A stretch of 64,000 bases of DNA from Halorarum salinum (GTDB lineage Archaea > Halobacteriota > Halobacteria > Halobacteriales > Haloferacaceae), in contig NZ_CP058579.1 of NCBI RefSeq assembly GCF_013402875.1, forward strand, positions 1,302,001 to 1,366,000. The letters are read 5' to 3'. Positions within the stretch are counted from its first letter, which is position 1; each line of letters opens with the position of its first letter. The position numbers and the translations under genes were made by a program. The notes under the pieces were generated by a model. It was not told the origin of the DNA, made no database searches, and was given only the letters and a program-made list of their open reading frames with translations. This document shows positions 1 to 64,000 of the stretch, one piece after another.

Positions 1-1
1 C

Positions 2-523
2 GGCGACCTGCTCGAACTCGTCGAGCAGCGCGCCCGGTCACACCCGGCGATGCTCGACGGCTACCGCGCGCTGCTGGACCACGCCCCCCAACTGGAGCGC
101 GAGGACCACGCGAGCAAGGGGACGTTCTTCGCCGTCTCCCACGAGTCGGCGCGGCGACCCGAGGTGCGCCGCCACCAGGACCGGCTGGACAGGCTGGCCG
201 TCCCCGACCGCCTGCTCCTCTCGGAGTACGGCGCGCCCTCGGGCCACGGGTACGACGAGGTGTGGCGGGTCGTCCCGCCGTTCGGCCCGTTCCCCCGCGC
301 GCTCTCGGAGACGTACCCGCTCACCGCGGAGACGCCCGACCGGACCGACGCGGCAGCCGAGCGGGCCGCCGCGGAGGGGGTGGCCGCGCTGGTCGCCGCG
401 AACCCGGACGCCGACGTCACACTGGCGCACGACGGCTGGCACGGCGACGCGCTCGCGCTCGTTCCGACGTCCGTGACGCTGGAGGACCTCTCCGCGCTGG
501 GCGAGCGTAACGAAAGCCCCTAA
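2..523 (+). CDS. tgtA: archaeosine tRNA-guanine transglycosylase, C-terminal part (partial)
   Basis: The reading frame is open from the left edge to a TAA, giving 173 residues of a longer protein; the ATG at 50 is internal. The text ([43 protein letters not shown]) matches, from memory, the C-terminal region after the catalytic barrel of haloarchaeal arcTGT, which swaps guanine 15 of tRNA for preQ0. The catalytic domain lies outside the window. The next gene, 24 bases downstream on the same strand, is arcS, the following step of the same pathway, which supports the call and suggests one operon. Confidence 0.85.
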
Positions 524-547
524 CCCGTCCATCGCGCACGGCCGGGC

Positions 548-2356
548 ATGACCGACTACTTCGAGATCCACGAGCGGGACGGCGCCGCCCGACTCGGGGA
601 GCTCCGGCTCTCCTCGCCGGTGACCACTCCGGCCCTGGTGGACGGGGAGGCGGAGCGCGCCGCCGGGGACGGGACGGGGACGCGCGTCCCGCTCCGCGAC
701 GCGGGCTCGCTCTGGGGCGCCGACCGCGAGGTGCCCGAGGGGGACTCCGACGCCCTGACGGTGCTTCCCCACCGGGCGTTCCCCGCGGGCACGCGCGACC
801 CGGTCGTGGAGTCGTTCGCCGTCGAGTACCCCGACGTCGACGCGCCGACCGCGGCCGTCGTCAAGAGCGACGCGGCGGGGGCGGCCGGCGCCGCCGGGGC
901 GCCGGTGGACGCATACGTCCTCGCGGACGCGCAGGGGTTCGTCGGCCACGCCTCGGCGTTCGTCGACGCCGTGATCGCCGTGCGCGAGGCCGTTCCTGCT
1001 GACACCGCGCTGTATCTCTCGGGAGTGGCGACGCCGGCCAACGCCGCGACGCTGGCGTACGCGGGCGTCGACCTGCTCGACGCGAAGCGGGCGCGGATCA
1101 AGGGGTCACAGGGGAAGTATCTCGCGACCGACGACGAACGCTTCCTCGAGGACCTCGAGGAGCTACCGTGCTCGTGTCCGGCGTGCCAGGTGCCGCGCGA
1201 GGAGTTCGACCGGCTCGACTGCGAGGAGCACAACGTGAACGTGCTTGCAGGCGAACTCCGCCGGGTCCGCCAGCGGATCCAGGAGGGCCGCCTGCGCGAC
1301 TACGTCGAGGGGCAGGCGCGCCACGAGCAGTGGCTCACCGCGACGTTCCGCGAACTGGACGGGCAGTACGGCTACCTGGAGGAGCGGACGCCGCTCGTCC
1401 GGGATTCCGAGCTGACGGCGGCGACGGAGGACACCCTCCGGCGGGTGGAGATCCAGCGGTTCGCCGAGCGCGTCACCGGGCGGTACGTGAACCGCTTCCG
1501 GAACCCGCTGGTGCTGGTGCCGTGCTCGGCGACGAAGCCGTACTCCGAGAGCCAGAGCCACGCGCAGTTCCACGACGCCGTCCAGTACCGGGCGCACCTC
1601 GCGTCGATGACCTCGCCCATCGGGGTCGTGCCGCAGGAACTCGAACTCACCTACCCCGCACAGCACTACGACACCGTGGTGACCGGGCGGTGGAGCGAGG
1701 ACGAGAAGGAGTTCGTGGCCGCGGTGCTCGGCCGGTACCTCGAGCGGAACGAGTACCCGCGCGTGATCGCGCACGTCCCCGACGAGGGCTACCGCGACAT
1801 CTGCGAGCGCGTCGAGGCCGACGTCGACGTCCCGTTCGAGTACACCGTCGAGGAGCACCCGACGACGACCGACTCGATCTCGAACCTGATGTCGACGCTC
1901 GAGGGCGAGTTGAAGTACGGCAAGCGCGAGCGCCAGCACAACACGGTCCGCGCGCTGGCCGACTACATGCTCGGCGACGGGGCCGGCGACGACCTGTTCG
2001 ACGAGCTGAACACGACCAGCCGCTACCCCAAGCTCCAGGTCCGCGACGACGCCGGCGAGCAGCTGGCGACGATGGTGCCCAACTACGGCGTGCTCGCGTT
2101 CACGCTCGCGGGCGCCCGGCGGTGGGTCGAGAGCGACGCGCCGACGAAGCGGGTGGAGATCGACGACTTCGTCCCGCGCGGGAGCGTGCTCGCGCCGGGC
2201 GTCGTCGACGCCGACGGGGGGATCCGCGTCGGCGACGAGGTCGTCGTCGAGGGGCCGTCGGCGTTCGCGGTCGGACGGGCGCGGATGTCCGGCCCGGGGA
2301 TGCGCTCGTCGACGCGCGGGGAGGCCGTGCAGGTGCGCCACGCCGAGGAGCGCTGA
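548..2356 (+). CDS. arcS: archaeosine synthase ArcS (TgtA2)
   Basis: This 602-residue protein converts preQ0-modified tRNA toward archaeosine; in many archaea it works with the radical SAM protein RaSEA, encoded at 43320. The N-terminal half is a TGT-like barrel, with Cys208, Cys210 and Cys213 forming a likely zinc site. The family signature PC-x3-KPY-x2-S is present from Pro325 (PCSATKPYSES). The C-terminus (about 525-602) looks like a PUA domain (GSVLAPGVVDADGGIRVGDEVVV). It starts at the ATG 24 bases after tgtA. Its last eight codons and stop lie inside the 30-bp repeat duplicated at 4526. Confidence 0.93.
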   Translation: MTDYFEIHERDGAARLGELRLSSPVTTPALVDGEAERAAGDGTGTRVPLRDAGSLWGADREVPEGDSDALTVLPHRAFPAGTRDPVVESFAVEYPDVDAPTAAVVKSDAAGAAGAAGAPVDAYVLADAQGFVGHASAFVDAVIAVREAVPADTALYLSGVATPANAATLAYAGVDLLDAKRARIKGSQGKYLATDDERFLEDLEELPCSCPACQVPREEFDRLDCEEHNVNVLAGELRRVRQRIQEGRLRDYVEGQARHEQWLTATFRELDGQYGYLEERTPLVRDSELTAATEDTLRRVEIQRFAERVTGRYVNRFRNPLVLVPCSATKPYSESQSHAQFHDAVQYRAHLASMTSPIGVVPQELELTYPAQHYDTVVTGRWSEDEKEFVAAVLGRYLERNEYPRVIAHVPDEGYRDICERVEADVDVPFEYTVEEHPTTTDSISNLMSTLEGELKYGKRERQHNTVRALADYMLGDGAGDDLFDELNTTSRYPKLQVRDDAGEQLATMVPNYGVLAFTLAGARRWVESDAPTKRVEIDDFVPRGSVLAPGVVDADGGIRVGDEVVVEGPSAFAVGRARMSGPGMRSSTRGEAVQVRHAEER

Positions 2357-2361
2357 CCGTA
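2332..2361 (+). repeat. direct repeat copy 1 (attL-like), at arcS 3' end
   Basis: This 30-bp sequence spans the last eight codons and the TGA of arcS plus five bases. It is identical to 4526-4555. Identity stops at both edges (2331/4525 and 2362/4556), so the match is a sharp block rather than a fading homology. Confidence 0.9.
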
Positions 2362-2372
2362 GTCGTCGTCGC

Positions 2373-2378
2373 TTTTTT
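2373..2378 (+). terminator. oligo-T terminator after arcS
   Basis: A run of six T lies 17 bases after the arcS stop codon. Oligo-T tracts end transcription in archaea. It lies just inside the putative inserted segment. Confidence 0.4.
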
Positions 2379-2471
2379 CTGGCACCGGACGGAATGACGG
2401 CCGGCGCTGGACGATATCACTACATCCGACGAGTACGGGTCAATGCGGGCGGAGACTACCGCATTGGTCCG

Positions 2472-2837
2472 TTACGTTCCGATCTCTCCACCGGCTTCGC
2501 CGGAGACGGTTACGGTTCCATCCGATGGAGGCGGGGAGGACGTACCGTCGTCATCGTCATCATCGCCTCTACTCCCACCGCCGCCTCCGCCATCGGAGTT
2601 GTCGTCATCGTCGTCGTCGGAAGTCTCCGTCGGCGTGCCCGAATCGGGGGGGTCGGTCGGTGTGTTGTCATCGGGGGTCTCTCTTGGCGTGTCGTCGTCA
2701 GGGGTGCTCGTCTGAGGCGCCGGCGATTCGGTCCCTGGTTCGTCGATTGGCGCCTCCTCGCCAAGACGCGGGACTGCGTCTCCACAGCCGGCGAGCGGGA
2801 CGGCGGCCAGCACGGCCAGGACGCTACGGCGCTTCAT
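2472..2837 (-). CDS. short low-complexity lipoprotein
   Basis: A 121-residue protein begins with a lipoprotein signal (MKRRSVLAVLAAVPLAGC, lipobox LAGC, Cys18). Nearly all the mature part is Asp, Thr, Pro, Ser and Gly, with runs of Asp and Gly typical of haloarchaeal surface linkers. There is no folded domain; the end (TVTVSGEAGGEIGT) may be a remnant of one, so the gene could be truncated. It follows the Tat-type protein at 2842 by four bases, so the two probably share a transcript. Function is unknown. Confidence 0.6.
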   Translation of the reverse strand: MKRRSVLAVLAAVPLAGCGDAVPRLGEEAPIDEPGTESPAPQTSTPDDDTPRETPDDNTPTDPPDSGTPTETSDDDDDDNSDGGGGGGSRGDDDDDDGTSSPPPSDGTVTVSGEAGGEIGT

Positions 2838-2841
2838 CGGC

Positions 2842-3918
2842 TCAGGCGCTCACGTCGACGGTGATGAAGTACTCGCTGGACCGGAAGTCGTCTTCCGGCG
2901 ACCACGACTTGGTTGGGTCGGACGAGACGTTCGCGTGGGTCGCGCCACCGTACGAGGCGTTCGCCACGAACTCGAACGTATCGCCATCGAACTCGTCTTC
3001 GTCGATACGGAAGACGAGCTTCTCGCCGTCTTTCTCGCCCGTGAAGTCCGGAGACGTGCTGTAGTCGTCACGGTTGTCGTTCTCGGTGAAGATCCCGTCC
3101 GCAGACGACCAGTTCACCTGGAAGTCCCACCGACCACTCTGGTCGACGTCGAACCCGAGGCCGACGTTCGCATGAGGCTCATCCCCGTCCGACCAAGGTT
3201 CGTCGAGAAGCACGGTGAACACGCGCTCGTCACCGTCATGGTGGCCGTAGACCGAGAGGACGCCCTCGGTTTCCACGTCCGCTTCCGCGTTCTCGGGCGA
3301 GATACCGATGAGTTCCGCACTCACGATCTGCCCGCCGGCGTCACCCTCGGGCTCGGCGTCTTCGGGGATGTTCTGCATCGCCACCGACAGGTCCGTCTTG
3401 ACGTCGCCCGTAACGCCGTAGTTGTCCTTCGTTTCGATCGTGACCTTCAGGCGAAGGGATACATCGTCGACGACGTTCTTCTCACCGTCTTCGGTCTCCT
3501 CGAACAGGCTGGCATCGAGCCCGTCGTGTGAGAGCAGGTCGGCCTCGAGGCGGCCCACCTTGAGACCGCTCTGACTCTGCCCGCCGATGGTTTCATCGGA
3601 GAAGGTTGCGTCGTCGCCGCCCAGCGTCTGCCAATCGTATCCCGACGCCTGGACGTCGCCGTCGGGTTCGTACTTCGCCTGAAGTTCGACCGTCGACTTC
3701 GTAGCTGGCGATTCGAGGCCCCGGTACCCGTACTGGACGTCCTTGGCCCAGACGTCGATCCGCTCGAGCGTCCCGTCGTCGCTTTTGCCGGTGATGTCGG
3801 TCGCCGAAACCGTGTAGTCCTCGATCTCGGCGGCAGCCCCGCCGCTGAAGAGGGCCACACCGCCGAGTCCTGCCGCAACAATACCTCCACTAACTTTCAG
3901 TAAGCGCCTTCGTTCCAT
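2842..3918 (-). CDS. exported acidic protein of unknown function
   Basis: The 358-residue protein starts at the ATG at 3918 because the signal peptide begins there (MERRRLLKVSGGIVAAGLGG, ending near AAA); the longer frame upstream adds an unlikely Arg/Cys-rich leader. The twin-arginine-like start suggests Tat export. The mature part is rich in Asp and Glu with beta-strand patterns and many Thr/Ser, as in secreted haloarchaeal proteins; I recognise no domain. Together with the downstream lipoprotein it is the only gene content of the repeat-bounded segment, so it may be its cargo. Confidence 0.7.
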   Translation of the reverse strand: MERRRLLKVSGGIVAAGLGGVALFSGGAAAEIEDYTVSATDITGKSDDGTLERIDVWAKDVQYGYRGLESPATKSTVELQAKYEPDGDVQASGYDWQTLGGDDATFSDETIGGQSQSGLKVGRLEADLLSHDGLDASLFEETEDGEKNVVDDVSLRLKVTIETKDNYGVTGDVKTDLSVAMQNIPEDAEPEGDAGGQIVSAELIGISPENAEADVETEGVLSVYGHHDGDERVFTVLLDEPWSDGDEPHANVGLGFDVDQSGRWDFQVNWSSADGIFTENDNRDDYSTSPDFTGEKDGEKLVFRIDEDEFDGDTFEFVANASYGGATHANVSSDPTKSWSPEDDFRSSEYFITVDVSA

Positions 3919-4525
3919 GGTTGTCTGACTCAATCGAACCCCACTACAGGAGCCGCACGCTCGAGTCGGGGCGTGCGAATGCCCGGTCGTCGTCGCGAAC
4001 GACGTGCGAGCAGGCACGGTGCCACTCGAACCGGGTGACGCTGGACGCTACGCTCGCGCGTTCGTTTCTCGGAGCAAATCACGCCGGCTGGTGTCCGCCG
4101 CCGGTTATCCACCTCCTGCTGGATTCGCCGTCGACGTGACTCGCTGCGTTTGCCGCACCCTGAACCTGCCAGGATCCGTTGTGACGGGCGCGTCGGCTCC
4201 GATCTGGTATACAACCGATTGGCAAATGAACTCATATCTTATTGGTTTCTACATCAACCAGTAGCTATCTGGACAGTATTGTTACAGGCCGCCTATACCG
4301 CCGACGGCGTGTTCAGGCCGGCCAGATCCGGAGCCATATTTGACTCCTGTGTCCGAAAGAGCAGTTTTCTCGAGTGGCTGGCTCCCGAGCACCCGTGCAT
4401 GAAGAAGCCTCGAAAATCGGCCCGGAGGTCGCGTCGGGACAACTGCCCGGGGCCGTCCTCCGTGACGTCATCGACGCGCTGGCAACTCCCTCGCCACGAT
4501 TTCCAAACCTCAGCGCGCCCGTACG
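3919..4525. other. region without a supported gene, low GC
   Basis: All frames here are short, lack haloarchaeal codon bias, and disagree with each other. The stretch 4200-4360 is strikingly A/T-rich for this chromosome. It may be decayed element DNA. A 95-codon minus-strand frame over 4293-4580 crosses the repeat and is not convincing. Confidence 0.5.
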
Positions 4526-4555
4526 GGTGCGCCACGCCGAGGAGCGCTGACCGTA
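4526..4555 (+). repeat. direct repeat copy 2 (attR-like)
   Basis: This is a perfect 30-bp copy of the arcS 3' end at 2332-2361, in the same orientation but with no coding frame leading into it. Confidence 0.9.
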
Positions 4556-4640
4556 ACGCCGTCCCTGGATTTCCTTTCACGCTGCGGCGGTGTTGACAGA
4601 TGGCTAAGGATTAAGGTCCAACGACATGTAATTCAGATTG

Positions 4641-4913
4641 ATGGTAGATTCTACAGGAACCACCGGGGCCTTGCAGGGGAGCGAGGGGGACGACGACCTG
4701 GACTGGGCGGTCGTCAACTCGCTGATCCAGGCACAGGACTTCACGTCCCGGGCCCTCCAGTCGTACCTCCTACGGACCCGGTATCGGGAGGACGCGTCGC
4801 CGGAGAGCGCGACCCGACACATCGAGGAGGCGATCGACCGGCACCGTCGGATCATCGAGGACCTGACGCTCGCCCGCGAGAGCATCGAGACGCTGACCGA
4901 AGAGGCGGACTGA
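4641..4913 (+). CDS. small acidic helical protein
   Basis: This 90-residue protein is read from the ATG at 4641; the frame opens one codon earlier at a TTG. An A/T-rich element (GATTAAGG, 4610-4617) sits about 26 bases before the ATG, as expected for a leaderless transcript. Residues 20-90 are predicted to be helical with a heptad-like pattern (HIEEAIDRHRRIIEDLTLARESIETL). No family is recognised. It is the first gene to the right of the att-like repeat. Confidence 0.65.
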   Translation: MVDSTGTTGALQGSEGDDDLDWAVVNSLIQAQDFTSRALQSYLLRTRYREDASPESATRHIEEAIDRHRRIIEDLTLARESIETLTEEAD

Positions 4914-5005
4914 TCGAGGGGACGCCGACGGGGGGACGCGGTCGGTTTCCGTCCCGCCGGAACCCCCAACCGAGCGTGACCGGATTGCAATATTTGTTTC
5001 ATCGT

Positions 5006-5017
5006 ATCAACGTTGAT
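5006..5017. promoter_or_regulatory. palindrome upstream of the first repressor-like gene
   Basis: The 12-bp sequence ATCAACGTTGAT is a perfect palindrome 15 bases upstream of a TATA-like element (TATTTTAG, 5032-5039), which itself lies 26 bases before the ATG at 5064. It is a reasonable operator for the winged-helix protein encoded downstream; this is inference. Confidence 0.4.
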
Positions 5018-5063
5018 TTCGCAAACGGGAGTATTTTAGTCGGGACGCCTCCTTGGCCCGGTA

Positions 5064-5345
5064 ATGAGGCTCACGTCCCCGACGGATTTCGAGATCCTGG
5101 AGGCGCTCTCCGACGGGAAGCGCAACAATGCGGCGAACCTCTCGTACGTGCTCGACAAGAACCGGTCGTACATCAACACGCGGCTGCCGGTGCTGGCGGA
5201 CTACGGCCTCGTCGAGCGCGTCGGTCCGGCGCCCAACAGCGGGCTCTACGAGATCACCGAGCGCGGGCTGGCGGCACACGAACTGCGGGACCGATACGGC
5301 GAGGATAACTTCGAGGACCTGCTGGCCGAGCAGGTCGCCGACTGA
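5064..5345 (+). CDS. PhiH1-repressor-like winged-helix regulator
   Basis: The 93-residue protein has a winged helix: helix pairs DFEILEALSDGKRNNAANLSYVL and a recognition region RSYINTRLPVLADYGLVERVG followed by the wing (NSGLYEITERG). This pattern is that of haloarchaeal small MarR/PhiH1-repressor-type proteins. It is clearly paralogous to the gene at 5662 (NNA-N-S-LD, RSYxNTRL, GLVERVGPA, NSGLYE). The transcript is probably leaderless from the TATA-like element at 5032. Targets are unknown; autoregulation through the palindrome at 5006 is plausible. Confidence 0.8.
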   Translation: MRLTSPTDFEILEALSDGKRNNAANLSYVLDKNRSYINTRLPVLADYGLVERVGPAPNSGLYEITERGLAAHELRDRYGEDNFEDLLAEQVAD

Positions 5346-5419
5346 GCCGTCGGTCGACCGCTCCGCGCCGCGTTCGCCGCCGGCGCGTGCCCTCCCACCC
5401 GCCACCCGGCCGGCCGCCC

Positions 5420-5499
5420 GATCTCCTCCGCAGGCGTCCGATCTTCTCCGCCGGCGTCCGATCTCCTCCGTGGGCGTCTGATTTCCTCTGTGGGCGTCC
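5420..5499. repeat. four tandem 20-bp repeats
   Basis: Units at 5420, 5440, 5460 and 5480 share the pattern GATCTCCTCCG-N2-GGCGTCC with one to four changes each. The 20-bp period is not a multiple of three, so it was not kept for coding. The array lies between the two paralogous regulator genes. Confidence 0.85.
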
Positions 5500-5591
5500 G
5501 TCGCCCTCCATCCTCGTCTCCCCCGGGTTTCGCCCGCGAGGCGCACCTCCCGTCCACCGGTCGGGCCGGGACGAACGTTTTTCATACTATC

Positions 5592-5601
5592 GGTATATAC
5601 C
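5592..5601 (+). promoter_or_regulatory. TATA element within a palindrome, second repressor-like gene
   Basis: GGTATATACC is a perfect 10-bp palindrome that doubles as a TATA box; CATAC and GTATG flank it at roughly equal distance. A transcript starting about 26 bases later would carry a leader of roughly 40 nt. A 21-codon frame beginning at the ATG at 5609 ends at 5674, overlapping the regulator start at 5662 in another frame, and might couple translation. Confidence 0.45.
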
Positions 5602-5661
5602 ATCAGGTATGCAGACGTTCAGTGGGAGCGGAGCCGGGCCCGATCGTCCGGGAGGGGACCG

Positions 5662-5952
5662 ATGCGGCTGGTAGAGCCGACGGACTTCGAGGTGCTCGCG
5701 TTCCTCGAGTCGCACGGCCGGAACAACGCCATCAACATCTCGACGGGGCTGGACCGCGACCGGTCGTACGTGAACACGCGCCTGCGGGCCCTGGAGGACC
5801 TGGGCCTGGTCGAGCGCGTCGGCCCGGCGACGAACTCGGGGTTGTACGAATTGAGCGCCCGCGGGCGCGCGGCGCTGTCGGTCCGGGACCGCTACCGCGA
5901 GGCGGGCACCGACTTCGAGGCGCTCGTCGAGGCGACGCTGGCCGACGAGTAG
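5662..5952 (+). CDS. PhiH1-repressor-like winged-helix regulator (paralogue)
   Basis: The 96-residue protein repeats the fold of the gene at 5064: MRLVEPTDFEVLAF, NNAINISTGLDRDRSYVNTRL, GLVERVGPATNSGLYEL. A purine-rich GGGAGGGG about five bases before the ATG is a good ribosome site, unlike the leaderless start of its paralogue. The proteins differ mainly in the C-terminal 25 residues. Tandem duplication followed by divergence is the simplest history. The next gene, the surface glycoprotein at 6160, is in the same direction, but control of it is only a guess. Confidence 0.78.
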   Translation: MRLVEPTDFEVLAFLESHGRNNAINISTGLDRDRSYVNTRLRALEDLGLVERVGPATNSGLYELSARGRAALSVRDRYREAGTDFEALVEATLADE

Positions 5953-6105
5953 CCCGTCGAACCGTGGGCCTCGCGGGTCGGGCGGGTGGATATTTTCAGC
6001 CGAAATCGACCGACAGAAGGGCGTTATTAGGGGAATACCCCGATGGACAAACTGGTAGGATTCCCATAATGTTAAGTGAGCCCCTTCGGATACCGTTGGT
6101 ATGTG

Positions 6106-6143
6106 CGAATGGGATATACACGTGGTCATGAAGCTCCCATTCG
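6106..6143 (+). promoter_or_regulatory. leader hairpin of the surface-glycoprotein mRNA
   Basis: CGAATGGGA (6106-6114) pairs perfectly with TCCCATTCG (6135-6143), giving a 9-bp stem with a 20-nt loop that ends 16 bases before the ATG at 6160. A TATA-like CATAATGTTA at 6065-6074 would place the RNA start near 6095 and the stem inside the leader. A role in mRNA stability or initiation is inferred. Confidence 0.5.
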
Positions 6144-6159
6144 GACATGACAAGCAAAT

Positions 6160-9100
6160 ATGACCAAGAAAACATCGCAACGCGAAAAGGCGCGCGCGGT
6201 CATCCTCGCGGCGCTCATGGTCCTCTCCGTGATGGTGGGGACGGTGGCGCTATCCGGGGGGGCTGCGGCGGCTGCAAACAGCCTGACGGCTACTTCGTCA
6301 GGACCGTATCAATCGGGGAACTCGGTCAGCTTCGAGTTCACTCCTGATGATAGTGATACAGATGTACAGGTCTGGATTGACGCCGACGGTAGTGGCGATT
6401 ATCAGACTAGTGAGACAACAAAAACGATCTCCAGTGACCAGCTAACAGCGACTGAGACGTACGCTGGTAGCATCCAGCTCGCTACTGACGCTGCTGAAGG
6501 AACGGGCTACCAGATAGCTGTCGTTCAGCAAGGTAGTGCTCTCAGTGGTGGAGAAACTCCTGACAGTACGAGCGGTACGTTTGAGGTTGATAACACCGCG
6601 CCGACCATCTCGGATTACTCCGTGACGAACCCGAGTGGACAGGATGTCACGGTCTCGGTCACGGCTGACGAGCAGCTCTCGGCCGTGAGTGCGACTGTCT
6701 CCGGTGCGGAGGATGGCAGTCTCTCCGGCATCGGTGAGAACTTCGACGAAACCGACAACACTGACGGTACTTACACCTACGAGGCTACCTACACGGGTAG
6801 CAGCGATGGTGACTACACCGTCACGCTCAATACGGCAGCCGACGCCGCGGGCAACGACGGTTCGAGCTCAGAGTCCGGAACTGTATCCGTTGACACCACC
6901 GGACCTTCGGTGACGTACAACTCGCCGACGGATCTCACGAACGAAAATCAGCCGACGATTACGGTTGACGTGACCGACGACGGCAGCGGGGTAGACGCGA
7001 ACTCCATCACGGTGACCGTCGATGACCAGGCTGATGACAACGTCGAAATCGACGCCGCTGGGACAGGGACGACCGGCGTGTCTTACAACTCTGGAACACT
7101 GACCGTCGATGTCTCGGAGGGAGGCGTCACGCTTGACGACGGCGATGTCGACGTGTCGGTGAGCGCCGACGACAACTATGGAAATTCGAATTCCATCTCG
7201 AACACGGGCGCGTTCACGGTCGACACGACTGGTCCGACCATTCAGGACGCAGTTACGCATGACCTGGACAATAACGGTGAGGTCGACCAGATCTCGCTTA
7301 CGCTCTTGGACGACACCAATGAATCGACCATCGACGCCGGCGACTTCGAAGTCGCCGGTGCATCGGTGGACGGTGTCGAAGTTGGTGACTCGGTCAACCT
7401 GTCCGTCTCCGGCCTCGGCGTCGACACGGCCGTCACGCCGCAGGTTAATCTGACCGCTAACTCGATCGAAGACGGAGTCGGAAACTCCATTGAGTCCAAG
7501 CAGGAGTACACGGAAACGTCGGATGGTGCCGCGCCGGCTCCGGTCGACATGACCGGTCCCGAGTTCGGCACCTACGGGTCGGGTGAGTCGCTCGACTTCG
7601 AGGTCGAATACTCCGAGAGTGTGAGCCTCACGAACGACGTGAACCTCAACCTCTCCATCCCCGGCGTTCCGCAGTCTGATGCGCTTCTGATTGCGGGCAC
7701 CGGCGACTCGAACTCGAACCTGACCTTCACCTACACTCTCGAAGATGACGACGGTGTGGGTTCGGTCGACTACAACAGCACTTCGTTCGAACTTGGTAGC
7801 GAAGGCGCCCTCGAAGATATGAGTGGCAATTCGAACGACGCTGTCCTCGATTTCTCTGGTGTTGAAGCGGACCTCTCCGAAGTCGCGATCGACACGGACA
7901 AGGCGAACCCCGTCTCCGTCGACCAGCCGAACTCGGAGACTAACAAGACGACCGATGGCACGCTGGACGTCACGTACCGGTACGCGGACGATAACCCGTC
8001 CGACGTTCAGATCGTCCTGAACGACACAGCTGACGAGACCGATAACTTCGTCTACGATGTAGACGACTCGAAGTACAGCAACGAGAACAACGCGAAGACA
8101 GTCACGCTCGACCTTGACGAGATCTCGGAGAGTTCGGCCTCCGACGTGAGCAACCTGGAAGGGTCTTACGCAGTGAAGGTCGTCGTGACCGACACGCTCG
8201 GTAACACGAACTCCACGCAGACTGGTTCGGACGTCGTCATCATCGACGACGAAGCGCCGGACCTCAGTGGAGGACTCTCGGACATCGACAACACCGACCC
8301 GGCGACGAGCTTCAACGTCTCTGTCGCTAGACAGGGATCCGTTGATGTCGACCCGAGTACCATCGAGGTCAACGTCACGGAGTCCGATGGGACCGAACAC
8401 GTCCTGACGACGGCCGAGAGCGGTGTCACCTACGATGCGGACGCCGACAAGGTCGAAGTCAGCGGTCTCACCTACGCTGACGGCGTTACCCAAGTCAACG
8501 TCTCGGCGGAGGACTACGTCGGCAACGGTGCCGAGAGAAACGGCGAACTGACTTTCGAGATCAACGACGAAGTCCCGTCTATCACTTCGGTGGAAGCCGA
8601 AGCGGGATCCGATGAGGTCACGGTGTCCTTCTCGGAACCTGTCCACGCGGACGATGATGGACTCAGTGCTGACGACTTCGCGTACGAAGACGTCAACAGT
8701 GGTAGTGCGACGCAGATCGGTTCCGTCTCTGACGTGACGGAGCCGACGAGCACCGTCACGATCACGCTCGACGCCGCGGTCGATGCGAACGACCTCGGCA
8801 ACGACACCATCTCCGCCCGCGAGGGCGCGATCAACGACTCTGCTGACACGCAGGTCGACACGACGACGGTCGCGCTTGACGACACCACGCCCCCGGCCGA
8901 ACCAGACATCACGGCCGGGTCCGTGACGGCGCAGAACGAGGGCGAGTACACTGTGACGGTCACCGCCGACGGTGACACGGTCGACACGGTTAACGTCGCA
9001 GTCAAGAACTCGTCCGGCGATGTCTACGCCGAGAACAACTCCGTCGACATCTCTTCGGACTCCGCGGACGTCCAGTTCGACCTCACGGGTCTCGAAGAGG

Positions 9101-10896
9101 GTGACGTCACCATCGTGGCCGAGGTCACCGACCGCGGTGTCGATGAGACGAACGACGCCTCCGTGAGCACGGTCAAGGACAACACATCCGCGACCATCAC
9201 GGAGGTACAGGCTGACGCTGGTGACGAGTTCCTCTACGTCACGTTCAGTGAGGAGGTCACTGGCGCTACCAGTACGGGCGCGTACAGCTTCGAGAACCTG
9301 TCGGTGATCGATGTTTCGGAGTTCACCCCCGAGCAGAACACCTACAGCGTCATGCTCGACGATTCGGTCGAGCCCGGTGACTTCAACAACGAGAACGTCA
9401 CGGTCGCCGCTACGTCGGGAATCACCGATGTTAACGGCACCGAGGCTGACACGTCCGAAGTTCAGCTAACGGACGATGAAGAGCCGTTCATGATCTCGGC
9501 CACGACCGAGAACGGTTCTGACACGGTCGAACTGACCTTCTTCGAGAGGGTCTACAACGGCTCCAACGGTGCTCTCTCCGCTGAGAACTTCACGTACGTG
9601 AACAAAAGCGGCGAGAACTACGAGATCGAATCCGTCGATCACTCCGCGGGTGCTATATCCGCGACGGTCACTCTCAACAGTTCACTCACCGCCAACGACA
9701 TCGGCAGTGACGTGATCCTTGGGACCTATGACGACTCGCAGGATAACCGGGCGGACGGGGTCGGCCAAGTCATCACTGATGATGTGGATATCACCGATGT
9801 CGAACTGAGCAACCTCTCTGACGGCACAGTGCAGGTTCAGTTCAACTCCTCCGAGGAGCTGGCAGACTTCACTGCAACGCTTGAGAGCGAACACACGATG
9901 CTCGAGCAGGAGAACGTCGACGAGACTTTCGACATCGAGGATGCGTCCGTCGAGCAGAACGGTGACAAGTACACCTACACGGTGAACTACACCGTTCCGC
10001 GCGACGGTAGCTACGAACTCAATCTCGAGAGCATCGAGTCGGTTAGCGGAACCGAAGCCAGCGACGACTCGGTAGACGACCATGTTGTCGTTGACTACGA
10101 GGACCCGCATCCTGTTGATGCGGAAATCGTTGAAGCTGACGGCGAGACAACCACTATCGCTGTTCAGTTCAATGAACCTGTCAATCTGAATGACAGGGAG
10201 AAATTCCTGTCCCTCGAACAGGTTGGTTGGGGTTCCTACGAGATCACCTTGGCAGGCACTCTCCCCACTGGTGACGAACAGGTCACCCAGTTCGATCCCG
10301 ATGATGGTTTCGAACTGACTGGTGACTACTCCGAACTCTCGGACGAGCAGGTCGTCATCAACACGATCGAACTCGACTTCACGGAAGGCGTGAACTTCGT
10401 CTCCGTGCCGGCCGAGTTCGGCTCGCTCGACATCGAGAACTCCGAGTTCCCGAACAGCGAGGTCACCAGCATCATGACCTACGACGATGGTGAGTGGCAC
10501 TCCTTCAACCCCGAGAAGCCCAGCGACGAGCAGGACTTCACGGAACTCGAAGGTGGCCAGGGGTACATCATTAACGTTGCCTCGGACGACACGGTCGACG
10601 TGACCGTCCGCAACGAGAACCCCGGCACCACCGCCGAGGATGCCACACCCGGTGACCAGCAGCTCGAGGAAGGCTGGAACCTGGTCGGTCACTGGCAGGA
10701 GGGCTCCCAGTCGACGGACGTCGCACTCGGTACCATCTCCGAGAGCAGTTCGACGAACGTCTGGGGTCAGAACTCCGCCGGTAAATTCAGCTACGAATCC
10801 GTGAGCACCTTCGAACCCGGCGAGGCCTACTGGGTCTTCGTCGAGGACGACGAGGTCTACACGGCAGCTGAATACGAGATCGAGAAGGCCAGCTAA
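6160..10896 (+). CDS. large surface glycoprotein (probable S-layer protein)
   Basis: The 1578-residue protein starts with the haloarchaeal surface-glycoprotein signal peptide (KARAVILAALMVLSVMVG...GGAAAAANS). The body is a series of Ig-like/Big-type beta domains with recurring TVDTTGP, TVTADGD and DDTTPP linkers, about 25% Asp plus Glu, and many N-x-S/T sites for N-glycosylation. The last 170 residues (VNFVSVPAEFG, GWNLVGHW, EAYWVFV) form a distinct closing domain. There is no C-terminal transmembrane segment and no PGF-CTERM tag, so it cannot anchor itself as known haloarchaeal S-layer proteins do. Lower GC than its neighbours fits a highly expressed gene. The gene 51 bases downstream encodes a membrane-anchored protein. 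Confidence 0.85.
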   Translation: MTKKTSQREKARAVILAALMVLSVMVGTVALSGGAAAAANSLTATSSGPYQSGNSVSFEFTPDDSDTDVQVWIDADGSGDYQTSETTKTISSDQLTATETYAGSIQLATDAAEGTGYQIAVVQQGSALSGGETPDSTSGTFEVDNTAPTISDYSVTNPSGQDVTVSVTADEQLSAVSATVSGAEDGSLSGIGENFDETDNTDGTYTYEATYTGSSDGDYTVTLNTAADAAGNDGSSSESGTVSVDTTGPSVTYNSPTDLTNENQPTITVDVTDDGSGVDANSITVTVDDQADDNVEIDAAGTGTTGVSYNSGTLTVDVSEGGVTLDDGDVDVSVSADDNYGNSNSISNTGAFTVDTTGPTIQDAVTHDLDNNGEVDQISLTLLDDTNESTIDAGDFEVAGASVDGVEVGDSVNLSVSGLGVDTAVTPQVNLTANSIEDGVGNSIESKQEYTETSDGAAPAPVDMTGPEFGTYGSGESLDFEVEYSESVSLTNDVNLNLSIPGVPQSDALLIAGTGDSNSNLTFTYTLEDDDGVGSVDYNSTSFELGSEGALEDMSGNSNDAVLDFSGVEADLSEVAIDTDKANPVSVDQPNSETNKTTDGTLDVTYRYADDNPSDVQIVLNDTADETDNFVYDVDDSKYSNENNAKTVTLDLDEISESSASDVSNLEGSYAVKVVVTDTLGNTNSTQTGSDVVIIDDEAPDLSGGLSDIDNTDPATSFNVSVARQGSVDVDPSTIEVNVTESDGTEHVLTTAESGVTYDADADKVEVSGLTYADGVTQVNVSAEDYVGNGAERNGELTFEINDEVPSITSVEAEAGSDEVTVSFSEPVHADDDGLSADDFAYEDVNSGSATQIGSVSDVTEPTSTVTITLDAAVDANDLGNDTISAREGAINDSADTQVDTTTVALDDTTPPAEPDITAGSVTAQNEGEYTVTVTADGDTVDTVNVAVKNSSGDVYAENNSVDISSDSADVQFDLTGLEEGDVTIVAEVTDRGVDETNDASVSTVKDNTSATITEVQADAGDEFLYVTFSEEVTGATSTGAYSFENLSVIDVSEFTPEQNTYSVMLDDSVEPGDFNNENVTVAATSGITDVNGTEADTSEVQLTDDEEPFMISATTENGSDTVELTFFERVYNGSNGALSAENFTYVNKSGENYEIESVDHSAGAISATVTLNSSLTANDIGSDVILGTYDDSQDNRADGVGQVITDDVDITDVELSNLSDGTVQVQFNSSEELADFTATLESEHTMLEQENVDETFDIEDASVEQNGDKYTYTVNYTVPRDGSYELNLESIESVSGTEASDDSVDDHVVVDYEDPHPVDAEIVEADGETTTIAVQFNEPVNLNDREKFLSLEQVGWGSYEITLAGTLPTGDEQVTQFDPDDGFELTGDYSELSDEQVVINTIELDFTEGVNFVSVPAEFGSLDIENSEFPNSEVTSIMTYDDGEWHSFNPEKPSDEQDFTELEGGQGYIINVASDDTVDVTVRNENPGTTAEDATPGDQQLEEGWNLVGHWQEGSQSTDVALGTISESSSTNVWGQNSAGKFSYESVSTFEPGEAYWVFVEDDEVYTAAEYEIEKAS

Positions 10897-10917
10897 TCGC
10901 GAAGCGCAATCTGACTT

Positions 10918-10931
10918 CCAAATTTATTTGG
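10918..10931 (+). promoter_or_regulatory. inverted repeat and TATA-like element before 10948
   Basis: CCAAAT-TT-ATTTGG is an inverted repeat with a two-base centre in the 51-base gap between the two surface genes. Its centre lies about 24 bases before the ATG at 10948, so it can act as a TATA box, giving the second gene its own promoter; GGGGG at 10930-10934 is a possible ribosome site. Confidence 0.4.
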
Positions 10932-10947
10932 GGGTAATCAATAACAG

Positions 10948-12066
10948 ATGACACAACAAATGATACGGAAGACATCCGCGCTTCGTGTACTCGCAGCCGT
11001 CACCATCGCGTTGATGGTCGCGACAGCCGGCGCCGGGTCCGTCGCCGCAGTTCCGGATCCTCCCCACGAGGTGTTCGGGACCGTCACGGACCAGAAGGGT
11101 AACGCTGTCTCCGGTGTGTCGGTGACGGTCTCCGACACGGATGGCGACTCGATCACCGCGACGACCAACTCGGACGGGTACTACGAGATCAAGTTCCCGG
11201 CTGAGGACGCCGATGATGGCGAGACTCTCACGGTGAAGGTGGAAGGGGCAGAGGAGACGACTGCCTTCTCCTCTGGCACTTCCGAGAGGATCGACTTCGA
11301 CGGCGTTGAGGAGCCACCGACCGACAATCCGGTCGACGATGGTGACTCCGACGTCGAGAACGGTGGCGCGACCGTCGACCTCAGTGACGGTGACGGCAGC
11401 ACCGGCAGCGTGACCGTCTCCGGCCTCCCAGCCGGGGCGAGCACGGTGACGGTGTACGAGGCGAACGCCCCGACCGGGGGCGCGCCCGCGCCGAGCAACA
11501 ACGTCGCGGTCTACCTCGACATCGCCGCCGACGTGGACGTCTCGAACGACGTTACCGTCTCGGTGACCGTCGACGCGAGCGCGCTCGAGGACGCCGGTAT
11601 CGCCACCGACGACGCGGTGCTGCTCCACTACACCGACGGCTCGTGGTCCGAACTCGGCACCGACGTGACGACCGACGGCGAGGACGTCACGCTCGACGCC
11701 ACTGCGAGCGGCCTCTCGCCGTTTGCCGTCGCGCAGGCCGACGACGACGATGACTCCACCGGCGGCGGCAACACCGGCGGCGGTCAGACCGGCGGCGACG
11801 ACGGTGACACCGACGACACGCCGACCGCAACGCCGGACGACGGCACCCCTGACGACGGCAGCACGCCGGACGATGGGACACCGGACGACGGCACCCCTGA
11901 CGACGGGGCGCCCGTGGACGGCACGCCGGACGACGGCACGACCGACGTGACCTCGCCCGAACCCGACGACGACGGACCCGGCCCGCTGCTGATCGGCGGT
12001 CTGGTGATCGTGGTACTGGCCATCGCCGGCGCTGCGTACGTCGTCTACGGCCGCGAACAGGCATAG
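10948..12066 (+). CDS. exported, C-terminally membrane-anchored surface protein
   Basis: The 372-residue protein has a signal peptide (RVLAAVTIALMVATAGAGSVAA), a carboxypeptidase-regulatory-like beta domain at about 38-110 (VFGTVTDQKGNAVSGVSVTVSD), and a second beta domain at about 145-265 that resembles the PGF-pre-PGF type (AVLLHYTDGSWSELGTDVT...LSPFAVAQA). A long flexible stalk follows, made of G-rich and TPDDG repeats, then one transmembrane helix (LLIGGLVIVVLAIAGAAYVVY) and a short basic tail. It therefore stands on the outer face of the membrane on a stalk. It is directly downstream of the anchorless surface glycoprotein and may hold it. Confidence 0.75.
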   Translation: MTQQMIRKTSALRVLAAVTIALMVATAGAGSVAAVPDPPHEVFGTVTDQKGNAVSGVSVTVSDTDGDSITATTNSDGYYEIKFPAEDADDGETLTVKVEGAEETTAFSSGTSERIDFDGVEEPPTDNPVDDGDSDVENGGATVDLSDGDGSTGSVTVSGLPAGASTVTVYEANAPTGGAPAPSNNVAVYLDIAADVDVSNDVTVSVTVDASALEDAGIATDDAVLLHYTDGSWSELGTDVTTDGEDVTLDATASGLSPFAVAQADDDDDSTGGGNTGGGQTGGDDGDTDDTPTATPDDGTPDDGSTPDDGTPDDGTPDDGAPVDGTPDDGTTDVTSPEPDDDGPGPLLIGGLVIVVLAIAGAAYVVYGREQA

Positions 12067-12081
12067 CCACCCGAACGACCA

Positions 12082-12086
12082 ATTTT
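12082..12086 (+). terminator. oligo-T after the surface-protein pair
   Basis: A run of five T follows the stop codon of the anchored surface protein by about 15 bases, as expected for archaeal termination. Confidence 0.3.
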
Positions 12087-12219
12087 TCGGCGCCAACGAC
12101 CCGCTACTGGCGAGTGGGGGTACGGGAACTCGTCCCTGCCCTACCCGCGAGATACCCTGCTGAGCGCTCGCACGACGGACACGTCAAAATTTAATATCTA
12201 TCGGAATACTCGTCCCGCC

Positions 12220-12480
12220 ATGCCGGCCGACGAGGCTGAACTCCCGGACCTGCGGTTGAAGTTTCCGGCGGGGCGATTCGAACAGCCCGTACTCAGGCTG
12301 ATTGTCGCCGCGCAACTGTCCGTGGGGATAACGTCCCTCCTCGTGCTCCTCTACTGGTTCCACATCCTCGCGGGCGAACTGCGAGCCTCCGTGAGTACCT
12401 TCGACCAGTCCATCGAGATATTCGGGCTCGCGGTCATGATGGTGACGTTCGTGTTATTCCTCCACCAACTGTACGAGTAG
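12220..12480 (+). CDS. small membrane protein, two transmembrane helices
   Basis: The 86-residue protein has two hydrophobic segments (about 25-50 and 65-82). TTTAATA at 12190-12196 lies 26 bases before the ATG, so the message is probably leaderless and the start is well placed. No family is recognised. Confidence 0.65.
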   Translation: MPADEAELPDLRLKFPAGRFEQPVLRLIVAAQLSVGITSLLVLLYWFHILAGELRASVSTFDQSIEIFGLAVMMVTFVLFLHQLYE

Positions 12481-12595
12481 GTGTTCACCGGCGTCTCCAT
12501 CGCTCGTCTCGCTCGATTCGGTCCGGGCATTAGGTTTCTCGAGGCTACCCGTAATGGGATGTCCTCCACGGGACCGACCGCTCCCGGACGGACCG

Positions 12596-12865
12596 TCACT
12601 CCCCCCGTGCGTCGTCCCGGAGGTAGCTGTCGATGACGTAGAGGCCGAACGGCACCGTCCCGCAGACGACGGCGAACGCCGCCACCTCGACGCCGGCCTC
12701 TCCGAACCGGTCGATGTACAGCTGGACGCTCCCCCCGAAGACGTACGCGATGAGCACGAGCATTCCCAGCAGCAGGATCGCGAACCCGCCGAGGATGGCC
12801 GTGTACCACGCGATGAACAGCCGGAATCGATCGTGTGCCGTCCGCTTGGCGTCGGGAGTGGACAT
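12596..12865 (-). CDS. small membrane protein, two transmembrane helices
   Basis: The 89-residue protein has hydrophobic segments at about 16-44 (FIAWYTAILGGFAILLLGMLVLIAY) and 60-80, with a basic N-terminus (DAKRTAHDRFRLF) and a charged C-terminus (DDARGE). The layout resembles short haloarchaeal membrane proteins of unknown role. It is convergent with the gene at 12220. Confidence 0.6.
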   Translation of the reverse strand: MSTPDAKRTAHDRFRLFIAWYTAILGGFAILLLGMLVLIAYVFGGSVQLYIDRFGEAGVEVAAFAVVCGTVPFGLYVIDSYLRDDARGE

Positions 12866-13006
12866 TATGAGGACGCTTCGGCTACCAGTTCGTGACCCGT
12901 CCGCATTGTTAGCCGGGGCGATTCGGCGACGTGGCCCCGATTAACCCGGCGGCCCCCCCGTCAGTGTACAGTAACTACTTTGACACGGGGCGTCCGACCT
13001 GCCGGC

Positions 13007-13419
13007 GTGACACCGACCCTCCGCCGCCTCCTCGCGGCCGCCCCCGGCGTCTTCGCCGTGGTCACCCTCCCTGCGGCGGCGCTCGCCGGACTGCTCGTCG
13101 GCCCCGACGCGGCCGCCGCCCTCGTCATCCTCGGCTGGTTACTCCTCACGCCGCTGTCGGCGATCCTCGTCGACGAGGTGTTCGGACTCGACGACGGCGA
13201 CGAGGACCTCGAGCGCGTCGTCGACGCGTGGACCGAGTGGCGGGGCGAGGACGCGGACGACGCGGGGACGCCCGACCCCTCTCCCGCCTCCGGGAGCGGT
13301 ACGCCGCGGGCGAGATCGACGAGGCCGAGTTCGAGCACCGCCTCGACCTCCTGCTCGAGACCGAGGACGCCGACGCGGCGACGGCCCGCGAGCGCCTCCG
13401 CGAGTGGGAGGGCTGGTGA
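13007..13419 (+). pseudogene. membrane protein with C-terminal SHOCT domain, frameshifted
   Basis: From the GTG at 13007 the frame encodes two transmembrane helices (FAVVTLPAAALAGLLVG, AAALVILGWLLLTPLSAILVDEVFG) and an acidic linker up to about 13275. The SHOCT-like end (LRERYAAGEIDEAEFEHRLDLLLETED) lies in the next frame and stops at 13419. Adding one C to the four-C run at about 13272-13276 (CGACCCCTCTCC) would join them as one protein of about 137 residues with the usual N-TM-TM-SHOCT order. A real mutation and a sequencing error in a homopolymer are both possible. Confidence 0.65.
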
Positions 13420-14113
13420 ACACGTCCGGCCCGGAGGTGTGCACCTCAAGGCGCGGTGAGACCATACAGGTGTCTCACGCTAGGCTAGAGAGTGCTGACC
13501 GCGGTTGCGTCCCTCTTCGCTCCGATCTGCGCCGGTACTGGTTAGCTTGCGAGCGGGACGAATGCTGACACACGGGAGCAGCGTTCTGGATGGGGCGGCA
13601 GTCCTCGCTCGCGCCCACCGCCATCGTCGAGTCTGCCGGTATTCGTATTTCCCCTGGTCGCCACGAGTGGAGGGCTTGGCCGTCTCCAAACTCCGTGTTA
13701 CAGATCGAGCGACGTGGATAGCGGTGCTCGTGGGTAGAAACGGGCGGACATCGACACCAGACTCGGTCACAGCGCCGCAAGAACCACTCCATCTGTCTGT
13801 GGGTTACAGCTAGGGACATGATGGTGACGACGATATCCAGATCGGACCCCATCAAAACCGTGAGCAGAGACTGCCATTCGGCGATCCAGTGCTGCCAGAC
13901 CGTTTCGTCACCCCATCATCGACCGCCGATCGGACTTCCAAACACGGCTACCTGCATGCGATTCCCGCCTACAGGATGGTGGGGGTTGCTCCGCGAGTAC
14001 GAGGCGTACCCCGAGAGACTTGACCGGGACCGATTCTGCAGTCTCTCATTCGAGTACGGAATTCAGGCCAGGATCTCCTAGCTCCGATCCACAGAGGGAA
14101 CTCGTGACGCTTG

Positions 14114-14133
14114 CGGAGGAACGCCTCCGTTTT
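14114..14133 (+). terminator. hairpin followed by T4
   Basis: CGGAGG-AACG-CCTCCG forms a perfect 6-bp stem directly followed by TTTT. It resembles an intrinsic terminator, but there is no supported gene upstream. Confidence 0.3.
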
Positions 14134-14579
14134 GGATAAGACCTGACTCTACAGGCAACCTCGATGGACGCTCTCGACGCTATACATCACGTGAAACTGG
14201 GTCTGGCTTCGGCCCGAGATTCCTGACTTCCTCCGTGCCACGGTCGACGTCTCTGGTCGATAGGTTGTGGATGATCGCTGAGACGGAGACACAGTGTCCT
14301 CTAGGTGGTGAAGGCCGACTCGTCGGTGCGTGGTTGTGGCCGACTGGTACGATACGACAGGGGTGGGCACATGGTCACGGGGGTCGACCTCGATTCGAGG
14401 AGGCCGTGCCATACGCGCCAGTTTGCATCAGGAACTACTGTACAAATCTCGCCGATCACTTCATACAGCAAGCGGCGTTCGAACCACCCTCGACTTCCTA
14501 CTCGAACCCGTGGATACCAGTGTCGAGACAGTCCACGTACTCCTCCGGGGACGAGAGAGCCCGCAAATCCCGAAACGGC

Positions 14580-14617
14580 CCGGTCGAAGCGGGTGACGGA
14601 ATCACCGCTTCGACCGG
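14580..14617. repeat. 38-nt inverted repeat
   Basis: CCGGTCGAAGCG (14580-14591) is the exact reverse complement of CGCTTCGACCGG (14606-14617). The 14-nt centre adds a further GTGA/TCAC pairing. It lies about 120 bases before vapB and could be a terminator or the remnant end of an element. Confidence 0.5.
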
Positions 14618-14710
14618 ACGATTACCGGCCGGAACGGCCCGGACTGATTGGGTGCACCGATGCTCGTCGACTGGGGCGTCCCGCCGTAGTGTCTCCACCG
14701 CAAACACTGA

Positions 14711-14739
14711 TAGGTATAGACTGCATACGACCGTATGCA
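14711..14739 (+). promoter_or_regulatory. vapBC promoter and palindromic operator
   Basis: TGCATACG-AC-CGTATGCA (14722-14739) is a perfect 8+8 inverted repeat lying between a TATA-like TAGGTATA (14711-14718) and the ATG at 14741. Its position over the transcription start is ideal for autorepression by the VapB-VapC complex, as known for other vapBC operons. It also contains the ATG at 14735, arguing that 14741 is the true start. Confidence 0.65.
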
Positions 14740-14740
14740 C

Positions 14741-14977
14741 ATGTCCAAGAGCATCCGGCTGTCGGAGGAGGCCTACGATCGCCTCGCCGCCCGCAAGCGG
14801 GAGGACGAGACGTTCTCCGAGGTCGTGCTCCGGATCGCCGGCGAACGATCCCTACTCGAACTCGCAGGGATTCTCGACGACGAGGAGGCCGACGCGCTGG
14901 CGGACGCGATCGACGAACGACGCGCTCGTCGCCGCAACGAGCTCGAGGGGATCGCCGAACGGCTACGTGAGGCGTAG
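14741..14977 (+). CDS. vapB: VapB-family antitoxin
   Basis: The 78-residue protein (MSKSIRLSEEAYDRLAARKRE...) has the N-terminal strand and helix of archaeal VapB antitoxins of the DUF217/COG1753 type, which bind DNA as ribbon-helix-helix-like dimers, followed by an acidic/basic helical tail (DDEEADALADAIDERRARRRNE) suited to wrapping the toxin. A frame two codons longer opens at 14735 inside the operator. Two bases separate it from the toxin gene, so they form one operon. Confidence 0.85.
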   Translation: MSKSIRLSEEAYDRLAARKREDETFSEVVLRIAGERSLLELAGILDDEEADALADAIDERRARRRNELEGIAERLREA

Positions 14978-14979
14978 CC

Positions 14980-15372
14980 GTGCTGCTCGACACGACGTTC
15001 CTCATCGACCTACTGCGGGGTGACGACGACGCGGTCGAGAAGGCTGTGGAACTGGAGGAGGATCTCGTCCAGCAGCGCCTCTCGGCGATGACGCTGTTCG
15101 AACTCTACCACGGCGTCGCTCGCTCGGACCAGTCCGAGGAGGAGCGAGCGACCGTCGAGGACGTCCTCGCCTCGAAGCCGATCCACCCCGCAGACGCCGC
15201 TGTCATGCGGAAAGGGGGACGTCTCTCGGGCGAACTCGCGAACGATGGGACGCCAATCGGCGACGGTGACGTCATCATCGGTGCGACCGCCGACATCGTC
15301 GAGGAGCCAGTACTGACGCGGAACGTCAAAGACTTCGAGCGGCTCGACGGCATCGAGATAGAGACGTACTGA
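14980..15372 (+). CDS. vapC: VapC PIN-domain ribonuclease toxin
   Basis: The 130-residue PIN protein begins at a GTG two bases after vapB. The acidic residues that hold the catalytic metal are all visible: Asp4 (LLDTTFLID), Glu41 (TLFELYHG), Asp97 (GDGDVIIGATA) and Asp118 (TRNVKDF). The family cleaves RNA, often tRNA or rRNA, and is held inactive by VapB. Nothing suggests inactivation here. The pair sits at the edge of apparently decayed DNA, as is common for toxin-antitoxin loci. Confidence 0.9.
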   Translation: MLLDTTFLIDLLRGDDDAVEKAVELEEDLVQQRLSAMTLFELYHGVARSDQSEEERATVEDVLASKPIHPADAAVMRKGGRLSGELANDGTPIGDGDVIIGATADIVEEPVLTRNVKDFERLDGIEIETY

Positions 15373-15459
15373 CGCCGGGACGGCTTGCGATCAGGCGGAC
15401 GGCGCGTCGCCGACCGCCTGGGTCGAAACGACTAACGGGCGCTGTGTCAGTGACCCGAT

Positions 15460-15900
15460 ATGGTCTCCACGAGATACCCCGCCCTCGCCGGCCTGCTCGC
15501 CGGCGTCGCGACGCTCCGCGACCGACTCGTCCCGTTCGTCTACGCGTGGACCGACGCGGACGCGACGACGCTCGCCGCGTACTACTCGGTGACCACGTGG
15601 CTCGCGTTCTTGCTGGTGCCCGTCGCCGCCGTGACCGTCGGTTACGCCGGCGGACGAACCGCGGCCGACGCGGACCTCGACCTCGGTCGGGTCGGCCTCG
15701 TCTGTCTCGCGGCCGGCCTCGCTGCGTCGGTCGTCGCCATCGCCGTGAGCGTCCTCCTTCGACCCGACTCCGTCATGGCCACCACCGGCTTGCCTCTCCG
15801 GGCGGTGGGCTACGCGCACGCCGTCGTTCGGGCGCCCGCCATCGCCGCCGTCGCGACGGTGGCCGGGGTGGCGCTCGCGGCCGACCGGGCCGCCGCCTGA
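15460..15900 (+). CDS. small integral membrane protein
   Basis: The 146-residue protein has about four hydrophobic segments (near 8-20, 45-63, 78-100 and 115-143), with Ala/Val-rich helices. No motif or family is recognised. It lies 43 bases before hyuA on the same strand, but a functional link is not evident. Confidence 0.6.
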   Translation: MVSTRYPALAGLLAGVATLRDRLVPFVYAWTDADATTLAAYYSVTTWLAFLLVPVAAVTVGYAGGRTAADADLDLGRVGLVCLAAGLAASVVAIAVSVLLRPDSVMATTGLPLRAVGYAHAVVRAPAIAAVATVAGVALAADRAAA

Positions 15901-15943
15901 CCGCGAAGCGAACGCATACAACCCTCCCGGCGCACCCTCGGGT

Positions 15944-17983
15944 ATGGACGACGCAGGGACGCGCGTCGGCGTCGACGTGGGCGGCACGTTCACGGACCTC
16001 GTGACCGTCCGGGACGGCCGCGTCGACGTCGACAAGACGCCCTCGACCCCGGCGGCGCCCGAGGAGGGCGTGCTGACGGGGCTCCGAGACCTCGAGGCCC
16101 CGCTCGCCGAGGTCGGCTTCCTCGGTCACGGGACGACCGTCGCGACGAACGCCGTGCTCGAGGGCGAGTGGGCCGACACCGCCCTGGTCACGACCGCGGG
16201 CTTTTGCGACGCGCTGGAGATCGGTAGACAGGATCGCCCCGACATCTACGACTTCGCCGCCGAGAAGCCGACGCCGGTGGTCGAGCGCGACCGTCGGTAC
16301 GGGGTGCCCGAACGGGTCGACGAGCGCGGCGAGGTGCTCACCCCCCTCGACGAGGACGCCGTCCGCGAGGTCGCCGCCGACCTCCGGGACGCGGGCGTCG
16401 ACAGCGTCGCCGTCTCGCTGCTGTTCTCCTTCGAGTCCCCCGACCACGAGCGACGGGTCCGGGAACTCCTCCGCGAGGAGGGGGTCGACGCCTCGGTCTC
16501 GCTCTCCGCGGAGGTGCTCCCCGAGATCCGCGAGTACGAGCGCAGCCTCGCAACCTGCCTGAACGCCGCGCTGAAGCCGGTGATGGACGACTACCTCGGC
16601 GCGCTCTCGGCGGGCGCGGCCGGACTGGGCCTCGATGCACCCCTGCGCGTGATGGGGTCGAACGGCGGGCTGATGGCCGCCCCCGCCGCGCGCGAGCGCC
16701 CGGTGAACACCCTGCTCTCGGGCCCCGCGGCGGGCGTCCGCGGTGCGACCCACGTCGCCGGCCGGCGCGGCGTCTCGGACCTCATCACGATGGACATGGG
16801 CGGCACCTCCTGTGACGTCTCGCTCGTGAGGGACGGCGACCCGCTCGTGACGACCGACACGGAGGTCGGCGATTACCCCGTCTCGGTCCCCACGGTCGAC
16901 GTCCACACCGTCGGCGCGGGCGGCGGGTCGATCGCCGCGGTCGACGCCGGCGGCGCGCTCCGCGTCGGCCCCCGCTCGGCGGGCGCGGACCCCGGCCCGA
17001 TCTGCTATGGCCGCGGCGGCACCGCGCCGACCGTCACCGACGCGCACCTCCTGCTCGGTCGGATCGACCCGACCGGCTTCCTCCCGGACGCGCTCTCCCG
17101 CGACGCGGCGGCGGTCCGCGAGGCGTTCGAGCCCCTGGCGGACGCCGTCGGCGGGAGCATCGAGGACGCCGCGGCGGGCGTCCTCGAGGTCGCCGACGCG
17201 AACATGGAGCGGGCGCTCCGGGTCGTCTCCGTCGAGCGCGGCTACGACCCCCGGGAGTTCGCGCTCGTCGCCTTCGGCGGCGCGGGGCCGCTCCACGCGA
17301 CCGCGCTCGCGGACGCGCTGGACGTGCCGGAAGTGGTGATCCCCCGCGCCGCGGGCGTGCTCTCCGCGCTGGGGCTGCTCATCAGCGACGTCACCTACGA
17401 CTACTCCACCTCGATGGTCCGCCGGTGGGGCGAGGTGTCGCCCGAGACCCTCGAGTCGACGTTCGCGGGGTTCGAGGTGGAGGGCCGCGAGGAACTCGCG
17501 GCGGCGGGCCACGACGAGGCCGACCGACGGTTCGAGCGCACGGTCGACCTCCGGTACGCCGGGCAGTCGTTCGACCTGGGCGTGCCCGTCGAGGGACCGG
17601 TCGACGCCGCCGAGCTCGACGCCGTCGTCGAGCGCTTCCACGAGGCCCACGAGCGCCGGTACGGCCACGCCTACCGCGACGAGCCGGTGGAACTCGTGAC
17701 GGTCCGCCTGCGCGCCCGCGGCGTCGTCGACCCGCCCGACCTGGCAGTCGAGGACCGCGCGGGCGACCCCGACGACGCGGTCGACGACACCCGCGAGGTG
17801 CTGTTCGACGGCGACGCCTACGACGTGCCGGTGTACGACCGCGAGCGCCTGCCGACCGACGCGGCCTTCGACGGCCCGGCAGTCGTCGAGGGCGCCGAGA
17901 GCACCGTCGTCGTCCACCCCGACCAGACGGCCACCGTCGACGGCGACGCGAACCTCGTCGTCCGACCCGGGGGTGGCCGATGA
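15944..17983 (+). CDS. hyuA: hydantoinase/oxoprolinase family protein, A subunit
   Basis: The 679-residue protein has the ATP-binding N-terminal motif (VGVDVGGTFTDLV, about 8-20), the central Hydantoinase_A domain (LLSGPAAGVRG, MDMGGTSCDVS, about 255-295) and the C-terminal domain (YAGQSFDLGVPV). The family opens cyclic amide rings such as N-methylhydantoin or 5-oxoproline with ATP hydrolysis, together with the B subunit. Length is normal for a stand-alone A subunit. The stop overlaps the hyuB start (ATGA), indicating translational coupling. The substrate cannot be decided from the sequence. Confidence 0.9.
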   Translation: MDDAGTRVGVDVGGTFTDLVTVRDGRVDVDKTPSTPAAPEEGVLTGLRDLEAPLAEVGFLGHGTTVATNAVLEGEWADTALVTTAGFCDALEIGRQDRPDIYDFAAEKPTPVVERDRRYGVPERVDERGEVLTPLDEDAVREVAADLRDAGVDSVAVSLLFSFESPDHERRVRELLREEGVDASVSLSAEVLPEIREYERSLATCLNAALKPVMDDYLGALSAGAAGLGLDAPLRVMGSNGGLMAAPAARERPVNTLLSGPAAGVRGATHVAGRRGVSDLITMDMGGTSCDVSLVRDGDPLVTTDTEVGDYPVSVPTVDVHTVGAGGGSIAAVDAGGALRVGPRSAGADPGPICYGRGGTAPTVTDAHLLLGRIDPTGFLPDALSRDAAAVREAFEPLADAVGGSIEDAAAGVLEVADANMERALRVVSVERGYDPREFALVAFGGAGPLHATALADALDVPEVVIPRAAGVLSALGLLISDVTYDYSTSMVRRWGEVSPETLESTFAGFEVEGREELAAAGHDEADRRFERTVDLRYAGQSFDLGVPVEGPVDAAELDAVVERFHEAHERRYGHAYRDEPVELVTVRLRARGVVDPPDLAVEDRAGDPDDAVDDTREVLFDGDAYDVPVYDRERLPTDAAFDGPAVVEGAESTVVVHPDQTATVDGDANLVVRPGGGR

Positions 17984-19857
17984 GCGACGGACGCGACGCG
18001 GACGACGTGAACGGTGGGGACGACGCGAATGACGTGGGCGACGGACCTGGCGGGCACGACGCGAGCGACGGGAGCGTCGAGCACGACGCCACGACCGACC
18101 GCGCGGTCGACTCGGTGACCCTGGAGGTCGTCCGGAACGCCTGCGAGGCGGTCGCCGAGGAGATGAACGCGAACCTCGTCCGGACGGGCTACTCGCCGAA
18201 CATCAAGGAGCGGCGGGACTGCTCGACCGCGCTGTTCGACGCCGACGGCGAGATGATCGCGCAGGCCGAGACGATGCCCGTCCACCTCGGCGCGATGCCG
18301 TTCTCCGTCGCCGCGGCGGTCGAGGCGTTCCCGCCGGAGACGCTCTCGCCCGGCGACTCGGTACTGCTGAACGACCCGTTCCGGGGCGGCGCGCACCTCC
18401 CGGACCTGACGCTCGTGACGCCGGTGTTCGACGAGTCGGGCGAGGACCTGCTCGCGTTCGCCGCGAACCGCGCACACCACGCCGACGTCGGCGGTTCCAC
18501 CGCGGGCAGCGTCGCCGCCGACTCCACCGAGATCTACCAGGAGGGGCTGCGGATCCCCCCCGTCAAGTTCGAAGCCGGTGCCCGAGGCGGCACCGAGGAC
18601 GCCGCCGAGGTGGGCGGTGAGGTCCGCGAGGACGTCCTCTCGATGATCCTCGCGAACGTCCGCACGCCCGAGGAGCGCCGCGGCGACCTCCGCGCACAGA
18701 CCGCGGCGAACGCCACCGGTCGGCGCCGATTCCGGGAGATCGCGGCCGAGTACGGCGAGGACCTCGCGCCGGCGCTCGAGGAGATCAAGGACTACTCCGA
18801 GCGCCGGATGCGCGCGGAGATCGCCGAACTGCCGGACGGAACCTACGAGTTCTCGGACGTGCTCGACGACGACGGCCGGGGCAACGAGGACCTCCCGGTC
18901 GAGGTGGCCGTCGAGGTCGACGGCGACTCGGTCGTGGTCGACTTCGACGGGACCGCCGAGCAGACCGAGGGGCCCGTGAACGCCGTCTTCGCGGTCACCG
19001 CGTCGGCGACCTACTACGCGGTCCGGTGCGTGACGGACCCCGAGATCCCGCCGAACCACGGCTGTTACCGGCCGATCGAGATACACGCGCCCGAGGGGAC
19101 CATCGTCAACCCCGACCCGCCGGCCGCGGTCGTCGGCGGGAACCTCGAGACATCCCAGCGCGTCACCGACGCCGTGCTCGGCGCGCTCGCGGGCGCCGAC
19201 CCCGAGGCGGTCGTCGCGGCCTGCCAGGGGACGATGAACAACGTCACCTTCGGCGGGACGGACCCCCGGACGGGCGACCCCTACGCCTTCTACGAGACGC
19301 AGGGCGGCGGGTTCGGCGGCCGGGCGACCGGCGACGGGATGGACGGCGTCCACGTCCACATGAGCAACACGATGAACACGCCAGCCGAGGTGCTCGAGAC
19401 CGCCTACCCGCTCCGCGTCGAGCGGTACGGCCTCCGGCCCGACTCGGGCGGTGCGGGCGAGTTCCGGGGCGGCCTCGGCCTGCGGCGCGACATCCGCGTC
19501 CGCGACCACGAGGCGCGGTTCAGCCTGCTCGCCGAGCGCCACGAGTCGCGGCCATACGGGCTCGCGGGCGGCGAACCGGGCGAAAACGGCGCGGCGTACC
19601 TGGTCGAGGACGACGGCGATGACCTCGAGAAGCTCGCGGCCAAACACACCCGCGACCTGCCGGCGGGCGCGGTCGTCAGCGTCCGGACGCCCGGCGGCGG
19701 CGGGTACGGCGACCCCGCGGACCGGGATCCCGACGCGGTCGCACGGGACCTGCGACTCGGGAAGCTCACGCCCGAGGCGGCCCGCGAGGCGTACGGCGAC
19801 GCCGCAGCGGACCTCGTCGACGACTCCCGAGCGACGGGGGCCGCCCGCGACCGGTGA
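17980..19857 (+). CDS. hyuB: hydantoinase/oxoprolinase family protein, B subunit
   Basis: Starting at the ATG that overlaps the hyuA stop, this 625-residue protein has about 40 acidic low-complexity residues and then the Hydantoinase_B domain: [61 protein letters not shown], and the glycine-rich ends [12 protein letters not shown] and [10 protein letters not shown]. It forms the catalytic complex with HyuA. The acidic N-terminal extension, with repeated DD, GD and HD, is unlike the rest and probably a disordered halophilic tail. Confidence 0.9.
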
Positions 19858-19902
19858 CGAACGGCACGGACCGCCCGGGGCCCGTCGGCGGCGGCCGGCC
19901 GC

Positions 19903-20757
19903 TCAGACCCGCTCGAGCGTGAGGTCGTACGGCCCGCTGGCGTCGCCCTCGTAGGTCCCGGCCCAGATTGTGTAGGTTCCGGACGCCGGGAGCGTGGTCT
20001 CCATCCGGCTGTCGTCCTCCGCCGCCCCGTCGTCGTTCTCGGCGACGACGTCGCCGGATGGGGCCTCGAGGACCAGGTACGCGTCCATCGCGTCCGAGAC
20101 CATCGTGATGGCGACCCGATCGCCCTCCTCGCCGTCGAACTCGACGGGTTCGGCCACGTCGTCGTACGACGGGTCGCGTCCGTCCTCGCCGTCGACGTAC
20201 CCCCGCTTCGTCTCGCCGTACGAGATCGAGCGGAGGTCGGGCTCGTCCCCGTCCCCGGCCGTCCCGTCCTCGCCCGTTCTCGGATCGTCGGTCTCCTCCA
20301 CAGTCAGCGTGTACGCGCCGGTGGCGTCGCCCTCGTAGGATCCCGCCCAGACGGTGTAGGTGCCGGCGGTGACGGGGAACACGATCCGGCTGTCGTAGCC
20401 CGACGCCCCGTCGTCGTCCTCCGCGACGACCCTGCCGCTCGGGGCCTCCAGCACGAGGTAGGCGTCCATCGCGTCCGACTCCATCGTGATGGAGACTGCC
20501 GCCGCCCGGTCCATCTCGAACTCGACGGGTTCGGCCACGTCGTCGTACTCGGGGTCGGTCCCGTCGCTCCCGTCCACGTGTCCCTCCTTCGTCTCGCCGA
20601 CCGAGATCGAACGCAGGTCGACGCCCGAGTCGCCGCCGTTCGACCGTCCCAACTGACCGGTGCCGAGGCTCGTACACCCCGCGGTTCCCAGAGCCAGCGC
20701 CGTCGCGGCGCCGGTTCGGAGGGCCCTCCGCCTATCAATACTGATTCCTTCGTCCAT
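19903..20757 (-). CDS. lipoprotein with two PPC-like domains
   Basis: The 284-residue protein starts at the ATG at 20757, where the signal peptide makes sense (DRRRALRTGAATALALGTAGC, twin-Arg and lipobox TAGC). The mature protein is an internal duplication: each half contains GETK-x-G-x-VDG, DDVAEPVEFE, MDAYLVLEAPSG and AGTYTVWAGSYEGDA-GAYTL. These match bacterial pre-peptidase C-terminal (PPC) beta domains, usually found on secreted enzymes and here without a catalytic domain. It is probably an outer-face binding protein. Confidence 0.75.
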   Translation of the reverse strand: MDEGISIDRRRALRTGAATALALGTAGCTSLGTGQLGRSNGGDSGVDLRSISVGETKEGHVDGSDGTDPEYDDVAEPVEFEMDRAAAVSITMESDAMDAYLVLEAPSGRVVAEDDDGASGYDSRIVFPVTAGTYTVWAGSYEGDATGAYTLTVEETDDPRTGEDGTAGDGDEPDLRSISYGETKRGYVDGEDGRDPSYDDVAEPVEFDGEEGDRVAITMVSDAMDAYLVLEAPSGDVVAENDDGAAEDDSRMETTLPASGTYTIWAGTYEGDASGPYDLTLERV

Positions 20758-20855
20758 TGCACGGTGTGCAGTCACGGACCCCATTTAGTGGTACCGGGTT
20801 CGGTGACAGGTCCGGTCGTCGACATGGGCCGGCTTCTCCCGGGCTCCCCTGGGCG

Positions 20856-21635
20856 CTACCAGTCGATGACCGCCCTGTCCCGCCAGAACAGCCCGCTCGG
20901 CCCGGATCTGAACCGTGCCAGCCACGTCGGCGTCTCCGCGCCCTCCTCGGGGCTCCTGGGCGCCTCCTCGCCGCCCATCTCGGTGTGCACCCAGCCCGGA
21001 CAGACCGAGTTGGCGAGCAGCCCATCGTCGGCGTACTCGCCGTGGAGGTACCGCGTCAGGCCGTTCAGCCCGGTCTTGCTGATCCGGTAGGCGGGCGACC
21101 CGCCGGACTGCTCCTCGCCGAGCGCGCCCATCCCGGAGGAGAGGTTGACGATGCGGGGCGACTCCGTTCGGAGGAGCGGCGGGAGTGCGTACTTGCAGAG
21201 CAACGTGGGTCCGCGGAGGTTCACCGACAGGGTGTGGTTCAGGTGGGCGGTGCGCTCCTCGTGGAGCGGTCCGCCCCCGTGGGAGACGGCGGCGTTGTTG
21301 ACGAGGACGTCGAGGCGTCCGGCCTCCTCGCCGATCCGGTTCAGCGCCGCCTGGACGTCCCCCTCCTGGGTCACGTCCAGGGTGACCCGGTTCAGCCCCT
21401 CCGGGAGGTCGTAGGTGACGCTCCGGACGCCGGCGAAGACGGTCGCGCCCAGGTCGTCGAGGTTCGTGGCGATCTCCCGGCCGATGCCGCGGTTCGCGCC
21501 CGTCACGAGCGCGACCTGTCCGGAGAGGTCGTCGTACAGCTCCGGCTCCGCTTCCTCGGCCGTCCGCTGGCCCCCCTCGCGTCCCCTGCCGGCATCGCCG
21601 CCCGGGTCCCCCGCCTCGCCCGCGTCGTCGTTCAT
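20856..21635 (-). CDS. short-chain dehydrogenase/reductase
   Basis: A classical SDR of 259 residues: cofactor motif TGANRGIG (45-52), NNAA (113-116), catalytic Ser in LSSG (165-168) and YRISK (Tyr183, Lys187). Arg49 and the following region favour NADP but do not prove it. The first 35 residues are acidic and Gly-rich and probably disordered. The substrate is unknown; the sequence resembles carbonyl reductase-type members. The gene follows the JAMM gene by 24 bases on the same strand. Confidence 0.88.
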   Translation of the reverse strand: MNDDAGEAGDPGGDAGRGREGGQRTAEEAEPELYDDLSGQVALVTGANRGIGREIATNLDDLGATVFAGVRSVTYDLPEGLNRVTLDVTQEGDVQAALNRIGEEAGRLDVLVNNAAVSHGGGPLHEERTAHLNHTLSVNLRGPTLLCKYALPPLLRTESPRIVNLSSGMGALGEEQSGGSPAYRISKTGLNGLTRYLHGEYADDGLLANSVCPGWVHTEMGGEEAPRSPEEGAETPTWLARFRSGPSGLFWRDRAVIDW

Positions 21636-21659
21636 GTCCCCCGCTCGGTGCCGGGGGAA

Positions 21660-22160
21660 CTACGGCGTTTCGACCCGGAGCCGCCGGAACGCGTCGCCGG
21701 TCCAGCGGTACGCCGCGAGGTCGTCCGGCGAGACGATGCAGTGGACGTGGCCCGTCCACGTCGCGCGCTCGCGGTCGGTCGCCGAGGGCTCGACCGGGCC
21801 GTGCGGGTGGCTGTGGTAGAAGCCGACGACGTCCCCGCCGTCGGCCTCGGCCCCCTCGACGGCCCGGAGCGTCGCGGCCGGGTCGAGTTCGTACCGCGTC
21901 TCGGGTGCGTCGGCGACGTTGGGGACCGGAACCGCCTCGCGGACGCGGTCCGGGTCGTCGGAGTCGCCGTCGGTCCGCCGACCGATCAGTACGCCACACA
22001 CCTCCTCGGGCAAGCCGGACGCCGCGCGATCGTGGAGCGTCTCGCGGACGGACGCGGGGAGAACGAGCGCGTCGGCGTCGGGGTCCCGGTCGTCCGTGGC
22101 GGGACCGTCGTCGCCGTTCGGATCGCGGCCGTCGTCGTTCGGGTCGCTACTCGAAGTCAC
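21660..22160 (-). CDS. JAMM/MPN+ metalloprotease, desampylase-like
   Basis: The 166-residue protein has the complete JAMM signature: Glu in LPEEVCGVLIG (52/53) and H-x-H-x7-S-x2-D as His116, His118, Ser126 and Asp129. In haloarchaea, stand-alone JAMM proteases of this size remove SAMP ubiquitin-like modifiers from target proteins (HvJAMM1 of Haloferax). The first 30 residues are an acidic disordered tail. Its start overlaps the end of idi by 14 bases. A potential partner substrate, the MoaD/SAMP-like protein, is encoded at 35690. Confidence 0.85.
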   Translation of the reverse strand: MTSSSDPNDDGRDPNGDDGPATDDRDPDADALVLPASVRETLHDRAASGLPEEVCGVLIGRRTDGDSDDPDRVREAVPVPNVADAPETRYELDPAATLRAVEGAEADGGDVVGFYHSHPHGPVEPSATDRERATWTGHVHCIVSPDDLAAYRWTGDAFRRLRVETP

Positions 22161-22737
22161 GGCGCATCGCGATCTCGAACCACGGGCAGAGCCGTAGCTG
22201 GCGGTACCACTCGGGGTGCTCGTGGAGGTGTTCGTAGTCGGCCCACAGCAGGCCGGCGATCTCGTCCTCGTCGGGGTCGATCGCGTCGTCCTCCAGGGTC
22301 ACCTTCAGCACGGAGCAGACCTCCCACTCGAGGCCGGCGTTCTCGAAGTAGCGCTTGTACTCGAACCGGTCGGTCACGCGGAGGTCGTCGTACTGGTCGG
22401 GGGTGATGCCGAGTTCCTCGTCGAGTCGCTCGCGGGTGGCCGCCTCCTGCGACTGGCCCTCGACGGGGTGGGAGGCGACGGTGCCGTCCCAGTAGGTGCC
22501 CCAGAGGCGCTTGCCGGGCGCGCGCTGGCCCAGCAGAATGCGGCCGTCGGCGTCGAAGACGAGGCAGGTGAACGCCCGGTGGCGGACGCCGTGGCCCGTG
22601 TGGGCCTCGAGTCGGTTCACCACGCCCTCGGGCTCGTCGTCGGCGTCGACCGCGACGACGTCCTGGAGCGCGTTCTCGTGGTCCGGCTCCGCGCCGCTCG
22701 CGACGTCCGCTCGGGGGCCCGCGTCGTCCGTGCTCAT
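22147..22737 (-). CDS. idi: type 1 isopentenyl-diphosphate isomerase homologue (Nudix), Cys-less active site
   Basis: The 196-residue Nudix protein aligns with Idi-1, which interconverts IPP and DMAPP for isoprenoid lipids. Metal ligands corresponding to E. coli His25, His32, His69, Glu114 and Glu116 are kept (His46, His53, His90, Glu137, Glu139), and the Nudix box is present (SQEAATRERLDEELGI). The catalytic Cys67 of the E. coli enzyme (C-G-H-P) is replaced by Ala88 (A-S-H-P). It may still act by another residue or be a different Nudix hydrolase. The start was chosen at MSTDDAG, after which conserved sequence begins. Confidence 0.8.
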   Translation of the reverse strand: MSTDDAGPRADVASGAEPDHENALQDVVAVDADDEPEGVVNRLEAHTGHGVRHRAFTCLVFDADGRILLGQRAPGKRLWGTYWDGTVASHPVEGQSQEAATRERLDEELGITPDQYDDLRVTDRFEYKRYFENAGLEWEVCSVLKVTLEDDAIDPDEDEIAGLLWADYEHLHEHPEWYRQLRLCPWFEIAMRRDFE

Positions 22738-22886
22738 GGTCGTGGGTGTTCGAGTGGGACCAAGACAACTTCGGTCCATCCGTGCTTGCGTCGGGGTTCG
22801 TCCGCCTCTACTTCGCCGTCGAGGTTCGGAACGTCTCCGAACCGCCCGCCTGCGGCGAAGTCCCTGGATCGGTCGCTGGTGCCGTC

Positions 22887-23055
22887 GGGAACGTCCCGGA
22901 AGCCCCCGCGGCTCTCGGCTCGGTGCGGCCGACTGCGCTCCTGCGGTGCTTGGCGGTCCGCGCCTACGGAAGTCTCGCTCCGCTCCTCTTCTGAGTCTCG
23001 TACGCTGCGCTCACGAGAACAGCGCCGAGACCCGCGGCCCCTTCCAGTCCCGCCC
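22887..23055 (-). repeat. family I structured element, copy b
   Basis: On the minus strand the copy begins GGCGGGACTGGAAGGGGCC and ends GGGGGCTTCCGGGACG. Its ends pair: 22906-22918 with 23025-23037, 12 of 13 positions. The 3' part (22887-22927) matches copy c at 25035-25075 at 38 of 41 bases. Confidence 0.7.
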
Positions 23056-23093
23056 TGCCGGCTTCCCGACCGAGCGCGGCAGGCCCGACTACC

Positions 23094-23306
23094 GACCGTC
23101 CCACGGGTGGGACTGAACGGGGCCGGCCTCCTGCGCGAACCCCGGATCCGCAAGCACCGCAGGGCGAGGGAGCGAAGCGCGGTCCGCGGGAGTCCCGCGA
23201 GCGAAGCGAGGGTGACAACGGAAGTCGCAGCCCGGACCGCCCGAGCGGAGCGAGGCCGCACGCCCGGACCGTCTTCCGGTAGCGCAGGAGGCAAGGGGCT
23301 TTCGAG
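23094..23306 (+). repeat. family I structured element, copy a
   Basis: Begins with a conserved block containing GGTGGGACTGAACGGG and ends GGGGCTTTCGAG. Just inside these blocks GCCTCCTGCGC (23126-23136) pairs perfectly with GCGCAGGAGGC (23282-23292). The interior is rich in short GCGAGCGAAGCGAG-type palindromes. Confidence 0.75.
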
Positions 23307-23409
23307 ACGGTGGTGACCCCACCGTACGTACTCGACGAATCGGAGCGAACGAGGAATCGGGGCGAGCGAACCGCCAGCCGTAAATCCTCGACGCCCGGAA
23401 CCAACCGTA

Positions 23410-23802
23410 ATGACCGACGCGCTCGACAGGGACCTCTACGAGCGGACGAAGGCGCTGCTCGAACCCGGCGACATCGAACTCGAGGGCGTCATCGTCCACA
23501 CCGACCTCGGGAGCGAGGACGACCTCGAGATGCACGAACTCACCGTCGACCTCAACGAGGTCATCGCCGAGCACGCGGGGAAGGGCGAGACGTACATCTA
23601 CGCCGGCAACGACGACACCGACTTCGCCTCGAACCAGTTCCAGGGGCTCACCCTGGAGGACGAGGAGTTCGTCTGGGAGTGCCAGCAGCTGCTCCGCGAG
23701 GGCACCTTCGACATCGTGTTCTACTTCGAGGCCACCGCCGACGCCGAGGCCATCGCCGCCGGCGTCGAGGATCTCGGCCACGGCGCGACGGTCGTCCCCT
23801 GA
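23410..23802 (+). CDS. conserved haloarchaeal protein (DUF5778-like)
   Basis: The 130-residue acidic protein (LLEPGDIELEGVIVHTDLGSEDDLEMHELTVDLNE...) matches, from memory, a conserved haloarchaeal family named DUF5778. An alternation of strands and helices and the segments YIYAGNDDTDFASNQFQGL and VFYFEATADAEAI suggest a compact alpha/beta fold. No catalytic motif is evident. It is followed in the same direction by the heme-synthesis genes after a 113-base gap. Confidence 0.8.
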   Translation: MTDALDRDLYERTKALLEPGDIELEGVIVHTDLGSEDDLEMHELTVDLNEVIAEHAGKGETYIYAGNDDTDFASNQFQGLTLEDEEFVWECQQLLREGTFDIVFYFEATADAEAIAAGVEDLGHGATVVP

Positions 23803-23915
23803 TCGGGGGTCCGTCCGACCCCCGGCCGACCCGGCCCGCCCGCCCGATCTCCGAGCTTCCCGCCGGAAAGTCCGGGAGCGCGACGCTTATCCCCCGCCCG
23901 TCCCGAACCGTGGAC

Positions 23916-24986
23916 ATGAACCGGGTCGAGTCCGACGCCGACCTCTCGACGCTCGACCGCGCCGTCGTCAACGCCTTCCAGGGCGGCTTCCCCGTGGTCG
24001 AACGGCCGTGGGAGCCGGCCGCCGCGGCGCTCCGCGAGCGCGGCGTGGACGCCACCGGCCCCGACGTGCTCGCGGCCGTCCGCGACCTCGACGAACGGGG
24101 CGTCCTCTCGCGGTTCGGCGCGCTCGTGAACGCCGAGGAGATCGGCGGCACCGCGACGCTCGTCGCGATGCACGCGCCCCCCGAGCGGTTCGAGGAGGTC
24201 GTCGAGACCGTGAACGGCTACCGCGAGGTCGCGCACAACTACGAGCGCGAGCACCCCCACCTCAACGTGTGGTTCGTGCTCAGCGTCGCGGAGGAGTCGA
24301 GGGTCGAGGGGGTGCTGGCCGACATAGAGGCCGACACGGGGCAGGAGACGTACAACCTCCCCAAACGGCGGGAATTCCACGTCGGCGCGAAGTTCCTGCT
24401 CGACGGACCCGTGTCGGACGGCGACCTCGACCTCTCGGACCTGGGGCCGGACGTGACGCCGACCGACGACCGGAGCATCACGCCCGAGGAGCGCGACCTG
24501 GTGGTGGAGATCCAGGGCGGGTTGCCGATCACCGGGACCCCGTACGCCGACGTCGCGGCCGAACTCGGGCAGCCGACCGAGTGGGTCGTGGAGACGATCA
24601 AGCGGTTCGACCGGGAGGGGAAGGTGCGACGCGTCGGCGTCATCCCGAACCACTACGCGCTCGGCTACACGGAGAACGGGATGACCGTCTGGGACGTGCC
24701 CGACGGGGTTCTGGAGGAGGTCGGCGGGGCGGTCGCCTCGCTCGGCTTCGTCACCCACTGCTACCACCGGCCGCGCCACGAGGGCGTCTGGCCGTATAAC
24801 TTCTTCGCGATGACCCACGGCCGCGACGAGGCCGAGAGCGAGCGCCGGGTCGAACAGGTGCGCGAGACGATGACGGAGTTCTGGGACGTCGGGGAGGACG
24901 ACTGGGACACGCTGTTCTCGACGCGCATCCTGAAGAAGACGGGGATCAGGCTGGACGAGCGCGCCGACGTGAAGACCGTGGAGTGA
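23916..24986 (+). CDS. ahbAB: siroheme decarboxylase, AhbA-AhbB fusion
   Basis: The 356-residue protein has two AsnC/Lrp-like halves (about 1-160 and 175-356), each with a helix-turn-helix-like start (DRAVVNAFQGGFPVVERPW; ERDLVVEIQGGLPITGTPY) and a ligand-binding half with the HNYER and HCYHRPRH motifs. These match AhbA and AhbB, which remove carboxyl groups from siroheme to give didecarboxysiroheme in archaeal heme synthesis. Elsewhere they are often separate genes. The next two genes act earlier in the same pathway, which supports enzyme rather than regulator. Confidence 0.85.
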   Translation: MNRVESDADLSTLDRAVVNAFQGGFPVVERPWEPAAAALRERGVDATGPDVLAAVRDLDERGVLSRFGALVNAEEIGGTATLVAMHAPPERFEEVVETVNGYREVAHNYEREHPHLNVWFVLSVAEESRVEGVLADIEADTGQETYNLPKRREFHVGAKFLLDGPVSDGDLDLSDLGPDVTPTDDRSITPEERDLVVEIQGGLPITGTPYADVAAELGQPTEWVVETIKRFDREGKVRRVGVIPNHYALGYTENGMTVWDVPDGVLEEVGGAVASLGFVTHCYHRPRHEGVWPYNFFAMTHGRDEAESERRVEQVRETMTEFWDVGEDDWDTLFSTRILKKTGIRLDERADVKTVE

Positions 24987-25314
24987 TCGTTCGGATGAGC
25001 TCGATCGCTCGAACGGGTCGGCCGTCGCTTCACTGGGAACGTCCCGAACGCCCCCGCGGCGCTCGGCTCGGTGCGACTGCTGCGCCCCTCGCCTCGCTCC
25101 CTGCGGTCGCTCGCCTGCGGTGCTCGTCCCTCGCGCGCGTGTGCTCGCTTCGCGGGACTCGCTGCGCTCGACCCGCGTACTCTCGTTCGCTTCGCTCACG
25201 AGAACCCCACGAGGGGGCTCGCGTCGCGCGCGCCGTGGCGGCTGGTTCTGTGGGAGTCCCGCCGGCCGGCCGGGAATCGAACCCGCCGACCGCCCCGACC
25301 CCGAGGTGGCGCAG
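24987..25314. other. 328 bases without a gene; degenerate family I element
   Basis: The frame open through here is only an upstream extension of the next gene. The block 25035-25075 is a near-copy of 22887-22927. Near the right side, GGGAATCGAACCC (25271-25283) looks like a reversed tRNA T-arm, but no tRNA can be folded around it. Confidence 0.6.
25035..25262 (-). repeat. family I structured element, copy c (degenerate)
   Basis: The minus-strand 3' end (25035-25075) is 38/41 identical to copy b. The expected 5' end is only partly recognisable near 25240-25262 (GGCGGGACT on the minus strand), and the closing stem is not intact. Confidence 0.5.
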
Positions 25315-25968
25315 ATGATCCCCCTCTTCCACGACTTCACGGACGAGACCGTGCTCGTCCTCGGCGGCGGCACGGTCGGCGCGCGGAAGGCCCGCCGGTT
25401 CGCGCGCGAGGCGCGGACGGTCGTCGTCAGCCCCGCGTTCGCGGACGCGGACTTCGGCGACGCGGAACTGGTCCGGACCGAACCCACGCCGGCCGACGTG
25501 GGCGAGTTCGTCGCCGACCTCGCCCCGGCGCTCGTCGTCGCCGCCACCGACGACGGGGCGGTCAACGCGGCGGCCGAGTCGGCCGCGCGGGAGGCCGGGG
25601 CGCTGGTGAACCGGGCGGACCGGGCCGGCGAGCGCGACGCGGGGAGCGTCGTCGTCCCCGCGACCGTCGAGGACGACCCGGTGACCGTGGCGGTCGCGAC
25701 CGGCGGCACCGCACCGGCGCTCTCCCGGCACCTCCGCGAGCGGATCGAGGCGGAGTTCCCGGACGTCGGCGCGATGGCCGAACTCGCCGGGGAGATCCGG
25801 TCGGAACTCGCGGCCGCCGAGGTCCCGGCGACCGCCCGCCACGAGGCGGTTCGGGCGGTGGTCGAGTCGTCGGACGTTTGGAAGGCTTTACAAGACGGCG
25901 TCGCAAACGGTCGACAAGAGGCGAATCGGGTAATGCAGGAGGAGACGCGGGAGGTGCTCGATGACTGA
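25315..25968 (+). CDS. sirC: precorrin-2 dehydrogenase / sirohydrochlorin ferrochelatase-like
   Basis: The 217-residue protein begins MIPLFHDFTDETVLVLGGGTVGARKARRF, the NAD-binding fold of the Met8/CysG N-terminal family, with the dimerisation and central segments VVAATDDGAVNAAAESAAREAGALVNRAD and ATGGTAPALSRHLRERIE. It oxidises precorrin-2 to sirohydrochlorin, and some members also insert iron. The ATG at 25315 fits the family start. It overlaps hemA by eight bases and lies between ahbAB and hemA, forming a heme-synthesis block. Confidence 0.9.
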   Translation: MIPLFHDFTDETVLVLGGGTVGARKARRFAREARTVVVSPAFADADFGDAELVRTEPTPADVGEFVADLAPALVVAATDDGAVNAAAESAAREAGALVNRADRAGERDAGSVVVPATVEDDPVTVAVATGGTAPALSRHLRERIEAEFPDVGAMAELAGEIRSELAAAEVPATARHEAVRAVVESSDVWKALQDGVANGRQEANRVMQEETREVLDD

Positions 25969-27274
25969 GGCGGGGATCATCTGCGGCGTCAGCGTCAGCC
26001 ACGCACACGCCGACCTGGACGAGATCGAGGCCGCCGGCGGGGGGAGCGCCCGCGCGGTCGTCTCGCGGCTGCTCGCACGCGATGGCGTCACCGAGGCGTT
26101 CGCGGTGCGGACGTGCAACCGGGCGGAGGCGTACGTCGTCGCCGACGAGGCGGCCGACGGCGCCCGCGCGCTCGCGGACTTCGCGCCCGAGGTCAGGGAC
26201 GGCGCGGTCGTCCACCTCGACCACGAGGGGTCGCTCCGCCACCTGATGCGCGTCGCCGCGGGCCTCGAGTCGCTCGTCCTCGGCGAGGACCAGATCGTCG
26301 GCCAGCTGAAACGCGCGATCGAGGAGTCACGCGCGGCGGGCGGCATCGGAGAGACGCTTGAGGACGCGCTCACGAAGGCGGTCCACGTCGGCGAGCGCGC
26401 CCGCACCGAGACGGCCATCAACGAGGGCGTCGTCTCGCTCGGCTCCGCGGCCGTCGACCTCGCGGCCCGGGAGACCGAGCTGACGGGCGCGACCGCGCTC
26501 GTGCTCGGCGCCGGCGAGATGGGCACGCTCACGGCACGCGCGCTGGCGGAGGCGGACGTCGACCGGATCGTCGTCGCGAACCGGACGGTCCCCCACGCCG
26601 AGCACGTCGCGTGCGAACTCGACGTGGCCGCCGAGGCGGTGGGGATCGAGGAGGCCCCCGCGGTCGCCGGCGAGGCGGACGTGCTCGTCGCGGCCACCGG
26701 TGCGGACGGCCCCGTCCTCGGCCCCGAGGACCTGGCGGACGCCGGCGAGACCGTGTGCATCGACCTCGCCCAGCCGCGGGACGTCGACCCCGCGGCGGCG
26801 GGCGGGGGCGTCGCCGTCTACGACCTCGACGCGCTGGAGGCGGTCACGGCCGAGACGCGGGAGAGCCGCCGCGCGGAGGCCGAACGGGTTGAGGCGATGG
26901 TCGACGCCGAACTCGACCGCCTGCTCGCGTCGTTCAAGCGCAGGCGCGCCGACGAGGCCATCTCGGCCATGTACGAGGGCGCCGAGGTGACGAAGGCGCG
27001 CGAGCTCGACCGTGCACTCACGAAACTCGAGGCCCAGGGCGAGTTGACCGACGAGCAGCGCGAGACCGTCGAGTCGCTCGCGGACGCGCTCGTCGGCCAG
27101 TTGCTCGCCGCGCCGACCAAGAGCCTCCGCGAGGCCGCCCTCGAGGACGACTGGACCACCATCCACACGGCCATCCGCCTGTTCGACCCCGAGTTCGACG
27201 TGCCGGTCGCGTCCGACGACGGCGCGGGGATGACCCCCCGGGAGGGCGTCGCCGACCGTCTCTCGGACGACTGA
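25961..27274 (+). CDS. hemA: glutamyl-tRNA reductase
   Basis: The 437-residue enzyme makes glutamate-1-semialdehyde, the first tetrapyrrole precursor, from Glu-tRNA and NADPH. Visible are the catalytic Cys52 in RTCNRAEAY, the GEDQIVGQLK segment, the NADP fold LVLGAGEMGTLTARAL and the C-terminal helical dimerisation domain (RRADEAISAMYEGAE...). The last 40 residues are an acidic extension. The start overlaps sirC by eight bases, implying coupling. Confidence 0.95.
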   Translation: MTEAGIICGVSVSHAHADLDEIEAAGGGSARAVVSRLLARDGVTEAFAVRTCNRAEAYVVADEAADGARALADFAPEVRDGAVVHLDHEGSLRHLMRVAAGLESLVLGEDQIVGQLKRAIEESRAAGGIGETLEDALTKAVHVGERARTETAINEGVVSLGSAAVDLAARETELTGATALVLGAGEMGTLTARALAEADVDRIVVANRTVPHAEHVACELDVAAEAVGIEEAPAVAGEADVLVAATGADGPVLGPEDLADAGETVCIDLAQPRDVDPAAAGGGVAVYDLDALEAVTAETRESRRAEAERVEAMVDAELDRLLASFKRRRADEAISAMYEGAEVTKARELDRALTKLEAQGELTDEQRETVESLADALVGQLLAAPTKSLREAALEDDWTTIHTAIRLFDPEFDVPVASDDGAGMTPREGVADRLSDD

Positions 27275-27412
27275 CTTCCGGACGACTGCGCCCTGCAGGA
27301 TCCGACCGGCTCGCGTTCGGCCGTCGTCTCGGGGCGTCGATCCTCTCGGAAGAGCGGACCTGTCTCTCCACCCGGGGAAAGGGTGATGTGTGATGCCGTT
27401 GCACGTGTTCCC

Positions 27413-28327
27413 ATGAGTGATCCGACCGGCGGCGTCGGACGCCTCCCCGCATCCTCGGTCGAGGAGAGCGTCGAGTCCGCCTGTTACGTGGCCGGCTGTG
27501 CGCATCCGGACCTCGTCGCGGCCGGGGCGGTGCTCGCGGTCACCGCCCTCTTCCTCCTCCTCTCCGGACTCGTTCTCACCAGGCTGTCGGACGCGCGCGA
27601 CGCCCTCGGGACCGAGCGGACGCGGACCCGCGCCGAGCGGGACGCGTTCCGGCAGTTCCGCCAGCGGGTCGCCGGGCTCGACCCCTCGGACCCGCAGCCA
27701 CCCGACCCGACGCCGGGCGGAGGAGGGGTGATGGCCGTCGCCGGCGGCGGGGTCGCGAACGACGCCTCGCTGGCCGACGCGCGGCGCGCCTACCGCGAGA
27801 CCGTCATGGCGACCTCGCACTACGAGGAGGAGTACGACGAGTCGCTCGCGGAGAACGTCGGCGCGGAGTTCTCCGAGACGGTCGCGAGCGCCCTGACCGA
27901 CGGCGGGACGCTCACCCCCCAGCTCCACGCCGCGCTCGCCACCGGGGCCGAGCGGGCCCGGCGCGACCGCGACGAACTGCTCGCGGCGCTCGACCGCGAG
28001 GAAGCGACGATCGAGGCCGCCGAGGACGCGCTCGCGCCCGCCGTCGCCGCGGCCGACGAGATCGACGAACGCGACCTCCGGCGGTCGAGCTACCGCGACT
28101 TCGTCGCCGACCTCGAACGCCTGGAGTACCACGAGCGGGAGGTGGAGTCGCTGCTCGCGGACCGGCAGTCGACCGTCCACGAGCGGGAGTCCGAGCGCCC
28201 GTTCTGGTACGACTACCTCTACGGGAGCCTCCCGTCGCCGTACCCCGTGCTCGCGGCCGGGACGCGGACGCTCTCGGCGCTCGCGGACGCGAAGGACGAA
28301 CTCGCGAGCGCGGCGAGCGACCGCTGA
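27413..28327 (+). CDS. membrane-anchored coiled-coil protein (DUF7260-like)
   Basis: The 304-residue protein has one transmembrane segment at about 42-61 (AAGAVLAVTALFLLLSGLVL), preceded by a short outer part with two Cys, and followed by a long charged helical region (ERTRTRAERDAFRQFRQRVAG; ARRDRDELLAALDREEATIEAAEDAL). Haloarchaeal proteins of this design are common; I recall them as DUF7260, without a known function. Confidence 0.7.
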   Translation: MSDPTGGVGRLPASSVEESVESACYVAGCAHPDLVAAGAVLAVTALFLLLSGLVLTRLSDARDALGTERTRTRAERDAFRQFRQRVAGLDPSDPQPPDPTPGGGGVMAVAGGGVANDASLADARRAYRETVMATSHYEEEYDESLAENVGAEFSETVASALTDGGTLTPQLHAALATGAERARRDRDELLAALDREEATIEAAEDALAPAVAAADEIDERDLRRSSYRDFVADLERLEYHEREVESLLADRQSTVHERESERPFWYDYLYGSLPSPYPVLAAGTRTLSALADAKDELASAASDR

Positions 28328-28472
28328 CCGTCGGGCCCCGACGTCGGAACCGAACGCCCGGTCGTGGTTCGAGCACCGGCCCCGTCCCGGGACCGGGTCG
28401 GCCGACGATCCGGACCGGGTCGGTCGACGATCCGGGAAGCGCTTTTCCCCCTCGCCCGCGACACACTCCCAC

Positions 28473-28751
28473 ATGGCAGACCTACTCTCGGACGAGGAGG
28501 TATCGGAGCGGCTACCCGCCGACTGGGAGCGCGAGGGCGACGAGATCGTCCGGACGTACGAGTTCGACTCCTACCTCGAGGGGGTCGGCTTCGCGGCCGG
28601 GGCCGGCGGGCTGGCCGAGGAGGCGTTCCATCACCCCGAACTCACCATCGGCTGGCGCGAGGTGGAGGCCCGGTTGACGACCCACGACGCCGGCGGCATC
28701 ACCGACAGCGACATCGACCTCGCCGAGCGCTTCGACGAGCTCGCGGACTGA
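28473..28751 (+). CDS. pterin-4a-carbinolamine dehydratase family protein
   Basis: The 92-residue protein has the PCD/DCoH active-site pattern: AFHHPELTIGWREVEARLTTHDAGGIT (His53, His54, Pro55, His71). The family dehydrates 4a-hydroxy-tetrahydropterins. In archaea without phenylalanine hydroxylase it has been linked to molybdopterin metabolism, which would fit the AOR and formate dehydrogenase genes in this window, though not directly adjacent. Length is typical. Confidence 0.9.
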   Translation: MADLLSDEEVSERLPADWEREGDEIVRTYEFDSYLEGVGFAAGAGGLAEEAFHHPELTIGWREVEARLTTHDAGGITDSDIDLAERFDELAD

Positions 28752-28764
28752 TGGCGGGGGCGTG

Positions 28765-29133
28765 ATGGAGGCGGCCTACGTCTTCCGGGTCCGGTTCACC
28801 CTCTCGCCGCGCGGGGTGCGGCTCGACCCGGAGGAGTTCGAGACGACCGCGCGGGTGCCGGCGGCGACGCCCGGCGAGGAGGGGTGGCTGCTGTTCCGCG
28901 ACGCGCTCTGGCGCGGGGAGGAGAACGACTCGACGTACGCCCGTGAACTGGTCGCCGAGCGGCTCCCGGAGGGTGTGGAGGTGCTGTCGGCGACGTTCAG
29001 CGAGTTCGAGACCGATGAGGCGTACCTGGACGCGCTGGAGGACGAGATCGGTCGGGACCTGGCGGCGTTCCGGGCGGACTCGGTCACGGAGGTGAAACAC
29101 AAGTACTTCGGCTCCTCGATCCACGTTCGGTGA
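28765..29133 (+). CDS. LWR-salt protein
   Basis: The 122-residue protein carries the LWR motif (LLFRDALWRGEENDSTYARELVAERLPEGVEVLS) that names a family known, from memory, only from haloarchaea (LWR-salt protein). It begins with a strand-rich segment AAYVFRVRFTLSP and ends HKYFGSSIHVR. The ATG at 28765 is preferred to the GTG one codon earlier. It lies 13 bases after the PCD gene, probably one transcript. Function is unknown. Confidence 0.8.
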   Translation: MEAAYVFRVRFTLSPRGVRLDPEEFETTARVPAATPGEEGWLLFRDALWRGEENDSTYARELVAERLPEGVEVLSATFSEFETDEAYLDALEDEIGRDLAAFRADSVTEVKHKYFGSSIHVR

Positions 29134-29290
29134 GTCGGTTCGATTCGTAGAGCTATGCATGGGTCGTGGAGCGGATCGAAATTCCCAGCGACGACCGGCC
29201 CGACCGAAGGACCGAACACGCCCACGGTGAGCACCCGTCGAGAACCACGGCAAGACACTTAACGGAGAACGCCCTATTGGTCCCTCCCGA

Positions 29291-30025
29291 ATGGTCCCCG
29301 ACGCCTACGACTTCTGGCTGTTCGACCTCGACGGCACCGTGGTCGACGCCGACTGGACCTACACCCGCGAGGTGTTCGACCGGGTCGGCGGCCGCCTCGG
29401 TCGCGAGTTCACCGACCGCCAGGCCGAGGTGCTCTGGCACGGCCTCGAGGGCTCGCGCGACCCGATACTCCGCGAGTGGGGCATCGACCCCGCGGAGTTC
29501 TGGCCCGCGTTCCACGCCGTCGAGGACCCCATGACCCGCGCCGAGGCGACCTACCTGCACGAGGACGCCGCGCGCTTGCTCACGGCGCTCCACGAGCGGG
29601 AGGTCCCAGTCGGCGTCGTCACCCACTGCGCCGAGTTCCTCGCCGACCCCGTCGTCGAGCACCTCGATCTCACCGACTGGTTCGACGTCGTCCTCTCCTG
29701 CTCGGAGGAGACCGGCTGGAAGCCCGACCCGGAACCCGTGAACGCGGCGATGAGCGCGCTCGGCGTCGAGGCGGCGACCCAGCAGGGCGTCCTGCTGGGC
29801 GACGGCGCGAGCGACGTCGGCGCGGCCTGGAACGCCGGCCTCGACGCGGTCCACGTCGAGCGCCACGGCTACGACGAGCGCGGCCGCTGCGTCCGCGCCG
29901 ACCACCGCGTCGCGAGCTTCGACGAACTCCCGCGCGGCGAGGCCGACCGCGACGCCCCGACCGGCGCGACCCTCGCCGACCCCGCCGGCTCCTCGGGCGT
30001 GGAGGTCGGCGACCGGGGTCCCTGA
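29291..30025 (+). CDS. HAD-superfamily hydrolase
   Basis: The 244-residue protein is a HAD phosphatase: motif I FDLDGTVVD (Asp12 nucleophile, Asp14), a helical cap, motif II VVTHCAE, Lys in GWKPDPEP, and motif III LLGDGASDVGAA. These are all the residues for phosphoryl transfer; the substrate is not evident. The C-terminal 30 residues are a disordered acidic tail. Confidence 0.85.
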   Translation: MVPDAYDFWLFDLDGTVVDADWTYTREVFDRVGGRLGREFTDRQAEVLWHGLEGSRDPILREWGIDPAEFWPAFHAVEDPMTRAEATYLHEDAARLLTALHEREVPVGVVTHCAEFLADPVVEHLDLTDWFDVVLSCSEETGWKPDPEPVNAAMSALGVEAATQQGVLLGDGASDVGAAWNAGLDAVHVERHGYDERGRCVRADHRVASFDELPRGEADRDAPTGATLADPAGSSGVEVGDRGP

Positions 30026-30065
30026 CGGTCCGATCGGCCCGCTCGGCCCGGATGGCTCGGCCGGT

Positions 30066-31064
30066 TTACTCGCCGTCCGCCCGGTCGTCGACGGGGTTCG
30101 GATCGTAGCCCTCCCCGACGGCGAACTCCATCACCCGCTCGCGCGTGGTGATCTCGAGCCGTTCGCGCTCGACCATCTCGCCGTCGAGCGAGAACTGCCG
30201 CGGCTCGCCCGCGTCGACGACGAGCGAGGGGACCCGGAGCCGGGTGAGATGCGAGACCTCCCCCTGGAAGAGTCGCTCGACCGCGCCGCGCGCGAGGTAG
30301 TCGATGGTCGGTGCGTCCTCGATGACCACCACGTCCAGTTTCCCGTCCTCGACGTTCGCCTGCCGGTTGGGGAACCGCCGGGCGTTCCCGACCAGAAGCA
30401 GGGCCGCCTCGCCCGACCACACCGGGTCGCTCTCGGACCCGGCGCGGATGTCGAGTTCGAGCCCCTCGAAGTCGCCCGTGTGCTGGAGCGTCGTGAACAC
30501 GTACGCGAGGACGCCGAGCCGCTGTTTCAGCGCCGGCTCCGTGCGCGCGCTCGCCTCCGCCGTCAGCCCGCAGATACAGGAGTTCAGGAACGGCCGGGCG
30601 GTCTCGTCGGCGTCGCCGCCCGCCAGCCCCGCGTCTCCCGCTCCCGACGATCCGGCGTCGCTCCCGTCGCCGCGGCCCGACTCGCCCGACCAGTCGGCCA
30701 TCCCGACGTCGAGGCGGCGCGTCCGCCCGGCCTCGACGCTCTCGAACGCCTCGGTCACCCCGTCGATGCCGACGTTGCCGGCGAAGCCGTTCCCGGTGCC
30801 GGCCGGAACCACGCCGAGCGTGACCTCCTCGAGCCGTCCCGCCCGGTCGACCCCCCGGGCCACGCCGTTGAGGGTGCCGTCGCCGCCGCAGGCGACCACC
30901 ACGTCCGCGCCGCCGGCGGCCGCCTCCCGGGCGAGGTCGACCTCCTCGCCCTCCTCGGAGGTGTTCAACACCTCGTACCCGCGCTCCTCGGCCTCCTGTG
31001 CCGCCTGGACGCTCCGTCGCTGGTCGCCGCTCTCCGGGTTCCGGACGAGGACGCGACTTCCCAT
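30066..31064 (-). CDS. YegS/diacylglycerol-kinase-like lipid kinase
   Basis: The 332-residue protein has the nucleotide-binding GGDGTLN motif (60-66), the GTGNGFAGN loop and the C-terminal DAG-kinase beta domain (FSLDGEMVERERLEITTRERVMEFAV). The family phosphorylates lipids at the membrane. An insert of about 40 Ser/Gly/Asp residues near 130-170 (SGESGRGDGSD...) is not part of the usual domain. The start at 31064 (MGSRVLVRNPESG) agrees with family N-termini. It is divergent from the PHP gene, 52 bases away. Confidence 0.85.
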   Translation of the reverse strand: MGSRVLVRNPESGDQRRSVQAAQEAEERGYEVLNTSEEGEEVDLAREAAAGGADVVVACGGDGTLNGVARGVDRAGRLEEVTLGVVPAGTGNGFAGNVGIDGVTEAFESVEAGRTRRLDVGMADWSGESGRGDGSDAGSSGAGDAGLAGGDADETARPFLNSCICGLTAEASARTEPALKQRLGVLAYVFTTLQHTGDFEGLELDIRAGSESDPVWSGEAALLLVGNARRFPNRQANVEDGKLDVVVIEDAPTIDYLARGAVERLFQGEVSHLTRLRVPSLVVDAGEPRQFSLDGEMVERERLEITTRERVMEFAVGEGYDPNPVDDRADGE

Positions 31065-31116
31065 GGGGCCACGTCCGCCCACAACTGCAAAGCCGTGTCG
31101 GCCCCTACCGCCCCCA

Positions 31117-31902
31117 GTGCCAGAGTTCGCGGTCGACCTCCACAACCACAGTCGGTTCTTCCACGGATTCGTCGGCCGGTCGACGCCGTACGACCCCGTC
31201 GGGCTCCGCCTGCACGGCCTCGTCGCCCGCCTCAGGGGGCTCGACGCGCTTGCGGTCACCAACCACGACTACGCCTACGTCGGGGACGCCGGCCTCCCGG
31301 TCGTGCCCGGGGTCGAGGTGTCCACCACGATGGGCCACGTCGTCGTGGTCGGCCCCGACCCGCCGCGACGGACGACCCCCGGGGAGTATACGCCGGGCGA
31401 ACTCGTCGACCGCGCTCACGACCGCGGCTGTGCGGCCGTCCTCGCGCACCCGTTCCGGAACAGCTCCGCCCGGGAGTCGAAGGCCGACTTCGACGCCGTG
31501 GAGCTGAACGGGAAGAACCCGGAGCACGACGCCCGGACGCTGCAACTCGCCGACCGTCGCGACCTCCCGGTCGTCGGCGGGAGCGACGCGCACTACCCGA
31601 TCGAGGTCGGGCGGGCGTACACGGTCCTCGAGGCGGACACCTCCGACCCGGCCGACGTGGCCGACGCGATCCGCGCGGGCCGCGTCTCGCCGGTCTCGAA
31701 CCTCGGCCACGCCCACCGGCTCATCGACCGGGGGTACACCGCCGTACACAGGGGGCGCCGGTGGCTCAGGGCCAGGGAGGGCGAGGCGTCGGCGAGGGGG
31801 ACCGCCGGCGGGACGCGCGACGGAGAGAGCAGCGCGGGCGGGAACGGTGCGGGCGAGAGCAGCACGGGCGGGAGCGGCACGCGCGAGAGCGGCGACGAAT
31901 AG
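31117..31902 (+). CDS. PHP-domain phosphoesterase
   Basis: The 261-residue protein starts at a GTG (31117) just before the first metal motif DLHNHS (His9, His11). Further metal residues are in TNHDY, the Glu of PGVEVST, LAHPFRN and GGSDAHYP. PHP proteins hydrolyse phosphoesters such as histidinol phosphate, nucleotides or DNA ends; which one is not clear. The last 50 residues are Gly/Ser/Glu repeats (GESSAGGNGAGESSTGG) without structure. Confidence 0.82.
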   Translation: MPEFAVDLHNHSRFFHGFVGRSTPYDPVGLRLHGLVARLRGLDALAVTNHDYAYVGDAGLPVVPGVEVSTTMGHVVVVGPDPPRRTTPGEYTPGELVDRAHDRGCAAVLAHPFRNSSARESKADFDAVELNGKNPEHDARTLQLADRRDLPVVGGSDAHYPIEVGRAYTVLEADTSDPADVADAIRAGRVSPVSNLGHAHRLIDRGYTAVHRGRRWLRAREGEASARGTAGGTRDGESSAGGNGAGESSTGGSGTRESGDE

Positions 31903-31938
31903 CGAAGCGTCGGGTCGGAGCCCGGGTACCGCCGGCGA

Positions 31939-32352
31939 CTACCCAAGCCGTTCGTCGAGGATGAGTCGGGTCTTCGTCCCCTCGACCTCCGCCAGTTCGC
32001 GAGCGCGGGTGATGAGTTCGTTCACCGCGCGCGTGTCCACGCAGTCGACGATGAGGACGATGTCCTCCTCGCCGGACACCTGCCAGACGAAGTCGACCTC
32101 CTCCCACTCGGCGAGCGTCGAGGACACCTCGCTCGTGTTGACGTTCATGTCGACGCTGATCTCGACCATCGCCTTCACGTTCCCCGTCCGCGTGGTGACG
32201 GTGAAGCGCTCGATGACCCCCTCCTCGGTCATCCGGTCGACCCGGTTGCGAACGGTGCCCTCGCTGGTGCCGACGCGCTCGGCGATCTCGGTGTAGGGCG
32301 TCCGCGCGTCCCGCCTGAGGACGTTCAGGATGCGCCGATCGAGGTCGTCCAT
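31939..32352 (-). CDS. Lrp/AsnC-family transcriptional regulator
   Basis: The 137-residue protein has an N-terminal helix-turn-helix (DDLDRRILNVLRRDARTPYTEIAERVGTSEGTVRNRVDRM) and a C-terminal ligand-binding domain (VWQVSGEEDIVLIVDCVDTRAVNELI). It is divergent from carA; the shared 97-base region contains two palindromes, one next to its own promoter. Lrp proteins commonly repress their own gene and respond to amino acids, so coupling of carbamoyl-phosphate synthesis to an amino acid is a sensible but unproven idea. Confidence 0.88.
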   Translation of the reverse strand: MDDLDRRILNVLRRDARTPYTEIAERVGTSEGTVRNRVDRMTEEGVIERFTVTTRTGNVKAMVEISVDMNVNTSEVSSTLAEWEEVDFVWQVSGEEDIVLIVDCVDTRAVNELITRARELAEVEGTKTRLILDERLG

Positions 32353-32364
32353 ACACGGCCGTGT
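32353..32364. promoter_or_regulatory. palindrome abutting the Lrp-gene start
   Basis: ACACGGCCGTGT is a perfect 12-bp palindrome directly upstream of the minus-strand start codon (32350-32352). It lies where a leaderless transcript would begin, so binding there could block initiation. Confidence 0.4.
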
Positions 32365-32383
32365 CGCCCGGGGGCCTTACCGA

Positions 32384-32398
32384 TTACGAATTTCGTAA
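32384..32398. promoter_or_regulatory. Lrp-type operator candidate between lrp and carA
   Basis: TTACGAA-T-TTCGTAA is a perfect 15-bp palindrome. It lies next to the expected TATA position of the minus-strand regulator gene and about 20 bp upstream of the carA TATA element (CTTATT, 32418-32423, 27 bases before the carA ATG). Size and A/T-centred symmetry are like known Lrp/AsnC sites. Confidence 0.55.
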
Positions 32399-32449
32399 CC
32401 ATGCTTCGAACGACGCACTTATTGTGCCGGCGTCCGTGCGTATCTCGTA

Positions 32450-33514
32450 ATGGCGGACGCCTACGTCGCGCTGGAGGACGGCCGCGTGTTCGAAGCACGG
32501 AGCCGTTCGCCCGGCCGCACACGTGGTGAACTGGTGTTCACGACCGCGTACACGGGGTACGAGGAGTCGCTGACGGACCCCTCCTACGAGGAGCAGGTCC
32601 TCACGTTCTCCTACCCCCTCATCGGCAACTACGGCGTCCGAGACGAGCGGTTCGAGTCGGACCGCGTCCACCCGCGCGCCGCCGTCGCGCGCGAGTTCAC
32701 GGACGACGTGGCCGAGTGGCTCGCCGGGGAGGACGTGCCCGCGGTGGACCACCTCGACACGCGCGAACTCGTCACCTCCGTCCGCGAGGAGGGGGCGATG
32801 AAGTGCGGCATCGCCGCGGGCCAGGACGCGACCCCCGAGGCCGCCCGCGAGGAACTGGCCGAGTGCAAGGGGATGAGCGAGCACACGGATATCGGCGCGC
32901 AGGTGTCGACGCCCGAACCCTACACGGTCACGGGCGGGGGGGAGTACGACGTCGCGCTGGTGGACTGTGGCGCGAAGGGCTCGATCGCCTCCTCGCTCGC
33001 GGAGCGCGGCGCCGACGTCCACGTCCTGCCGTACGACGCGGACCCGGCGACCGTGGCCGACCTCGACCCTGACGTGCTGTTCGTCTCGAACGGGCCGGGC
33101 GACCCGGCGAACTTCGGCGAGACGCAGTCGCTCGTCGAGGAGTTCGTTGGCGAACTCCCGCTGGCGGGCATCTGTCTCGGCCAGCAAATCGTCGCCCGCG
33201 CGTTCGGCGGCGAGACGGAGAAGATGGCGTTCGGCCACCGCGGCGTGAACCAGCCGGTTCGCGACCTGGAGTCCGGAACGGTCGTGATGACGACCCAGAA
33301 CCACGGCTACTCGGTCGCCGACCCCGGCAGGCTCGACGTGACCCAGGTGAACGTGAACGACGACACCGCCGAGGGGCTCGCGAGCGAGGAGTACGACGTC
33401 GTGACGCGGCAGTACCACCCCGAGGCGAACCCCGGCCCGCACGACTCGCTCGGCTTCTTCGACGAGGTGCTCGACCTCACGGGGCGATCGCGCACGCCCG
33501 TCGCCGCGGATTAA
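32450..33514 (+). CDS. carA: carbamoyl-phosphate synthase, small (glutaminase) subunit
   Basis: The 354-residue protein has the N-terminal CarA domain (ALEDGRVFEARS, GYEESLTDPSYEEQVLTFSYPLIGNYGV) and the class I glutaminase domain with catalytic Cys in LAGICLGQQIVARAFGG and His/Glu in QYHPEANPGPHD. It releases ammonia from glutamine for CarB, feeding pyrimidine and arginine synthesis; carB is not in the window. The promoter suggests a leaderless message. A family II structured element starts directly after the stop codon. Confidence 0.95.
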   Translation: MADAYVALEDGRVFEARSRSPGRTRGELVFTTAYTGYEESLTDPSYEEQVLTFSYPLIGNYGVRDERFESDRVHPRAAVAREFTDDVAEWLAGEDVPAVDHLDTRELVTSVREEGAMKCGIAAGQDATPEAAREELAECKGMSEHTDIGAQVSTPEPYTVTGGGEYDVALVDCGAKGSIASSLAERGADVHVLPYDADPATVADLDPDVLFVSNGPGDPANFGETQSLVEEFVGELPLAGICLGQQIVARAFGGETEKMAFGHRGVNQPVRDLESGTVVMTTQNHGYSVADPGRLDVTQVNVNDDTAEGLASEEYDVVTRQYHPEANPGPHDSLGFFDEVLDLTGRSRTPVAAD

Positions 33515-33663
33515 CGAACCTCTTTTACGGGGGTCCTCCTCGTTCGCGCGCCTTCGGCGCGCTCGCTCGTCGAACCCCCGCAAAACCCGTTCATGCCAAA
33601 AAGGCCGCTCGCTCGGTCGGCGCGGCTTCGCCGCGCCTCCCTCCCTCGCAGTACTGCTGCTGG
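33515..33663 (-). repeat. family II structured element, copy A
   Basis: Two hairpins joined by a conserved 39-nt linker (33580-33618). Hairpin 1: outer GGGGG/CCCCC (33529-33533, 33575-33579) and inner GCGCGCC-TTC-GGCGCGC (33546-33562). Hairpin 2: GGCGCGGC-TTC-GCCGCGCC (33619-33637). The linker is 38/39 identical to copy B, which is inverted relative to this one. It starts at the base after the carA stop codon. Confidence 0.85.
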
Positions 33664-33721
33664 TACGACCGCACCGTGGATGTGATGTTGAAATTACAAA
33701 AACGCCCTTCCGGGAACGTTC

Positions 33722-35542
33722 ATGGGTGGTGGTAGCGTATCTCGCTCCATGGCAGACGCCTTCCACGAAGCGGTCCCGCTGGCGAAACTGGAGGAGGAGG
33801 GTCGAGCGCTGATGCAGGCCGACGGCACGCCCATCGCGCTGTTCCACCACGAGGGCGAGGTCCGCGCGGTGAACAACCGGTGTCCCCACATGGGCTTCCC
33901 GCTCACCGAGGGGAGCGTCGACGAGGGGGTGCTGACGTGCCACTGGCACCACGCGCGCTTCGAACTCTCCTGCGGGGACACGTTCGACCCGTGGGCCGAC
34001 GACGTGGACACGTACACGACCGAGATCCGGGACGGCGTGGTGTACGTCGATCCGCAGCCGAAGCGGTCGGAGCCGCCGGGGGTCCACTGGCGCGGCCGCC
34101 TGGAGGACGGACTGGAGCAGAACCTGAGCCTCGTGCTCGCGAAGTCGGCCGTCGCGCTGCAGGACGCCGGCGTCGACGCGGCCGAGACCGTCGAGACGGG
34201 CGTGCTGTTCGGGACGCGCTACCGCGAGGGCGGATGGTCCTCGGGGCTCACCATCCTCGTCGCGCTCGCGAACCGGCTGCCGGACCTCGAGGAGGAGGAC
34301 CGCAAGCGCGCGCTGTTCCAGGGGCTCACGGAGGTGGCGAGCGACTGCGCGGACCAGCCGCCGAAGTTCGACCAGGAGGAGTTCGAGGCGCGCGAGGTCC
34401 CCTTCTCGCGGCTGAAGTCCTGGTTCCGCGAGAACGTCGAGGTGCGGGACGCCGACGGCGCCGAGCGCGTCCTCCGCACGGCGGTCGCGGAGGGGTGTGA
34501 CGAGGCGGAGCTCACCGAACTGCTCGTCTCGGCCGCGACGGACCACCGCTACCTCGACACGGGCCACGCGTTCGACTTCGTGAACAAGGCCACGGAGGCG
34601 CTCGACCTGATCGGCTGGGACCACGAGCACGCCGACGACGTGCTCGCCTCGCTGGTCCGGGGGCTCGCGACCGCCGACCGCGCCGAGGAGCGCTCCTCGT
34701 GGCGACAGCCGGTCGACCTCGCGGCGATGTGCGAGGACTCGTTCGACCGCCTCGACGACCTCGTCGCCGCGGGAGAGGGGGAGACGTGGGAGCGACCCGA
34801 CGACTTCACCGACCGCCTCCACTCGGCGGACCCGGAGGTCGCCTTCGACGCGCTGGAGTCGGCCATCCGGGGGGGCGCCACCGTCGAGGAACTCGCGGCC
34901 GCCGTGACCCACGCCGCGGGCAAGCGCGTCGCGCTGTTCTCGACGGGCAACGAGTTCTCGGACTGGAACACGGTCCACCACACGTTCACCTACGCGAACG
35001 CGGTCCACCGCGCCGCGGAGCGAACCGACGCGACCGAACTGTACCGCGGGGTGTTCGACGCCGCGGTGAACGTCTACCTCGACCGGTTCCTCAACACGCC
35101 GCCCGCGCCGGAGCCGTCGGTCGAGCCCGACGCCGACCCGGCGGAGGCGCTCGAACAGCTCCTCCTCCGCTTCGAGCAGCAGGGCGAGGTGAACGCCGCG
35201 GCCGCCCACGCGGCCCACTTCCTCGACGGCGGCGGCGACCCGGCCGAACTGAAGGCCGAACTCGGCCACGCGCTCCTCCGCGAGGACGCGGGGTTCCACA
35301 CGTTCCAGGCGTACGAGGCGGCGTGCCGGCAGTTCGACCGCCGGTACGACGGGAGCGGGGAGATCCCGCCCGAGGCGCGGGACATGCTCGTCGCCGCGGC
35401 CCGGTACATGGCCGCCCACTTCCCGACGCGGCGCGAGCGCGAGCAGACGTTCAGCATCGCCGCCCGCCTGCTGCGGGGCGAGAAGCTGCACGGCGAGGAG
35501 TCGGAGGCGGACCCGGACGTGGAGGCGACCGCGGACGATTAG
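33722..35542 (+). CDS. Rieske [2Fe-2S] protein with large helical C-terminal region
   Basis: The 606-residue protein has a Rieske domain at about 12-112 with ligands Cys54 and His56 (CPHMG) and Cys73 and His76 (CHWHH). The remaining 490 residues are helical and rich in His, with DDxHRYLDTGHAFDFVNKATEAL and STGNEFSDWNTVHHTFTYANAVHRAAE; no standard oxygenase iron site is obvious. There is no signal peptide, so it is cytoplasmic. TATA-like AAATTACAAAA about 26 bases before 33722 favours that ATG; 33749 is the alternative. It could be a soluble oxidoreductase of unknown substrate. Confidence 0.75.
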   Translation: MGGGSVSRSMADAFHEAVPLAKLEEEGRALMQADGTPIALFHHEGEVRAVNNRCPHMGFPLTEGSVDEGVLTCHWHHARFELSCGDTFDPWADDVDTYTTEIRDGVVYVDPQPKRSEPPGVHWRGRLEDGLEQNLSLVLAKSAVALQDAGVDAAETVETGVLFGTRYREGGWSSGLTILVALANRLPDLEEEDRKRALFQGLTEVASDCADQPPKFDQEEFEAREVPFSRLKSWFRENVEVRDADGAERVLRTAVAEGCDEAELTELLVSAATDHRYLDTGHAFDFVNKATEALDLIGWDHEHADDVLASLVRGLATADRAEERSSWRQPVDLAAMCEDSFDRLDDLVAAGEGETWERPDDFTDRLHSADPEVAFDALESAIRGGATVEELAAAVTHAAGKRVALFSTGNEFSDWNTVHHTFTYANAVHRAAERTDATELYRGVFDAAVNVYLDRFLNTPPAPEPSVEPDADPAEALEQLLLRFEQQGEVNAAAAHAAHFLDGGGDPAELKAELGHALLREDAGFHTFQAYEAACRQFDRRYDGSGEIPPEARDMLVAAARYMAAHFPTRREREQTFSIAARLLRGEKLHGEESEADPDVEATADD

Positions 35543-35689
35543 TGCGGGTACGGCCAGGGAGCTCCGTTGCAGGTTCCGGTTCGGGCTCGCAGCCGGGGAA
35601 CACGACCTCGAACGCCCCGGCAGCGAGTTCACGAACGACCCACGATCGCGGTACACCTTTTTGGCCACCCGCGCCCACCCCCCACGTAG

Positions 35690-36346
35690 ATGCAACTCAC
35701 GCTGAAGTTCTTCGCCACCTTCCGGGAGGCGGTCGGCTCGAAGCTGACCGAGCGGGAGGTGCCCGAGGGGGCCACGGTGGGCGACGTGCTGGCCGACCTG
35801 GAGGCCGAGTACGAGGGGCTCGAGGGCCAGCTCCTCGAGGACGGCGAGCTCCGCCCACAGATCAACGTCCTGCTCGACGGGCGCGAGGTGCTCCACATGG
35901 AGGGGCCGGACACGGAGCTCTCCGAGGGCGACACGCTCGCCGTGTTCCCGCCGGTCGCGGGCGGCGCGGCCGACGCCGCCGGTCCGGGGGACGAGGAGGG
36001 AACCGGAGGGGACGCGGACGCCGCCGACGGGGGGACCGCGACCGGCGAGGGCGTTCCCGCCGGAGGGGAGTCCGGGGACGCGGAATGGGTCGAGGCCTAC
36101 CGGGGCATCTCCCGCCGGCTCGCCGTCCGTTACCTGCGGAACCTCGGCGGCGAGACCGACCGCCCCGACGAGGAGGCGACCGAGGTCGTCGGCGACGGCT
36201 GGCGGGCGACCCTCGAGACGGAGACGGTGAGCCCGGCCGGGAGCATCACGCTCACCGAGGTGACCGTCCGGTTCACGGGCGAGTCCGCGACGCTCGAGGA
36301 ACTGGTCCCCGCCTTCGGCCGGAAGGCGATGCGCGCCGGGGGGTGA
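35690..36346 (+). CDS. MoaD/SAMP-like ubiquitin-fold protein fused to a second domain
   Basis: Residues 1-92 form a beta-grasp MoaD/SAMP1-like domain (MQLTLKFFATFREAVGS...LAVFPPVAGG), ending in the VAGG at which free SAMP1/MoaD stop and are adenylated. Here it continues through an acidic Gly/Ala linker (93-124) into a C-terminal domain (125-218: EAYRGISRRLAVRYLRNLGG...EELVPAFGRKAMRAGG) resembling MoaD-associated C-terminal domains (DUF1952-type, from memory), which itself ends in Gly-Gly. It may carry sulfur for molybdopterin or tag proteins. The downstream gene starts two bases after its stop. Confidence 0.8.
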   Translation: MQLTLKFFATFREAVGSKLTEREVPEGATVGDVLADLEAEYEGLEGQLLEDGELRPQINVLLDGREVLHMEGPDTELSEGDTLAVFPPVAGGAADAAGPGDEEGTGGDADAADGGTATGEGVPAGGESGDAEWVEAYRGISRRLAVRYLRNLGGETDRPDEEATEVVGDGWRATLETETVSPAGSITLTEVTVRFTGESATLEELVPAFGRKAMRAGG

Positions 36347-36347
36347 G

Positions 36348-36809
36348 ATGACCGACCCCGATCCGGACTCGGACGCGGACCCGGATTCGCACGCGGGCGC
36401 CGACTCGGACGCCGGTCCCACGGAGCAGCCGGGCGACCCACGGGAGGCCGACCATCCCATCGACGGCAACGCGCTGCTGCTCGCGACCGCCAAGGCGAGC
36501 GTGGGGCCCGAGCGGCTCCCGGCGCTCCTGGGGACGGCAGCCGCCGAACTCGCGGCGCGACGCGACGACTACGAGCGGCGGTTCGAGGCCGTCCACGAGC
36601 GCGACGGGACGCTGGTGGTGCTCGTCCCCGAGGGCCACTGGGCCGACCTGGGCGGGGACCTCGGGCTGGGCGAGCGGGAGGCCGACGCGCTCAGGCGGGC
36701 CCACGAGGAGCACCTGCGCCGGCTCGGCTCCCAGCTCGACCGGCGCGAGGAGTTCGAGCACGCGCTCGAGCTTCGCGAGGCGGTCGTCGTCGGCCCGTCC
36801 CCGGCGTAG
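36348..36809 (+). CDS. conserved haloarchaeal protein of unknown function
   Basis: The 153-residue protein begins with about 35 acidic residues (DPDPDSDADPDSHAGAD...), then a folded part: DGNALLLATAKASVGPERLPALLGTAAAELAARRDDYERRFEAVHERDGTLVVLVPEGHW, followed by a charged helix (LRRAHEEHLRRLGSQLDRREEFEHALE). It is tightly linked to the MoaD-fusion gene (one base between stop and ATG), so it may be translated with it and act in the same process. Confidence 0.7.
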   Translation: MTDPDPDSDADPDSHAGADSDAGPTEQPGDPREADHPIDGNALLLATAKASVGPERLPALLGTAAAELAARRDDYERRFEAVHERDGTLVVLVPEGHWADLGGDLGLGEREADALRRAHEEHLRRLGSQLDRREEFEHALELREAVVVGPSPA

Positions 36810-36889
36810 CCCGACTCCCCTCACGCCGGACGCCCGGACTCCTCTACCGGAACCGACGGCGGTTTCACCCGCCGGCACCGCCCGCAGGT

Positions 36890-37594
36890 ATGGACACGCG
36901 ACTCGCCGAGCTCCGCGCGGGCGTCCGTGACACCCTCCCGCTGCTGCTCGGCATCGTCCCCTTCGCGCTCGTCGCCGGGGTCGCCGGCGTCGAGGCCGGC
37001 CTCACGCCGCTCCAGACGGTCGGCATGTCGATGGTCGTCTTCGCCGGCGCCTCCCAGCTCGCGGCCATCGACCTGCTCGGCCGGGACGCCGCGCTCGGCG
37101 TGGTGGTGCTCACGGCGGTCGTCATCAACCTCCGGATGATGATGTACTCGGCCTCCATCGCGCCCCACTTCCGCGCGCTCTCGGCACGGGTCCGGGCGGG
37201 CTGTGCGTACCTGCTCACCGACCAGGCGTACGCGCTGGCGGTCGCGCGCTACACCCGGGAGGACGAGGTGACGCGCCCGCCGTACTACTACCTCGGCGTG
37301 GGGGCGACGCTCTGGCTCGTGTGGCAGGCGGGCACCGTCGTCGGCGTCGCCTTCGGCGCCGGCGTCCCCGACGCCTGGCGGCTGGACTTCGCCGTCCCGC
37401 TCGTGTTCCTCGCGCTGCTGGTGCCGGTCCTCTCGGACCGGCCGAGCGTCGCGGCGGGGCTCGTCGCGGCCGCCGTCGCGGTGGTCGCCGTCGGCCTGCC
37501 GTTCAACGCCGGGCTGATCGCGGGCGCGCTGGCGGGCGTCGCGTCGGGCATCGCGGCCGAACGGCTCGGGCTCGCGTCCGGGGGGTCGGCGTGA
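36890..37594 (+). CDS. azlC: AzlC-family branched-chain amino acid exporter subunit
   Basis: The 234-residue membrane protein begins with a short cytoplasmic start and the AzlC signature (DTLPLLLGIVPFALVAGVAGVEAGLTPLQTVGMSMVVFAGASQLAAIDLLG), then VVINLRMMMYSASIAPHF and several transmembrane helices. AzlC with the small partner AzlD exports branched-chain amino acids. The last codon overlaps azlD by four bases. Confidence 0.92.
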   Translation: MDTRLAELRAGVRDTLPLLLGIVPFALVAGVAGVEAGLTPLQTVGMSMVVFAGASQLAAIDLLGRDAALGVVVLTAVVINLRMMMYSASIAPHFRALSARVRAGCAYLLTDQAYALAVARYTREDEVTRPPYYYLGVGATLWLVWQAGTVVGVAFGAGVPDAWRLDFAVPLVFLALLVPVLSDRPSVAAGLVAAAVAVVAVGLPFNAGLIAGALAGVASGIAAERLGLASGGSA

Positions 37595-37926
37595 CGACGA
37601 CCTACGGCCCGGCGGCGATCTGGGGCGCGATCCTCGCCGCTGGGCTGGCGACGTACGCCATCCGGCTCTCCTTCATCCACCTGTTCGGCCGCGTCGAGGG
37701 CGTGCCGCCCGCGCTCGAGCGCCTGCTCGCGTACGTGCCGCCCGCGGTGCTCGCGGCGCTCGTCGCGCCCGACTTCGTGCCCGCGTCGGCGACGGTCGCC
37801 GCGCTCGCGGACCCGACGCTCGTCGGCGGCGCGGCCGCGGTCGCGGCGGCGTGGTACACCGAGGACGTGCTGTGGACGGTCGGCGCGGGGATGGCGGGCC
37901 TGCACCTCGCGCGGTTCCTGCTCTAG
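37591..37926 (+). CDS. azlD: AzlD-family transporter subunit
   Basis: The 111-residue protein starts at a GTG overlapping the azlC stop (GTGA) and shows the AzlD pattern: TYAIRLSFIHLFGRVEGVPPALERLLAYVPPAVLAALVAPDF and three to four membrane helices, ending GMAGLHLARFLL. It forms the exporter with AzlC. Confidence 0.9.
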   Translation: MTTTYGPAAIWGAILAAGLATYAIRLSFIHLFGRVEGVPPALERLLAYVPPAVLAALVAPDFVPASATVAALADPTLVGGAAAVAAAWYTEDVLWTVGAGMAGLHLARFLL

Positions 37927-38261
37927 GCGCCGCCCGGGTCTGGGTCCGGGTCGTCGTCCCCGAACTCGTCCAGGTGTGCGTTCCCCGTCGATCCGGTGCC
38001 GGGGGCCGCGACGCGGTCGTCTCGTTCGGCGGCACGCGCGCGACGCTCCTGCGCGTCGGCGATGCGCTCGTGTGCCAGCACGAACCGGTGGAGGAGGTAC
38101 AGGACGAACGCGGTGACGGCGACGGAGACGAGGGACCACACGCCCGCCAGTAGCCCGCCGAACCCGGTGAGGCCGACCAGGACGACGATCAGTATCAGGA
38201 CCACGAGCGCGACGAGGGCGGAGTTCGTCGTGAGGGCGTCGGGGAGCGGGGAGTCGCTCAT
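37923..38261 (-). CDS. small membrane protein, two transmembrane helices
   Basis: The 112-residue protein has two hydrophobic segments (NSALVALVVLILIVVLVGLTGFGGL and VWSLVSVAVTAFVLYLLHRFVL) followed by a charged cytoplasmic tail ending in DPDPDPGGA. The ATG at 38261 is chosen; the frame upstream is Arg/Pro-rich and unlikely. It overlaps azlD by four bases at its 3' end, converging. Function is unknown. Confidence 0.65.
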   Translation of the reverse strand: MSDSPLPDALTTNSALVALVVLILIVVLVGLTGFGGLLAGVWSLVSVAVTAFVLYLLHRFVLAHERIADAQERRARAAERDDRVAAPGTGSTGNAHLDEFGDDDPDPDPGGA

Positions 38262-38344
38262 GGGACACGCAGCGAAGCGGAGCGTGATAAGGGTGGGTGA
38301 ATCACGTCTCGGTCTCGCGGGCGAGTCCACGACAGGCGAACCAA

Positions 38345-38523
38345 CCGCTAGTCACCAGCAGCAGTACCGCGAGGGAGGGAGGCGGGGCGAAGCCCCGCCG
38401 ACCGAGCGAGCGGCCCTTTTGGCATGAACGGGTTTTGCGGGGGGTCTGGCCGCAGCGCGTCGGCTTCGCCGACGCGCGAGGACAGACCCCCCGCAAAAGA
38501 GGTTCGTGGGAAGAGGTTCGTGC
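38345..38523 (+). repeat. family II structured element, copy B
   Basis: Hairpin 2: GGCGGGGC-GAA-GCCCCGCC (38381-38399), changed from copy A at paired positions so that pairing is kept. Linker 38400-38438, 38/39 identical to copy A. Hairpin 1: outer GGGGGGTCTG/CAGACCCCCC (38439-38448, 38483-38492), inner GCGCGTCGGC-TTC-GCCGACGCGC (38455-38477). It lies directly downstream of the aor stop codon, oriented as copy A is to carA. Confidence 0.85.
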
Positions 38524-40452
38524 TTAGTCGTCCGCGGGGGCGGTGCCGCTCCCGCCCGAACTCACGCCCGTGCCGGGGCCGATGTCGATGCCGAGGTCGT
38601 CCAGCTTCTCGTCGGGGACGACGCCGTCGACCCAGCCGCGGTGGTCGTAGTACTCCCGCTTCATCTCGGGCAGTTCGCAGTACTCGCCCTCGCTTGCGCC
38701 CTGGCCGCGGATGCCGTCCTCGAGGAACCGGTCGGGGAGCGTGTCGTCCGCGCCGTCGAAGCCGGCGAGGTTGTTGTAGTAGCGCTCCAGGTTGTAGATG
38801 CGCTCCCCGGCCTCGAACAGCTCGTCCTCGGTCAGGTCGAGCCCCGTCATGCCGTTGTACTGGAGCACGTACTCCTCGATGCCCTCCGCGAACGCGTTGA
38901 ACTTGCAGATGTCGAAGCTGTCCGACACCGCGTGGAGGTCCTGGAACGTCGCCGTCAGCTCGCCCTTCCCCTCCCACTCGTAGGGGTCGACCTTCTGCGG
39001 GATGCCGAGGATCTCGGCGGCCGGGGTGTACGCCCGCAGGTGGCAGGCGCCCCGGTTGGAGGTGGCGTACGCGATGCCCATTCCCTTCATGCAGCGCGGG
39101 TCGTACGCCGGGATGGACTGGCCCTTCACCGCCAGCGAGTTGTCGGCGGCGCCGAACCCGTCGATGAGGCCGTTGGCGCCCTCTGCGAGCGCGTCCGCGA
39201 GGTCGCCCTCGCGGTTCGCGACGTCCTCGAGGAGGTCGATCATCGTCTCGGAGTCGCCCCACTCGAGCCCGTCGCCGAGGCCGTCGAACTTGCCCTCCTC
39301 GGTCATCTCCATCGCCATCGCCATCATGTTGCCCGCCTCGATGGTGTCGAGGCCCATGTCGTTACAGCGGTCGATCATGACGCCGATCTCGTCGCGGTCC
39401 GTGTGGCCCGAGTTCGGGCCGAGCGCGTAGGCGGACTCGTACTCGTAGGACTCCATCCGGACGTTCATGTCCTCGCCCTTGTGGGTCACGTCCACCTCGA
39501 CCTCCTTCTTGCAGGCGACCGGGCAGGAGTGACAGGTCGGCTCGTCGACGAGGATGTTCTCGCGGACGTTCTCGCCGGAGACCTCCTCGGCGTCGATGGT
39601 CGACCCCTCCGCGTCGTTCATCGACGCGGTCGAGGTGTACTTCCCGTTCTTCGTCGGGAGCCCGTCCATCTCCTCGGTGATGTTCATCAGGACGTTCGTC
39701 CCGTACAGCGAGAGGCCGCCCTCGTTGGGGGCGGTGACGTCGGACTCGCGGATGACCTCCATCGCCTGCTGGTACCCCTCCTGGAACGTCTCGGGGTCCG
39801 CGGGTTTGGGCATCTTCGTGCCCGACTTCACGACGACCGCCTTCAGGTTCTTGTTGCCCATCACGCAGCCGGTGCCGCCCCGGCCCGAGGCGCGGTCGTC
39901 CTCGTTCACGATGCAGGCGTACTTCACCTCGTTCTCCCCGCCGGGCCCGATGGCCATCACGGAGAGGTTCTTGCCGACCGAGCCGTCCACTTCCTCGCCG
40001 AGGGCCTCGATGGCGTCGTGGACGCCCGAGCCCCAGAGGTGGGAGGCGTCACGGAGTTCGAGTTCGCCGTCCTCGACGACGGCGTACACCGGGTCCTCGC
40101 TTTGCCCCTCGAACACGAGGCCGTCGAAGCCCGCCCACTTCAGGCGCGCGCCGGACCAGCCGCCGTGGTGGCTGTCGGTGACGGTGTTCGTGAGCGGGGA
40201 CTTCGTCGTCACCGCGATGCGGCCGCTCATCACGGTCTGGGTGCCCGTGAGCGGCCCGTTCATGAAGCACAGCCGGTTCTCGGGTCCGAGCGGGTCGACG
40301 TCCGGCCCCGCCTCGAACACGTACTTCACCCCGAGGCCGCGCGCGCCGATGTACTTGCGCGCGTCCTCGTCGTCGATGCCACGGTAGGTCACGTCGCCGG
40401 AGGAGAGGTCGACGTGGCCCACGTTGTCCCTGAAGCCGCCGAGGTCGGTCAT
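38524..40452 (-). CDS. aor: aldehyde ferredoxin oxidoreductase (tungsten enzyme)
   Basis: The 642-residue protein oxidises aldehydes to acids with ferredoxin as acceptor, using a tungstopterin and one [4Fe-4S] cluster. The cluster ligands are C307-x2-C310-x3-C314 (CHSCPVAC) and Cys516 (DICKF). The N-terminal domain has GARGLGVKYVFE, SGRIAVTTKSPLT and HHGGWSGARLKWAG for the pterin. The last 20 residues are a flexible acidic end. Length is usual. The upstream region has repeated AACGTAC motifs. Confidence 0.93.
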   Translation of the reverse strand: MTDLGGFRDNVGHVDLSSGDVTYRGIDDEDARKYIGARGLGVKYVFEAGPDVDPLGPENRLCFMNGPLTGTQTVMSGRIAVTTKSPLTNTVTDSHHGGWSGARLKWAGFDGLVFEGQSEDPVYAVVEDGELELRDASHLWGSGVHDAIEALGEEVDGSVGKNLSVMAIGPGGENEVKYACIVNEDDRASGRGGTGCVMGNKNLKAVVVKSGTKMPKPADPETFQEGYQQAMEVIRESDVTAPNEGGLSLYGTNVLMNITEEMDGLPTKNGKYTSTASMNDAEGSTIDAEEVSGENVRENILVDEPTCHSCPVACKKEVEVDVTHKGEDMNVRMESYEYESAYALGPNSGHTDRDEIGVMIDRCNDMGLDTIEAGNMMAMAMEMTEEGKFDGLGDGLEWGDSETMIDLLEDVANREGDLADALAEGANGLIDGFGAADNSLAVKGQSIPAYDPRCMKGMGIAYATSNRGACHLRAYTPAAEILGIPQKVDPYEWEGKGELTATFQDLHAVSDSFDICKFNAFAEGIEEYVLQYNGMTGLDLTEDELFEAGERIYNLERYYNNLAGFDGADDTLPDRFLEDGIRGQGASEGEYCELPEMKREYYDHRGWVDGVVPDEKLDDLGIDIGPGTGVSSGGSGTAPADD

Positions 40453-40453
40453 G

Positions 40454-40529
40454 GTAACGTACAGTGATTATAAGGGGCTCCATCGTGTTAGACGTTGGCA
40501 ACGTACTGTAACTGATATTCGTTACGTAC
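40454..40529. promoter_or_regulatory. repeated AACGTAC motifs upstream of aor
   Basis: GTAACGTAC (40454-40462), CAACGTAC (40499-40506) and the inverted GTTACGTAC (40521-40529) lie in the aor upstream region; GTAAC-N8-GTTAC (40508-40525) is also an inverted repeat. The first copy starts two bases from the aor ATG. These could be sites for a regulator. Confidence 0.35.
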
Positions 40530-40592
40530 CCGGACCGGCAGGAACCGCAAGGGAGCGTCGCCTTTAGGCCCGACGGCGACGGGGATACGGGC

Positions 40593-40979
40593 GTGAACGG
40601 GTCGAACCAGCGGTGGGCAACGTTCGCCGCCGTCGTAACCGGAGTCGCCCTCGCGTCGCTGGTCCCGGTCCCGGGGGACGGCCGGGAACGGCTCCTCGTC
40701 GGGGTCGGCCTCGACAAGTGGGCCCACGCGGTCGGCTACGCCGCCGTCTCGCTGACGTTCGCGCGGGCCCGTGGCGCCGGGGTGGCCCGGCGCGAGGCGG
40801 GAGCGGGGACGGCCGGGCGGATCGTCCTCGCCGCGATCGTCGTCGGGTTCGCCATCGGCGCCGGCGTCGAACTCCTCCAGGCGCCGCTGGCGACGCGGAC
40901 GGCGTCGATCGCGGACGTCGCCGCGAACGCGGTCGGCGCGGCGGCCGGGAGCCTCCTCTGGCGACTGCGGAACCGCTGA
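40593..40979 (+). CDS. VanZ-like membrane protein
   Basis: The 128-residue protein has the VanZ-like layout of about four helices: WATFAAVVTGVALASLVPVPG, the DKWAHAVGYAAVSLTFA motif typical of the family, IVLAAIVVGFAIGAGVELLQ and DVAANAVGAAAGSLLW. The start is a GTG at 40593. Function of these proteins in archaea is unknown. Confidence 0.78.
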   Translation: MNGSNQRWATFAAVVTGVALASLVPVPGDGRERLLVGVGLDKWAHAVGYAAVSLTFARARGAGVARREAGAGTAGRIVLAAIVVGFAIGAGVELLQAPLATRTASIADVAANAVGAAAGSLLWRLRNR

Positions 40980-41058
40980 GACGACTGCACGGAGAAGGAA
41001 CGTCCCCGGCCGGTCGTCGGCCGTCTCCGACGGCCTACTCGGAGCATGCTTCCCGGGC

Positions 41059-42981
41059 TCAGAGCGCGCTTCCGGCCTCGACCCGTCCGCGGCGTCCGTC
41101 CTCACGGACCGTCGCCTCGACGTCCGCGTTCAGCCGGGAGTGCTCGAAGTAGACGCGGTCGTACTCGGCCGACTCGTAGCCGACGTAGAGGTCGAGGGGA
41201 GCCGTCTCGCCGTCCTCGGCCCCCTCGACGAGGTCGGAGAGTTCGCCGTCGTCGACGCGGACGACGAGCGTCCCGTCGGACTCGTCGAAGACCGCCCCAT
41301 CGGCCTCGACGCGCCCGGTCCCCTTCGTCCAGACCGTCGTCGCGTCCCCGGCGACCGACTCGACGTCGGCGGGGGCGTCGAACCGGCAGACGACCTTCCC
41401 GTTGCCGTCGGTCGTCACCTCGGCGTCCGCGAGGTCGCGGTCGACGCGCTGCATCCGCCCCTCGCCGCCGACGGGCGGCGCGACCGTCCCCTCGGCGTCG
41501 AGGTACTCGACGACGGTCGTGGCGAGCAGTTCGTCGGTCTCCTCCAGCGCTGGCTCGTCGGCGAGGGGGTAGCCGCTGCCGCCGTCGGCGATGAAGCTGT
41601 TGACCGCGACCGCGTACGTCGCCTCGGGGTCGAGCGGCTCCCCGCCGACGTACACGTCGCGGATCCGCTCCTCGACGTCCTCGTGGGGGACCCACTCGAA
41701 GCGGACGCCGCTCACCTGCTGGGAGATCTCGGCGCCGAAGTTCTGGCCCGTGTCGCTCTCCATCGTGACGACCTGGCTCGCGAGCGCCTCGACCAGTTCG
41801 GCGCCGGTGAGTTCGACGGTGACGAGCGTGTTGGCGAACGGGAGCGTGTTGAACACGTCGCCGCCGGTGATCTCGCCCGGCCCGTACACCCCGTCGGAGC
41901 GGATGCCGCCGGCGTTCGTGATGGCGACGTCCGCCCCGGTCCGCTCGCGCATCGCGTCGGTCACGAGGTTCCCGTAGTTGCTCTCGCGGTGGTAGTTCGT
42001 CGAGAACCGGGCGTCGAGCGGGGTTTCGGTCGTGGCGACGACGGTGTCGAGTTTCGCCTCGTCCCGGTAGGAGGCGACGATCTCGGAGGCGGTCGGGTCC
42101 TTCGGCACGTCGTCGGTGACCCCGATCAGCCGGCCGTCCCAGTCGACCACCTCGCCGTCCTCGACGGTCAACTCGAGCTCGCCGAGGTACCGGGCCCGCG
42201 CGACGCCCTCGGTGACGACCGTCCCGCTCGTCTCCGCGGGCGGGTAGCGGATCTCGTCGTCGCCGGCGACGACGACGTCGATGTGGTCGTCCGCGTCGGC
42301 CTCCGCGAGCGCCTCCGCGTCCGGAACGCCGGTGTGGGCGAGCGCGACGACCGCGTCGACGCCCTCCTCCTCCTTCAGCGTCCGCGCGGTCTCGGGGCCG
42401 ACCTCGGTGTAGTCGGCCACGGTGACGCCTTCCGCCTCGAAGTCGATGTTCGTCTTCCCGTAGGTCGCGCCCTCGTCGACGAGGCCGATCAGGCCGACGC
42501 GGACGCCGCCCCGTTCGACGATCTCGTGGGACTCGGTGCCGTCGAACGACTCGCCCGACTCGTCGACCACGTTCGTCGCGAGCCACGGGAACTCGGAGGC
42601 CTCGGTGAACGCCGACACCTCGTCGAAGCCGTAGTCGAACTCGTGGTTCCCGATGACGTCCGCGTCCGGCTCGACGTGGTTCAGCACGTCCACCGGCGCG
42701 CGCCACTGGGAGACCGGGCCGAGCGCGTGTGGGCCGACCTGGTCGCCGCCCCCGACGACGACCACCGGGCCGTCGGCGGCCGCCCGGCGCTCCTCTATGA
42801 GCGTCACCAGCCGCGGGAAGTCCCCGTCCTCCGCCGCGGCCGTCTGGACGTCGTTGTACGAGAGCACCGTGAGCGTCGTCGGCTCGTCCGCGCTCGCGAC
42901 GCCCGAGAGCGCCCCGCTCCCGAGTGCGACGCCACCGGCGCGAAGCACGTCCCGCCTGCCGAAACCGCGTTCGTGGGGCAT
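41059..42981 (-). CDS. exported 5'-nucleotidase / metallophosphatase
   Basis: The 640-residue protein has a Tat signal (FGRRDVLRAGGVALGSGALSGVASA), then a calcineurin-type metallophosphatase domain with YNDV, GGGDQVG, GNHEFDYG and LAHTG/VVVAGDDE, and a 5'-nucleotidase C-terminal domain (YGNLVTDAMRERTGADVAITNAGGIRSD, SFIADGGSGY). It would release phosphate from nucleotides outside the cell. One expected metal His in the last motif appears replaced by Asp (AGDD where AGH is usual), which should be checked. A third, beta-rich segment of about 120 residues follows. Confidence 0.85.
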   Translation of the reverse strand: MPHERGFGRRDVLRAGGVALGSGALSGVASADEPTTLTVLSYNDVQTAAAEDGDFPRLVTLIEERRAAADGPVVVVGGGDQVGPHALGPVSQWRAPVDVLNHVEPDADVIGNHEFDYGFDEVSAFTEASEFPWLATNVVDESGESFDGTESHEIVERGGVRVGLIGLVDEGATYGKTNIDFEAEGVTVADYTEVGPETARTLKEEEGVDAVVALAHTGVPDAEALAEADADDHIDVVVAGDDEIRYPPAETSGTVVTEGVARARYLGELELTVEDGEVVDWDGRLIGVTDDVPKDPTASEIVASYRDEAKLDTVVATTETPLDARFSTNYHRESNYGNLVTDAMRERTGADVAITNAGGIRSDGVYGPGEITGGDVFNTLPFANTLVTVELTGAELVEALASQVVTMESDTGQNFGAEISQQVSGVRFEWVPHEDVEERIRDVYVGGEPLDPEATYAVAVNSFIADGGSGYPLADEPALEETDELLATTVVEYLDAEGTVAPPVGGEGRMQRVDRDLADAEVTTDGNGKVVCRFDAPADVESVAGDATTVWTKGTGRVEADGAVFDESDGTLVVRVDDGELSDLVEGAEDGETAPLDLYVGYESAEYDRVYFEHSRLNADVEATVREDGRRGRVEAGSAL

Positions 42982-43319
42982 CGTCACGTGGTACCGGTTG
43001 TGGTAACTAAAAAGTATCTAAAAATAAGCTATATAGTTGTGAGTATATCAGGGTTCGGCCACCGGAAGTACGGTTCTCGAACCTCCTTCCCCGGTGAAGT
43101 GGACACGCATGGGGCGCCCGACGCCTCCGAACGTCCGCCGGTCCGGTTCCCGCGTTCGCCGGTCCCGTTCCCGCGCTCGCCCGTTCTGCTCCCGAACGTC
43201 CGTCGCGCTGGCCCCCGAGCGCTCGCCAGTCCATCCGTCGAACGCTCGCCCCACCTGCCCTCGAACCGCGCGGGGCGGCGAGCGAAGCCGTTTTCCCCGG
43301 GAGGCACCCAGTCCCGCCA
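42982..43319. other. 338 bases without a gene; divergent promoters and 21-bp repeats
   Basis: An A/T-rich core at 43003-43053 holds probable TATA elements for the divergent flanking genes. Three imperfect 21-bp units (43136, 43157, 43178; pattern CGCCGGTCC-GTTCCCGCG) follow. Frames through the interval are Arg-rich shadows. Confidence 0.6.
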
Positions 43320-44420
43320 ATGAGCACGCCGAGCCCCGAACCGTCCGAGCGGGGACGCGGGATGGACGCGCACAACGAGGTGATGCGCGACATCCGGTCC
43401 GAGAAGGACGCCACCTACGACCCCCACGAGCCGACGCGGGTGTGGCTCGACGAGGACAACACCCCCGACGGCGTCAAGCGGTCGCTGACGATCATCCTCA
43501 ACACCGGCGGCTGTCGGTGGGCCCGCGCCGGCGGCTGTACGATGTGCGGCTACGTCGCCGAGTCCGTCGAGGGCGGCAGCGTCGCCCACGAGGCGCTGCT
43601 GGACCAGATCGACGTCTGTCTCGACCACGAGGCGGAGCACTCGGGGGACGACGATGGGCCCGCGCCGCTCGTGAAGATCTACACCTCCGGCTCGTTCCTC
43701 GACGAGCGCGAGGTGCCGGCCGAGACGCGCGCGGCCATCGCGGAGACGTTCGCGGACCGCGAGCGGATCGTCGTCGAGTCGCTCCCCGACTTCGTCTCGG
43801 CGGGGAAGCTCCGGGACTTCACCGAGCGGGGCCTCGACACCGACGTCGCCGTCGGCCTGGAGACGGCCACGGACCGCGTGCGCCACGACTGCGTGAACAA
43901 GTACTTCGACTTCGCGGACTTCGAGGACGCGTGTGCGGAGGCGAGCGAGGCGGACGGGGACGCGGCGAGCGCGGGCGTGAAGGCGTACCTCCTGATGAAG
44001 CCCCCGTTCCTCTCGGAGTCGGAGGCGCTGGAGGACATGGTCTCCTCGGTCGAGCGCTGTGCGGCCGTCGAGGGCTGTCACACCGTCTCGATGAACCCCT
44101 GCAACGTCCAGCGGTACACGATGGTCGACGAACTCCACTTCCGCGGCGGCTACCGCCCGCCGTGGCTCTGGTCGGTCGCCGAGGTCCTCCGGCGCACGGC
44201 CGACGTCGACGCGATCGTGGTCTCGGACCCGGTCGGCCACGGCTCCGACCGCGGCCCCCACAACTGCGGGGACTGCGACGACCGCGTCCAGACCGCCATC
44301 AAGGACTTCGACCTCCGGCAGGACCCCTCGGTGTTCGACCAGGTGTCCTGCGAGTGCGAGCGGACCTGGGAGCTCGTGCTGGAGGAGGGGGCGAGCTTCG
44401 CGGGACCGCTCACCCGCTGA
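43320..44420 (+). CDS. raSEA: archaeosine synthase radical SAM subunit RaSEA
   Basis: The 366-residue radical SAM protein has the cluster motif Cys65-x7-Cys73-x2-Cys76 (CRWARAGGCTMCGY), an unusual spacing that fits RaSEA, the partner of ArcS in turning the lysine-adducted preQ0 in tRNA into archaeosine. Other conserved parts: KIYTSGSFLDEREVP, VESLPDFVS, GLETATDRVRHDCVNKYF and a Cys-rich C-terminus (HNCGDCDDR, CECERTWE). With arcS and tgtA at the left edge, the window holds three pathway enzymes. Confidence 0.92.
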   Translation: MSTPSPEPSERGRGMDAHNEVMRDIRSEKDATYDPHEPTRVWLDEDNTPDGVKRSLTIILNTGGCRWARAGGCTMCGYVAESVEGGSVAHEALLDQIDVCLDHEAEHSGDDDGPAPLVKIYTSGSFLDEREVPAETRAAIAETFADRERIVVESLPDFVSAGKLRDFTERGLDTDVAVGLETATDRVRHDCVNKYFDFADFEDACAEASEADGDAASAGVKAYLLMKPPFLSESEALEDMVSSVERCAAVEGCHTVSMNPCNVQRYTMVDELHFRGGYRPPWLWSVAEVLRRTADVDAIVVSDPVGHGSDRGPHNCGDCDDRVQTAIKDFDLRQDPSVFDQVSCECERTWELVLEEGASFAGPLTR

Positions 44421-44490
44421 GCCGCCGCGGAACCGCCGCTAGAAGGTGGCTAACCAAGCGGTCGCCCCCCGTCGACCCGACCGAACACTC

Positions 44491-44601
44491 ATGGAATCAG
44501 TCGAGTGCGTGGTCTGTCGATCGGGGTGGATCGAACTGCGGGACCGGGCGCGTCCGGGCCAGTGGATGGCGACCGACTCGCCGGTCGAGTGTCGGGAGTG
44601 A
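44491..44601 (+). CDS. 36-residue Cys-containing small protein
   Basis: From the ATG at 44491 a short frame encodes MESVECVVCRSGWIELRDR... with Cys6, Cys9 and Cys34. A C-x2-C knuckle in a protein under 60 residues is characteristic of haloarchaeal small zinc-finger-like proteins, although here only three Cys are seen. It lies 70 bases after raSEA on the same strand; no clear TATA element precedes it. Confidence 0.4.
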   Translation: MESVECVVCRSGWIELRDRARPGQWMATDSPVECRE

Positions 44602-44637
44602 GACGCCGGTGAGCGGCGGTCGACCGGCGCCGTCCGA

Positions 44638-45435
44638 TCACCGGGCGACGGTGTCGGCCTCGTCCGTCTCGTTCGCCCCGCCGTCCGTGCCGTCCACGTC
44701 CGCGTTTCGGGCGAACGGGACGCGCCGGCGCGCGCCCACGGCCCGGATCTTCCACAGCGCGTAGGCCCACAGCGCGGCCACGCCGAGGAACGTCGTCACC
44801 GCGAGGCGGACGAAGTCCGCGGAACCGACGGAGGCGTCGTTCTGGAGGAGGCCCGCGGCGACGCCGACGCCGAACGCCAGGACGACCGACGCGGACAGCT
44901 GCGCGAACCCCCACCAGTCGTGCATGTGCCTGTCGAGCGCGTCGACCAGTTCGTCCCCGTCGAGCGCGTCGATCTCGTGGGGAATCAACGGGCGGGCGTA
45001 CGTCCCGAACACGAGCAGCAGGAGCGTCGCCTGGACGACCACTGCCGTCGTCGTATCGCCCCAGAGCGTCCACGTCACCGTCCCGTAGATCACGCCGAAG
45101 ATCACCGGCGGGAGGCCGATCAGGGCGTACGCCCAGTTCGTTACGTCCTTTCCGTCGTTCCCGTCCGAGCGCTCGTCCTCGGACGCGTCCGACCGTTCCT
45201 CCCCGGAGACGGTGAGGGCGGCGAACGCCACCGCGACCGCCCCGACGGCCACCCCGACCAGGACCGACCAGCCGACGTGGGGCGGCGCATCGGTCGCCGC
45301 GATCACGGCGGCCCAGAACATGATTCCGGCGTACACGGCCGTGAGAGCCACGAACGCCCAGGAGGCCGCCGGGGGCTCCCCCGAGGAGGCCGGCCGGAGC
45401 GGGACGGCTTCGAGCGCCTGTCGAACGGAACGCAT
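44638..45435 (-). CDS. multi-pass membrane protein of unknown function
   Basis: The 265-residue protein has about six hydrophobic segments (near 25-46, 55-73, 98-118, 125-143, 170-190, 205-225) separated by an acidic loop (SGEERSDASEDERSDGNDGKD, about 77-97) and a cytoplasmic basic stretch (KIRAVGARRRVPFAR) near the end. No family is recognised. It lies next to the purine genes but on a separate transcript. Confidence 0.65.
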   Translation of the reverse strand: MRSVRQALEAVPLRPASSGEPPAASWAFVALTAVYAGIMFWAAVIAATDAPPHVGWSVLVGVAVGAVAVAFAALTVSGEERSDASEDERSDGNDGKDVTNWAYALIGLPPVIFGVIYGTVTWTLWGDTTTAVVVQATLLLLVFGTYARPLIPHEIDALDGDELVDALDRHMHDWWGFAQLSASVVLAFGVGVAAGLLQNDASVGSADFVRLAVTTFLGVAALWAYALWKIRAVGARRRVPFARNADVDGTDGGANETDEADTVAR

Positions 45436-45497
45436 GACGCGTGGACGTCAGGGAGCCGACTTAACGGTGTCCCGTCCGCTCGGTTCGGGAAGGAACC

Positions 45498-46172
45498 TCA
45501 CGAGAACGCCCGAAGCACGCCCCGCCCGTCGGTCCCGCCGACGTCCGGGAGCGTCGCGCGCTCGGGGTGGGGCATCATCACCGCGACCGTCTCGCGCTCG
45601 CCGAGCACGCCCGCGACGTTTTCCGTCGAGCCGTTCGGGTTCGCCTCGTCGGTGACGTTCCCGTCGGCGTCGCAGTAGCGGAACAGCACCCCGTTCTCCC
45701 CGTTCAGCCGCGCCAGCCGCTCGTCCGATATCTCGAAGCGCCCCTCGCCGTGCGCGATGGGGACCTCGAGGACCTCGCCCTCGTCGTACGCCCGGGTCCA
45801 CGGCGTGTCCGCGCGCTCGACGCGGAGGTGGACGTGCTCGCACTGGAAGCGCGCCGAGCGGTTCGTCGTGAACGCGCCCTCAGTGAGGCCGGCTTCACAG
45901 CCGATCTGTGCGCCGTTGCAGACGCCGAGCACGGGGACGCCCTCCTCGGCCAGCGACCGCACCTCGTCCATGACCGGGGTCCGGGCGGCCATCGCGCCGG
46001 CGCGGAGGTAGTCGCCGTAGGAGAACCCCCCGGGGACGACGACGCCGTCCGTGTCCGCCGGGAGGCCGTCCTCGTGCCAGACGCGCTCGGCGTCGACGTC
46101 GAGATGGGAGAGCGCGCGGACGGCGTCGCGGTCGCAGTTCGACCCGCCGAACTGCACGACCGAGACGGTCAC
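45498..46172 (-). CDS. purQ: phosphoribosylformylglycinamidine synthase, glutaminase subunit PurQ
   Basis: The 224-residue class I glutaminase starts at a GTG (46172): MTVSVVQFGGSNCDRD. The catalytic Cys is in VLGVCNGAQIGCEAGL and the His/Glu are at the C-terminus (MMPHPERATLPD). It supplies ammonia to PurL in the fourth step of purine synthesis and needs PurS to bind PurL. purS lies 61 bases upstream; purL is outside the window. Confidence 0.95.
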   Translation of the reverse strand: MTVSVVQFGGSNCDRDAVRALSHLDVDAERVWHEDGLPADTDGVVVPGGFSYGDYLRAGAMAARTPVMDEVRSLAEEGVPVLGVCNGAQIGCEAGLTEGAFTTNRSARFQCEHVHLRVERADTPWTRAYDEGEVLEVPIAHGEGRFEISDERLARLNGENGVLFRYCDADGNVTDEANPNGSTENVAGVLGERETVAVMMPHPERATLPDVGGTDGRGVLRAFS

Positions 46173-46233
46173 TCCGACGCACCCCCGCGTGCGTCGGTCA
46201 TGGGCGTCGCTGTCGCGGTGACGACCGAGGCGG

Positions 46234-46485
46234 TCATCGCTCCGTCACGCCCACGTCGTAGTCGTGGATGGTCGGGTTCGCGAGCAGCCGTTCCGCCATC
46301 TCGTCGGCCCGGTCGCGCGCCGCGTCGGCGTCCGCGGCCTCGAGGTCCACCTCGAACCGGTCGGCCGCGCGGAGCGCCTCGAGCTCGAACCCGAGGCGTT
46401 CGAGCGCCCCCTTCGTCGTCTCCGCCTCCGGGTCGAGCACCCCGCGCTTGAGCCGCACGGTCACCGTGGCAGTGTAGGCGGTCAT
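46234..46485 (-). CDS. purS: phosphoribosylformylglycinamidine synthase subunit PurS
   Basis: The 83-residue protein starts at the ATG 46485 (MTAYTATVTVRLKRGVLDPEAETTKGALERLGFE...), a normal PurS length and start. It bridges PurQ and PurL. The longer frame upstream is not conserved in pattern. purQ follows on the same strand. Confidence 0.93.
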   Translation of the reverse strand: MTAYTATVTVRLKRGVLDPEAETTKGALERLGFELEALRAADRFEVDLEAADADAARDRADEMAERLLANPTIHDYDVGVTER

Positions 46486-46755
46486 CGTCCGTACTGCGCG
46501 GTCGTGCCTAAAGTCGGTTACCATTTCGCCCAGTAATCAGCACGATCGTGTATCGGCGTCCGGCGAGGTGGCCGCGTGACCGCCGCCGCCCCGGAGTTCG
46601 CCGGCCGTTCCTGTCGTTCCATCGTCGACGTCGAACCCGCCGCGGTCGGCCGCTGGCCGACGGCACACGGGACGGATCGACGGCCCCCTCAGAACGGGAG
46701 GACGCGTCGCGACGGACGAGCCAACCCTTTTCATCGGGCGTCCCGCACTCGTCGT

Positions 46756-47676
46756 ATGAAATTCGCCGTCTTCGGCGCCGGGGGAATCGGCGCCTACCTC
46801 GGCGCCAGACTCGCCGACGCGGGACACGAGGTCCATCTCATCGCACGGGGGTCCCACCTCGCCGCCCTTCGAGACGAGGGACTGCACGTCGAGAGCGTCG
46901 CCGGGGATACGACGGTCGATCTCCCGGCGACCGACGACCCGGCCGACGTCGGTCCGTGCGACCACGTGCTGTTCTGCGTGAAGGCGTACGACACCCGGGC
47001 CGCCGCGACGGACCTCTCCCCGCTTCTCGGGGAGGACACCGCCGTCGTCTCGTTCCAGAACGGCGTCGACAACGAGCGATGGATCGCCGAAACGATCGGC
47101 GAGGACCACGTGGTCGGCGGCGTCGCGTACGTCTTTTCGACCATCAAGGAGCCGGGCGTCGTGGAACACACCGGCGGCCCCGCGAGGTTCGTCTTCGGCG
47201 AACTCGACGGGCGAAGGACCGACCGGATCGCGGCGCTCGACGACGCGCTCTCCGGGTGCGACGGGATCGACGCGGTGCTCGCGGACGACGTCTCCGTCGA
47301 ACTCTGGCGGAAGTTCGCCCTCATCTGCGCGCAGGCGGGGATGACGGCCGCGACCCGGCTTCCGCTGGGCGAGATCCGCGAGACCGACGCCGCCTGGGAG
47401 ATGTACGGCCGCATCATGGAGGAGGTGTCCGCGGTCGCGCGGGCGGAGGGCGTCGACCTCCCCGACGGGACCGTCGCCGAGTGGCTCGAGTTCGCGAGCG
47501 GGCTCGAACCGGACACGTACTCCTCCCTCCACTACGACCTGACCCACGACAAGCGGATGGAGCTCGACGCCCTCCACGGCTCCGTGGTTCGACACGCGAG
47601 CGGCGTCGGCGTCGACGCGCCGATGAACGAGGCCGTTCACGCGATCCTGCGCCCGTGGGCGGATCGAAACGCGTGA
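46756..47676 (+). CDS. panE: 2-dehydropantoate 2-reductase (PanE/ApbA family)
   Basis: The 306-residue protein has the NADP fold FGAGGIGAYLGARLADAGHEVHLIARG at the start, the central SFQNGVDN motif, and the C-terminal helical domain with the catalytic-type Lys in ELWRKFALICAQAG and the YSSLHYDLTHDKRMELDALHGSVVR segment. PanE makes pantoate for coenzyme A. TATA-like CCTTTTCAT about 26 bases before the ATG supports the start. Related ketopantoate-reductase-like proteins can act on other substrates, so the activity is likely but not certain. Confidence 0.85.
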   Translation: MKFAVFGAGGIGAYLGARLADAGHEVHLIARGSHLAALRDEGLHVESVAGDTTVDLPATDDPADVGPCDHVLFCVKAYDTRAAATDLSPLLGEDTAVVSFQNGVDNERWIAETIGEDHVVGGVAYVFSTIKEPGVVEHTGGPARFVFGELDGRRTDRIAALDDALSGCDGIDAVLADDVSVELWRKFALICAQAGMTAATRLPLGEIRETDAAWEMYGRIMEEVSAVARAEGVDLPDGTVAEWLEFASGLEPDTYSSLHYDLTHDKRMELDALHGSVVRHASGVGVDAPMNEAVHAILRPWADRNA

Positions 47677-47880
47677 CTGACCCGCGGGCCGGACGAATCC
47701 GGCCGGTCGCGGCACCCGCCGTTCCGCTCGCAGTCCGTCGTCCGTGGAGGCCGGCGTTCGGTCGGGCGCCCCGCCGGCGGACGGGCGGGCGGCCAGCCTC
47801 GCTCGAAGCGACAGAGGCATCACCCCGAAGCCGGAACACGTCTCCATGTCCCGTTCGGACGCGTCGGAGGTGAGCGGCCG

Positions 47881-48804
47881 ATGAGCGAGCTGACCGAGAT
47901 CGTGGTGGTGGGAGACGACGACACCGGACTGGTCGCCCGCGTCACCTCGCTGCTGTTCGAGCGGGGGTGCAACATCGAGGACCTCGACCAGGCGGTCCGG
48001 GACGGCGTGTTCCGGATGCGCCTGCACGCCGACGCCGCCGGGATGGTCTGCAAGCCGGACACGCTCCGGGAGGACCTGGCGGCGCTCGGCGAGGATCTCG
48101 GCGTCGACGTGCGCGTCCGGTTCCCCGACGAGCGCGACGCACGACGGATCGGCCTGCTCGTCACGAAGGAGGAGCACGCCCCGCGGGCGGTGCTTTCGGC
48201 CTGCGAGGACGGCACGCTCGACGCCGACGTGGCGGTGATGGCCGGCAATCGGGACGCACTGGAGCCGCTGGCCGCGGAGTTCGAGGTCCCCTTCTTCGAC
48301 GTCGGCGACGAGAACGGCTCCCACGACGAGGCCGAACTGCTCGACCTGCTGGCGGACCACGACGTGGACTGCATCGCGCTGGCCCGCTTCATGCGCATCC
48401 TCTCGCCGGAGGTCGTGTTCCGGTACGAGGGCCGCATCATCAACGTCCACCCGTCGCTGCTTCCGGCGTTCCCCGGCGCCGAGGCGTACCGACAGGCCGT
48501 CGAGGGCGGCGCCCGCGTCGCCGGCGTCACGGCCCACTACGTCACGACCGACCTCGACCAGGGGCCGGTCGTCGCCCAGCGCGGCTTCGCGGTGCCGCCG
48601 CGTGCGGACCCGGACGACCTGAAGGAGCGCGGCCAGCCGCTGGAGTCGGAGGCGCTCGTCGAGGCGCTCCGCGCGCACCTCGACGACGCGCTGGTGATCC
48701 GACGCGGGCGGACCCACGTCCGGGAGGACGTGGACGCGGCCGAGTACGACCTCGGGGGGATCGCCTCCCCCGAGGCGTCCGTCCCGACGCCGCAGGCCGA
48801 GTAG
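47881..48804 (+). CDS. purU: formyltetrahydrofolate deformylase
   Basis: The 307-residue protein has an N-terminal ACT domain (TEIVVVGDDDTGLVARVTSLLFERGCNIEDL, about 1-85) and a C-terminal formyltransferase domain with INVHPSLLPAFPGAEAYRQA and THYVTTDLDQGPVVAQ. It releases formate from 10-formyl-tetrahydrofolate. Its place between purS/purQ and purC suggests a part in purine synthesis, where formate can be used by PurT/PurP-type steps; the final 40 residues are an acidic extension. Confidence 0.88.
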   Translation: MSELTEIVVVGDDDTGLVARVTSLLFERGCNIEDLDQAVRDGVFRMRLHADAAGMVCKPDTLREDLAALGEDLGVDVRVRFPDERDARRIGLLVTKEEHAPRAVLSACEDGTLDADVAVMAGNRDALEPLAAEFEVPFFDVGDENGSHDEAELLDLLADHDVDCIALARFMRILSPEVVFRYEGRIINVHPSLLPAFPGAEAYRQAVEGGARVAGVTAHYVTTDLDQGPVVAQRGFAVPPRADPDDLKERGQPLESEALVEALRAHLDDALVIRRGRTHVREDVDAAEYDLGGIASPEASVPTPQAE

Positions 48805-48846
48805 CGCGGACGGGACTGTTTTCCCGACCCGGGACCACGACCGCTC

Positions 48847-48987
48847 ATGGAGCGGCGCGAGGAGGGCGTCCCCGACGACGTGTGGATCGTCGCCGGATTG
48901 CTGGCGACGGTACTGGCGGCGATCACGCTGCTGGTCTGGTACGTAACGGGGCTTCTCGCCCGGCTTCCGAACCCGGTTCCGGCGTGA
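48847..48987 (+). CDS. 46-residue single-pass membrane protein
   Basis: A short frame from the ATG at 48847 encodes MERREEGVPDDVWIVAGLL... with one strong transmembrane helix (WIVAGLLATVLAAITLLVWYVTG) after a charged N-terminus. It lies 42 bases after purU on the same strand. Codon choice is haloarchaeal. Function is unknown. Confidence 0.5.
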   Translation: MERREEGVPDDVWIVAGLLATVLAAITLLVWYVTGLLARLPNPVPA

Positions 48988-49029
48988 GGACGCCGGAACG
49001 AACCCCGGACGGCGCGGAAAACCGGCCGG

Positions 49030-50043
49030 CTAGAGGCGCCGAACCCGCTCGACCGCCGTCCCGACGTCGGGCGCGTCGAACCACGCCTCGCCGGTGTAGG
49101 CGTTCGCGCCGGCGGCGTACACGTCGGCGGCCGCCTCGATCACGTCGTCGGGGAGCGCGGGCGGTTCGACCCCGCACAGGGGCCGCCAGTCCGCGACGTC
49201 CTCGCGGTCCGCGCGGGCCTTCGCCTCCCCGACTGCCTCGACCCACTCGGGGTGCTCGCGCTTGTAGTACTGCCTGACGACCTCCTTGGACACCTCCTGT
49301 CCGTCGTAGGCGAAGCGGTTCTCGTCGAACGTGCCGACCACGTCGGCGACGCGGACCTCGCCGTCGGCGGACAGGCACTCGATCTTCCCGTCCTCGTGGA
49401 CGAAGCCGGCCTCGGCGGCCCGGTCGGTGAGCAGGTCGTTCACCGTACGTGCGACCGATTCCAGCTCCCCCACGTCGGCGTCGCCGGCGATCTCGTCGGC
49501 CTCCCAGCGGTCGAGGTAGCGGTCCTGCTCCTCGAACTTCGTGGAGAACTCGACGACCGGGTCCGGGAGCGACACCGCCTCGTCGGGCCACTCGCCGCGG
49601 TCGAGCCCCAGGTCGCGCGGGGCCGCACGCGACCGGAGGCTGGAGCCGACGGGGACGGCGTTGCGGAAGACGATCTCCAGCGGGACGACGTAGTTCGACC
49701 CGGCCGCCGCGTGGAAGGCGTCGTAGTCGTACTCGCCGTCCGCGTGGGGGAGATCCGGGACGTTCACGAGGTCGATGGCGAGTTCGCGCGGCGGGTCCCC
49801 GGCGTCGGCCAGGGGCGTCGCGTCGGCGCCGACCCCGCGGTAGTGGGTCGGGACGCCGACCCGCTCGAGCAGTTCGAAGTTGAACGCGCCCATCGTACAG
49901 AGCGAGGCGCCCTTCCCGGGGATCCCGTCGGGCATCTTCCCCCAGTCGAAGACGGAGTAGTCGTCGGTGAAGACGAAGCTTCCCGCCCCGGGGGCCGCGT
50001 CGGTCGGCGCGCGCTCGACGCGGAACTCCTTGACGCTCGTCAT
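49030..50043 (-). CDS. purC: SAICAR synthase
   Basis: The 337-residue protein (from the ATG at 50043, [14 protein letters not shown]) has the SAICAR synthetase features: [52 protein letters not shown] and [25 protein letters not shown]. It couples CAIR with aspartate using ATP in purine synthesis. It is longer than the bacterial enzyme (about 240), as in haloarchaea. Confidence 0.93.
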
Positions 50044-50194
50044 GGCTGTGTGGGCGGGCGCGGGGCGTATGAATCTTTCAATCCCGTGCGTACCTCGTTC
50101 CTCGCTCGCGTCGGGATATGCACGTTCGTGGCGTGTGGGCCGGAGCGGGGACGTACCCAAAAGGCCTTATCCGGTCCTGACCCACGCCACGCGC

Positions 50195-50806
50195 ATGTCC
50201 CCGACGCGGCGAACGCTCCTCCGTGCGGCCCTCCCCCTGGCGGCCGGCCTCGCCGGCTGCTCGGGGGCCGGGTCGCCCGACGGCCCGACGACCGCCCGAC
50301 CCTCCGGAACCGAGCGCGACCCCGAGGTCAGCAAGCCCCGGAACCTCGACGGCGAGTCCGTGATCGAGTCGATGGGGGAGGACGACGGACCCGCGGGGAA
50401 TCGGGAGCTGATCACCGACGCGGACTCGGCCGACTCGATCGAGTTCGCGCCGGGCGTCCCCGACGAGCAGGTCGAGTCGACGCGGGCGTTCCTCGCGGCG
50501 ACCGACTTCTCGGCGGAGACGGTCTACCATGCCCGGGCGACGATCGAGTCGTGCTACCGGTTCCGGATCCGCTCGGTCACGTGGGAGCCGGGGCGGGTCG
50601 AGTACGAGTACTGCCGCGAGCTGCGCCCGGCCACGGTCCGCTGCGAGAGCGGGACCCGCGAGGCGGTCGGACTGTTCCTCCGGATCCCCGCCGTCCTCGA
50701 GGCCGAGATCAGGAGCGCGGGCGCGGGCGGTCGGTCGCCGTGCCGGGACTCGGCGGTCGACTGGGGGACGATAGACGCGACCGCGACGGAGGCGCCGGAC
50801 CGATGA
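50195..50806 (+). CDS. Tat lipoprotein with four Cys, unknown function
   Basis: The 203-residue protein begins MSPTRRTLLRAALPLAAGLAGC, a twin-Arg signal with a lipobox (Cys22). After an acidic linker, residues 90-190 form a compact domain (SCYRFRIRSVTWEPGRVEYEYCRELRPATVRCESGTREAVGLFLRIPAVL...) with Cys that could form disulfides outside the cell. Its TGA overlaps the ATG of the next lipoprotein gene, so the two are coupled. Confidence 0.75.
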   Translation: MSPTRRTLLRAALPLAAGLAGCSGAGSPDGPTTARPSGTERDPEVSKPRNLDGESVIESMGEDDGPAGNRELITDADSADSIEFAPGVPDEQVESTRAFLAATDFSAETVYHARATIESCYRFRIRSVTWEPGRVEYEYCRELRPATVRCESGTREAVGLFLRIPAVLEAEIRSAGAGGRSPCRDSAVDWGTIDATATEAPDR

Positions 50807-52140
50807 GCCGGCGGTACACCCGCCGGACGGCGCTGGCGCTGCTCGGGGGCGTGACCCTCGCCGGCTGTTCGGGGGGCGGGCGGGACCGGTACTGGGCCGA
50901 CCCGCCGGCGTTCGACCGGTCGGGGCTGGGCGCCGTGACCGACGACCCGGTCCCGGACCGGCCGGAACCGCTTCCGGTGTCGGTTCCGGACGAGCGACTC
51001 GCCGGGTTCACCGAACGCGTGGACGAGTTACTCGCGCCGATCCCCCGGCCGCTCACCGCGGACGCGCTCCCGAACGGGGAGATGCGCGAGGCGATCCGGA
51101 GCGAGCGCCGGGACGCCCGGACGGCGCTCGATCGGATGGACGCCGCCGCGGGCACGCTCCCGACGGTCGCCGCGGGGGCCGACGCGTGCGAGCGCGCCGC
51201 GACGGCGGCGGGCGTGTGGGCGGCGATCAGCACGACGCGCGAACTGGAGAACGTGACGGAGTCGACGGCGCGGGTTCTGAACCGGGTCGACGACCTCGAA
51301 ACCGACCTCCCGGACGCGGCCGCTGGACCAGCCGAGGCCGCGGTCGTCTACGGCGAACCCGAGGAGTGGCTCGCGGTCGCCCGCCGCGACACCCTCGTCG
51401 GGAGGCCGGCGGCCGCCGAGCGGGCGAACCCGCTGCGGATGGGCCGCGTGACCGGCCAGGTCGAGCGGATCCGGGTCGAACTCGAGACGGCCGTGCTCCT
51501 CCGGGACCGGTACGTCGAGGGGCTCGATCAGCCGCGTTCGGTCGAGGAGGCGCTGACGGAGGCCGTCGCGGCGCTCGGCCCGGAGACGGAGCGCCGCCTC
51601 CGGCGACTCCACGGCGAGGACGCGGGGCGTCTCCACGTCGCACCAGGATCCGACGACCTCCTCGAGCGCGACGCGCCCCGGGACGCGCCCGGCGTCCGCC
51701 TCCTCTCCGAGAAGGTGTACGACGCATTCGACGAGATCCGGTTCGGGCCGATCGCGTGGCCCGACGCGGACGCGACCCATCCGGCGCTCACGGTTCGAAA
51801 GACCCACTGGACGTTCGCGACGCTCGACGCGGTCGAGTCGGTCCGCGACCGCGTCGACGACGGCGAGGACCTGTTTCCCCCGGACGCGGCCGCGATCGAG
51901 GAAACCCGGGCCGCGGCGATCGACGCCGTCGCCGACCTCGTCGCCTCGGGGTCCCCGCTGGAGCGGTGGACGGCCTGGCGGCTCGTGCCGGCGTTCGAGG
52001 GGCCGGACGGGGTGCTCGGTTCCGGGTCCGAGCCCGACCGGCGGGAGATCGCCGGCGCGTACGGCGAGTACGTCTGGATCGAGGCGGTCACGCGGGCGAC
52101 CCCGGACGCGACGCGGGTCGTCGACGACGCGCTGGCGTGA
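50803..52140 (+). CDS. Tat lipoprotein, helical, unknown function
   Basis: The 445-residue protein begins MSRRYTRRTALALLGGVTLAGC (twin-Arg, lipobox Cys22). The mature part is mostly helical with Arg/Glu-rich segments and no recognised domain; VRKTHWTFATLDAVESVRDRV and the acidic KVYDAFDEIRF are typical stretches. The start overlaps the preceding lipoprotein gene (ATGA). The pair may act together at the outer membrane face. Confidence 0.75.
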   Translation: MSRRYTRRTALALLGGVTLAGCSGGGRDRYWADPPAFDRSGLGAVTDDPVPDRPEPLPVSVPDERLAGFTERVDELLAPIPRPLTADALPNGEMREAIRSERRDARTALDRMDAAAGTLPTVAAGADACERAATAAGVWAAISTTRELENVTESTARVLNRVDDLETDLPDAAAGPAEAAVVYGEPEEWLAVARRDTLVGRPAAAERANPLRMGRVTGQVERIRVELETAVLLRDRYVEGLDQPRSVEEALTEAVAALGPETERRLRRLHGEDAGRLHVAPGSDDLLERDAPRDAPGVRLLSEKVYDAFDEIRFGPIAWPDADATHPALTVRKTHWTFATLDAVESVRDRVDDGEDLFPPDAAAIEETRAAAIDAVADLVASGSPLERWTAWRLVPAFEGPDGVLGSGSEPDRREIAGAYGEYVWIEAVTRATPDATRVVDDALA

Positions 52141-52197
52141 CGGTCGGCGGGTCGCGGTCGTCCGACGGTCGGCAGGCCGGTCGTCAGAAGCGGGGGA

Positions 52198-53589
52198 CTA
52201 CTCGTCGGGGAACACCTTCCCCGGGTTCAGGGTGCCGTTCGGGTCGAGCGCGTCCTTGATCGCTCGCATCGCGTCCACCGCGTCGCCGTGCTCCCGGCGG
52301 AGGTACGCGCGCTTGCCGCGGCCGATGCCGTGCTCGCCCGTGACGGTGCCGTCGAGTTCGAGCGCGCGCTCCACGAGGTCGTCGTAGACGCGCTCGGCGC
52401 GGGCGGACTCGTCGGGGTCGTCGTGGTCGTAGACGGCGAAGTAGTGGAGGTTGCCGTCGCCCGCGTGGCCGAACGCCGGGACGAACAGGTCGTGATCGGC
52501 GGCGGCCTCCTTCACGGCGCGGATCATCTCCGGGTAGTTCCCGATGGGAACCGTCACGTCGCCCGGGTGGCCCATCGAGGCGCCCTCCCGCCACTCGTCG
52601 GCGGCGTACGTGATGTCGCGCCTGGCGGTCCAGAGGTCGGCCATCCCGTCGCCGTCGTCCACCTCGAACGACTCGACGTCGTGGGCCGAGAACACCGCCT
52701 CGCAGAACGCCACCTCCTCGTCGACCCCGTGGTCGGCGTGGAACTCGACGAACGCCATCGGGCGCTCGGGCATGTCGGTGCCCGAGTAGTCGTTGGCGAG
52801 CGCCGCCGCGTCCGAGTCCATCAGTTCGATCTTCGCCACGTCGACGCCGGAGGTGACGGCGTCCCGGACCGCCGCGGTCGCGTCCGCGAGCGTCGGGAAG
52901 ACGGCCCGCCCGCCGCGGATCTGCTCGGGGATGCCCGCGAGTCCGAGCGTCGCCCGGGTGACGACGCCGAGGGTGCCCTCGGAGCCGACGAGCAGGTCGG
53001 TGAGGTTGTAGCCGCTGGAGCTCTTGGCGGCCCCGGTCCCCGTCCCGATCACCGTCCCGTCCGCGAGGACGACCTCCAGCGCGCGGACCCAGTCGCCCAC
53101 CTCGCCGTACTTCACCGTCCCCATTCCCGAGGCGTCGGTGGCGATCATGCCGCCGACCGTAGAGATGGCGCCCGAGGAGGGGAGCGGCGGGAAGGTGAGG
53201 CCGTGGCGGGCGACCCGTTCGTTCAGGTCGCCGCCGATCACGCCCGGTTCGACGTCGACCGTGAGGTCGTCGGGTCGGACCTCCAGCACGCGGTCCATCC
53301 GCGTCAGGTCGAGGCTGACGCCGCCCTCGACGGGCGTCGCGTGTGATTCGAGGCTCGTTCCGGCCGCGTACGGGGTGACGGGGACGCCGCGCTCGTCGGC
53401 CGCCGCGAGCACCGCCGACACGTCCGCGGTCGACCCCGCGAAGACGACCGCGTCCGGGTGCACCTCGTCGGCGGGCGCGGTGTCGTAACTGCCGGCGTGC
53501 GTGCCGCGGTCCGAGGGCCCCCGCGAGACCTCCCCGTCGAGCGCGAGGTCGTCGAGGAACCGGAGTTCCCGGTCGAATCCCTGGCTCAT
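52198..53589 (-). CDS. FAD-linked oxidase, GlcD / D-lactate dehydrogenase type
   Basis: The 463-residue protein has the PCMH-type FAD domain (PVTPYAAGTSLESHATP, VDVEPGVIGGDLNERVARHGLTFPPLPSSGAISTVGGMIATDASG, GYNLTDLLVGSEGTLGVVTRATLGL) and the oxidase C-terminal domain with FGHAGDGNLHY and TGEHGIGRGKRAYLRREHG. The family oxidises D-2-hydroxy acids such as glycolate or D-lactate. The ATG at 53589 follows an unlikely Arg-rich extension. No iron-sulfur domain is fused. Confidence 0.88.
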   Translation of the reverse strand: MSQGFDRELRFLDDLALDGEVSRGPSDRGTHAGSYDTAPADEVHPDAVVFAGSTADVSAVLAAADERGVPVTPYAAGTSLESHATPVEGGVSLDLTRMDRVLEVRPDDLTVDVEPGVIGGDLNERVARHGLTFPPLPSSGAISTVGGMIATDASGMGTVKYGEVGDWVRALEVVLADGTVIGTGTGAAKSSSGYNLTDLLVGSEGTLGVVTRATLGLAGIPEQIRGGRAVFPTLADATAAVRDAVTSGVDVAKIELMDSDAAALANDYSGTDMPERPMAFVEFHADHGVDEEVAFCEAVFSAHDVESFEVDDGDGMADLWTARRDITYAADEWREGASMGHPGDVTVPIGNYPEMIRAVKEAAADHDLFVPAFGHAGDGNLHYFAVYDHDDPDESARAERVYDDLVERALELDGTVTGEHGIGRGKRAYLRREHGDAVDAMRAIKDALDPNGTLNPGKVFPDE

Positions 53590-53703
53590 GTGGTCAGGGG
53601 GCACGCGGACGGACAAGAGGGCTCCGGTCGGTCGGATCGGCGGACGTGTCGAACGTCGTCTGAGACGCCGGGCCCGCACCCGGGGTCCGCCGGGTCAGCC
53701 AGG

Positions 53704-53784
53704 GACGACGGGTCCGCCGGGGACGACGGGTCCGCCGGGGACGACGGGTCCGCCGGGGACGACGGGTCCGCCGGGGACGACGGG
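53704..53784. repeat. tandem 18-bp repeat upstream of cofH
   Basis: GACGACGGGTCCGCCGGG is repeated exactly at 53704, 53722, 53740 and 53758, with a partial unit at 53776. In the frame of cofH it would encode GPPGTT repeats. Confidence 0.9.
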
Positions 53785-53836
53785 GGCCGGGGGTTCCGGG
53801 GGTCCGGTACCGTCCCGCTTTTACTCCGGGCCGGCG

Positions 53837-55261
53837 ATGGTCCAGGGGATGACGCGCCCGTCGGCCGCCGACCTCGACCCCGACGACCTCGGGTTCGACC
53901 ACGTCCCCGAGACCGACCAGTCGTTCGAGAACGCGCTGGCGAAGGCGCGCGACGGCGTACGCCTGACGGTCGACGACGCCGTGGAACTGCTGACGACGGG
54001 CACCGACGCCGACGGGATCGGCCGGGAGCGAAAGGAACTGGTGCTGGAGGCGGCCGACCGCCGGCGCGCCGAGACGGTCGGCGACGGGGTGACGTTCGTC
54101 GCGAACCTGAACAACAACGTCACCACCGCGTGCAACACCGGCTGTCTGTTCTGCAACTTCAAGGACACCGCCCACCAGTTCGAGGCCAGGCACGAGGGCG
54201 AGCACGGCGGGTTCACCAAGACGCCCGCGGAATCGAGGGAGGCCGTCGAGGCGGGCCTCGACCGCGGCATCTACGAGGTCACCTCCGTCTCGGGGCTCCA
54301 CCCCGCGTTCGCGCTGGACGACGAGCACCACGAGATGCTCGCCGGGTTCGACGAACCCGCACGCGAGGTGAACTACAAGCCGCCCGAGCGGTACGTCGTC
54401 GACCCCGGCACCTACGTCGAGCAGATGGAGGCCATGTCGGTCGGGGGCGTCCATCTCCACTCGATGACCCCCGAGGAGGCGTACCACGCCCGGCGGGGGA
54501 CCGACTGGAGCTACGAGGAGGTGTACGCCGAACTCCGGGAGGCGGGCCTCGACTCGGCGCCCGGCACCGCCGCGGAGATCCTCGTCGACGAGGTCCGGGA
54601 CGTCATCTGTCCCGGGAAGATCGACACGGCGGGCTGGCTGGAGGCGATGGAGGGCGCCGTCGACGCCGGCCTCGACGTGACCTCGACGATGATGTACGGC
54701 CACGTCGAGAACGAGATGCACCGCGCGATCCACCTCGAACGGCTCCGGGACCTCCAGGACCGGACCGGCGGCATCACCGAGTTCGTCCCGCTGTCGTTCG
54801 TCCACGAGCGCACCCCGCTGTTCGAGCACGGCGTCGTCTCGGGCGGCGCGAGCGACGACGAGGACGAACTGCTCATCGCGGTCGCGCGCCTGTTCCTCGA
54901 CAACGTCGAGAACGTCCAGACGTCGTGGGTGAAGTACGGCGACGGGAAGGCGCTGAAGACGCTCTCGTGTGGCGCGAACGACTTCATGGGCACCATCCTC
55001 TCGGAGGAGATCACCAAGCGCGCCGGCGGGCAGTTCGGCGAATTCCGGAGCTTCGACGACTACGTGGAGATGGTGACCTCGATCGGCCGGACCCCCGTCG
55101 AGCGCTCGACCGACTACCGGACGACCCGCGAGATAGACCCGGACGAGGGCGGCCCCTTCGGCCCGACGCTCGGCCCACGGGCCGACGGGACGCCGCTTCT
55201 CACCCCGGAGGAGCGCGAGGAGCGGGCCGCGGGCGACTCCAGCGCGGTCGCCGACGACTGA
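53837..55261 (+). CDS. cofH: 5-amino-6-(D-ribitylamino)uracil-tyrosine transferase CofH (FO synthase subunit 2)
   Basis: The 474-residue radical SAM enzyme makes the deazaflavin of coenzyme F420 with CofG. The cluster motif is C99-x3-C103-x2-C106 (ACNTGCLFCNF), followed by ESREAVEAGLDRGIYEVTSVSGLHP, GGVHLHSMTPEEAYHARR and TSTMMYGHVENEMHRAIHLERLRDLQ. The ATG at 53837 is preferred; the open frame upstream runs through the 18-bp repeat and is not expected in the family. The last 40 residues are an acidic tail. cofG is not in the window. Confidence 0.92.
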   Translation: MVQGMTRPSAADLDPDDLGFDHVPETDQSFENALAKARDGVRLTVDDAVELLTTGTDADGIGRERKELVLEAADRRRAETVGDGVTFVANLNNNVTTACNTGCLFCNFKDTAHQFEARHEGEHGGFTKTPAESREAVEAGLDRGIYEVTSVSGLHPAFALDDEHHEMLAGFDEPAREVNYKPPERYVVDPGTYVEQMEAMSVGGVHLHSMTPEEAYHARRGTDWSYEEVYAELREAGLDSAPGTAAEILVDEVRDVICPGKIDTAGWLEAMEGAVDAGLDVTSTMMYGHVENEMHRAIHLERLRDLQDRTGGITEFVPLSFVHERTPLFEHGVVSGGASDDEDELLIAVARLFLDNVENVQTSWVKYGDGKALKTLSCGANDFMGTILSEEITKRAGGQFGEFRSFDDYVEMVTSIGRTPVERSTDYRTTREIDPDEGGPFGPTLGPRADGTPLLTPEEREERAAGDSSAVADD

Positions 55262-55563
55262 ACCGCGACGATTCCGACTCTCCGACGGCGACGATTCGGA
55301 CGGACCGCCAGGGACGACCGGCCGACTGGCAGCCGCGGTATCAGTGTCAGTCGGGTGGCGACGCTTGACCCGACCGTCCACGGGGTGGGACTGAACGGGC
55401 CGGCTTCTGCGCTCGCGCGCCTCGCTGTGCTCCTCGTTCCGTTCGCTCCGCTCACTCCACTGCGGTGCTTGCTTCGTCGTGCTTCACGCAGAAGCCGGGG
55501 GCTTTCGAGCCTCTCTATCGGTCAGTCCGAAAACCGTACCGCCAAGGACACCGGCGACCGAGA
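55262..55563. other. 302 bases without a gene; family I element
   Basis: Short Arg/Pro frames only. Most of the interval is the structured element at 55371-55509. Confidence 0.6.
55371..55509 (+). repeat. family I structured element, copy d
   Basis: Opens with the same GGTGGGACTGAACGGG block as copy a and ends GGGGCTTTCGAG. Between them CCGGCTTCTGCG (55400-55411) pairs perfectly with CGCAGAAGCCGG (55487-55498). The stem differs from that of copy a while the flanking blocks are conserved. It lies downstream of cofH. Confidence 0.75.
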
Positions 55564-55953
55564 CTACCGCTTCCCGAACCGGATGCCGTCCTCGACCATC
55601 CGGAAGTTCCGCTCCCGGTCGATGCGCTCGGCCAGCCAGTCCACCTCGTACACCTGCGCCGAGAGCTCCGCACAGAGGTTCCGCCAGGCGATCGCGTAGA
55701 TGGGCGACTGGCCCCACGCACGTAGCTCCGGGACGAACTCGTCGTACGTCTCCATCCGCTCCTCCAGGTGTTCGAGCAGGTCGACGGCCGCCTCGGCGGC
55801 CTCCCCCTCGTCGTCGGCCGCCTCGATGGCGGCCTCGAGCGCGGCCCGGTAGCCGGCGACGGCCCTCCGCATGTCCTCCGCGGCGGCGTCGTCCTCCTCC
55901 GGGAGCGATTCGAGCACGCCGCGGGGTACGCCGAGGTCGATGGACGCGTCCAT
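55564..55953 (-). CDS. small helical conserved protein
   Basis: The 129-residue protein from the ATG at 55953 (MDASIDLGVPRGVLESLPEEDD...) is mostly helical and acidic, with EAAIEAADDEGEAAEAAVDLLEHLEERMETYDEF and a conserved-looking end WRNLCAELSAQVYEVDWLAERIDRERNFRM. It is the last gene of a minus-strand group after the small zinc-finger gene. Function is unknown. Confidence 0.65.
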   Translation of the reverse strand: MDASIDLGVPRGVLESLPEEDDAAAEDMRRAVAGYRAALEAAIEAADDEGEAAEAAVDLLEHLEERMETYDEFVPELRAWGQSPIYAIAWRNLCAELSAQVYEVDWLAERIDRERNFRMVEDGIRFGKR

Positions 55954-55973
55954 ACCTCCCGGTTCGGCCCCGG

Positions 55974-56138
55974 TCACAAAAGTTCGCCGTCGAGGAACGC
56001 CCGGAGGTCGCCGGCGCAGGGGGCACACAGCAGCACCCGGAGGTCGCCGTCGGGATCGATGGCGTCGACCGCGCCGTACTCCTCGCCCGGATCGATGGTC
56101 CGCCCGCAGCGGTCGCAGTCGTGCGGGCGTCGGAGCAC
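55974..56138 (-). CDS. 54-residue zinc-finger-like protein
   Basis: A short frame from a GTG at 56138, directly after the stop of the upstream gene (TAG at 56141), encodes a protein with two C-x2-C knuckles (CDRC at 8-11 and CAPC at about 38-41) separated by DPGEEYGAVDAIDPDGDLRVLL. This is the pattern of haloarchaeal one-domain zinc proteins. The tight spacing and codon use make it probable. Confidence 0.65.
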   Translation of the reverse strand: MLRRPHDCDRCGRTIDPGEEYGAVDAIDPDGDLRVLLCAPCAGDLRAFLDGELL

Positions 56139-56140
56139 GC

Positions 56141-56329
56141 CTACGCTCCGAGTTGAAGCATCGTGACGACGAGCGCGACCACGAACAGCAGGACGCCCGC
56201 GCCGGCGAGCCCGATCCGCGTGAGGTCGGCCTCGCCCGTCTCCCTGGTCGCGTACACGACCCCGGCGACGCCCACGACGGCGGCCAGCAGGACGGCGATG
56301 CTGTACACGGCGGTGAGTGCGTCGGCCAT
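56141..56329 (-). CDS. small membrane protein, two transmembrane helices
   Basis: The 62-residue protein consists of two hydrophobic helices (LTAVYSIAVLLAAVVGVAGVVYA and IGLAGAGVLLFVVALVVTMLQLGA) joined by a short charged loop (TRETGEADLTR). It heads the minus-strand group with the zinc-finger-like and helical proteins. Confidence 0.6.
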   Translation of the reverse strand: MADALTAVYSIAVLLAAVVGVAGVVYATRETGEADLTRIGLAGAGVLLFVVALVVTMLQLGA

Positions 56330-56454
56330 AAGTGGAGTTACACGTCCGTCGGTGTTAAAACTCGGTGTCGGAACCGCACGATCGCGGCAGTTCCGCCGCG
56401 TGACGGGTCCGAACCGACGGAACGTATTTCCGCCGGCGTCACGGACTCGCGGCC

Positions 56455-56859
56455 ATGCGGATGGAACTGCGGGTCTGCAAGCACTGCCACGAGGGCGAGC
56501 ACGGCAACCCCGACAAGACGGCGGTCACGCGGGACATGGTGACCTGCGCGGAGACGGTCCGGGAGTACAAGGACCTCATCGGCATCGACGCCATCTACAT
56601 CACGAAGGTCGCCGAGGGCGACGCCGGCGGCGCGGAGGCGCTCCCGGTCGTGGTCGCCTCCATCGCGGGCGACGAGATACAGCTCTCGGACACCCAGCTC
56701 GTGATGGAGGACGACGACGGCAACATGCTGGTGTACCCCGAGCCGGCCGACGTCCTCGAGGTGCTCACGCGGAACGTCCAGCAGGCGAACACCCACACGA
56801 ACAACGACGTGAGCGTCGAACTCAGCGAGGAGAGCCTGTCGCTGGGCGTCGGGACGTAG
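56455..56859 (+). CDS. conserved haloarchaeal protein of unknown function
   Basis: The 134-residue protein begins with a possible metal site (MRMELRVCKHCHEGEHGNPDKTAVTRDMVTCAETV: C-x2-C plus His and another Cys) and continues with a beta-rich half (LPVVVASIAGDEIQLSDTQLVMEDDDGNMLVYPEPADVLEVLTRNVQ). It lies near the formate dehydrogenase genes but on the opposite strand, convergent with them. Function is unknown. Confidence 0.75.
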   Translation: MRMELRVCKHCHEGEHGNPDKTAVTRDMVTCAETVREYKDLIGIDAIYITKVAEGDAGGAEALPVVVASIAGDEIQLSDTQLVMEDDDGNMLVYPEPADVLEVLTRNVQQANTHTNNDVSVELSEESLSLGVGT

Positions 56860-56925
56860 CCGACCCGGAACCGGAGCGTCGTCGCGTCGAAGGACGGTGG
56901 CGGGTCGGCGTGGGGCGTCGCCCGC

Positions 56926-57948
56926 TCACTCCCGCAGTTCGCCCCCGTCGGTCGCCGCCGGGGGACGCTCCTCCGACTCAAGCTGGCGCTCCCAGCGCAC
57001 GCGGAGCAGGTTCCCGTACATCTGCAGGATCAGCCCGAGGAACAGCACGAAGATGCCCGCGTTGATGCCGACCGTGAGCAGCAGGTTCGTCGGGCCGCCG
57101 CCGATCACGATCTCGCGCGGCACCGGGTAGCCCTCGTCGAAGACGCTCCCCAGCAACACGGAGACGATGCCGATGACGGTGAGCGCCCCGACGATCGTCG
57201 AGGCCGCGTTCCACGACGGGGAGAGTTCGAGCCGCTCGATGCCGGTGCGGGCCTCCTCCGCTCGCTCGCCCTCCTCACCCCCGTCGGCGTGGTACTCGGG
57301 GATCATCGAGCGCGGGATGAACGCCTTCACCTCGACGGGGTAGAACGCGGGGTGGAAGCCGTGCTCGAAGATGTGGAACATCACGCCCATCAGCATGATG
57401 ACCCCGAGCAGGCCGTGGAACGTGACGAACGCCATCGCCGCCGTCCGGGTCGCCATCAGCTCGATGATCCCGGACTTGCTCCAGATGAGCACCCCCGAGA
57501 TCGACAGCAGCGCCAGTTCGATCGCGAAGATGAACACGACGCCCTTCCCGATGTAGGTGAGAAGCGGGATGTCGTCGGCGGTGCCGCCGGCGAACTGGCG
57601 GGCGTTCGGATGGCGCTCCTCGGCGCGCCCGAGCAGGAACTTCACGTCCTGGACCATCGCGTCGACGTCGGCCCTGCCCGGGAGGATCTCCCGGAAGTTC
57701 CCCCGGCCCGTGTCGGTCGTCACCATCATGAGCATCCAGAAGAGGACGAGCACGAGCAGCCCCGCCCCGGCGACGCGGTGGACCGCGACCACGCCGGTCG
57801 CCCCGCCCATCAGCCCGACGAGCCACCACAGCTCGTCGTTGAACATCATGCTGTAGCCGGAGAAGAACAGGACGAAGACGTCCAGCGCCAGCAGCGTGTG
57901 GAACGTCGTCGTCATGCGGGTGAATTTCCCGTGGTCGAGCTGCGTCAC
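56926..57948 (-). CDS. fdhC: formate dehydrogenase cytochrome b subunit
   Basis: The 340-residue protein is a b-type cytochrome like FdnI/FdoI: four to five transmembrane helices, with likely heme His residues in KFTRMTTTFHTLLALDVFVLFFSGYSM, TGVVAVHRVAGAGLL and MAFVTFHGLLGVIMLMGVMFHIFEHGFHP. An extra pair of helices near the C-terminus (STIVGALTVIGIVSVLLG and LLLTVGINAGIFVLFLGLILQMYG) is longer than in E. coli. It passes electrons from the Fe-S subunit to quinone. The gene overlaps its upstream neighbour by four bases. Confidence 0.88.
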   Translation of the reverse strand: MTQLDHGKFTRMTTTFHTLLALDVFVLFFSGYSMMFNDELWWLVGLMGGATGVVAVHRVAGAGLLVLVLFWMLMMVTTDTGRGNFREILPGRADVDAMVQDVKFLLGRAEERHPNARQFAGGTADDIPLLTYIGKGVVFIFAIELALLSISGVLIWSKSGIIELMATRTAAMAFVTFHGLLGVIMLMGVMFHIFEHGFHPAFYPVEVKAFIPRSMIPEYHADGGEEGERAEEARTGIERLELSPSWNAASTIVGALTVIGIVSVLLGSVFDEGYPVPREIVIGGGPTNLLLTVGINAGIFVLFLGLILQMYGNLLRVRWERQLESEERPPAATDGGELRE

Positions 57949-58430
57949 GGCCCGTCACCCCCGTCGCTCCGGGCCGCATCGTCCGCGGCTTCGCCGGTCG
58001 CGTCGTCAGCGGCGCCGTCCGTCTGACCGCCGGCCGCGTCGGCGGCCCGGCCGCCGTCGGCCGCGACCGTCTCGTCGGTCTCCGGGGACTCCCCCGGAGC
58101 GCGCATCCGCGCGGCGAGCCGCCGGAACGCGCCCCAGTGGAGGAACACCATGAACAGGATGAACACGCCCATGATGACGTCGGCCGCGTGGGTGATCGCG
58201 ATGGCGAAGTCGAGCCAGACGATCTGGTTGCCCTCCGCCCAGTCGGCGCCGACGCCCGCGTTCGCGCCCGTGAACGTTGGATCGATGCGGAACAGTTCCT
58301 CGTAGAACGGGCCGAAGCCGCTGGCCCACCAGAGGATCGCGAGCGTCGCCACGACCGCGATCAGCGCGTTCACGGCGATTGCGGTGCCGCCGTACCCCCG
58401 CGTCTCCGGGAGGTGCTCCCGGTAGCTCAC
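57945..58430 (-). CDS. small membrane subunit associated with formate dehydrogenase
   Basis: Starting at the GTG that overlaps the fdhB stop, this 161-residue protein (MSYREHLPETRGYGG...) has two transmembrane helices (AIAVNALIAVVATLAILWWASGFG and ADVIMGVFILFMVFLHWGAFRRL), a central acidic loop and a long acidic Ala/Asp tail. It lies between fdhB and fdhC, so it is probably an additional anchor or electron-transfer subunit; E. coli FdnGHI has no equivalent. Function is inferred from position only. Confidence 0.65.
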   Translation of the reverse strand: MSYREHLPETRGYGGTAIAVNALIAVVATLAILWWASGFGPFYEELFRIDPTFTGANAGVGADWAEGNQIVWLDFAIAITHAADVIMGVFILFMVFLHWGAFRRLAARMRAPGESPETDETVAADGGRAADAAGGQTDGAADDATGEAADDAARSDGGDGP

Positions 58431-59095
58431 GACTCGAACACCTCGGCGTCCTCGCCGAAGATGATCTCCATCGCCCCGTCGTTGAAGAAGGTGCCGCTGC
58501 CGCGCCTGTCGAGCTCGGTGGCGATGTCGTCGGGGGTCCCGACGAGGATGGCGTCGGTCGCGCACTCCTCGGCGCAGGCGGGTCCCTTGCCGACCTCCTG
58601 GCGCTCCTCGCACATCGTGCATTTGTCCATGACGCCGCCGGCGCCGACCAGCGACGCCGCGCCCTCGTCCTCGGCGGGGAACTGCGGCGCGCCGAACGGA
58701 CAGGCCGACAGGCAGTACTGGCAGCCGACACAGAGGTCGTCGCGGACCTCGACGAAGCCGTCCTCCTTCTTCACGAGCGAGTCGACCGGGCACACCGAGA
58801 CGCACGGCGCGTTCTCGCAGTGGTAACACTGCATCGGGATGGACGTCTCGCCGGGCGACTGCCCCTGCCGGAGCGCCTCCGTGGCGTTGGCGTTCAGGCC
58901 GGCCGCCGCCTCCTGGCCCTCCAGCATCGTCGAGATGCTGATCCGCTGTTCGTCACGGGGGACGTCCCACGTCCGCTTGCAGGCGACCACACAGCCCCCG
59001 CAGTCGATACACGCCTCCACGTCGGGGAAGATGCGAGCGTCCTCGCCGACGGTCATGACGCCCTGTCCCATCACTTCTTTAGGTGCGTTTGACAT
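58427..59095 (-). CDS. fdhB: formate dehydrogenase iron-sulfur subunit
   Basis: The 222-residue protein has four Cys clusters for four [4Fe-4S] centres: CIDCGGCVVAC, CYHCENAPCVSVCP, CVGCQYCLSACP and CTMCEERQEVGKGPACAEEC, as in FdnH-like subunits. It relays electrons from the molybdopterin subunit to the cytochrome b. No own signal peptide is present, so it would be carried across the membrane with FdhA. The gene is 11 bases after fdhA. Confidence 0.92.
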   Translation of the reverse strand: MSNAPKEVMGQGVMTVGEDARIFPDVEACIDCGGCVVACKRTWDVPRDEQRISISTMLEGQEAAAGLNANATEALRQGQSPGETSIPMQCYHCENAPCVSVCPVDSLVKKEDGFVEVRDDLCVGCQYCLSACPFGAPQFPAEDEGAASLVGAGGVMDKCTMCEERQEVGKGPACAEECATDAILVGTPDDIATELDRRGSGTFFNDGAMEIIFGEDAEVFES

Positions 59096-59106
59096 TTTCG
59101 ATCACC

Positions 59107-62100
59107 TCATTGGACCGCCCCGCCGTCACGGACGTCGTAGTCCTTCTGCCTCCCGAAGCCCTCGCGGTCCTGCGGGAAGTCGATCTCGGCGTCCATGTTG
59201 AGTTCCTCCAGGAGTTCCTGGGTCGCCGGTTGCACCTTGACCAGCGCCGCCTTCGTCTCCTGCATCTGCGTCTCGACGTCGTAGCCCCGCGAGGTGATGC
59301 TGTTGACGCTGTCGCCGATGGCGAACGGCGCGTGGCCGTCGGGGTACTGGTCCTCCAGGCTCTTCCCCTGGAAGACGCCGCCCCAGTGGAACGGGAGGAA
59401 GACCTCCCGGTCGTTGGGACGGTCCGTCACCCGCGCCTTCACGAGCACCGACCCGCGGTCGGTGGTGGAGACGACGACGAGGTCGCCCCCGTCGACGCCG
59501 AGATCATCGGCCATGTTCGGGTGGATCTCGGCGTACATGTGCGGCTGCAGGTCCGCGAGGAACACGTTCGAACGCGACTCCGAGCCGCCGCCCTGGTGTT
59601 CGACCTGCCGGCCCGTGGTCATGATGACGTCCATGCCCTGGTCGGCCGCGGCCGCGGTCGCCTGCTCCTGCTCCGCCGCGTTGTTCTGGTCGAGCCGGTA
59701 GAAGTTCTGCTGCTGGCCGTTGGCCGGCCACTGTTCGACGAGGTCGGGCCGCGGGCTCTCGATCGGCTCGCGGTGCACCGGCACCTTGTCCAGGAAGCTC
59801 CACACGACCGCGCGGGCCCGCCCGCGTCCCGTGGGCGGGTCCGGCTGCGGGAAGTCGTACTGCTCCCACTCGCTCAGGGGCATGCCGAGGTCCTCCTCGG
59901 TCTTGATCCCCTGCTCGACCAGGTCGCGCGCGGCGTCGTACACCGACCTGTTCGGGTCGAGCGCGTACTCGAACGGCAGCGGGAGCGCGTCCGAGTTGCT
60001 CGGGTCCGGCGGCATCGTCGTCTTCCAGCCCGGGTACTCCGGGATGCCGCGGATCTCCCCGTCGGCCCAGTCGGGTTCGTAGGGGTCACGGAGCAGGTTC
60101 AGCCCCTCCTGGCCCTGTTGGTTCACCGTCTCCCGTAACGGGTACTCCTCCGAGGACATGCTGCTCCACTCCTCGGGGGTGGGCGCCTGGACGCCCCACC
60201 TGGTCCGGAAGTCCTGGCCGCCGTCGTTCGGATCCAGGTCGTCGTTCCAGATGATCGGCGTCCCCGGGTGGCCCTCGCCCCAGCACGGCCACGGGAGCAT
60301 CCAGTAGTCGCCCGAGACAGGTAGCCCGGGCGCGTCGGCCCGGGTGGTCTCGGTGGAGAACGCCCAGTCGTACTCCAGGTGCTGCTGGAGGCGCTCGGGG
60401 TCCTGCCGGTAGCCGATGGTCATCGTCCCGAGGTTGATCTCGCGCAGGCAGTCCTCGTACGTCGAGCGCCCGCTGTAGAGGTCGGGGCCGGTGCCCCAGT
60501 CGAAGTGCTCGCCGAAGCCGAGCCGGTCCGCCAGCTCCTGCATGATCTGCATGTCCGGCTTCGTGTTGTGGCTCGGCGGCCGGACCGGTTCGGACCACTG
60601 CACCGCCCGGTGCGAGTTCGTGACCGAGCGGTAGTGCTCGTACTGGCTCGCGCAGGGCAGGAGGATGACCCCGTCGTCGCGGTCCGCGAGGACGCTGGCG
60701 AGCGACGGGAACAGGTCCACGACGACCAGCAGGTCGAGTTGCTCCATCGCCTGCTTCATCCGGCGCATCTCGCTGATCGAGTTCGTCGAGTGTCCCCAGA
60801 AGAACGCGATCTTGACCTCGTCGGGCTGGTAGAGCGGCGTCTCCTGGAGCCGGTCCTCCTGGGAGAGCGCCGCCTCGAACCAGCGGGCGACGGTGAGCCC
60901 GTTCTGGAACATCATCGACCGCTCGCTCGGGAACGAGTCGTCGACCGAGTCCGCGTCCGACTGGCGGAGGTAGAGGTCCTCCGGCATCAGCTCGAACCGG
61001 TCGTACAGGTCCTCGAAGCTCGTCGAGCCGCTCGTGTACGGGCTCGTGTCCCAGACGTCTGCCCACCACGAGTAGCCGCCCGGATCGAGCCCGTAGTAGC
61101 CCGGCAGGATGTGGCTCGCCACGCCGAGGTCGGTCGCGCCTTGGACGTTCGAGTGCCCGCGCATCACCTGGAGGCCGCCGCCGGAACGGGCGGCGCTCCC
61201 CGACGCGAGCGAGGTCAGCGCGTACGAGCGGATGTTCTGGGTGCCGTTGTTGTGCTGGGTGCCGCCCATCGCCCACTCGATCTGGACGTTGGGCTTGTTC
61301 TCGATGATGAGGTCGCCGAGCGCCTCCAGGTCGGACCTGCTGATCCAGGTGATGTCCGCGACGGTGTCGAGGTCGTAGCGGTCGAGTTCGGCCTCGGCGT
61401 CGGGCCAGCCCATGACCCGCTCGCTCAGCATGTTCTGCCCGGAGTCGTCGCTGCCGTCGATCGCGAGTTCGCCCCGGTCGCGCAGGTACCGGACGAGCCC
61501 CATCATCAGGGCGACGTCGGTTCCGGGTCGCAGCCGGAAGAAGTGGTCCGCGTGCGCCGACGTCTTCGTGTACCGCGGGTCGACGGAGACGATGGTGCCG
61601 CCCCGCTTCTGTCCCTCCAGGATGTGCTGCATCGCGATCGGGTGGGCCTCCGCGGGGTTCTGCCCGATGATGATGAGGAGATCCTCGTTGCGGTAGTCGT
61701 TCATCGAGTTCGTCATCGCCCCGTAGCCCCACGTGTTCGCGAGGCCCGTCACCGTCGTCGAGTGGCAGATGCGCGCCTGGTGGTCGATGTTGTTCGTCCC
61801 CATGAACGCCGCGAGCTTCCGGATCGCGTAGCACTCCTCGTTCGCGTGGTGGGCGCTCCCGAGGAGCATGACGCTGTCGCGGCTGTGCTCCTCCCACACG
61901 CGCTCGATCTCTGAGGCGATCTCGTCGTACGCCCGATCCCAGGAGATCTTCTGCCACTCGCCGTCCACCTTCTGCATGGGGTGTTTCAGCCGCCGTTCGG
62001 AGTGCTCGCTCCCGTAGATAGCGGCCCCCTTCGAACAGAGCGACCCGTTGTTCACGGGGTGTTCGTGCCAGGGCTCCTGGCCCACGAACGCGTTGCCGGT

Positions 62101-62310
62101 CCGCTCGCCGCGGAACCCGCACCCGACGGCACAGAAGTTGCAGATGGTCTTGGTCAGTTCCCCGTCCGTGTCGGTCCCGTCGGTCTCGTCGTCGGACTGT
62201 GCGAGCGCGTGCCCGGCGCCGCCGCCGCCGAGCGCCACCGCCCCCGCGAGCGCGCTCGCTTTCACGAACGTCCGCCGGTCGAGGTCGAGGGAGACTGGTT
62301 CGGTGCTCAT
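59107..62310 (-). CDS. fdhA: formate dehydrogenase catalytic subunit (molybdopterin)
   Basis: The 1067-residue protein has a Tat signal (DRRTFVKASALAGAVALGG), so the active site faces outward. One [4Fe-4S] cluster is held by Cys57, Cys60, Cys64 and Cys92. Cys182-His183 (ARICHST) is the catalytic pair, with Cys where some bacteria have selenocysteine. Other parts match formate dehydrogenases: GTNNIDHQARICHSTTVTGL and IIGQNPAEAHPIAMQHILEG. It oxidises formate to CO2. Start chosen at 62310, where the signal peptide begins. Confidence 0.93.
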   Translation of the reverse strand: MSTEPVSLDLDRRTFVKASALAGAVALGGGGAGHALAQSDDETDGTDTDGELTKTICNFCAVGCGFRGERTGNAFVGQEPWHEHPVNNGSLCSKGAAIYGSEHSERRLKHPMQKVDGEWQKISWDRAYDEIASEIERVWEEHSRDSVMLLGSAHHANEECYAIRKLAAFMGTNNIDHQARICHSTTVTGLANTWGYGAMTNSMNDYRNEDLLIIIGQNPAEAHPIAMQHILEGQKRGGTIVSVDPRYTKTSAHADHFFRLRPGTDVALMMGLVRYLRDRGELAIDGSDDSGQNMLSERVMGWPDAEAELDRYDLDTVADITWISRSDLEALGDLIIENKPNVQIEWAMGGTQHNNGTQNIRSYALTSLASGSAARSGGGLQVMRGHSNVQGATDLGVASHILPGYYGLDPGGYSWWADVWDTSPYTSGSTSFEDLYDRFELMPEDLYLRQSDADSVDDSFPSERSMMFQNGLTVARWFEAALSQEDRLQETPLYQPDEVKIAFFWGHSTNSISEMRRMKQAMEQLDLLVVVDLFPSLASVLADRDDGVILLPCASQYEHYRSVTNSHRAVQWSEPVRPPSHNTKPDMQIMQELADRLGFGEHFDWGTGPDLYSGRSTYEDCLREINLGTMTIGYRQDPERLQQHLEYDWAFSTETTRADAPGLPVSGDYWMLPWPCWGEGHPGTPIIWNDDLDPNDGGQDFRTRWGVQAPTPEEWSSMSSEEYPLRETVNQQGQEGLNLLRDPYEPDWADGEIRGIPEYPGWKTTMPPDPSNSDALPLPFEYALDPNRSVYDAARDLVEQGIKTEEDLGMPLSEWEQYDFPQPDPPTGRGRARAVVWSFLDKVPVHREPIESPRPDLVEQWPANGQQQNFYRLDQNNAAEQEQATAAAADQGMDVIMTTGRQVEHQGGGSESRSNVFLADLQPHMYAEIHPNMADDLGVDGGDLVVVSTTDRGSVLVKARVTDRPNDREVFLPFHWGGVFQGKSLEDQYPDGHAPFAIGDSVNSITSRGYDVETQMQETKAALVKVQPATQELLEELNMDAEIDFPQDREGFGRQKDYDVRDGGAVQ

Positions 62311-62372
62311 GCGCCCCCGTCGTCCCTCCACGCTGTCGGTTGCATGGTGCTAACTACCCACACGACTAATTG

Positions 62373-62388
62373 TAATACACGTACATTA
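62373..62388. promoter_or_regulatory. imperfect palindrome in the fdhA divergent region
   Basis: TAATACACGTACATTA keeps symmetry at 12 of 16 positions. It lies in the A/T-rich part between fdhA and the HdrA-like gene, close to the expected fdhA promoter, and could be an operator or merely a TATA region. Confidence 0.35.
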
Positions 62389-62565
62389 AGATGGGGGACG
62401 GACTCCCCCCGGATCTGCGCCGTCGGAGGCCGCTGTTTACCGGGTTCCTCCTCGAACGGGACGATTGACGACCGGTTCCGGAGGCGAACGAATCGATCGG
62501 GAAGCTGTTCGATGAAACTCATTTCCCCGCAAGGCATATCACCGTGCTATGAGCTAGCAGTTACG

Positions 62566-64000
62566 ATGAACACCGGGGCGTTCGCCTGCGCGTGTGGCGG
62601 GACGTGCGACGTCGACCTGGAGGCCGTCCGCGAGGGCGTGCGCGACGTCGAGGTGGCCGCGAGTTCGCGGCTCCTCTGTCGGGACGGGCTGGACTCGATG
62701 GCCCACGTGATCGACGAGTACGACCTCGACCAGCTCCTCGTCACGGCCGTCGACGGGGGCTGCAAGGACCGAATCAGGGCGGTCGCCGAGGAGCAGGGGC
62801 TCCACCCCGACGCCACCGCGTTCGTGGACCACCGCGAGGGGGCGGCCTGGGTCCACGACGGACCCGAGGCCACCGACAAGGTCGCGCGGCTGCTCAACGC
62901 CGCGAACGCGGGGCTCCGGGCGGAAGCCGTCTCCCGGACCGTCTCGCGCGACGCGGGCGAGCGCGTGGCGGTGATCGGCGACCCCGAGACCGCGGCGACG
63001 CTCTCGGACACCGCCGACGTGACGCTCGTGGCCGACGGGAGGGACTTCTCCGGCGCGGACGGCCTGGGGGACGTGACCGTCGAGCGCGGCCGCGTGACGG
63101 CCGTCGAGGGGTCGTTCGGCGGGTTCGAACTCACGCTGGCCGCGCGGGTCACCGACGACTGCATCGGTTGCATGGAGTGCGTCCGCGAGGGGCCCGAGGG
63201 GAAGGTGACGGCCCGCCCCGTCGACGTCGACCCCGACGCCCCGGGCGGCGAGTGGGTCGACGTCTGCCCGACCGACGCGATCGACCTCGACGGCGTGACG
63301 CGTCGCCTGAGCGTCGACCAGGTGATCCACCCGGCGGGCGACTCGGGGGCGCGGGGCGGCCGGGTCGGCTACTACACCGGCCCCGTCGACGGCGCGACGA
63401 TCGCGGCCGTCGAGTCGCACCTCGGCGGCGTCGAGAAGCCGGAGTTCCTCGACCTGGAGATGGACGTCTGCGCGGCGGGCGCCTCCAGCCAGGAGGGCTG
63501 TACCGCCTGCACCGACGCCTGCCCGCACGACGCCGTCGACCGTCCGGCGGTCGACCGCGTCGAGTTCGACCCGATCGCCTGCCAGAACTGCGGGGCCTGC
63601 ACGAGCGCCTGTCCGACCGGCGCGACCATGCTGCGGGAACCCTCGAACGAGCGCATCGCCCGCGAGGTGGAGGCGTCGCTGAGAACCGAGGAGTCGGGGG
63701 GCTGGCTCCCCTGGCGGGGGTCCGAGGGGATCGGGACGCCGGTGGTCGCGTTCGTCTGCTCGGAGCGCGCCCGCGAGCGGTTGCGCGAGTACGGGCGCCG
63801 CGCCGCGCGCGGCGAGGACGGCCGGTACCCGCCGGTCCTCCCCGTGTCCGTGAACTGCACCGACACCGTGGGCGAACCCCACGTCGTGCACGCGCTGGCG
63901 GCCGGCGCCGACGGCGTCGCGGTGGTCGGCTGCGGGGACGCGTGCCTCCACTCGGGTCCCGACCCGAAGGCCGCGCTGGTCGAACGGTGCAACCGGGCGA
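62566..64000 (+). CDS. HdrA-like multi-cluster iron-sulfur protein (partial)
   Basis: The frame is open from the ATG at 62566 to the right edge (478 codons, no stop). The N-terminus has C-x-C-x3-C (CACGGTC, Cys8, 10, 14), then a segment like the N-terminal part of heterodisulfide reductase HdrA (LLVTAVDGGCKDR...DHREGAAWVHD) but without the FAD domain. Ferredoxin motifs follow (CIGCMEC; CTACTDACP; CQNCGACTSACP), and near the edge VVGCGDACLHSG, as in MvhD/hydrogenase iron-sulfur subunits. GCATATCAC about 26 bases before the ATG supports a leaderless start. Divergence from fdhA suggests linkage to formate electron flow. Confidence 0.8.
   Translation, partial: MNTGAFACACGGTCDVDLEAVREGVRDVEVAASSRLLCRDGLDSMAHVIDEYDLDQLLVTAVDGGCKDRIRAVAEEQGLHPDATAFVDHREGAAWVHDGPEATDKVARLLNAANAGLRAEAVSRTVSRDAGERVAVIGDPETAATLSDTADVTLVADGRDFSGADGLGDVTVERGRVTAVEGSFGGFELTLAARVTDDCIGCMECVREGPEGKVTARPVDVDPDAPGGEWVDVCPTDAIDLDGVTRRLSVDQVIHPAGDSGARGGRVGYYTGPVDGATIAAVESHLGGVEKPEFLDLEMDVCAAGASSQEGCTACTDACPHDAVDRPAVDRVEFDPIACQNCGACTSACPTGATMLREPSNERIAREVEASLRTEESGGWLPWRGSEGIGTPVVAFVCSERARERLREYGRRAARGEDGRYPPVLPVSVNCTDTVGEPHVVHALAAGADGVAVVGCGDACLHSGPDPKAALVERCNRA

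Follow-up and report, generated by a model that had tools for sequence, protein, structure and literature searches.

Haloarchaeal genomes carry a dispersed element of paired hairpins that stands directly behind the stop codons of mostly core genes, and our best explanation, to which we assign a probability of about 0.47, is that it acts as a bidirectional T-tract terminator whose copies have been spread and overwritten by copying. Archaeal gene ending is still poorly understood, and a defined, recurrent gene-end module with known boxes, present in many haloarchaeal genera, offers a direct handle on it. Such a module predicts that 3' ends fall at set positions, that the opposite strand has a terminator of its own and that some process swaps hairpins between sites; furthermore, a covariance model of it is ready for use, and haloarchaeal genetics gains a candidate terminator part.

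Anatomy, pairing and strand bias of the element

Two copies lie in the window, i.e., the whole 64,000-nt stretch of the Halorarum salinum genome that was analysed, with the following features:

32450..33514, +: carA (carbamoyl-phosphate synthase small chain), host of copy 1; Pfam CPSase_sm_chain 8e-36, GATase 1.5e-40
33512-33514, +: carA stop codon, TAA
33516-33665, +: copy 1, whole element, starting one base past the carA stop
33516..33526, +: copy 1 5' box GAACCTCTTTT (stem foot and T-tract), 1 nt past the stop
33516..33592, +: copy 1 hairpin 1 (GAAC...GTTC; T-tract pairs with A-tract; GC interior variable)
33581..33602, +: copy 1 linker CAAAACCCGTTCATGCCAAAAA (its A-tracts are T-tracts on the - strand)
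33604..33651, +: copy 1 hairpin 2
33650..33665, +: copy 1 conserved tail GTACTGCTGCTGGT
38524..40452, -: aor (aldehyde ferredoxin oxidoreductase), host of copy 2; Pfam AFOR_C 4.7e-118, AFOR_N 1.3e-72
38526-38524, -: aor stop codon, TAA
38506..38519, -: GAACCTCTTCCCAC, a repeat of part of the 5' box, starting 4 nt past the aor stop and lying ahead of copy 2
38505-38353, -: copy 2, whole element, starting 18 nt past the aor stop
38495..38505, -: copy 2 5' box GAACCTCTTTT
38426..38505, -: copy 2 hairpin 1
38417..38437, -: copy 2 linker CAAAACCCGTTCATGCCAAAA
38366..38415, -: copy 2 hairpin 2
38353..38366, -: copy 2 conserved tail GTACTGCTGCTGGTG

The element runs from the stop codon through GAACCTCTTTT, hairpin 1, AAAACCCGTTCATGCCAAAA and hairpin 2 to a conserved tail. 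Read on the host strand, the stop is followed by the GAAC foot, CTC, TTTT, the GC-rich hairpin 1 with its variable interior, AAAA, CCC and the GTTC foot, and then by ATGCC, AAAA, hairpin 2 and the tail GCGGTACnnCTGCTGGTG. The lengths of the T and A tracts agree across genera (4/4, 5/5, 6/6), and the second, unpaired A-tract is likewise conserved.

An earlier note on this stretch had reported two copies with a near-identical linker, which proved real: the 21 nt of CAAAACCCGTTCATGCCAAAA are identical in both (never matched in 100 shuffled windows), and a single base differs across ~43 nt of the linker region. The change of hairpin 2 from GGCGCGGC/GCCGCGCC to GGCGGGGC/GCCCCGCC between the copies, with pairing preserved, was also recovered. 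The same note had hairpin 1 pairing fully, which does not hold for copy 1 given its conserved internal mismatches, and had both copies at the base after a stop, which is accurate for copy 1; the full box of copy 2 begins 18 nt past the aor stop, behind the partial box. RNA folding was far more stable than in shuffled sequences for both copies (z = -4.45 for copy 1 and -7.48 for copy 2). Partial 5' boxes (GAACCTCTTCCCAC, GAACCTCTCGCAC and similar) stand just ahead of full copies at window positions 38506-38519 and at loci L008, L010, L017, L028 and L032, and look like leftovers of earlier elements.

The number of hairpins per element ranges from two to six, in chains of 2, 4 or 6. In some copies (L014, L018, L021, L026, L103 and L106), the linker holds, at one fixed insertion point after ATGC, a cassette of extra hairpins, always either two (52-56 nt) or four (105 nt), with nearly perfect stems of ~10 bp and triloops; the stem sequences differ wholly between copies with pairing preserved. 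Furthermore, the hairpin 1 interior of L010/L011 is the exact or near reverse complement of that of L009/L012, i.e., an inversion within a conserved frame.

Selection on structure, as proposed in the earlier note, is supported by compensatory stem changes together with a very strong stop-codon bias. Variable stem positions, assessed over 69 distinct arm pairs, showed paired fractions of 0.65-0.99, exceeding all 500 shuffles at seven positions; this test is liberal owing to related copies, but double changes are nonetheless spread over several host genes and several genera. Covarying positions include the first two foot pairs, where GAAC/GTTC is exchanged for CGAC/GTCG and, in one case, for CAAC/GTTG. 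The foot and the GC stem thus covary; T/A tract positions are 90-97% paired with no compensatory change, and the CTC/CCC mismatch is conserved.

Regarding the strand on which the structure may act, sense-strand mismatches in hairpins 1 and 2, as well as class-wide, are overwhelmingly pyrimidine-pyrimidine (G.A on the other strand), with 399 of these versus 58 purine mismatches in hairpin 1 and 204 versus 28 class-wide. Because of this excess, the antisense strand of hairpin 1 folds better than the sense strand in 83/90 copies. The comparison of G-U with A-C, which discriminates for RNA, revealed no sense-strand excess of G-U in hairpin 1 (G.T versus A.C, 62 versus 97), class-wide (47 versus 43) or in the cassettes (15 versus 13); these counts favour neither strand consistently, and therefore a structure acting as RNA is unsupported by these data. 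An antisense RNA, considered on the basis of the G-U counts, was dropped, as the class-wide counts are equal and the bias sits in the pyrimidine mismatches.

Distribution, gene-end position and turnover

A blastn search of the whole genome (4.26 Mb, 2 contigs) returned 47 matches, 32 of them at E<=1.3e-5 and the latter confined to the larger contig, so the family is not a chance finding, and a covariance model returned 50 matches, both counts including split copies and reverse-strand palindrome matches. Copies in related genomes, on which the earlier note let its reading depend, were found in number, with 26 and 29 covariance-model matches in two congeners. A strict box pattern occurred in 17/391 class genomes from 4 genera (0 matches for the reversed control pattern), and the exact 19-nt linker in named genomes including Halorarius, Halolamina, Halobaculum, Natronolimnohabitans and Candidatus Halobonum, 3/17 stretches in that scan being evident chance matches in bacteria. 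At the 3' site of menB, six other genera carry an element with different boxes and an unchanged order of parts. Two general forms were derived, namely CCCACCTTTTT...AAAAATCTGGACCAAAAA, present in 50/116 class genomes and in 28/45 sampled haloarchaeal genera, and CGACCTTTTT...AAAAATGTCGATCAAAAA, present in 17/116 class genomes, neither with any reversed-control match. Among the 59 general-form loci class-wide, 19 begin 0-5 nt past a stop, and several others lie 15-37 nt from the stop of a convergent gene with their T-tracts directed against it.

No Rfam family matched the 64-kb window above the gathering threshold, and the plasmid, phage and viral collections gave no copies of the element. The searched open literature, which leaves out most subscription journals, contained no description of the family, and this is not proof of novelty. 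In other genera, tandem arrays of two or three copies occur at ~142-149 bp spacing (G081:C1:2763337-2763677, G137:C10:7427-7776 and G092:C21:14589-14792). Near-identical copies (L082, L083, L086, L087, L089 and L092) occur in Halolamina salifodinae and in Natronolimnohabitans innermongolicus, and a Salinarchaeum MAG shares one of them. Those with readable flanks are not directly behind stop codons, which suggests recent lateral spread.

Position relative to stop codons, a further check named in the earlier note, gave a clear result: with genes called by a codon-usage model trained on the window, 66 of 92 distinct copies begin at -2 to +5 nt from a same-strand stop and 80 lie within 20 nt of one. 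In the -2 and -1 position classes, the last bases of the stop codon are supplied by the element itself. Stop codons are used about equally (TGA 29, TAG 28, TAA 23). The hosts comprise 31 families, mostly of core functions; Pfam confirmed carA, AOR, 2-oxoacid ferredoxin oxidoreductase beta, PhoU, ETF alpha, TruB, an aCPSF1-type beta-CASP nuclease, a proteasomal ATPase and an enoyl-CoA hydratase-type protein read as menB, and other hosts, including CDC48, agmatinase, TFB and DP1, were named by sequence reading only. In this 70% GC genome, TTTT occurs <=30 nt past the stop in 86% of carriers versus 7% of other genes with room, a contrast that holds partly by definition since the element contains TTTT. 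The nearest next gene is never <165 nt from the element. At menB and carA, a close downstream co-directional gene was present at 0/12 scored carriers versus 13/48 non-carriers (p 0.05), a result that is suggestive only, weak and partly forced by the length of the element; the automatic scoring overlooked one carrier (the menB of G006, CGAACCGCTTTT), which adds no counter-example. A specificity for convergent genes was tried and rejected (27 versus 22).

The same gene ends carry the element in three congeners, and this sharing of occupied gene ends extends across genera. Among 32 orthologous site pairs from these congeners, hairpin-1 identity was 0.68, compared to 0.69 for unrelated sites within one genome and 0.66 between species, the last 300 nt of the host genes at orthologous sites being 0.89 identical; in 0/39 cases was a copy closest to its own ortholog. 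As identity at orthologous sites is no higher than at unrelated ones, the occupied site is retained and its sequence is replaced. At truB, AMMECR1 and ilvE, the element is present in Halorarum salinum only, the congener sites being empty and too diverged to place the junction. Partly decayed copies were found at YlbF, geranylgeranyl reductase, a KaiC-like gene and elsewhere, and in some of them the T-tract by the stop persists.

The terminator reading and its alternatives

Of the options first raised for the window copies (a terminator, a mobile repeat or a 3'-UTR RNA), the data point most towards a terminator, with repeat-like overwriting of its copies. They show a T-tract next to the stop, further T-tracts on the opposite strand, a covarying clasp and a location at transcription-unit ends; that transcription terminates there, what the hairpins do and how copies are made is inferred. 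The T-tract 7-11 nt past the stop (CCTCTTTT; CCTTTTT in other genera) would be the termination or 3'-end signal of the host gene, and the linker A-tracts, i.e., T-tracts of the other strand, would act with hairpin 2 to stop transcription coming from downstream. The hairpins may be pausing or insulating structures, or may protect read-through RNA. Repeat-like copying would spread copies and overwrite them among sites, and therefore the site would be kept and the hairpin sequence exchanged.

In favour of the terminator, a T-stretch stands shortly past the end of the transcription unit, and in Haloferax volcanii T-stretches are proven terminators, reaching 95% in a reporter (PMC7237163). Against it, a terminator would require neither a conserved tail nor chains of 2, 4 or 6 perfect hairpins, no bias towards convergent neighbours is seen, and the terminator model does not explain the sense-strand pyrimidine mismatches of both hairpins. 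The sense-strand T-tract also stands before hairpin 1, which is unlike a classical intrinsic terminator and makes the hairpins unnecessary for simple T-tract termination.

Much of the turnover described above is also what would be expected of mobile palindromic DNA of the REP kind. Such an element would be small and non-autonomous, would be moved by an unidentified or lost transposase or by template switching, and would have insertions that survive mainly right behind stops. The many copies per genome, orthologous hairpins no closer than unrelated ones (ortholog nearest in 0/39), empty congener sites (truB, AMMECR1, ilvE) with decayed copies, inverted interiors (L010/L011 versus L009/L012), box remnants beside full copies, tandem arrays and the near-identical copies off stops in Halolamina and Natronolimnohabitans all agree with this reading, which we nevertheless consider rather unlikely: the genome has no Y1 transposase and its sole tnpB match is without boxes, plasmid, phage and viral collections yielded no copies, identical gene ends are occupied across genera, and a DNA-level target would hardly give stop-codon precision. 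A more novel reading is a class-wide, stop-codon-tied genetic element, a modular palindromic cassette copied between unrelated core-gene ends, with recognition coupled to the termination of translation or of transcription; we regard this as unlikely, and if true, it would mean that gene-end position is conserved over genera under continual overwriting of sequence, in a shared, exchangeable gene-end module.

Orientation and position fixed relative to the coding strand, core-gene hosts, covarying stems and foot (GAAC/GTTC, CGAC/GTCG, CAAC/GTTG) and perfect cassette hairpins in quantised numbers would also suit a 3'-UTR RNA structure, in which hairpins 1 and 2, and cassettes where present, shield the sense mRNA from 3' decay or form a processing site; since the foot helix starts at the stop codon, the terminating ribosome would affect its folding. 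This appears distinctly unlikely given that the sense strand lacks a G-U preference in hairpin 1, class-wide and in the cassettes, that hairpin 1 folds better as antisense in 83/90 copies, and that the T-tract lies ahead of the hairpins. Least probable, and in our view quite doubtful, is a DNA-level element (a cruciform, or a protein-binding or recombination/uptake signal) located at gene ends by happenstance, comparable to uptake sequences co-opted as terminators. Strand-symmetric perfect stems free of G-U bias, conserved boxes and exchange of sequence between sites are consistent with it, but it does not explain why the element is so strongly oriented to its host gene and so precisely placed at stop codons, and the hairpin mismatches are strongly strand-biased.

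Comparison with described systems

The putative terminator would, by analogy, work like the dispersed terminator repeats formed by uptake sequences (PMC1852404), and in build it resembles REP/BIME and PATE repeats. In Neisseria and Pasteurellaceae, dispersed uptake sequences in inverted pairs form hairpins at gene ends and double as terminators (PMC1852404); a dispersed conserved sequence with hairpins at gene ends is common to both, whereas here the interior varies freely, the foot, tracts and linker are the conserved parts, and no uptake role is known. Hairpins are reportedly not enriched behind archaeal genes (PMC1852404). In the Haloferax volcanii study, hairpins are described upstream of a subset of 3' ends, and the pyrimidine-led T-stretches past gene ends are shared with our element (PMC7237163). 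Compared with those terminators, the T-tract here precedes the hairpin and pairs with an A-tract, and a sequence-conserved, multi-copy element stands directly at the stop, a family not described in the consulted part of that study.

The PATEs of Haloquadratum walsbyi have two near-terminal palindromes and are linked to the ends of IS605-type transposons, and SMR-A of the same species has terminal inverted repeats and targets PATEs (PMC3119063). These are, like ours, haloarchaeal repeats without a transposase, and the present element likewise has near-terminal palindromes without coding capacity; it differs from them in that its sites are gene ends and no relation to IS605 was found. The only tnpB match of the genome (L318) has no box in its 3.2 kb locus, and PATE membership is thus unsupported. 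Bacterial REP/BIME repeats with RAYT are likewise extragenic palindromes, dispersed as pairs and clusters and built of modular hairpins, and repetitive, often paired palindromes were found here too (47 blastn matches; chains of 2, 4 or 6 hairpins). The boxes, the stop-codon precision and the T/A tracts set the present element apart from them, and a search of the genome for the Y1 (RAYT) transposase PF01797 gave 0 matches, the control search being positive in Haloferax volcanii; with this gene absent, REP/RAYT membership is unsupported.

In Candidatus Halobonum, one copy (L097) lies directly behind a gene for an aCPSF1-type nuclease, which is the archaeal termination factor.
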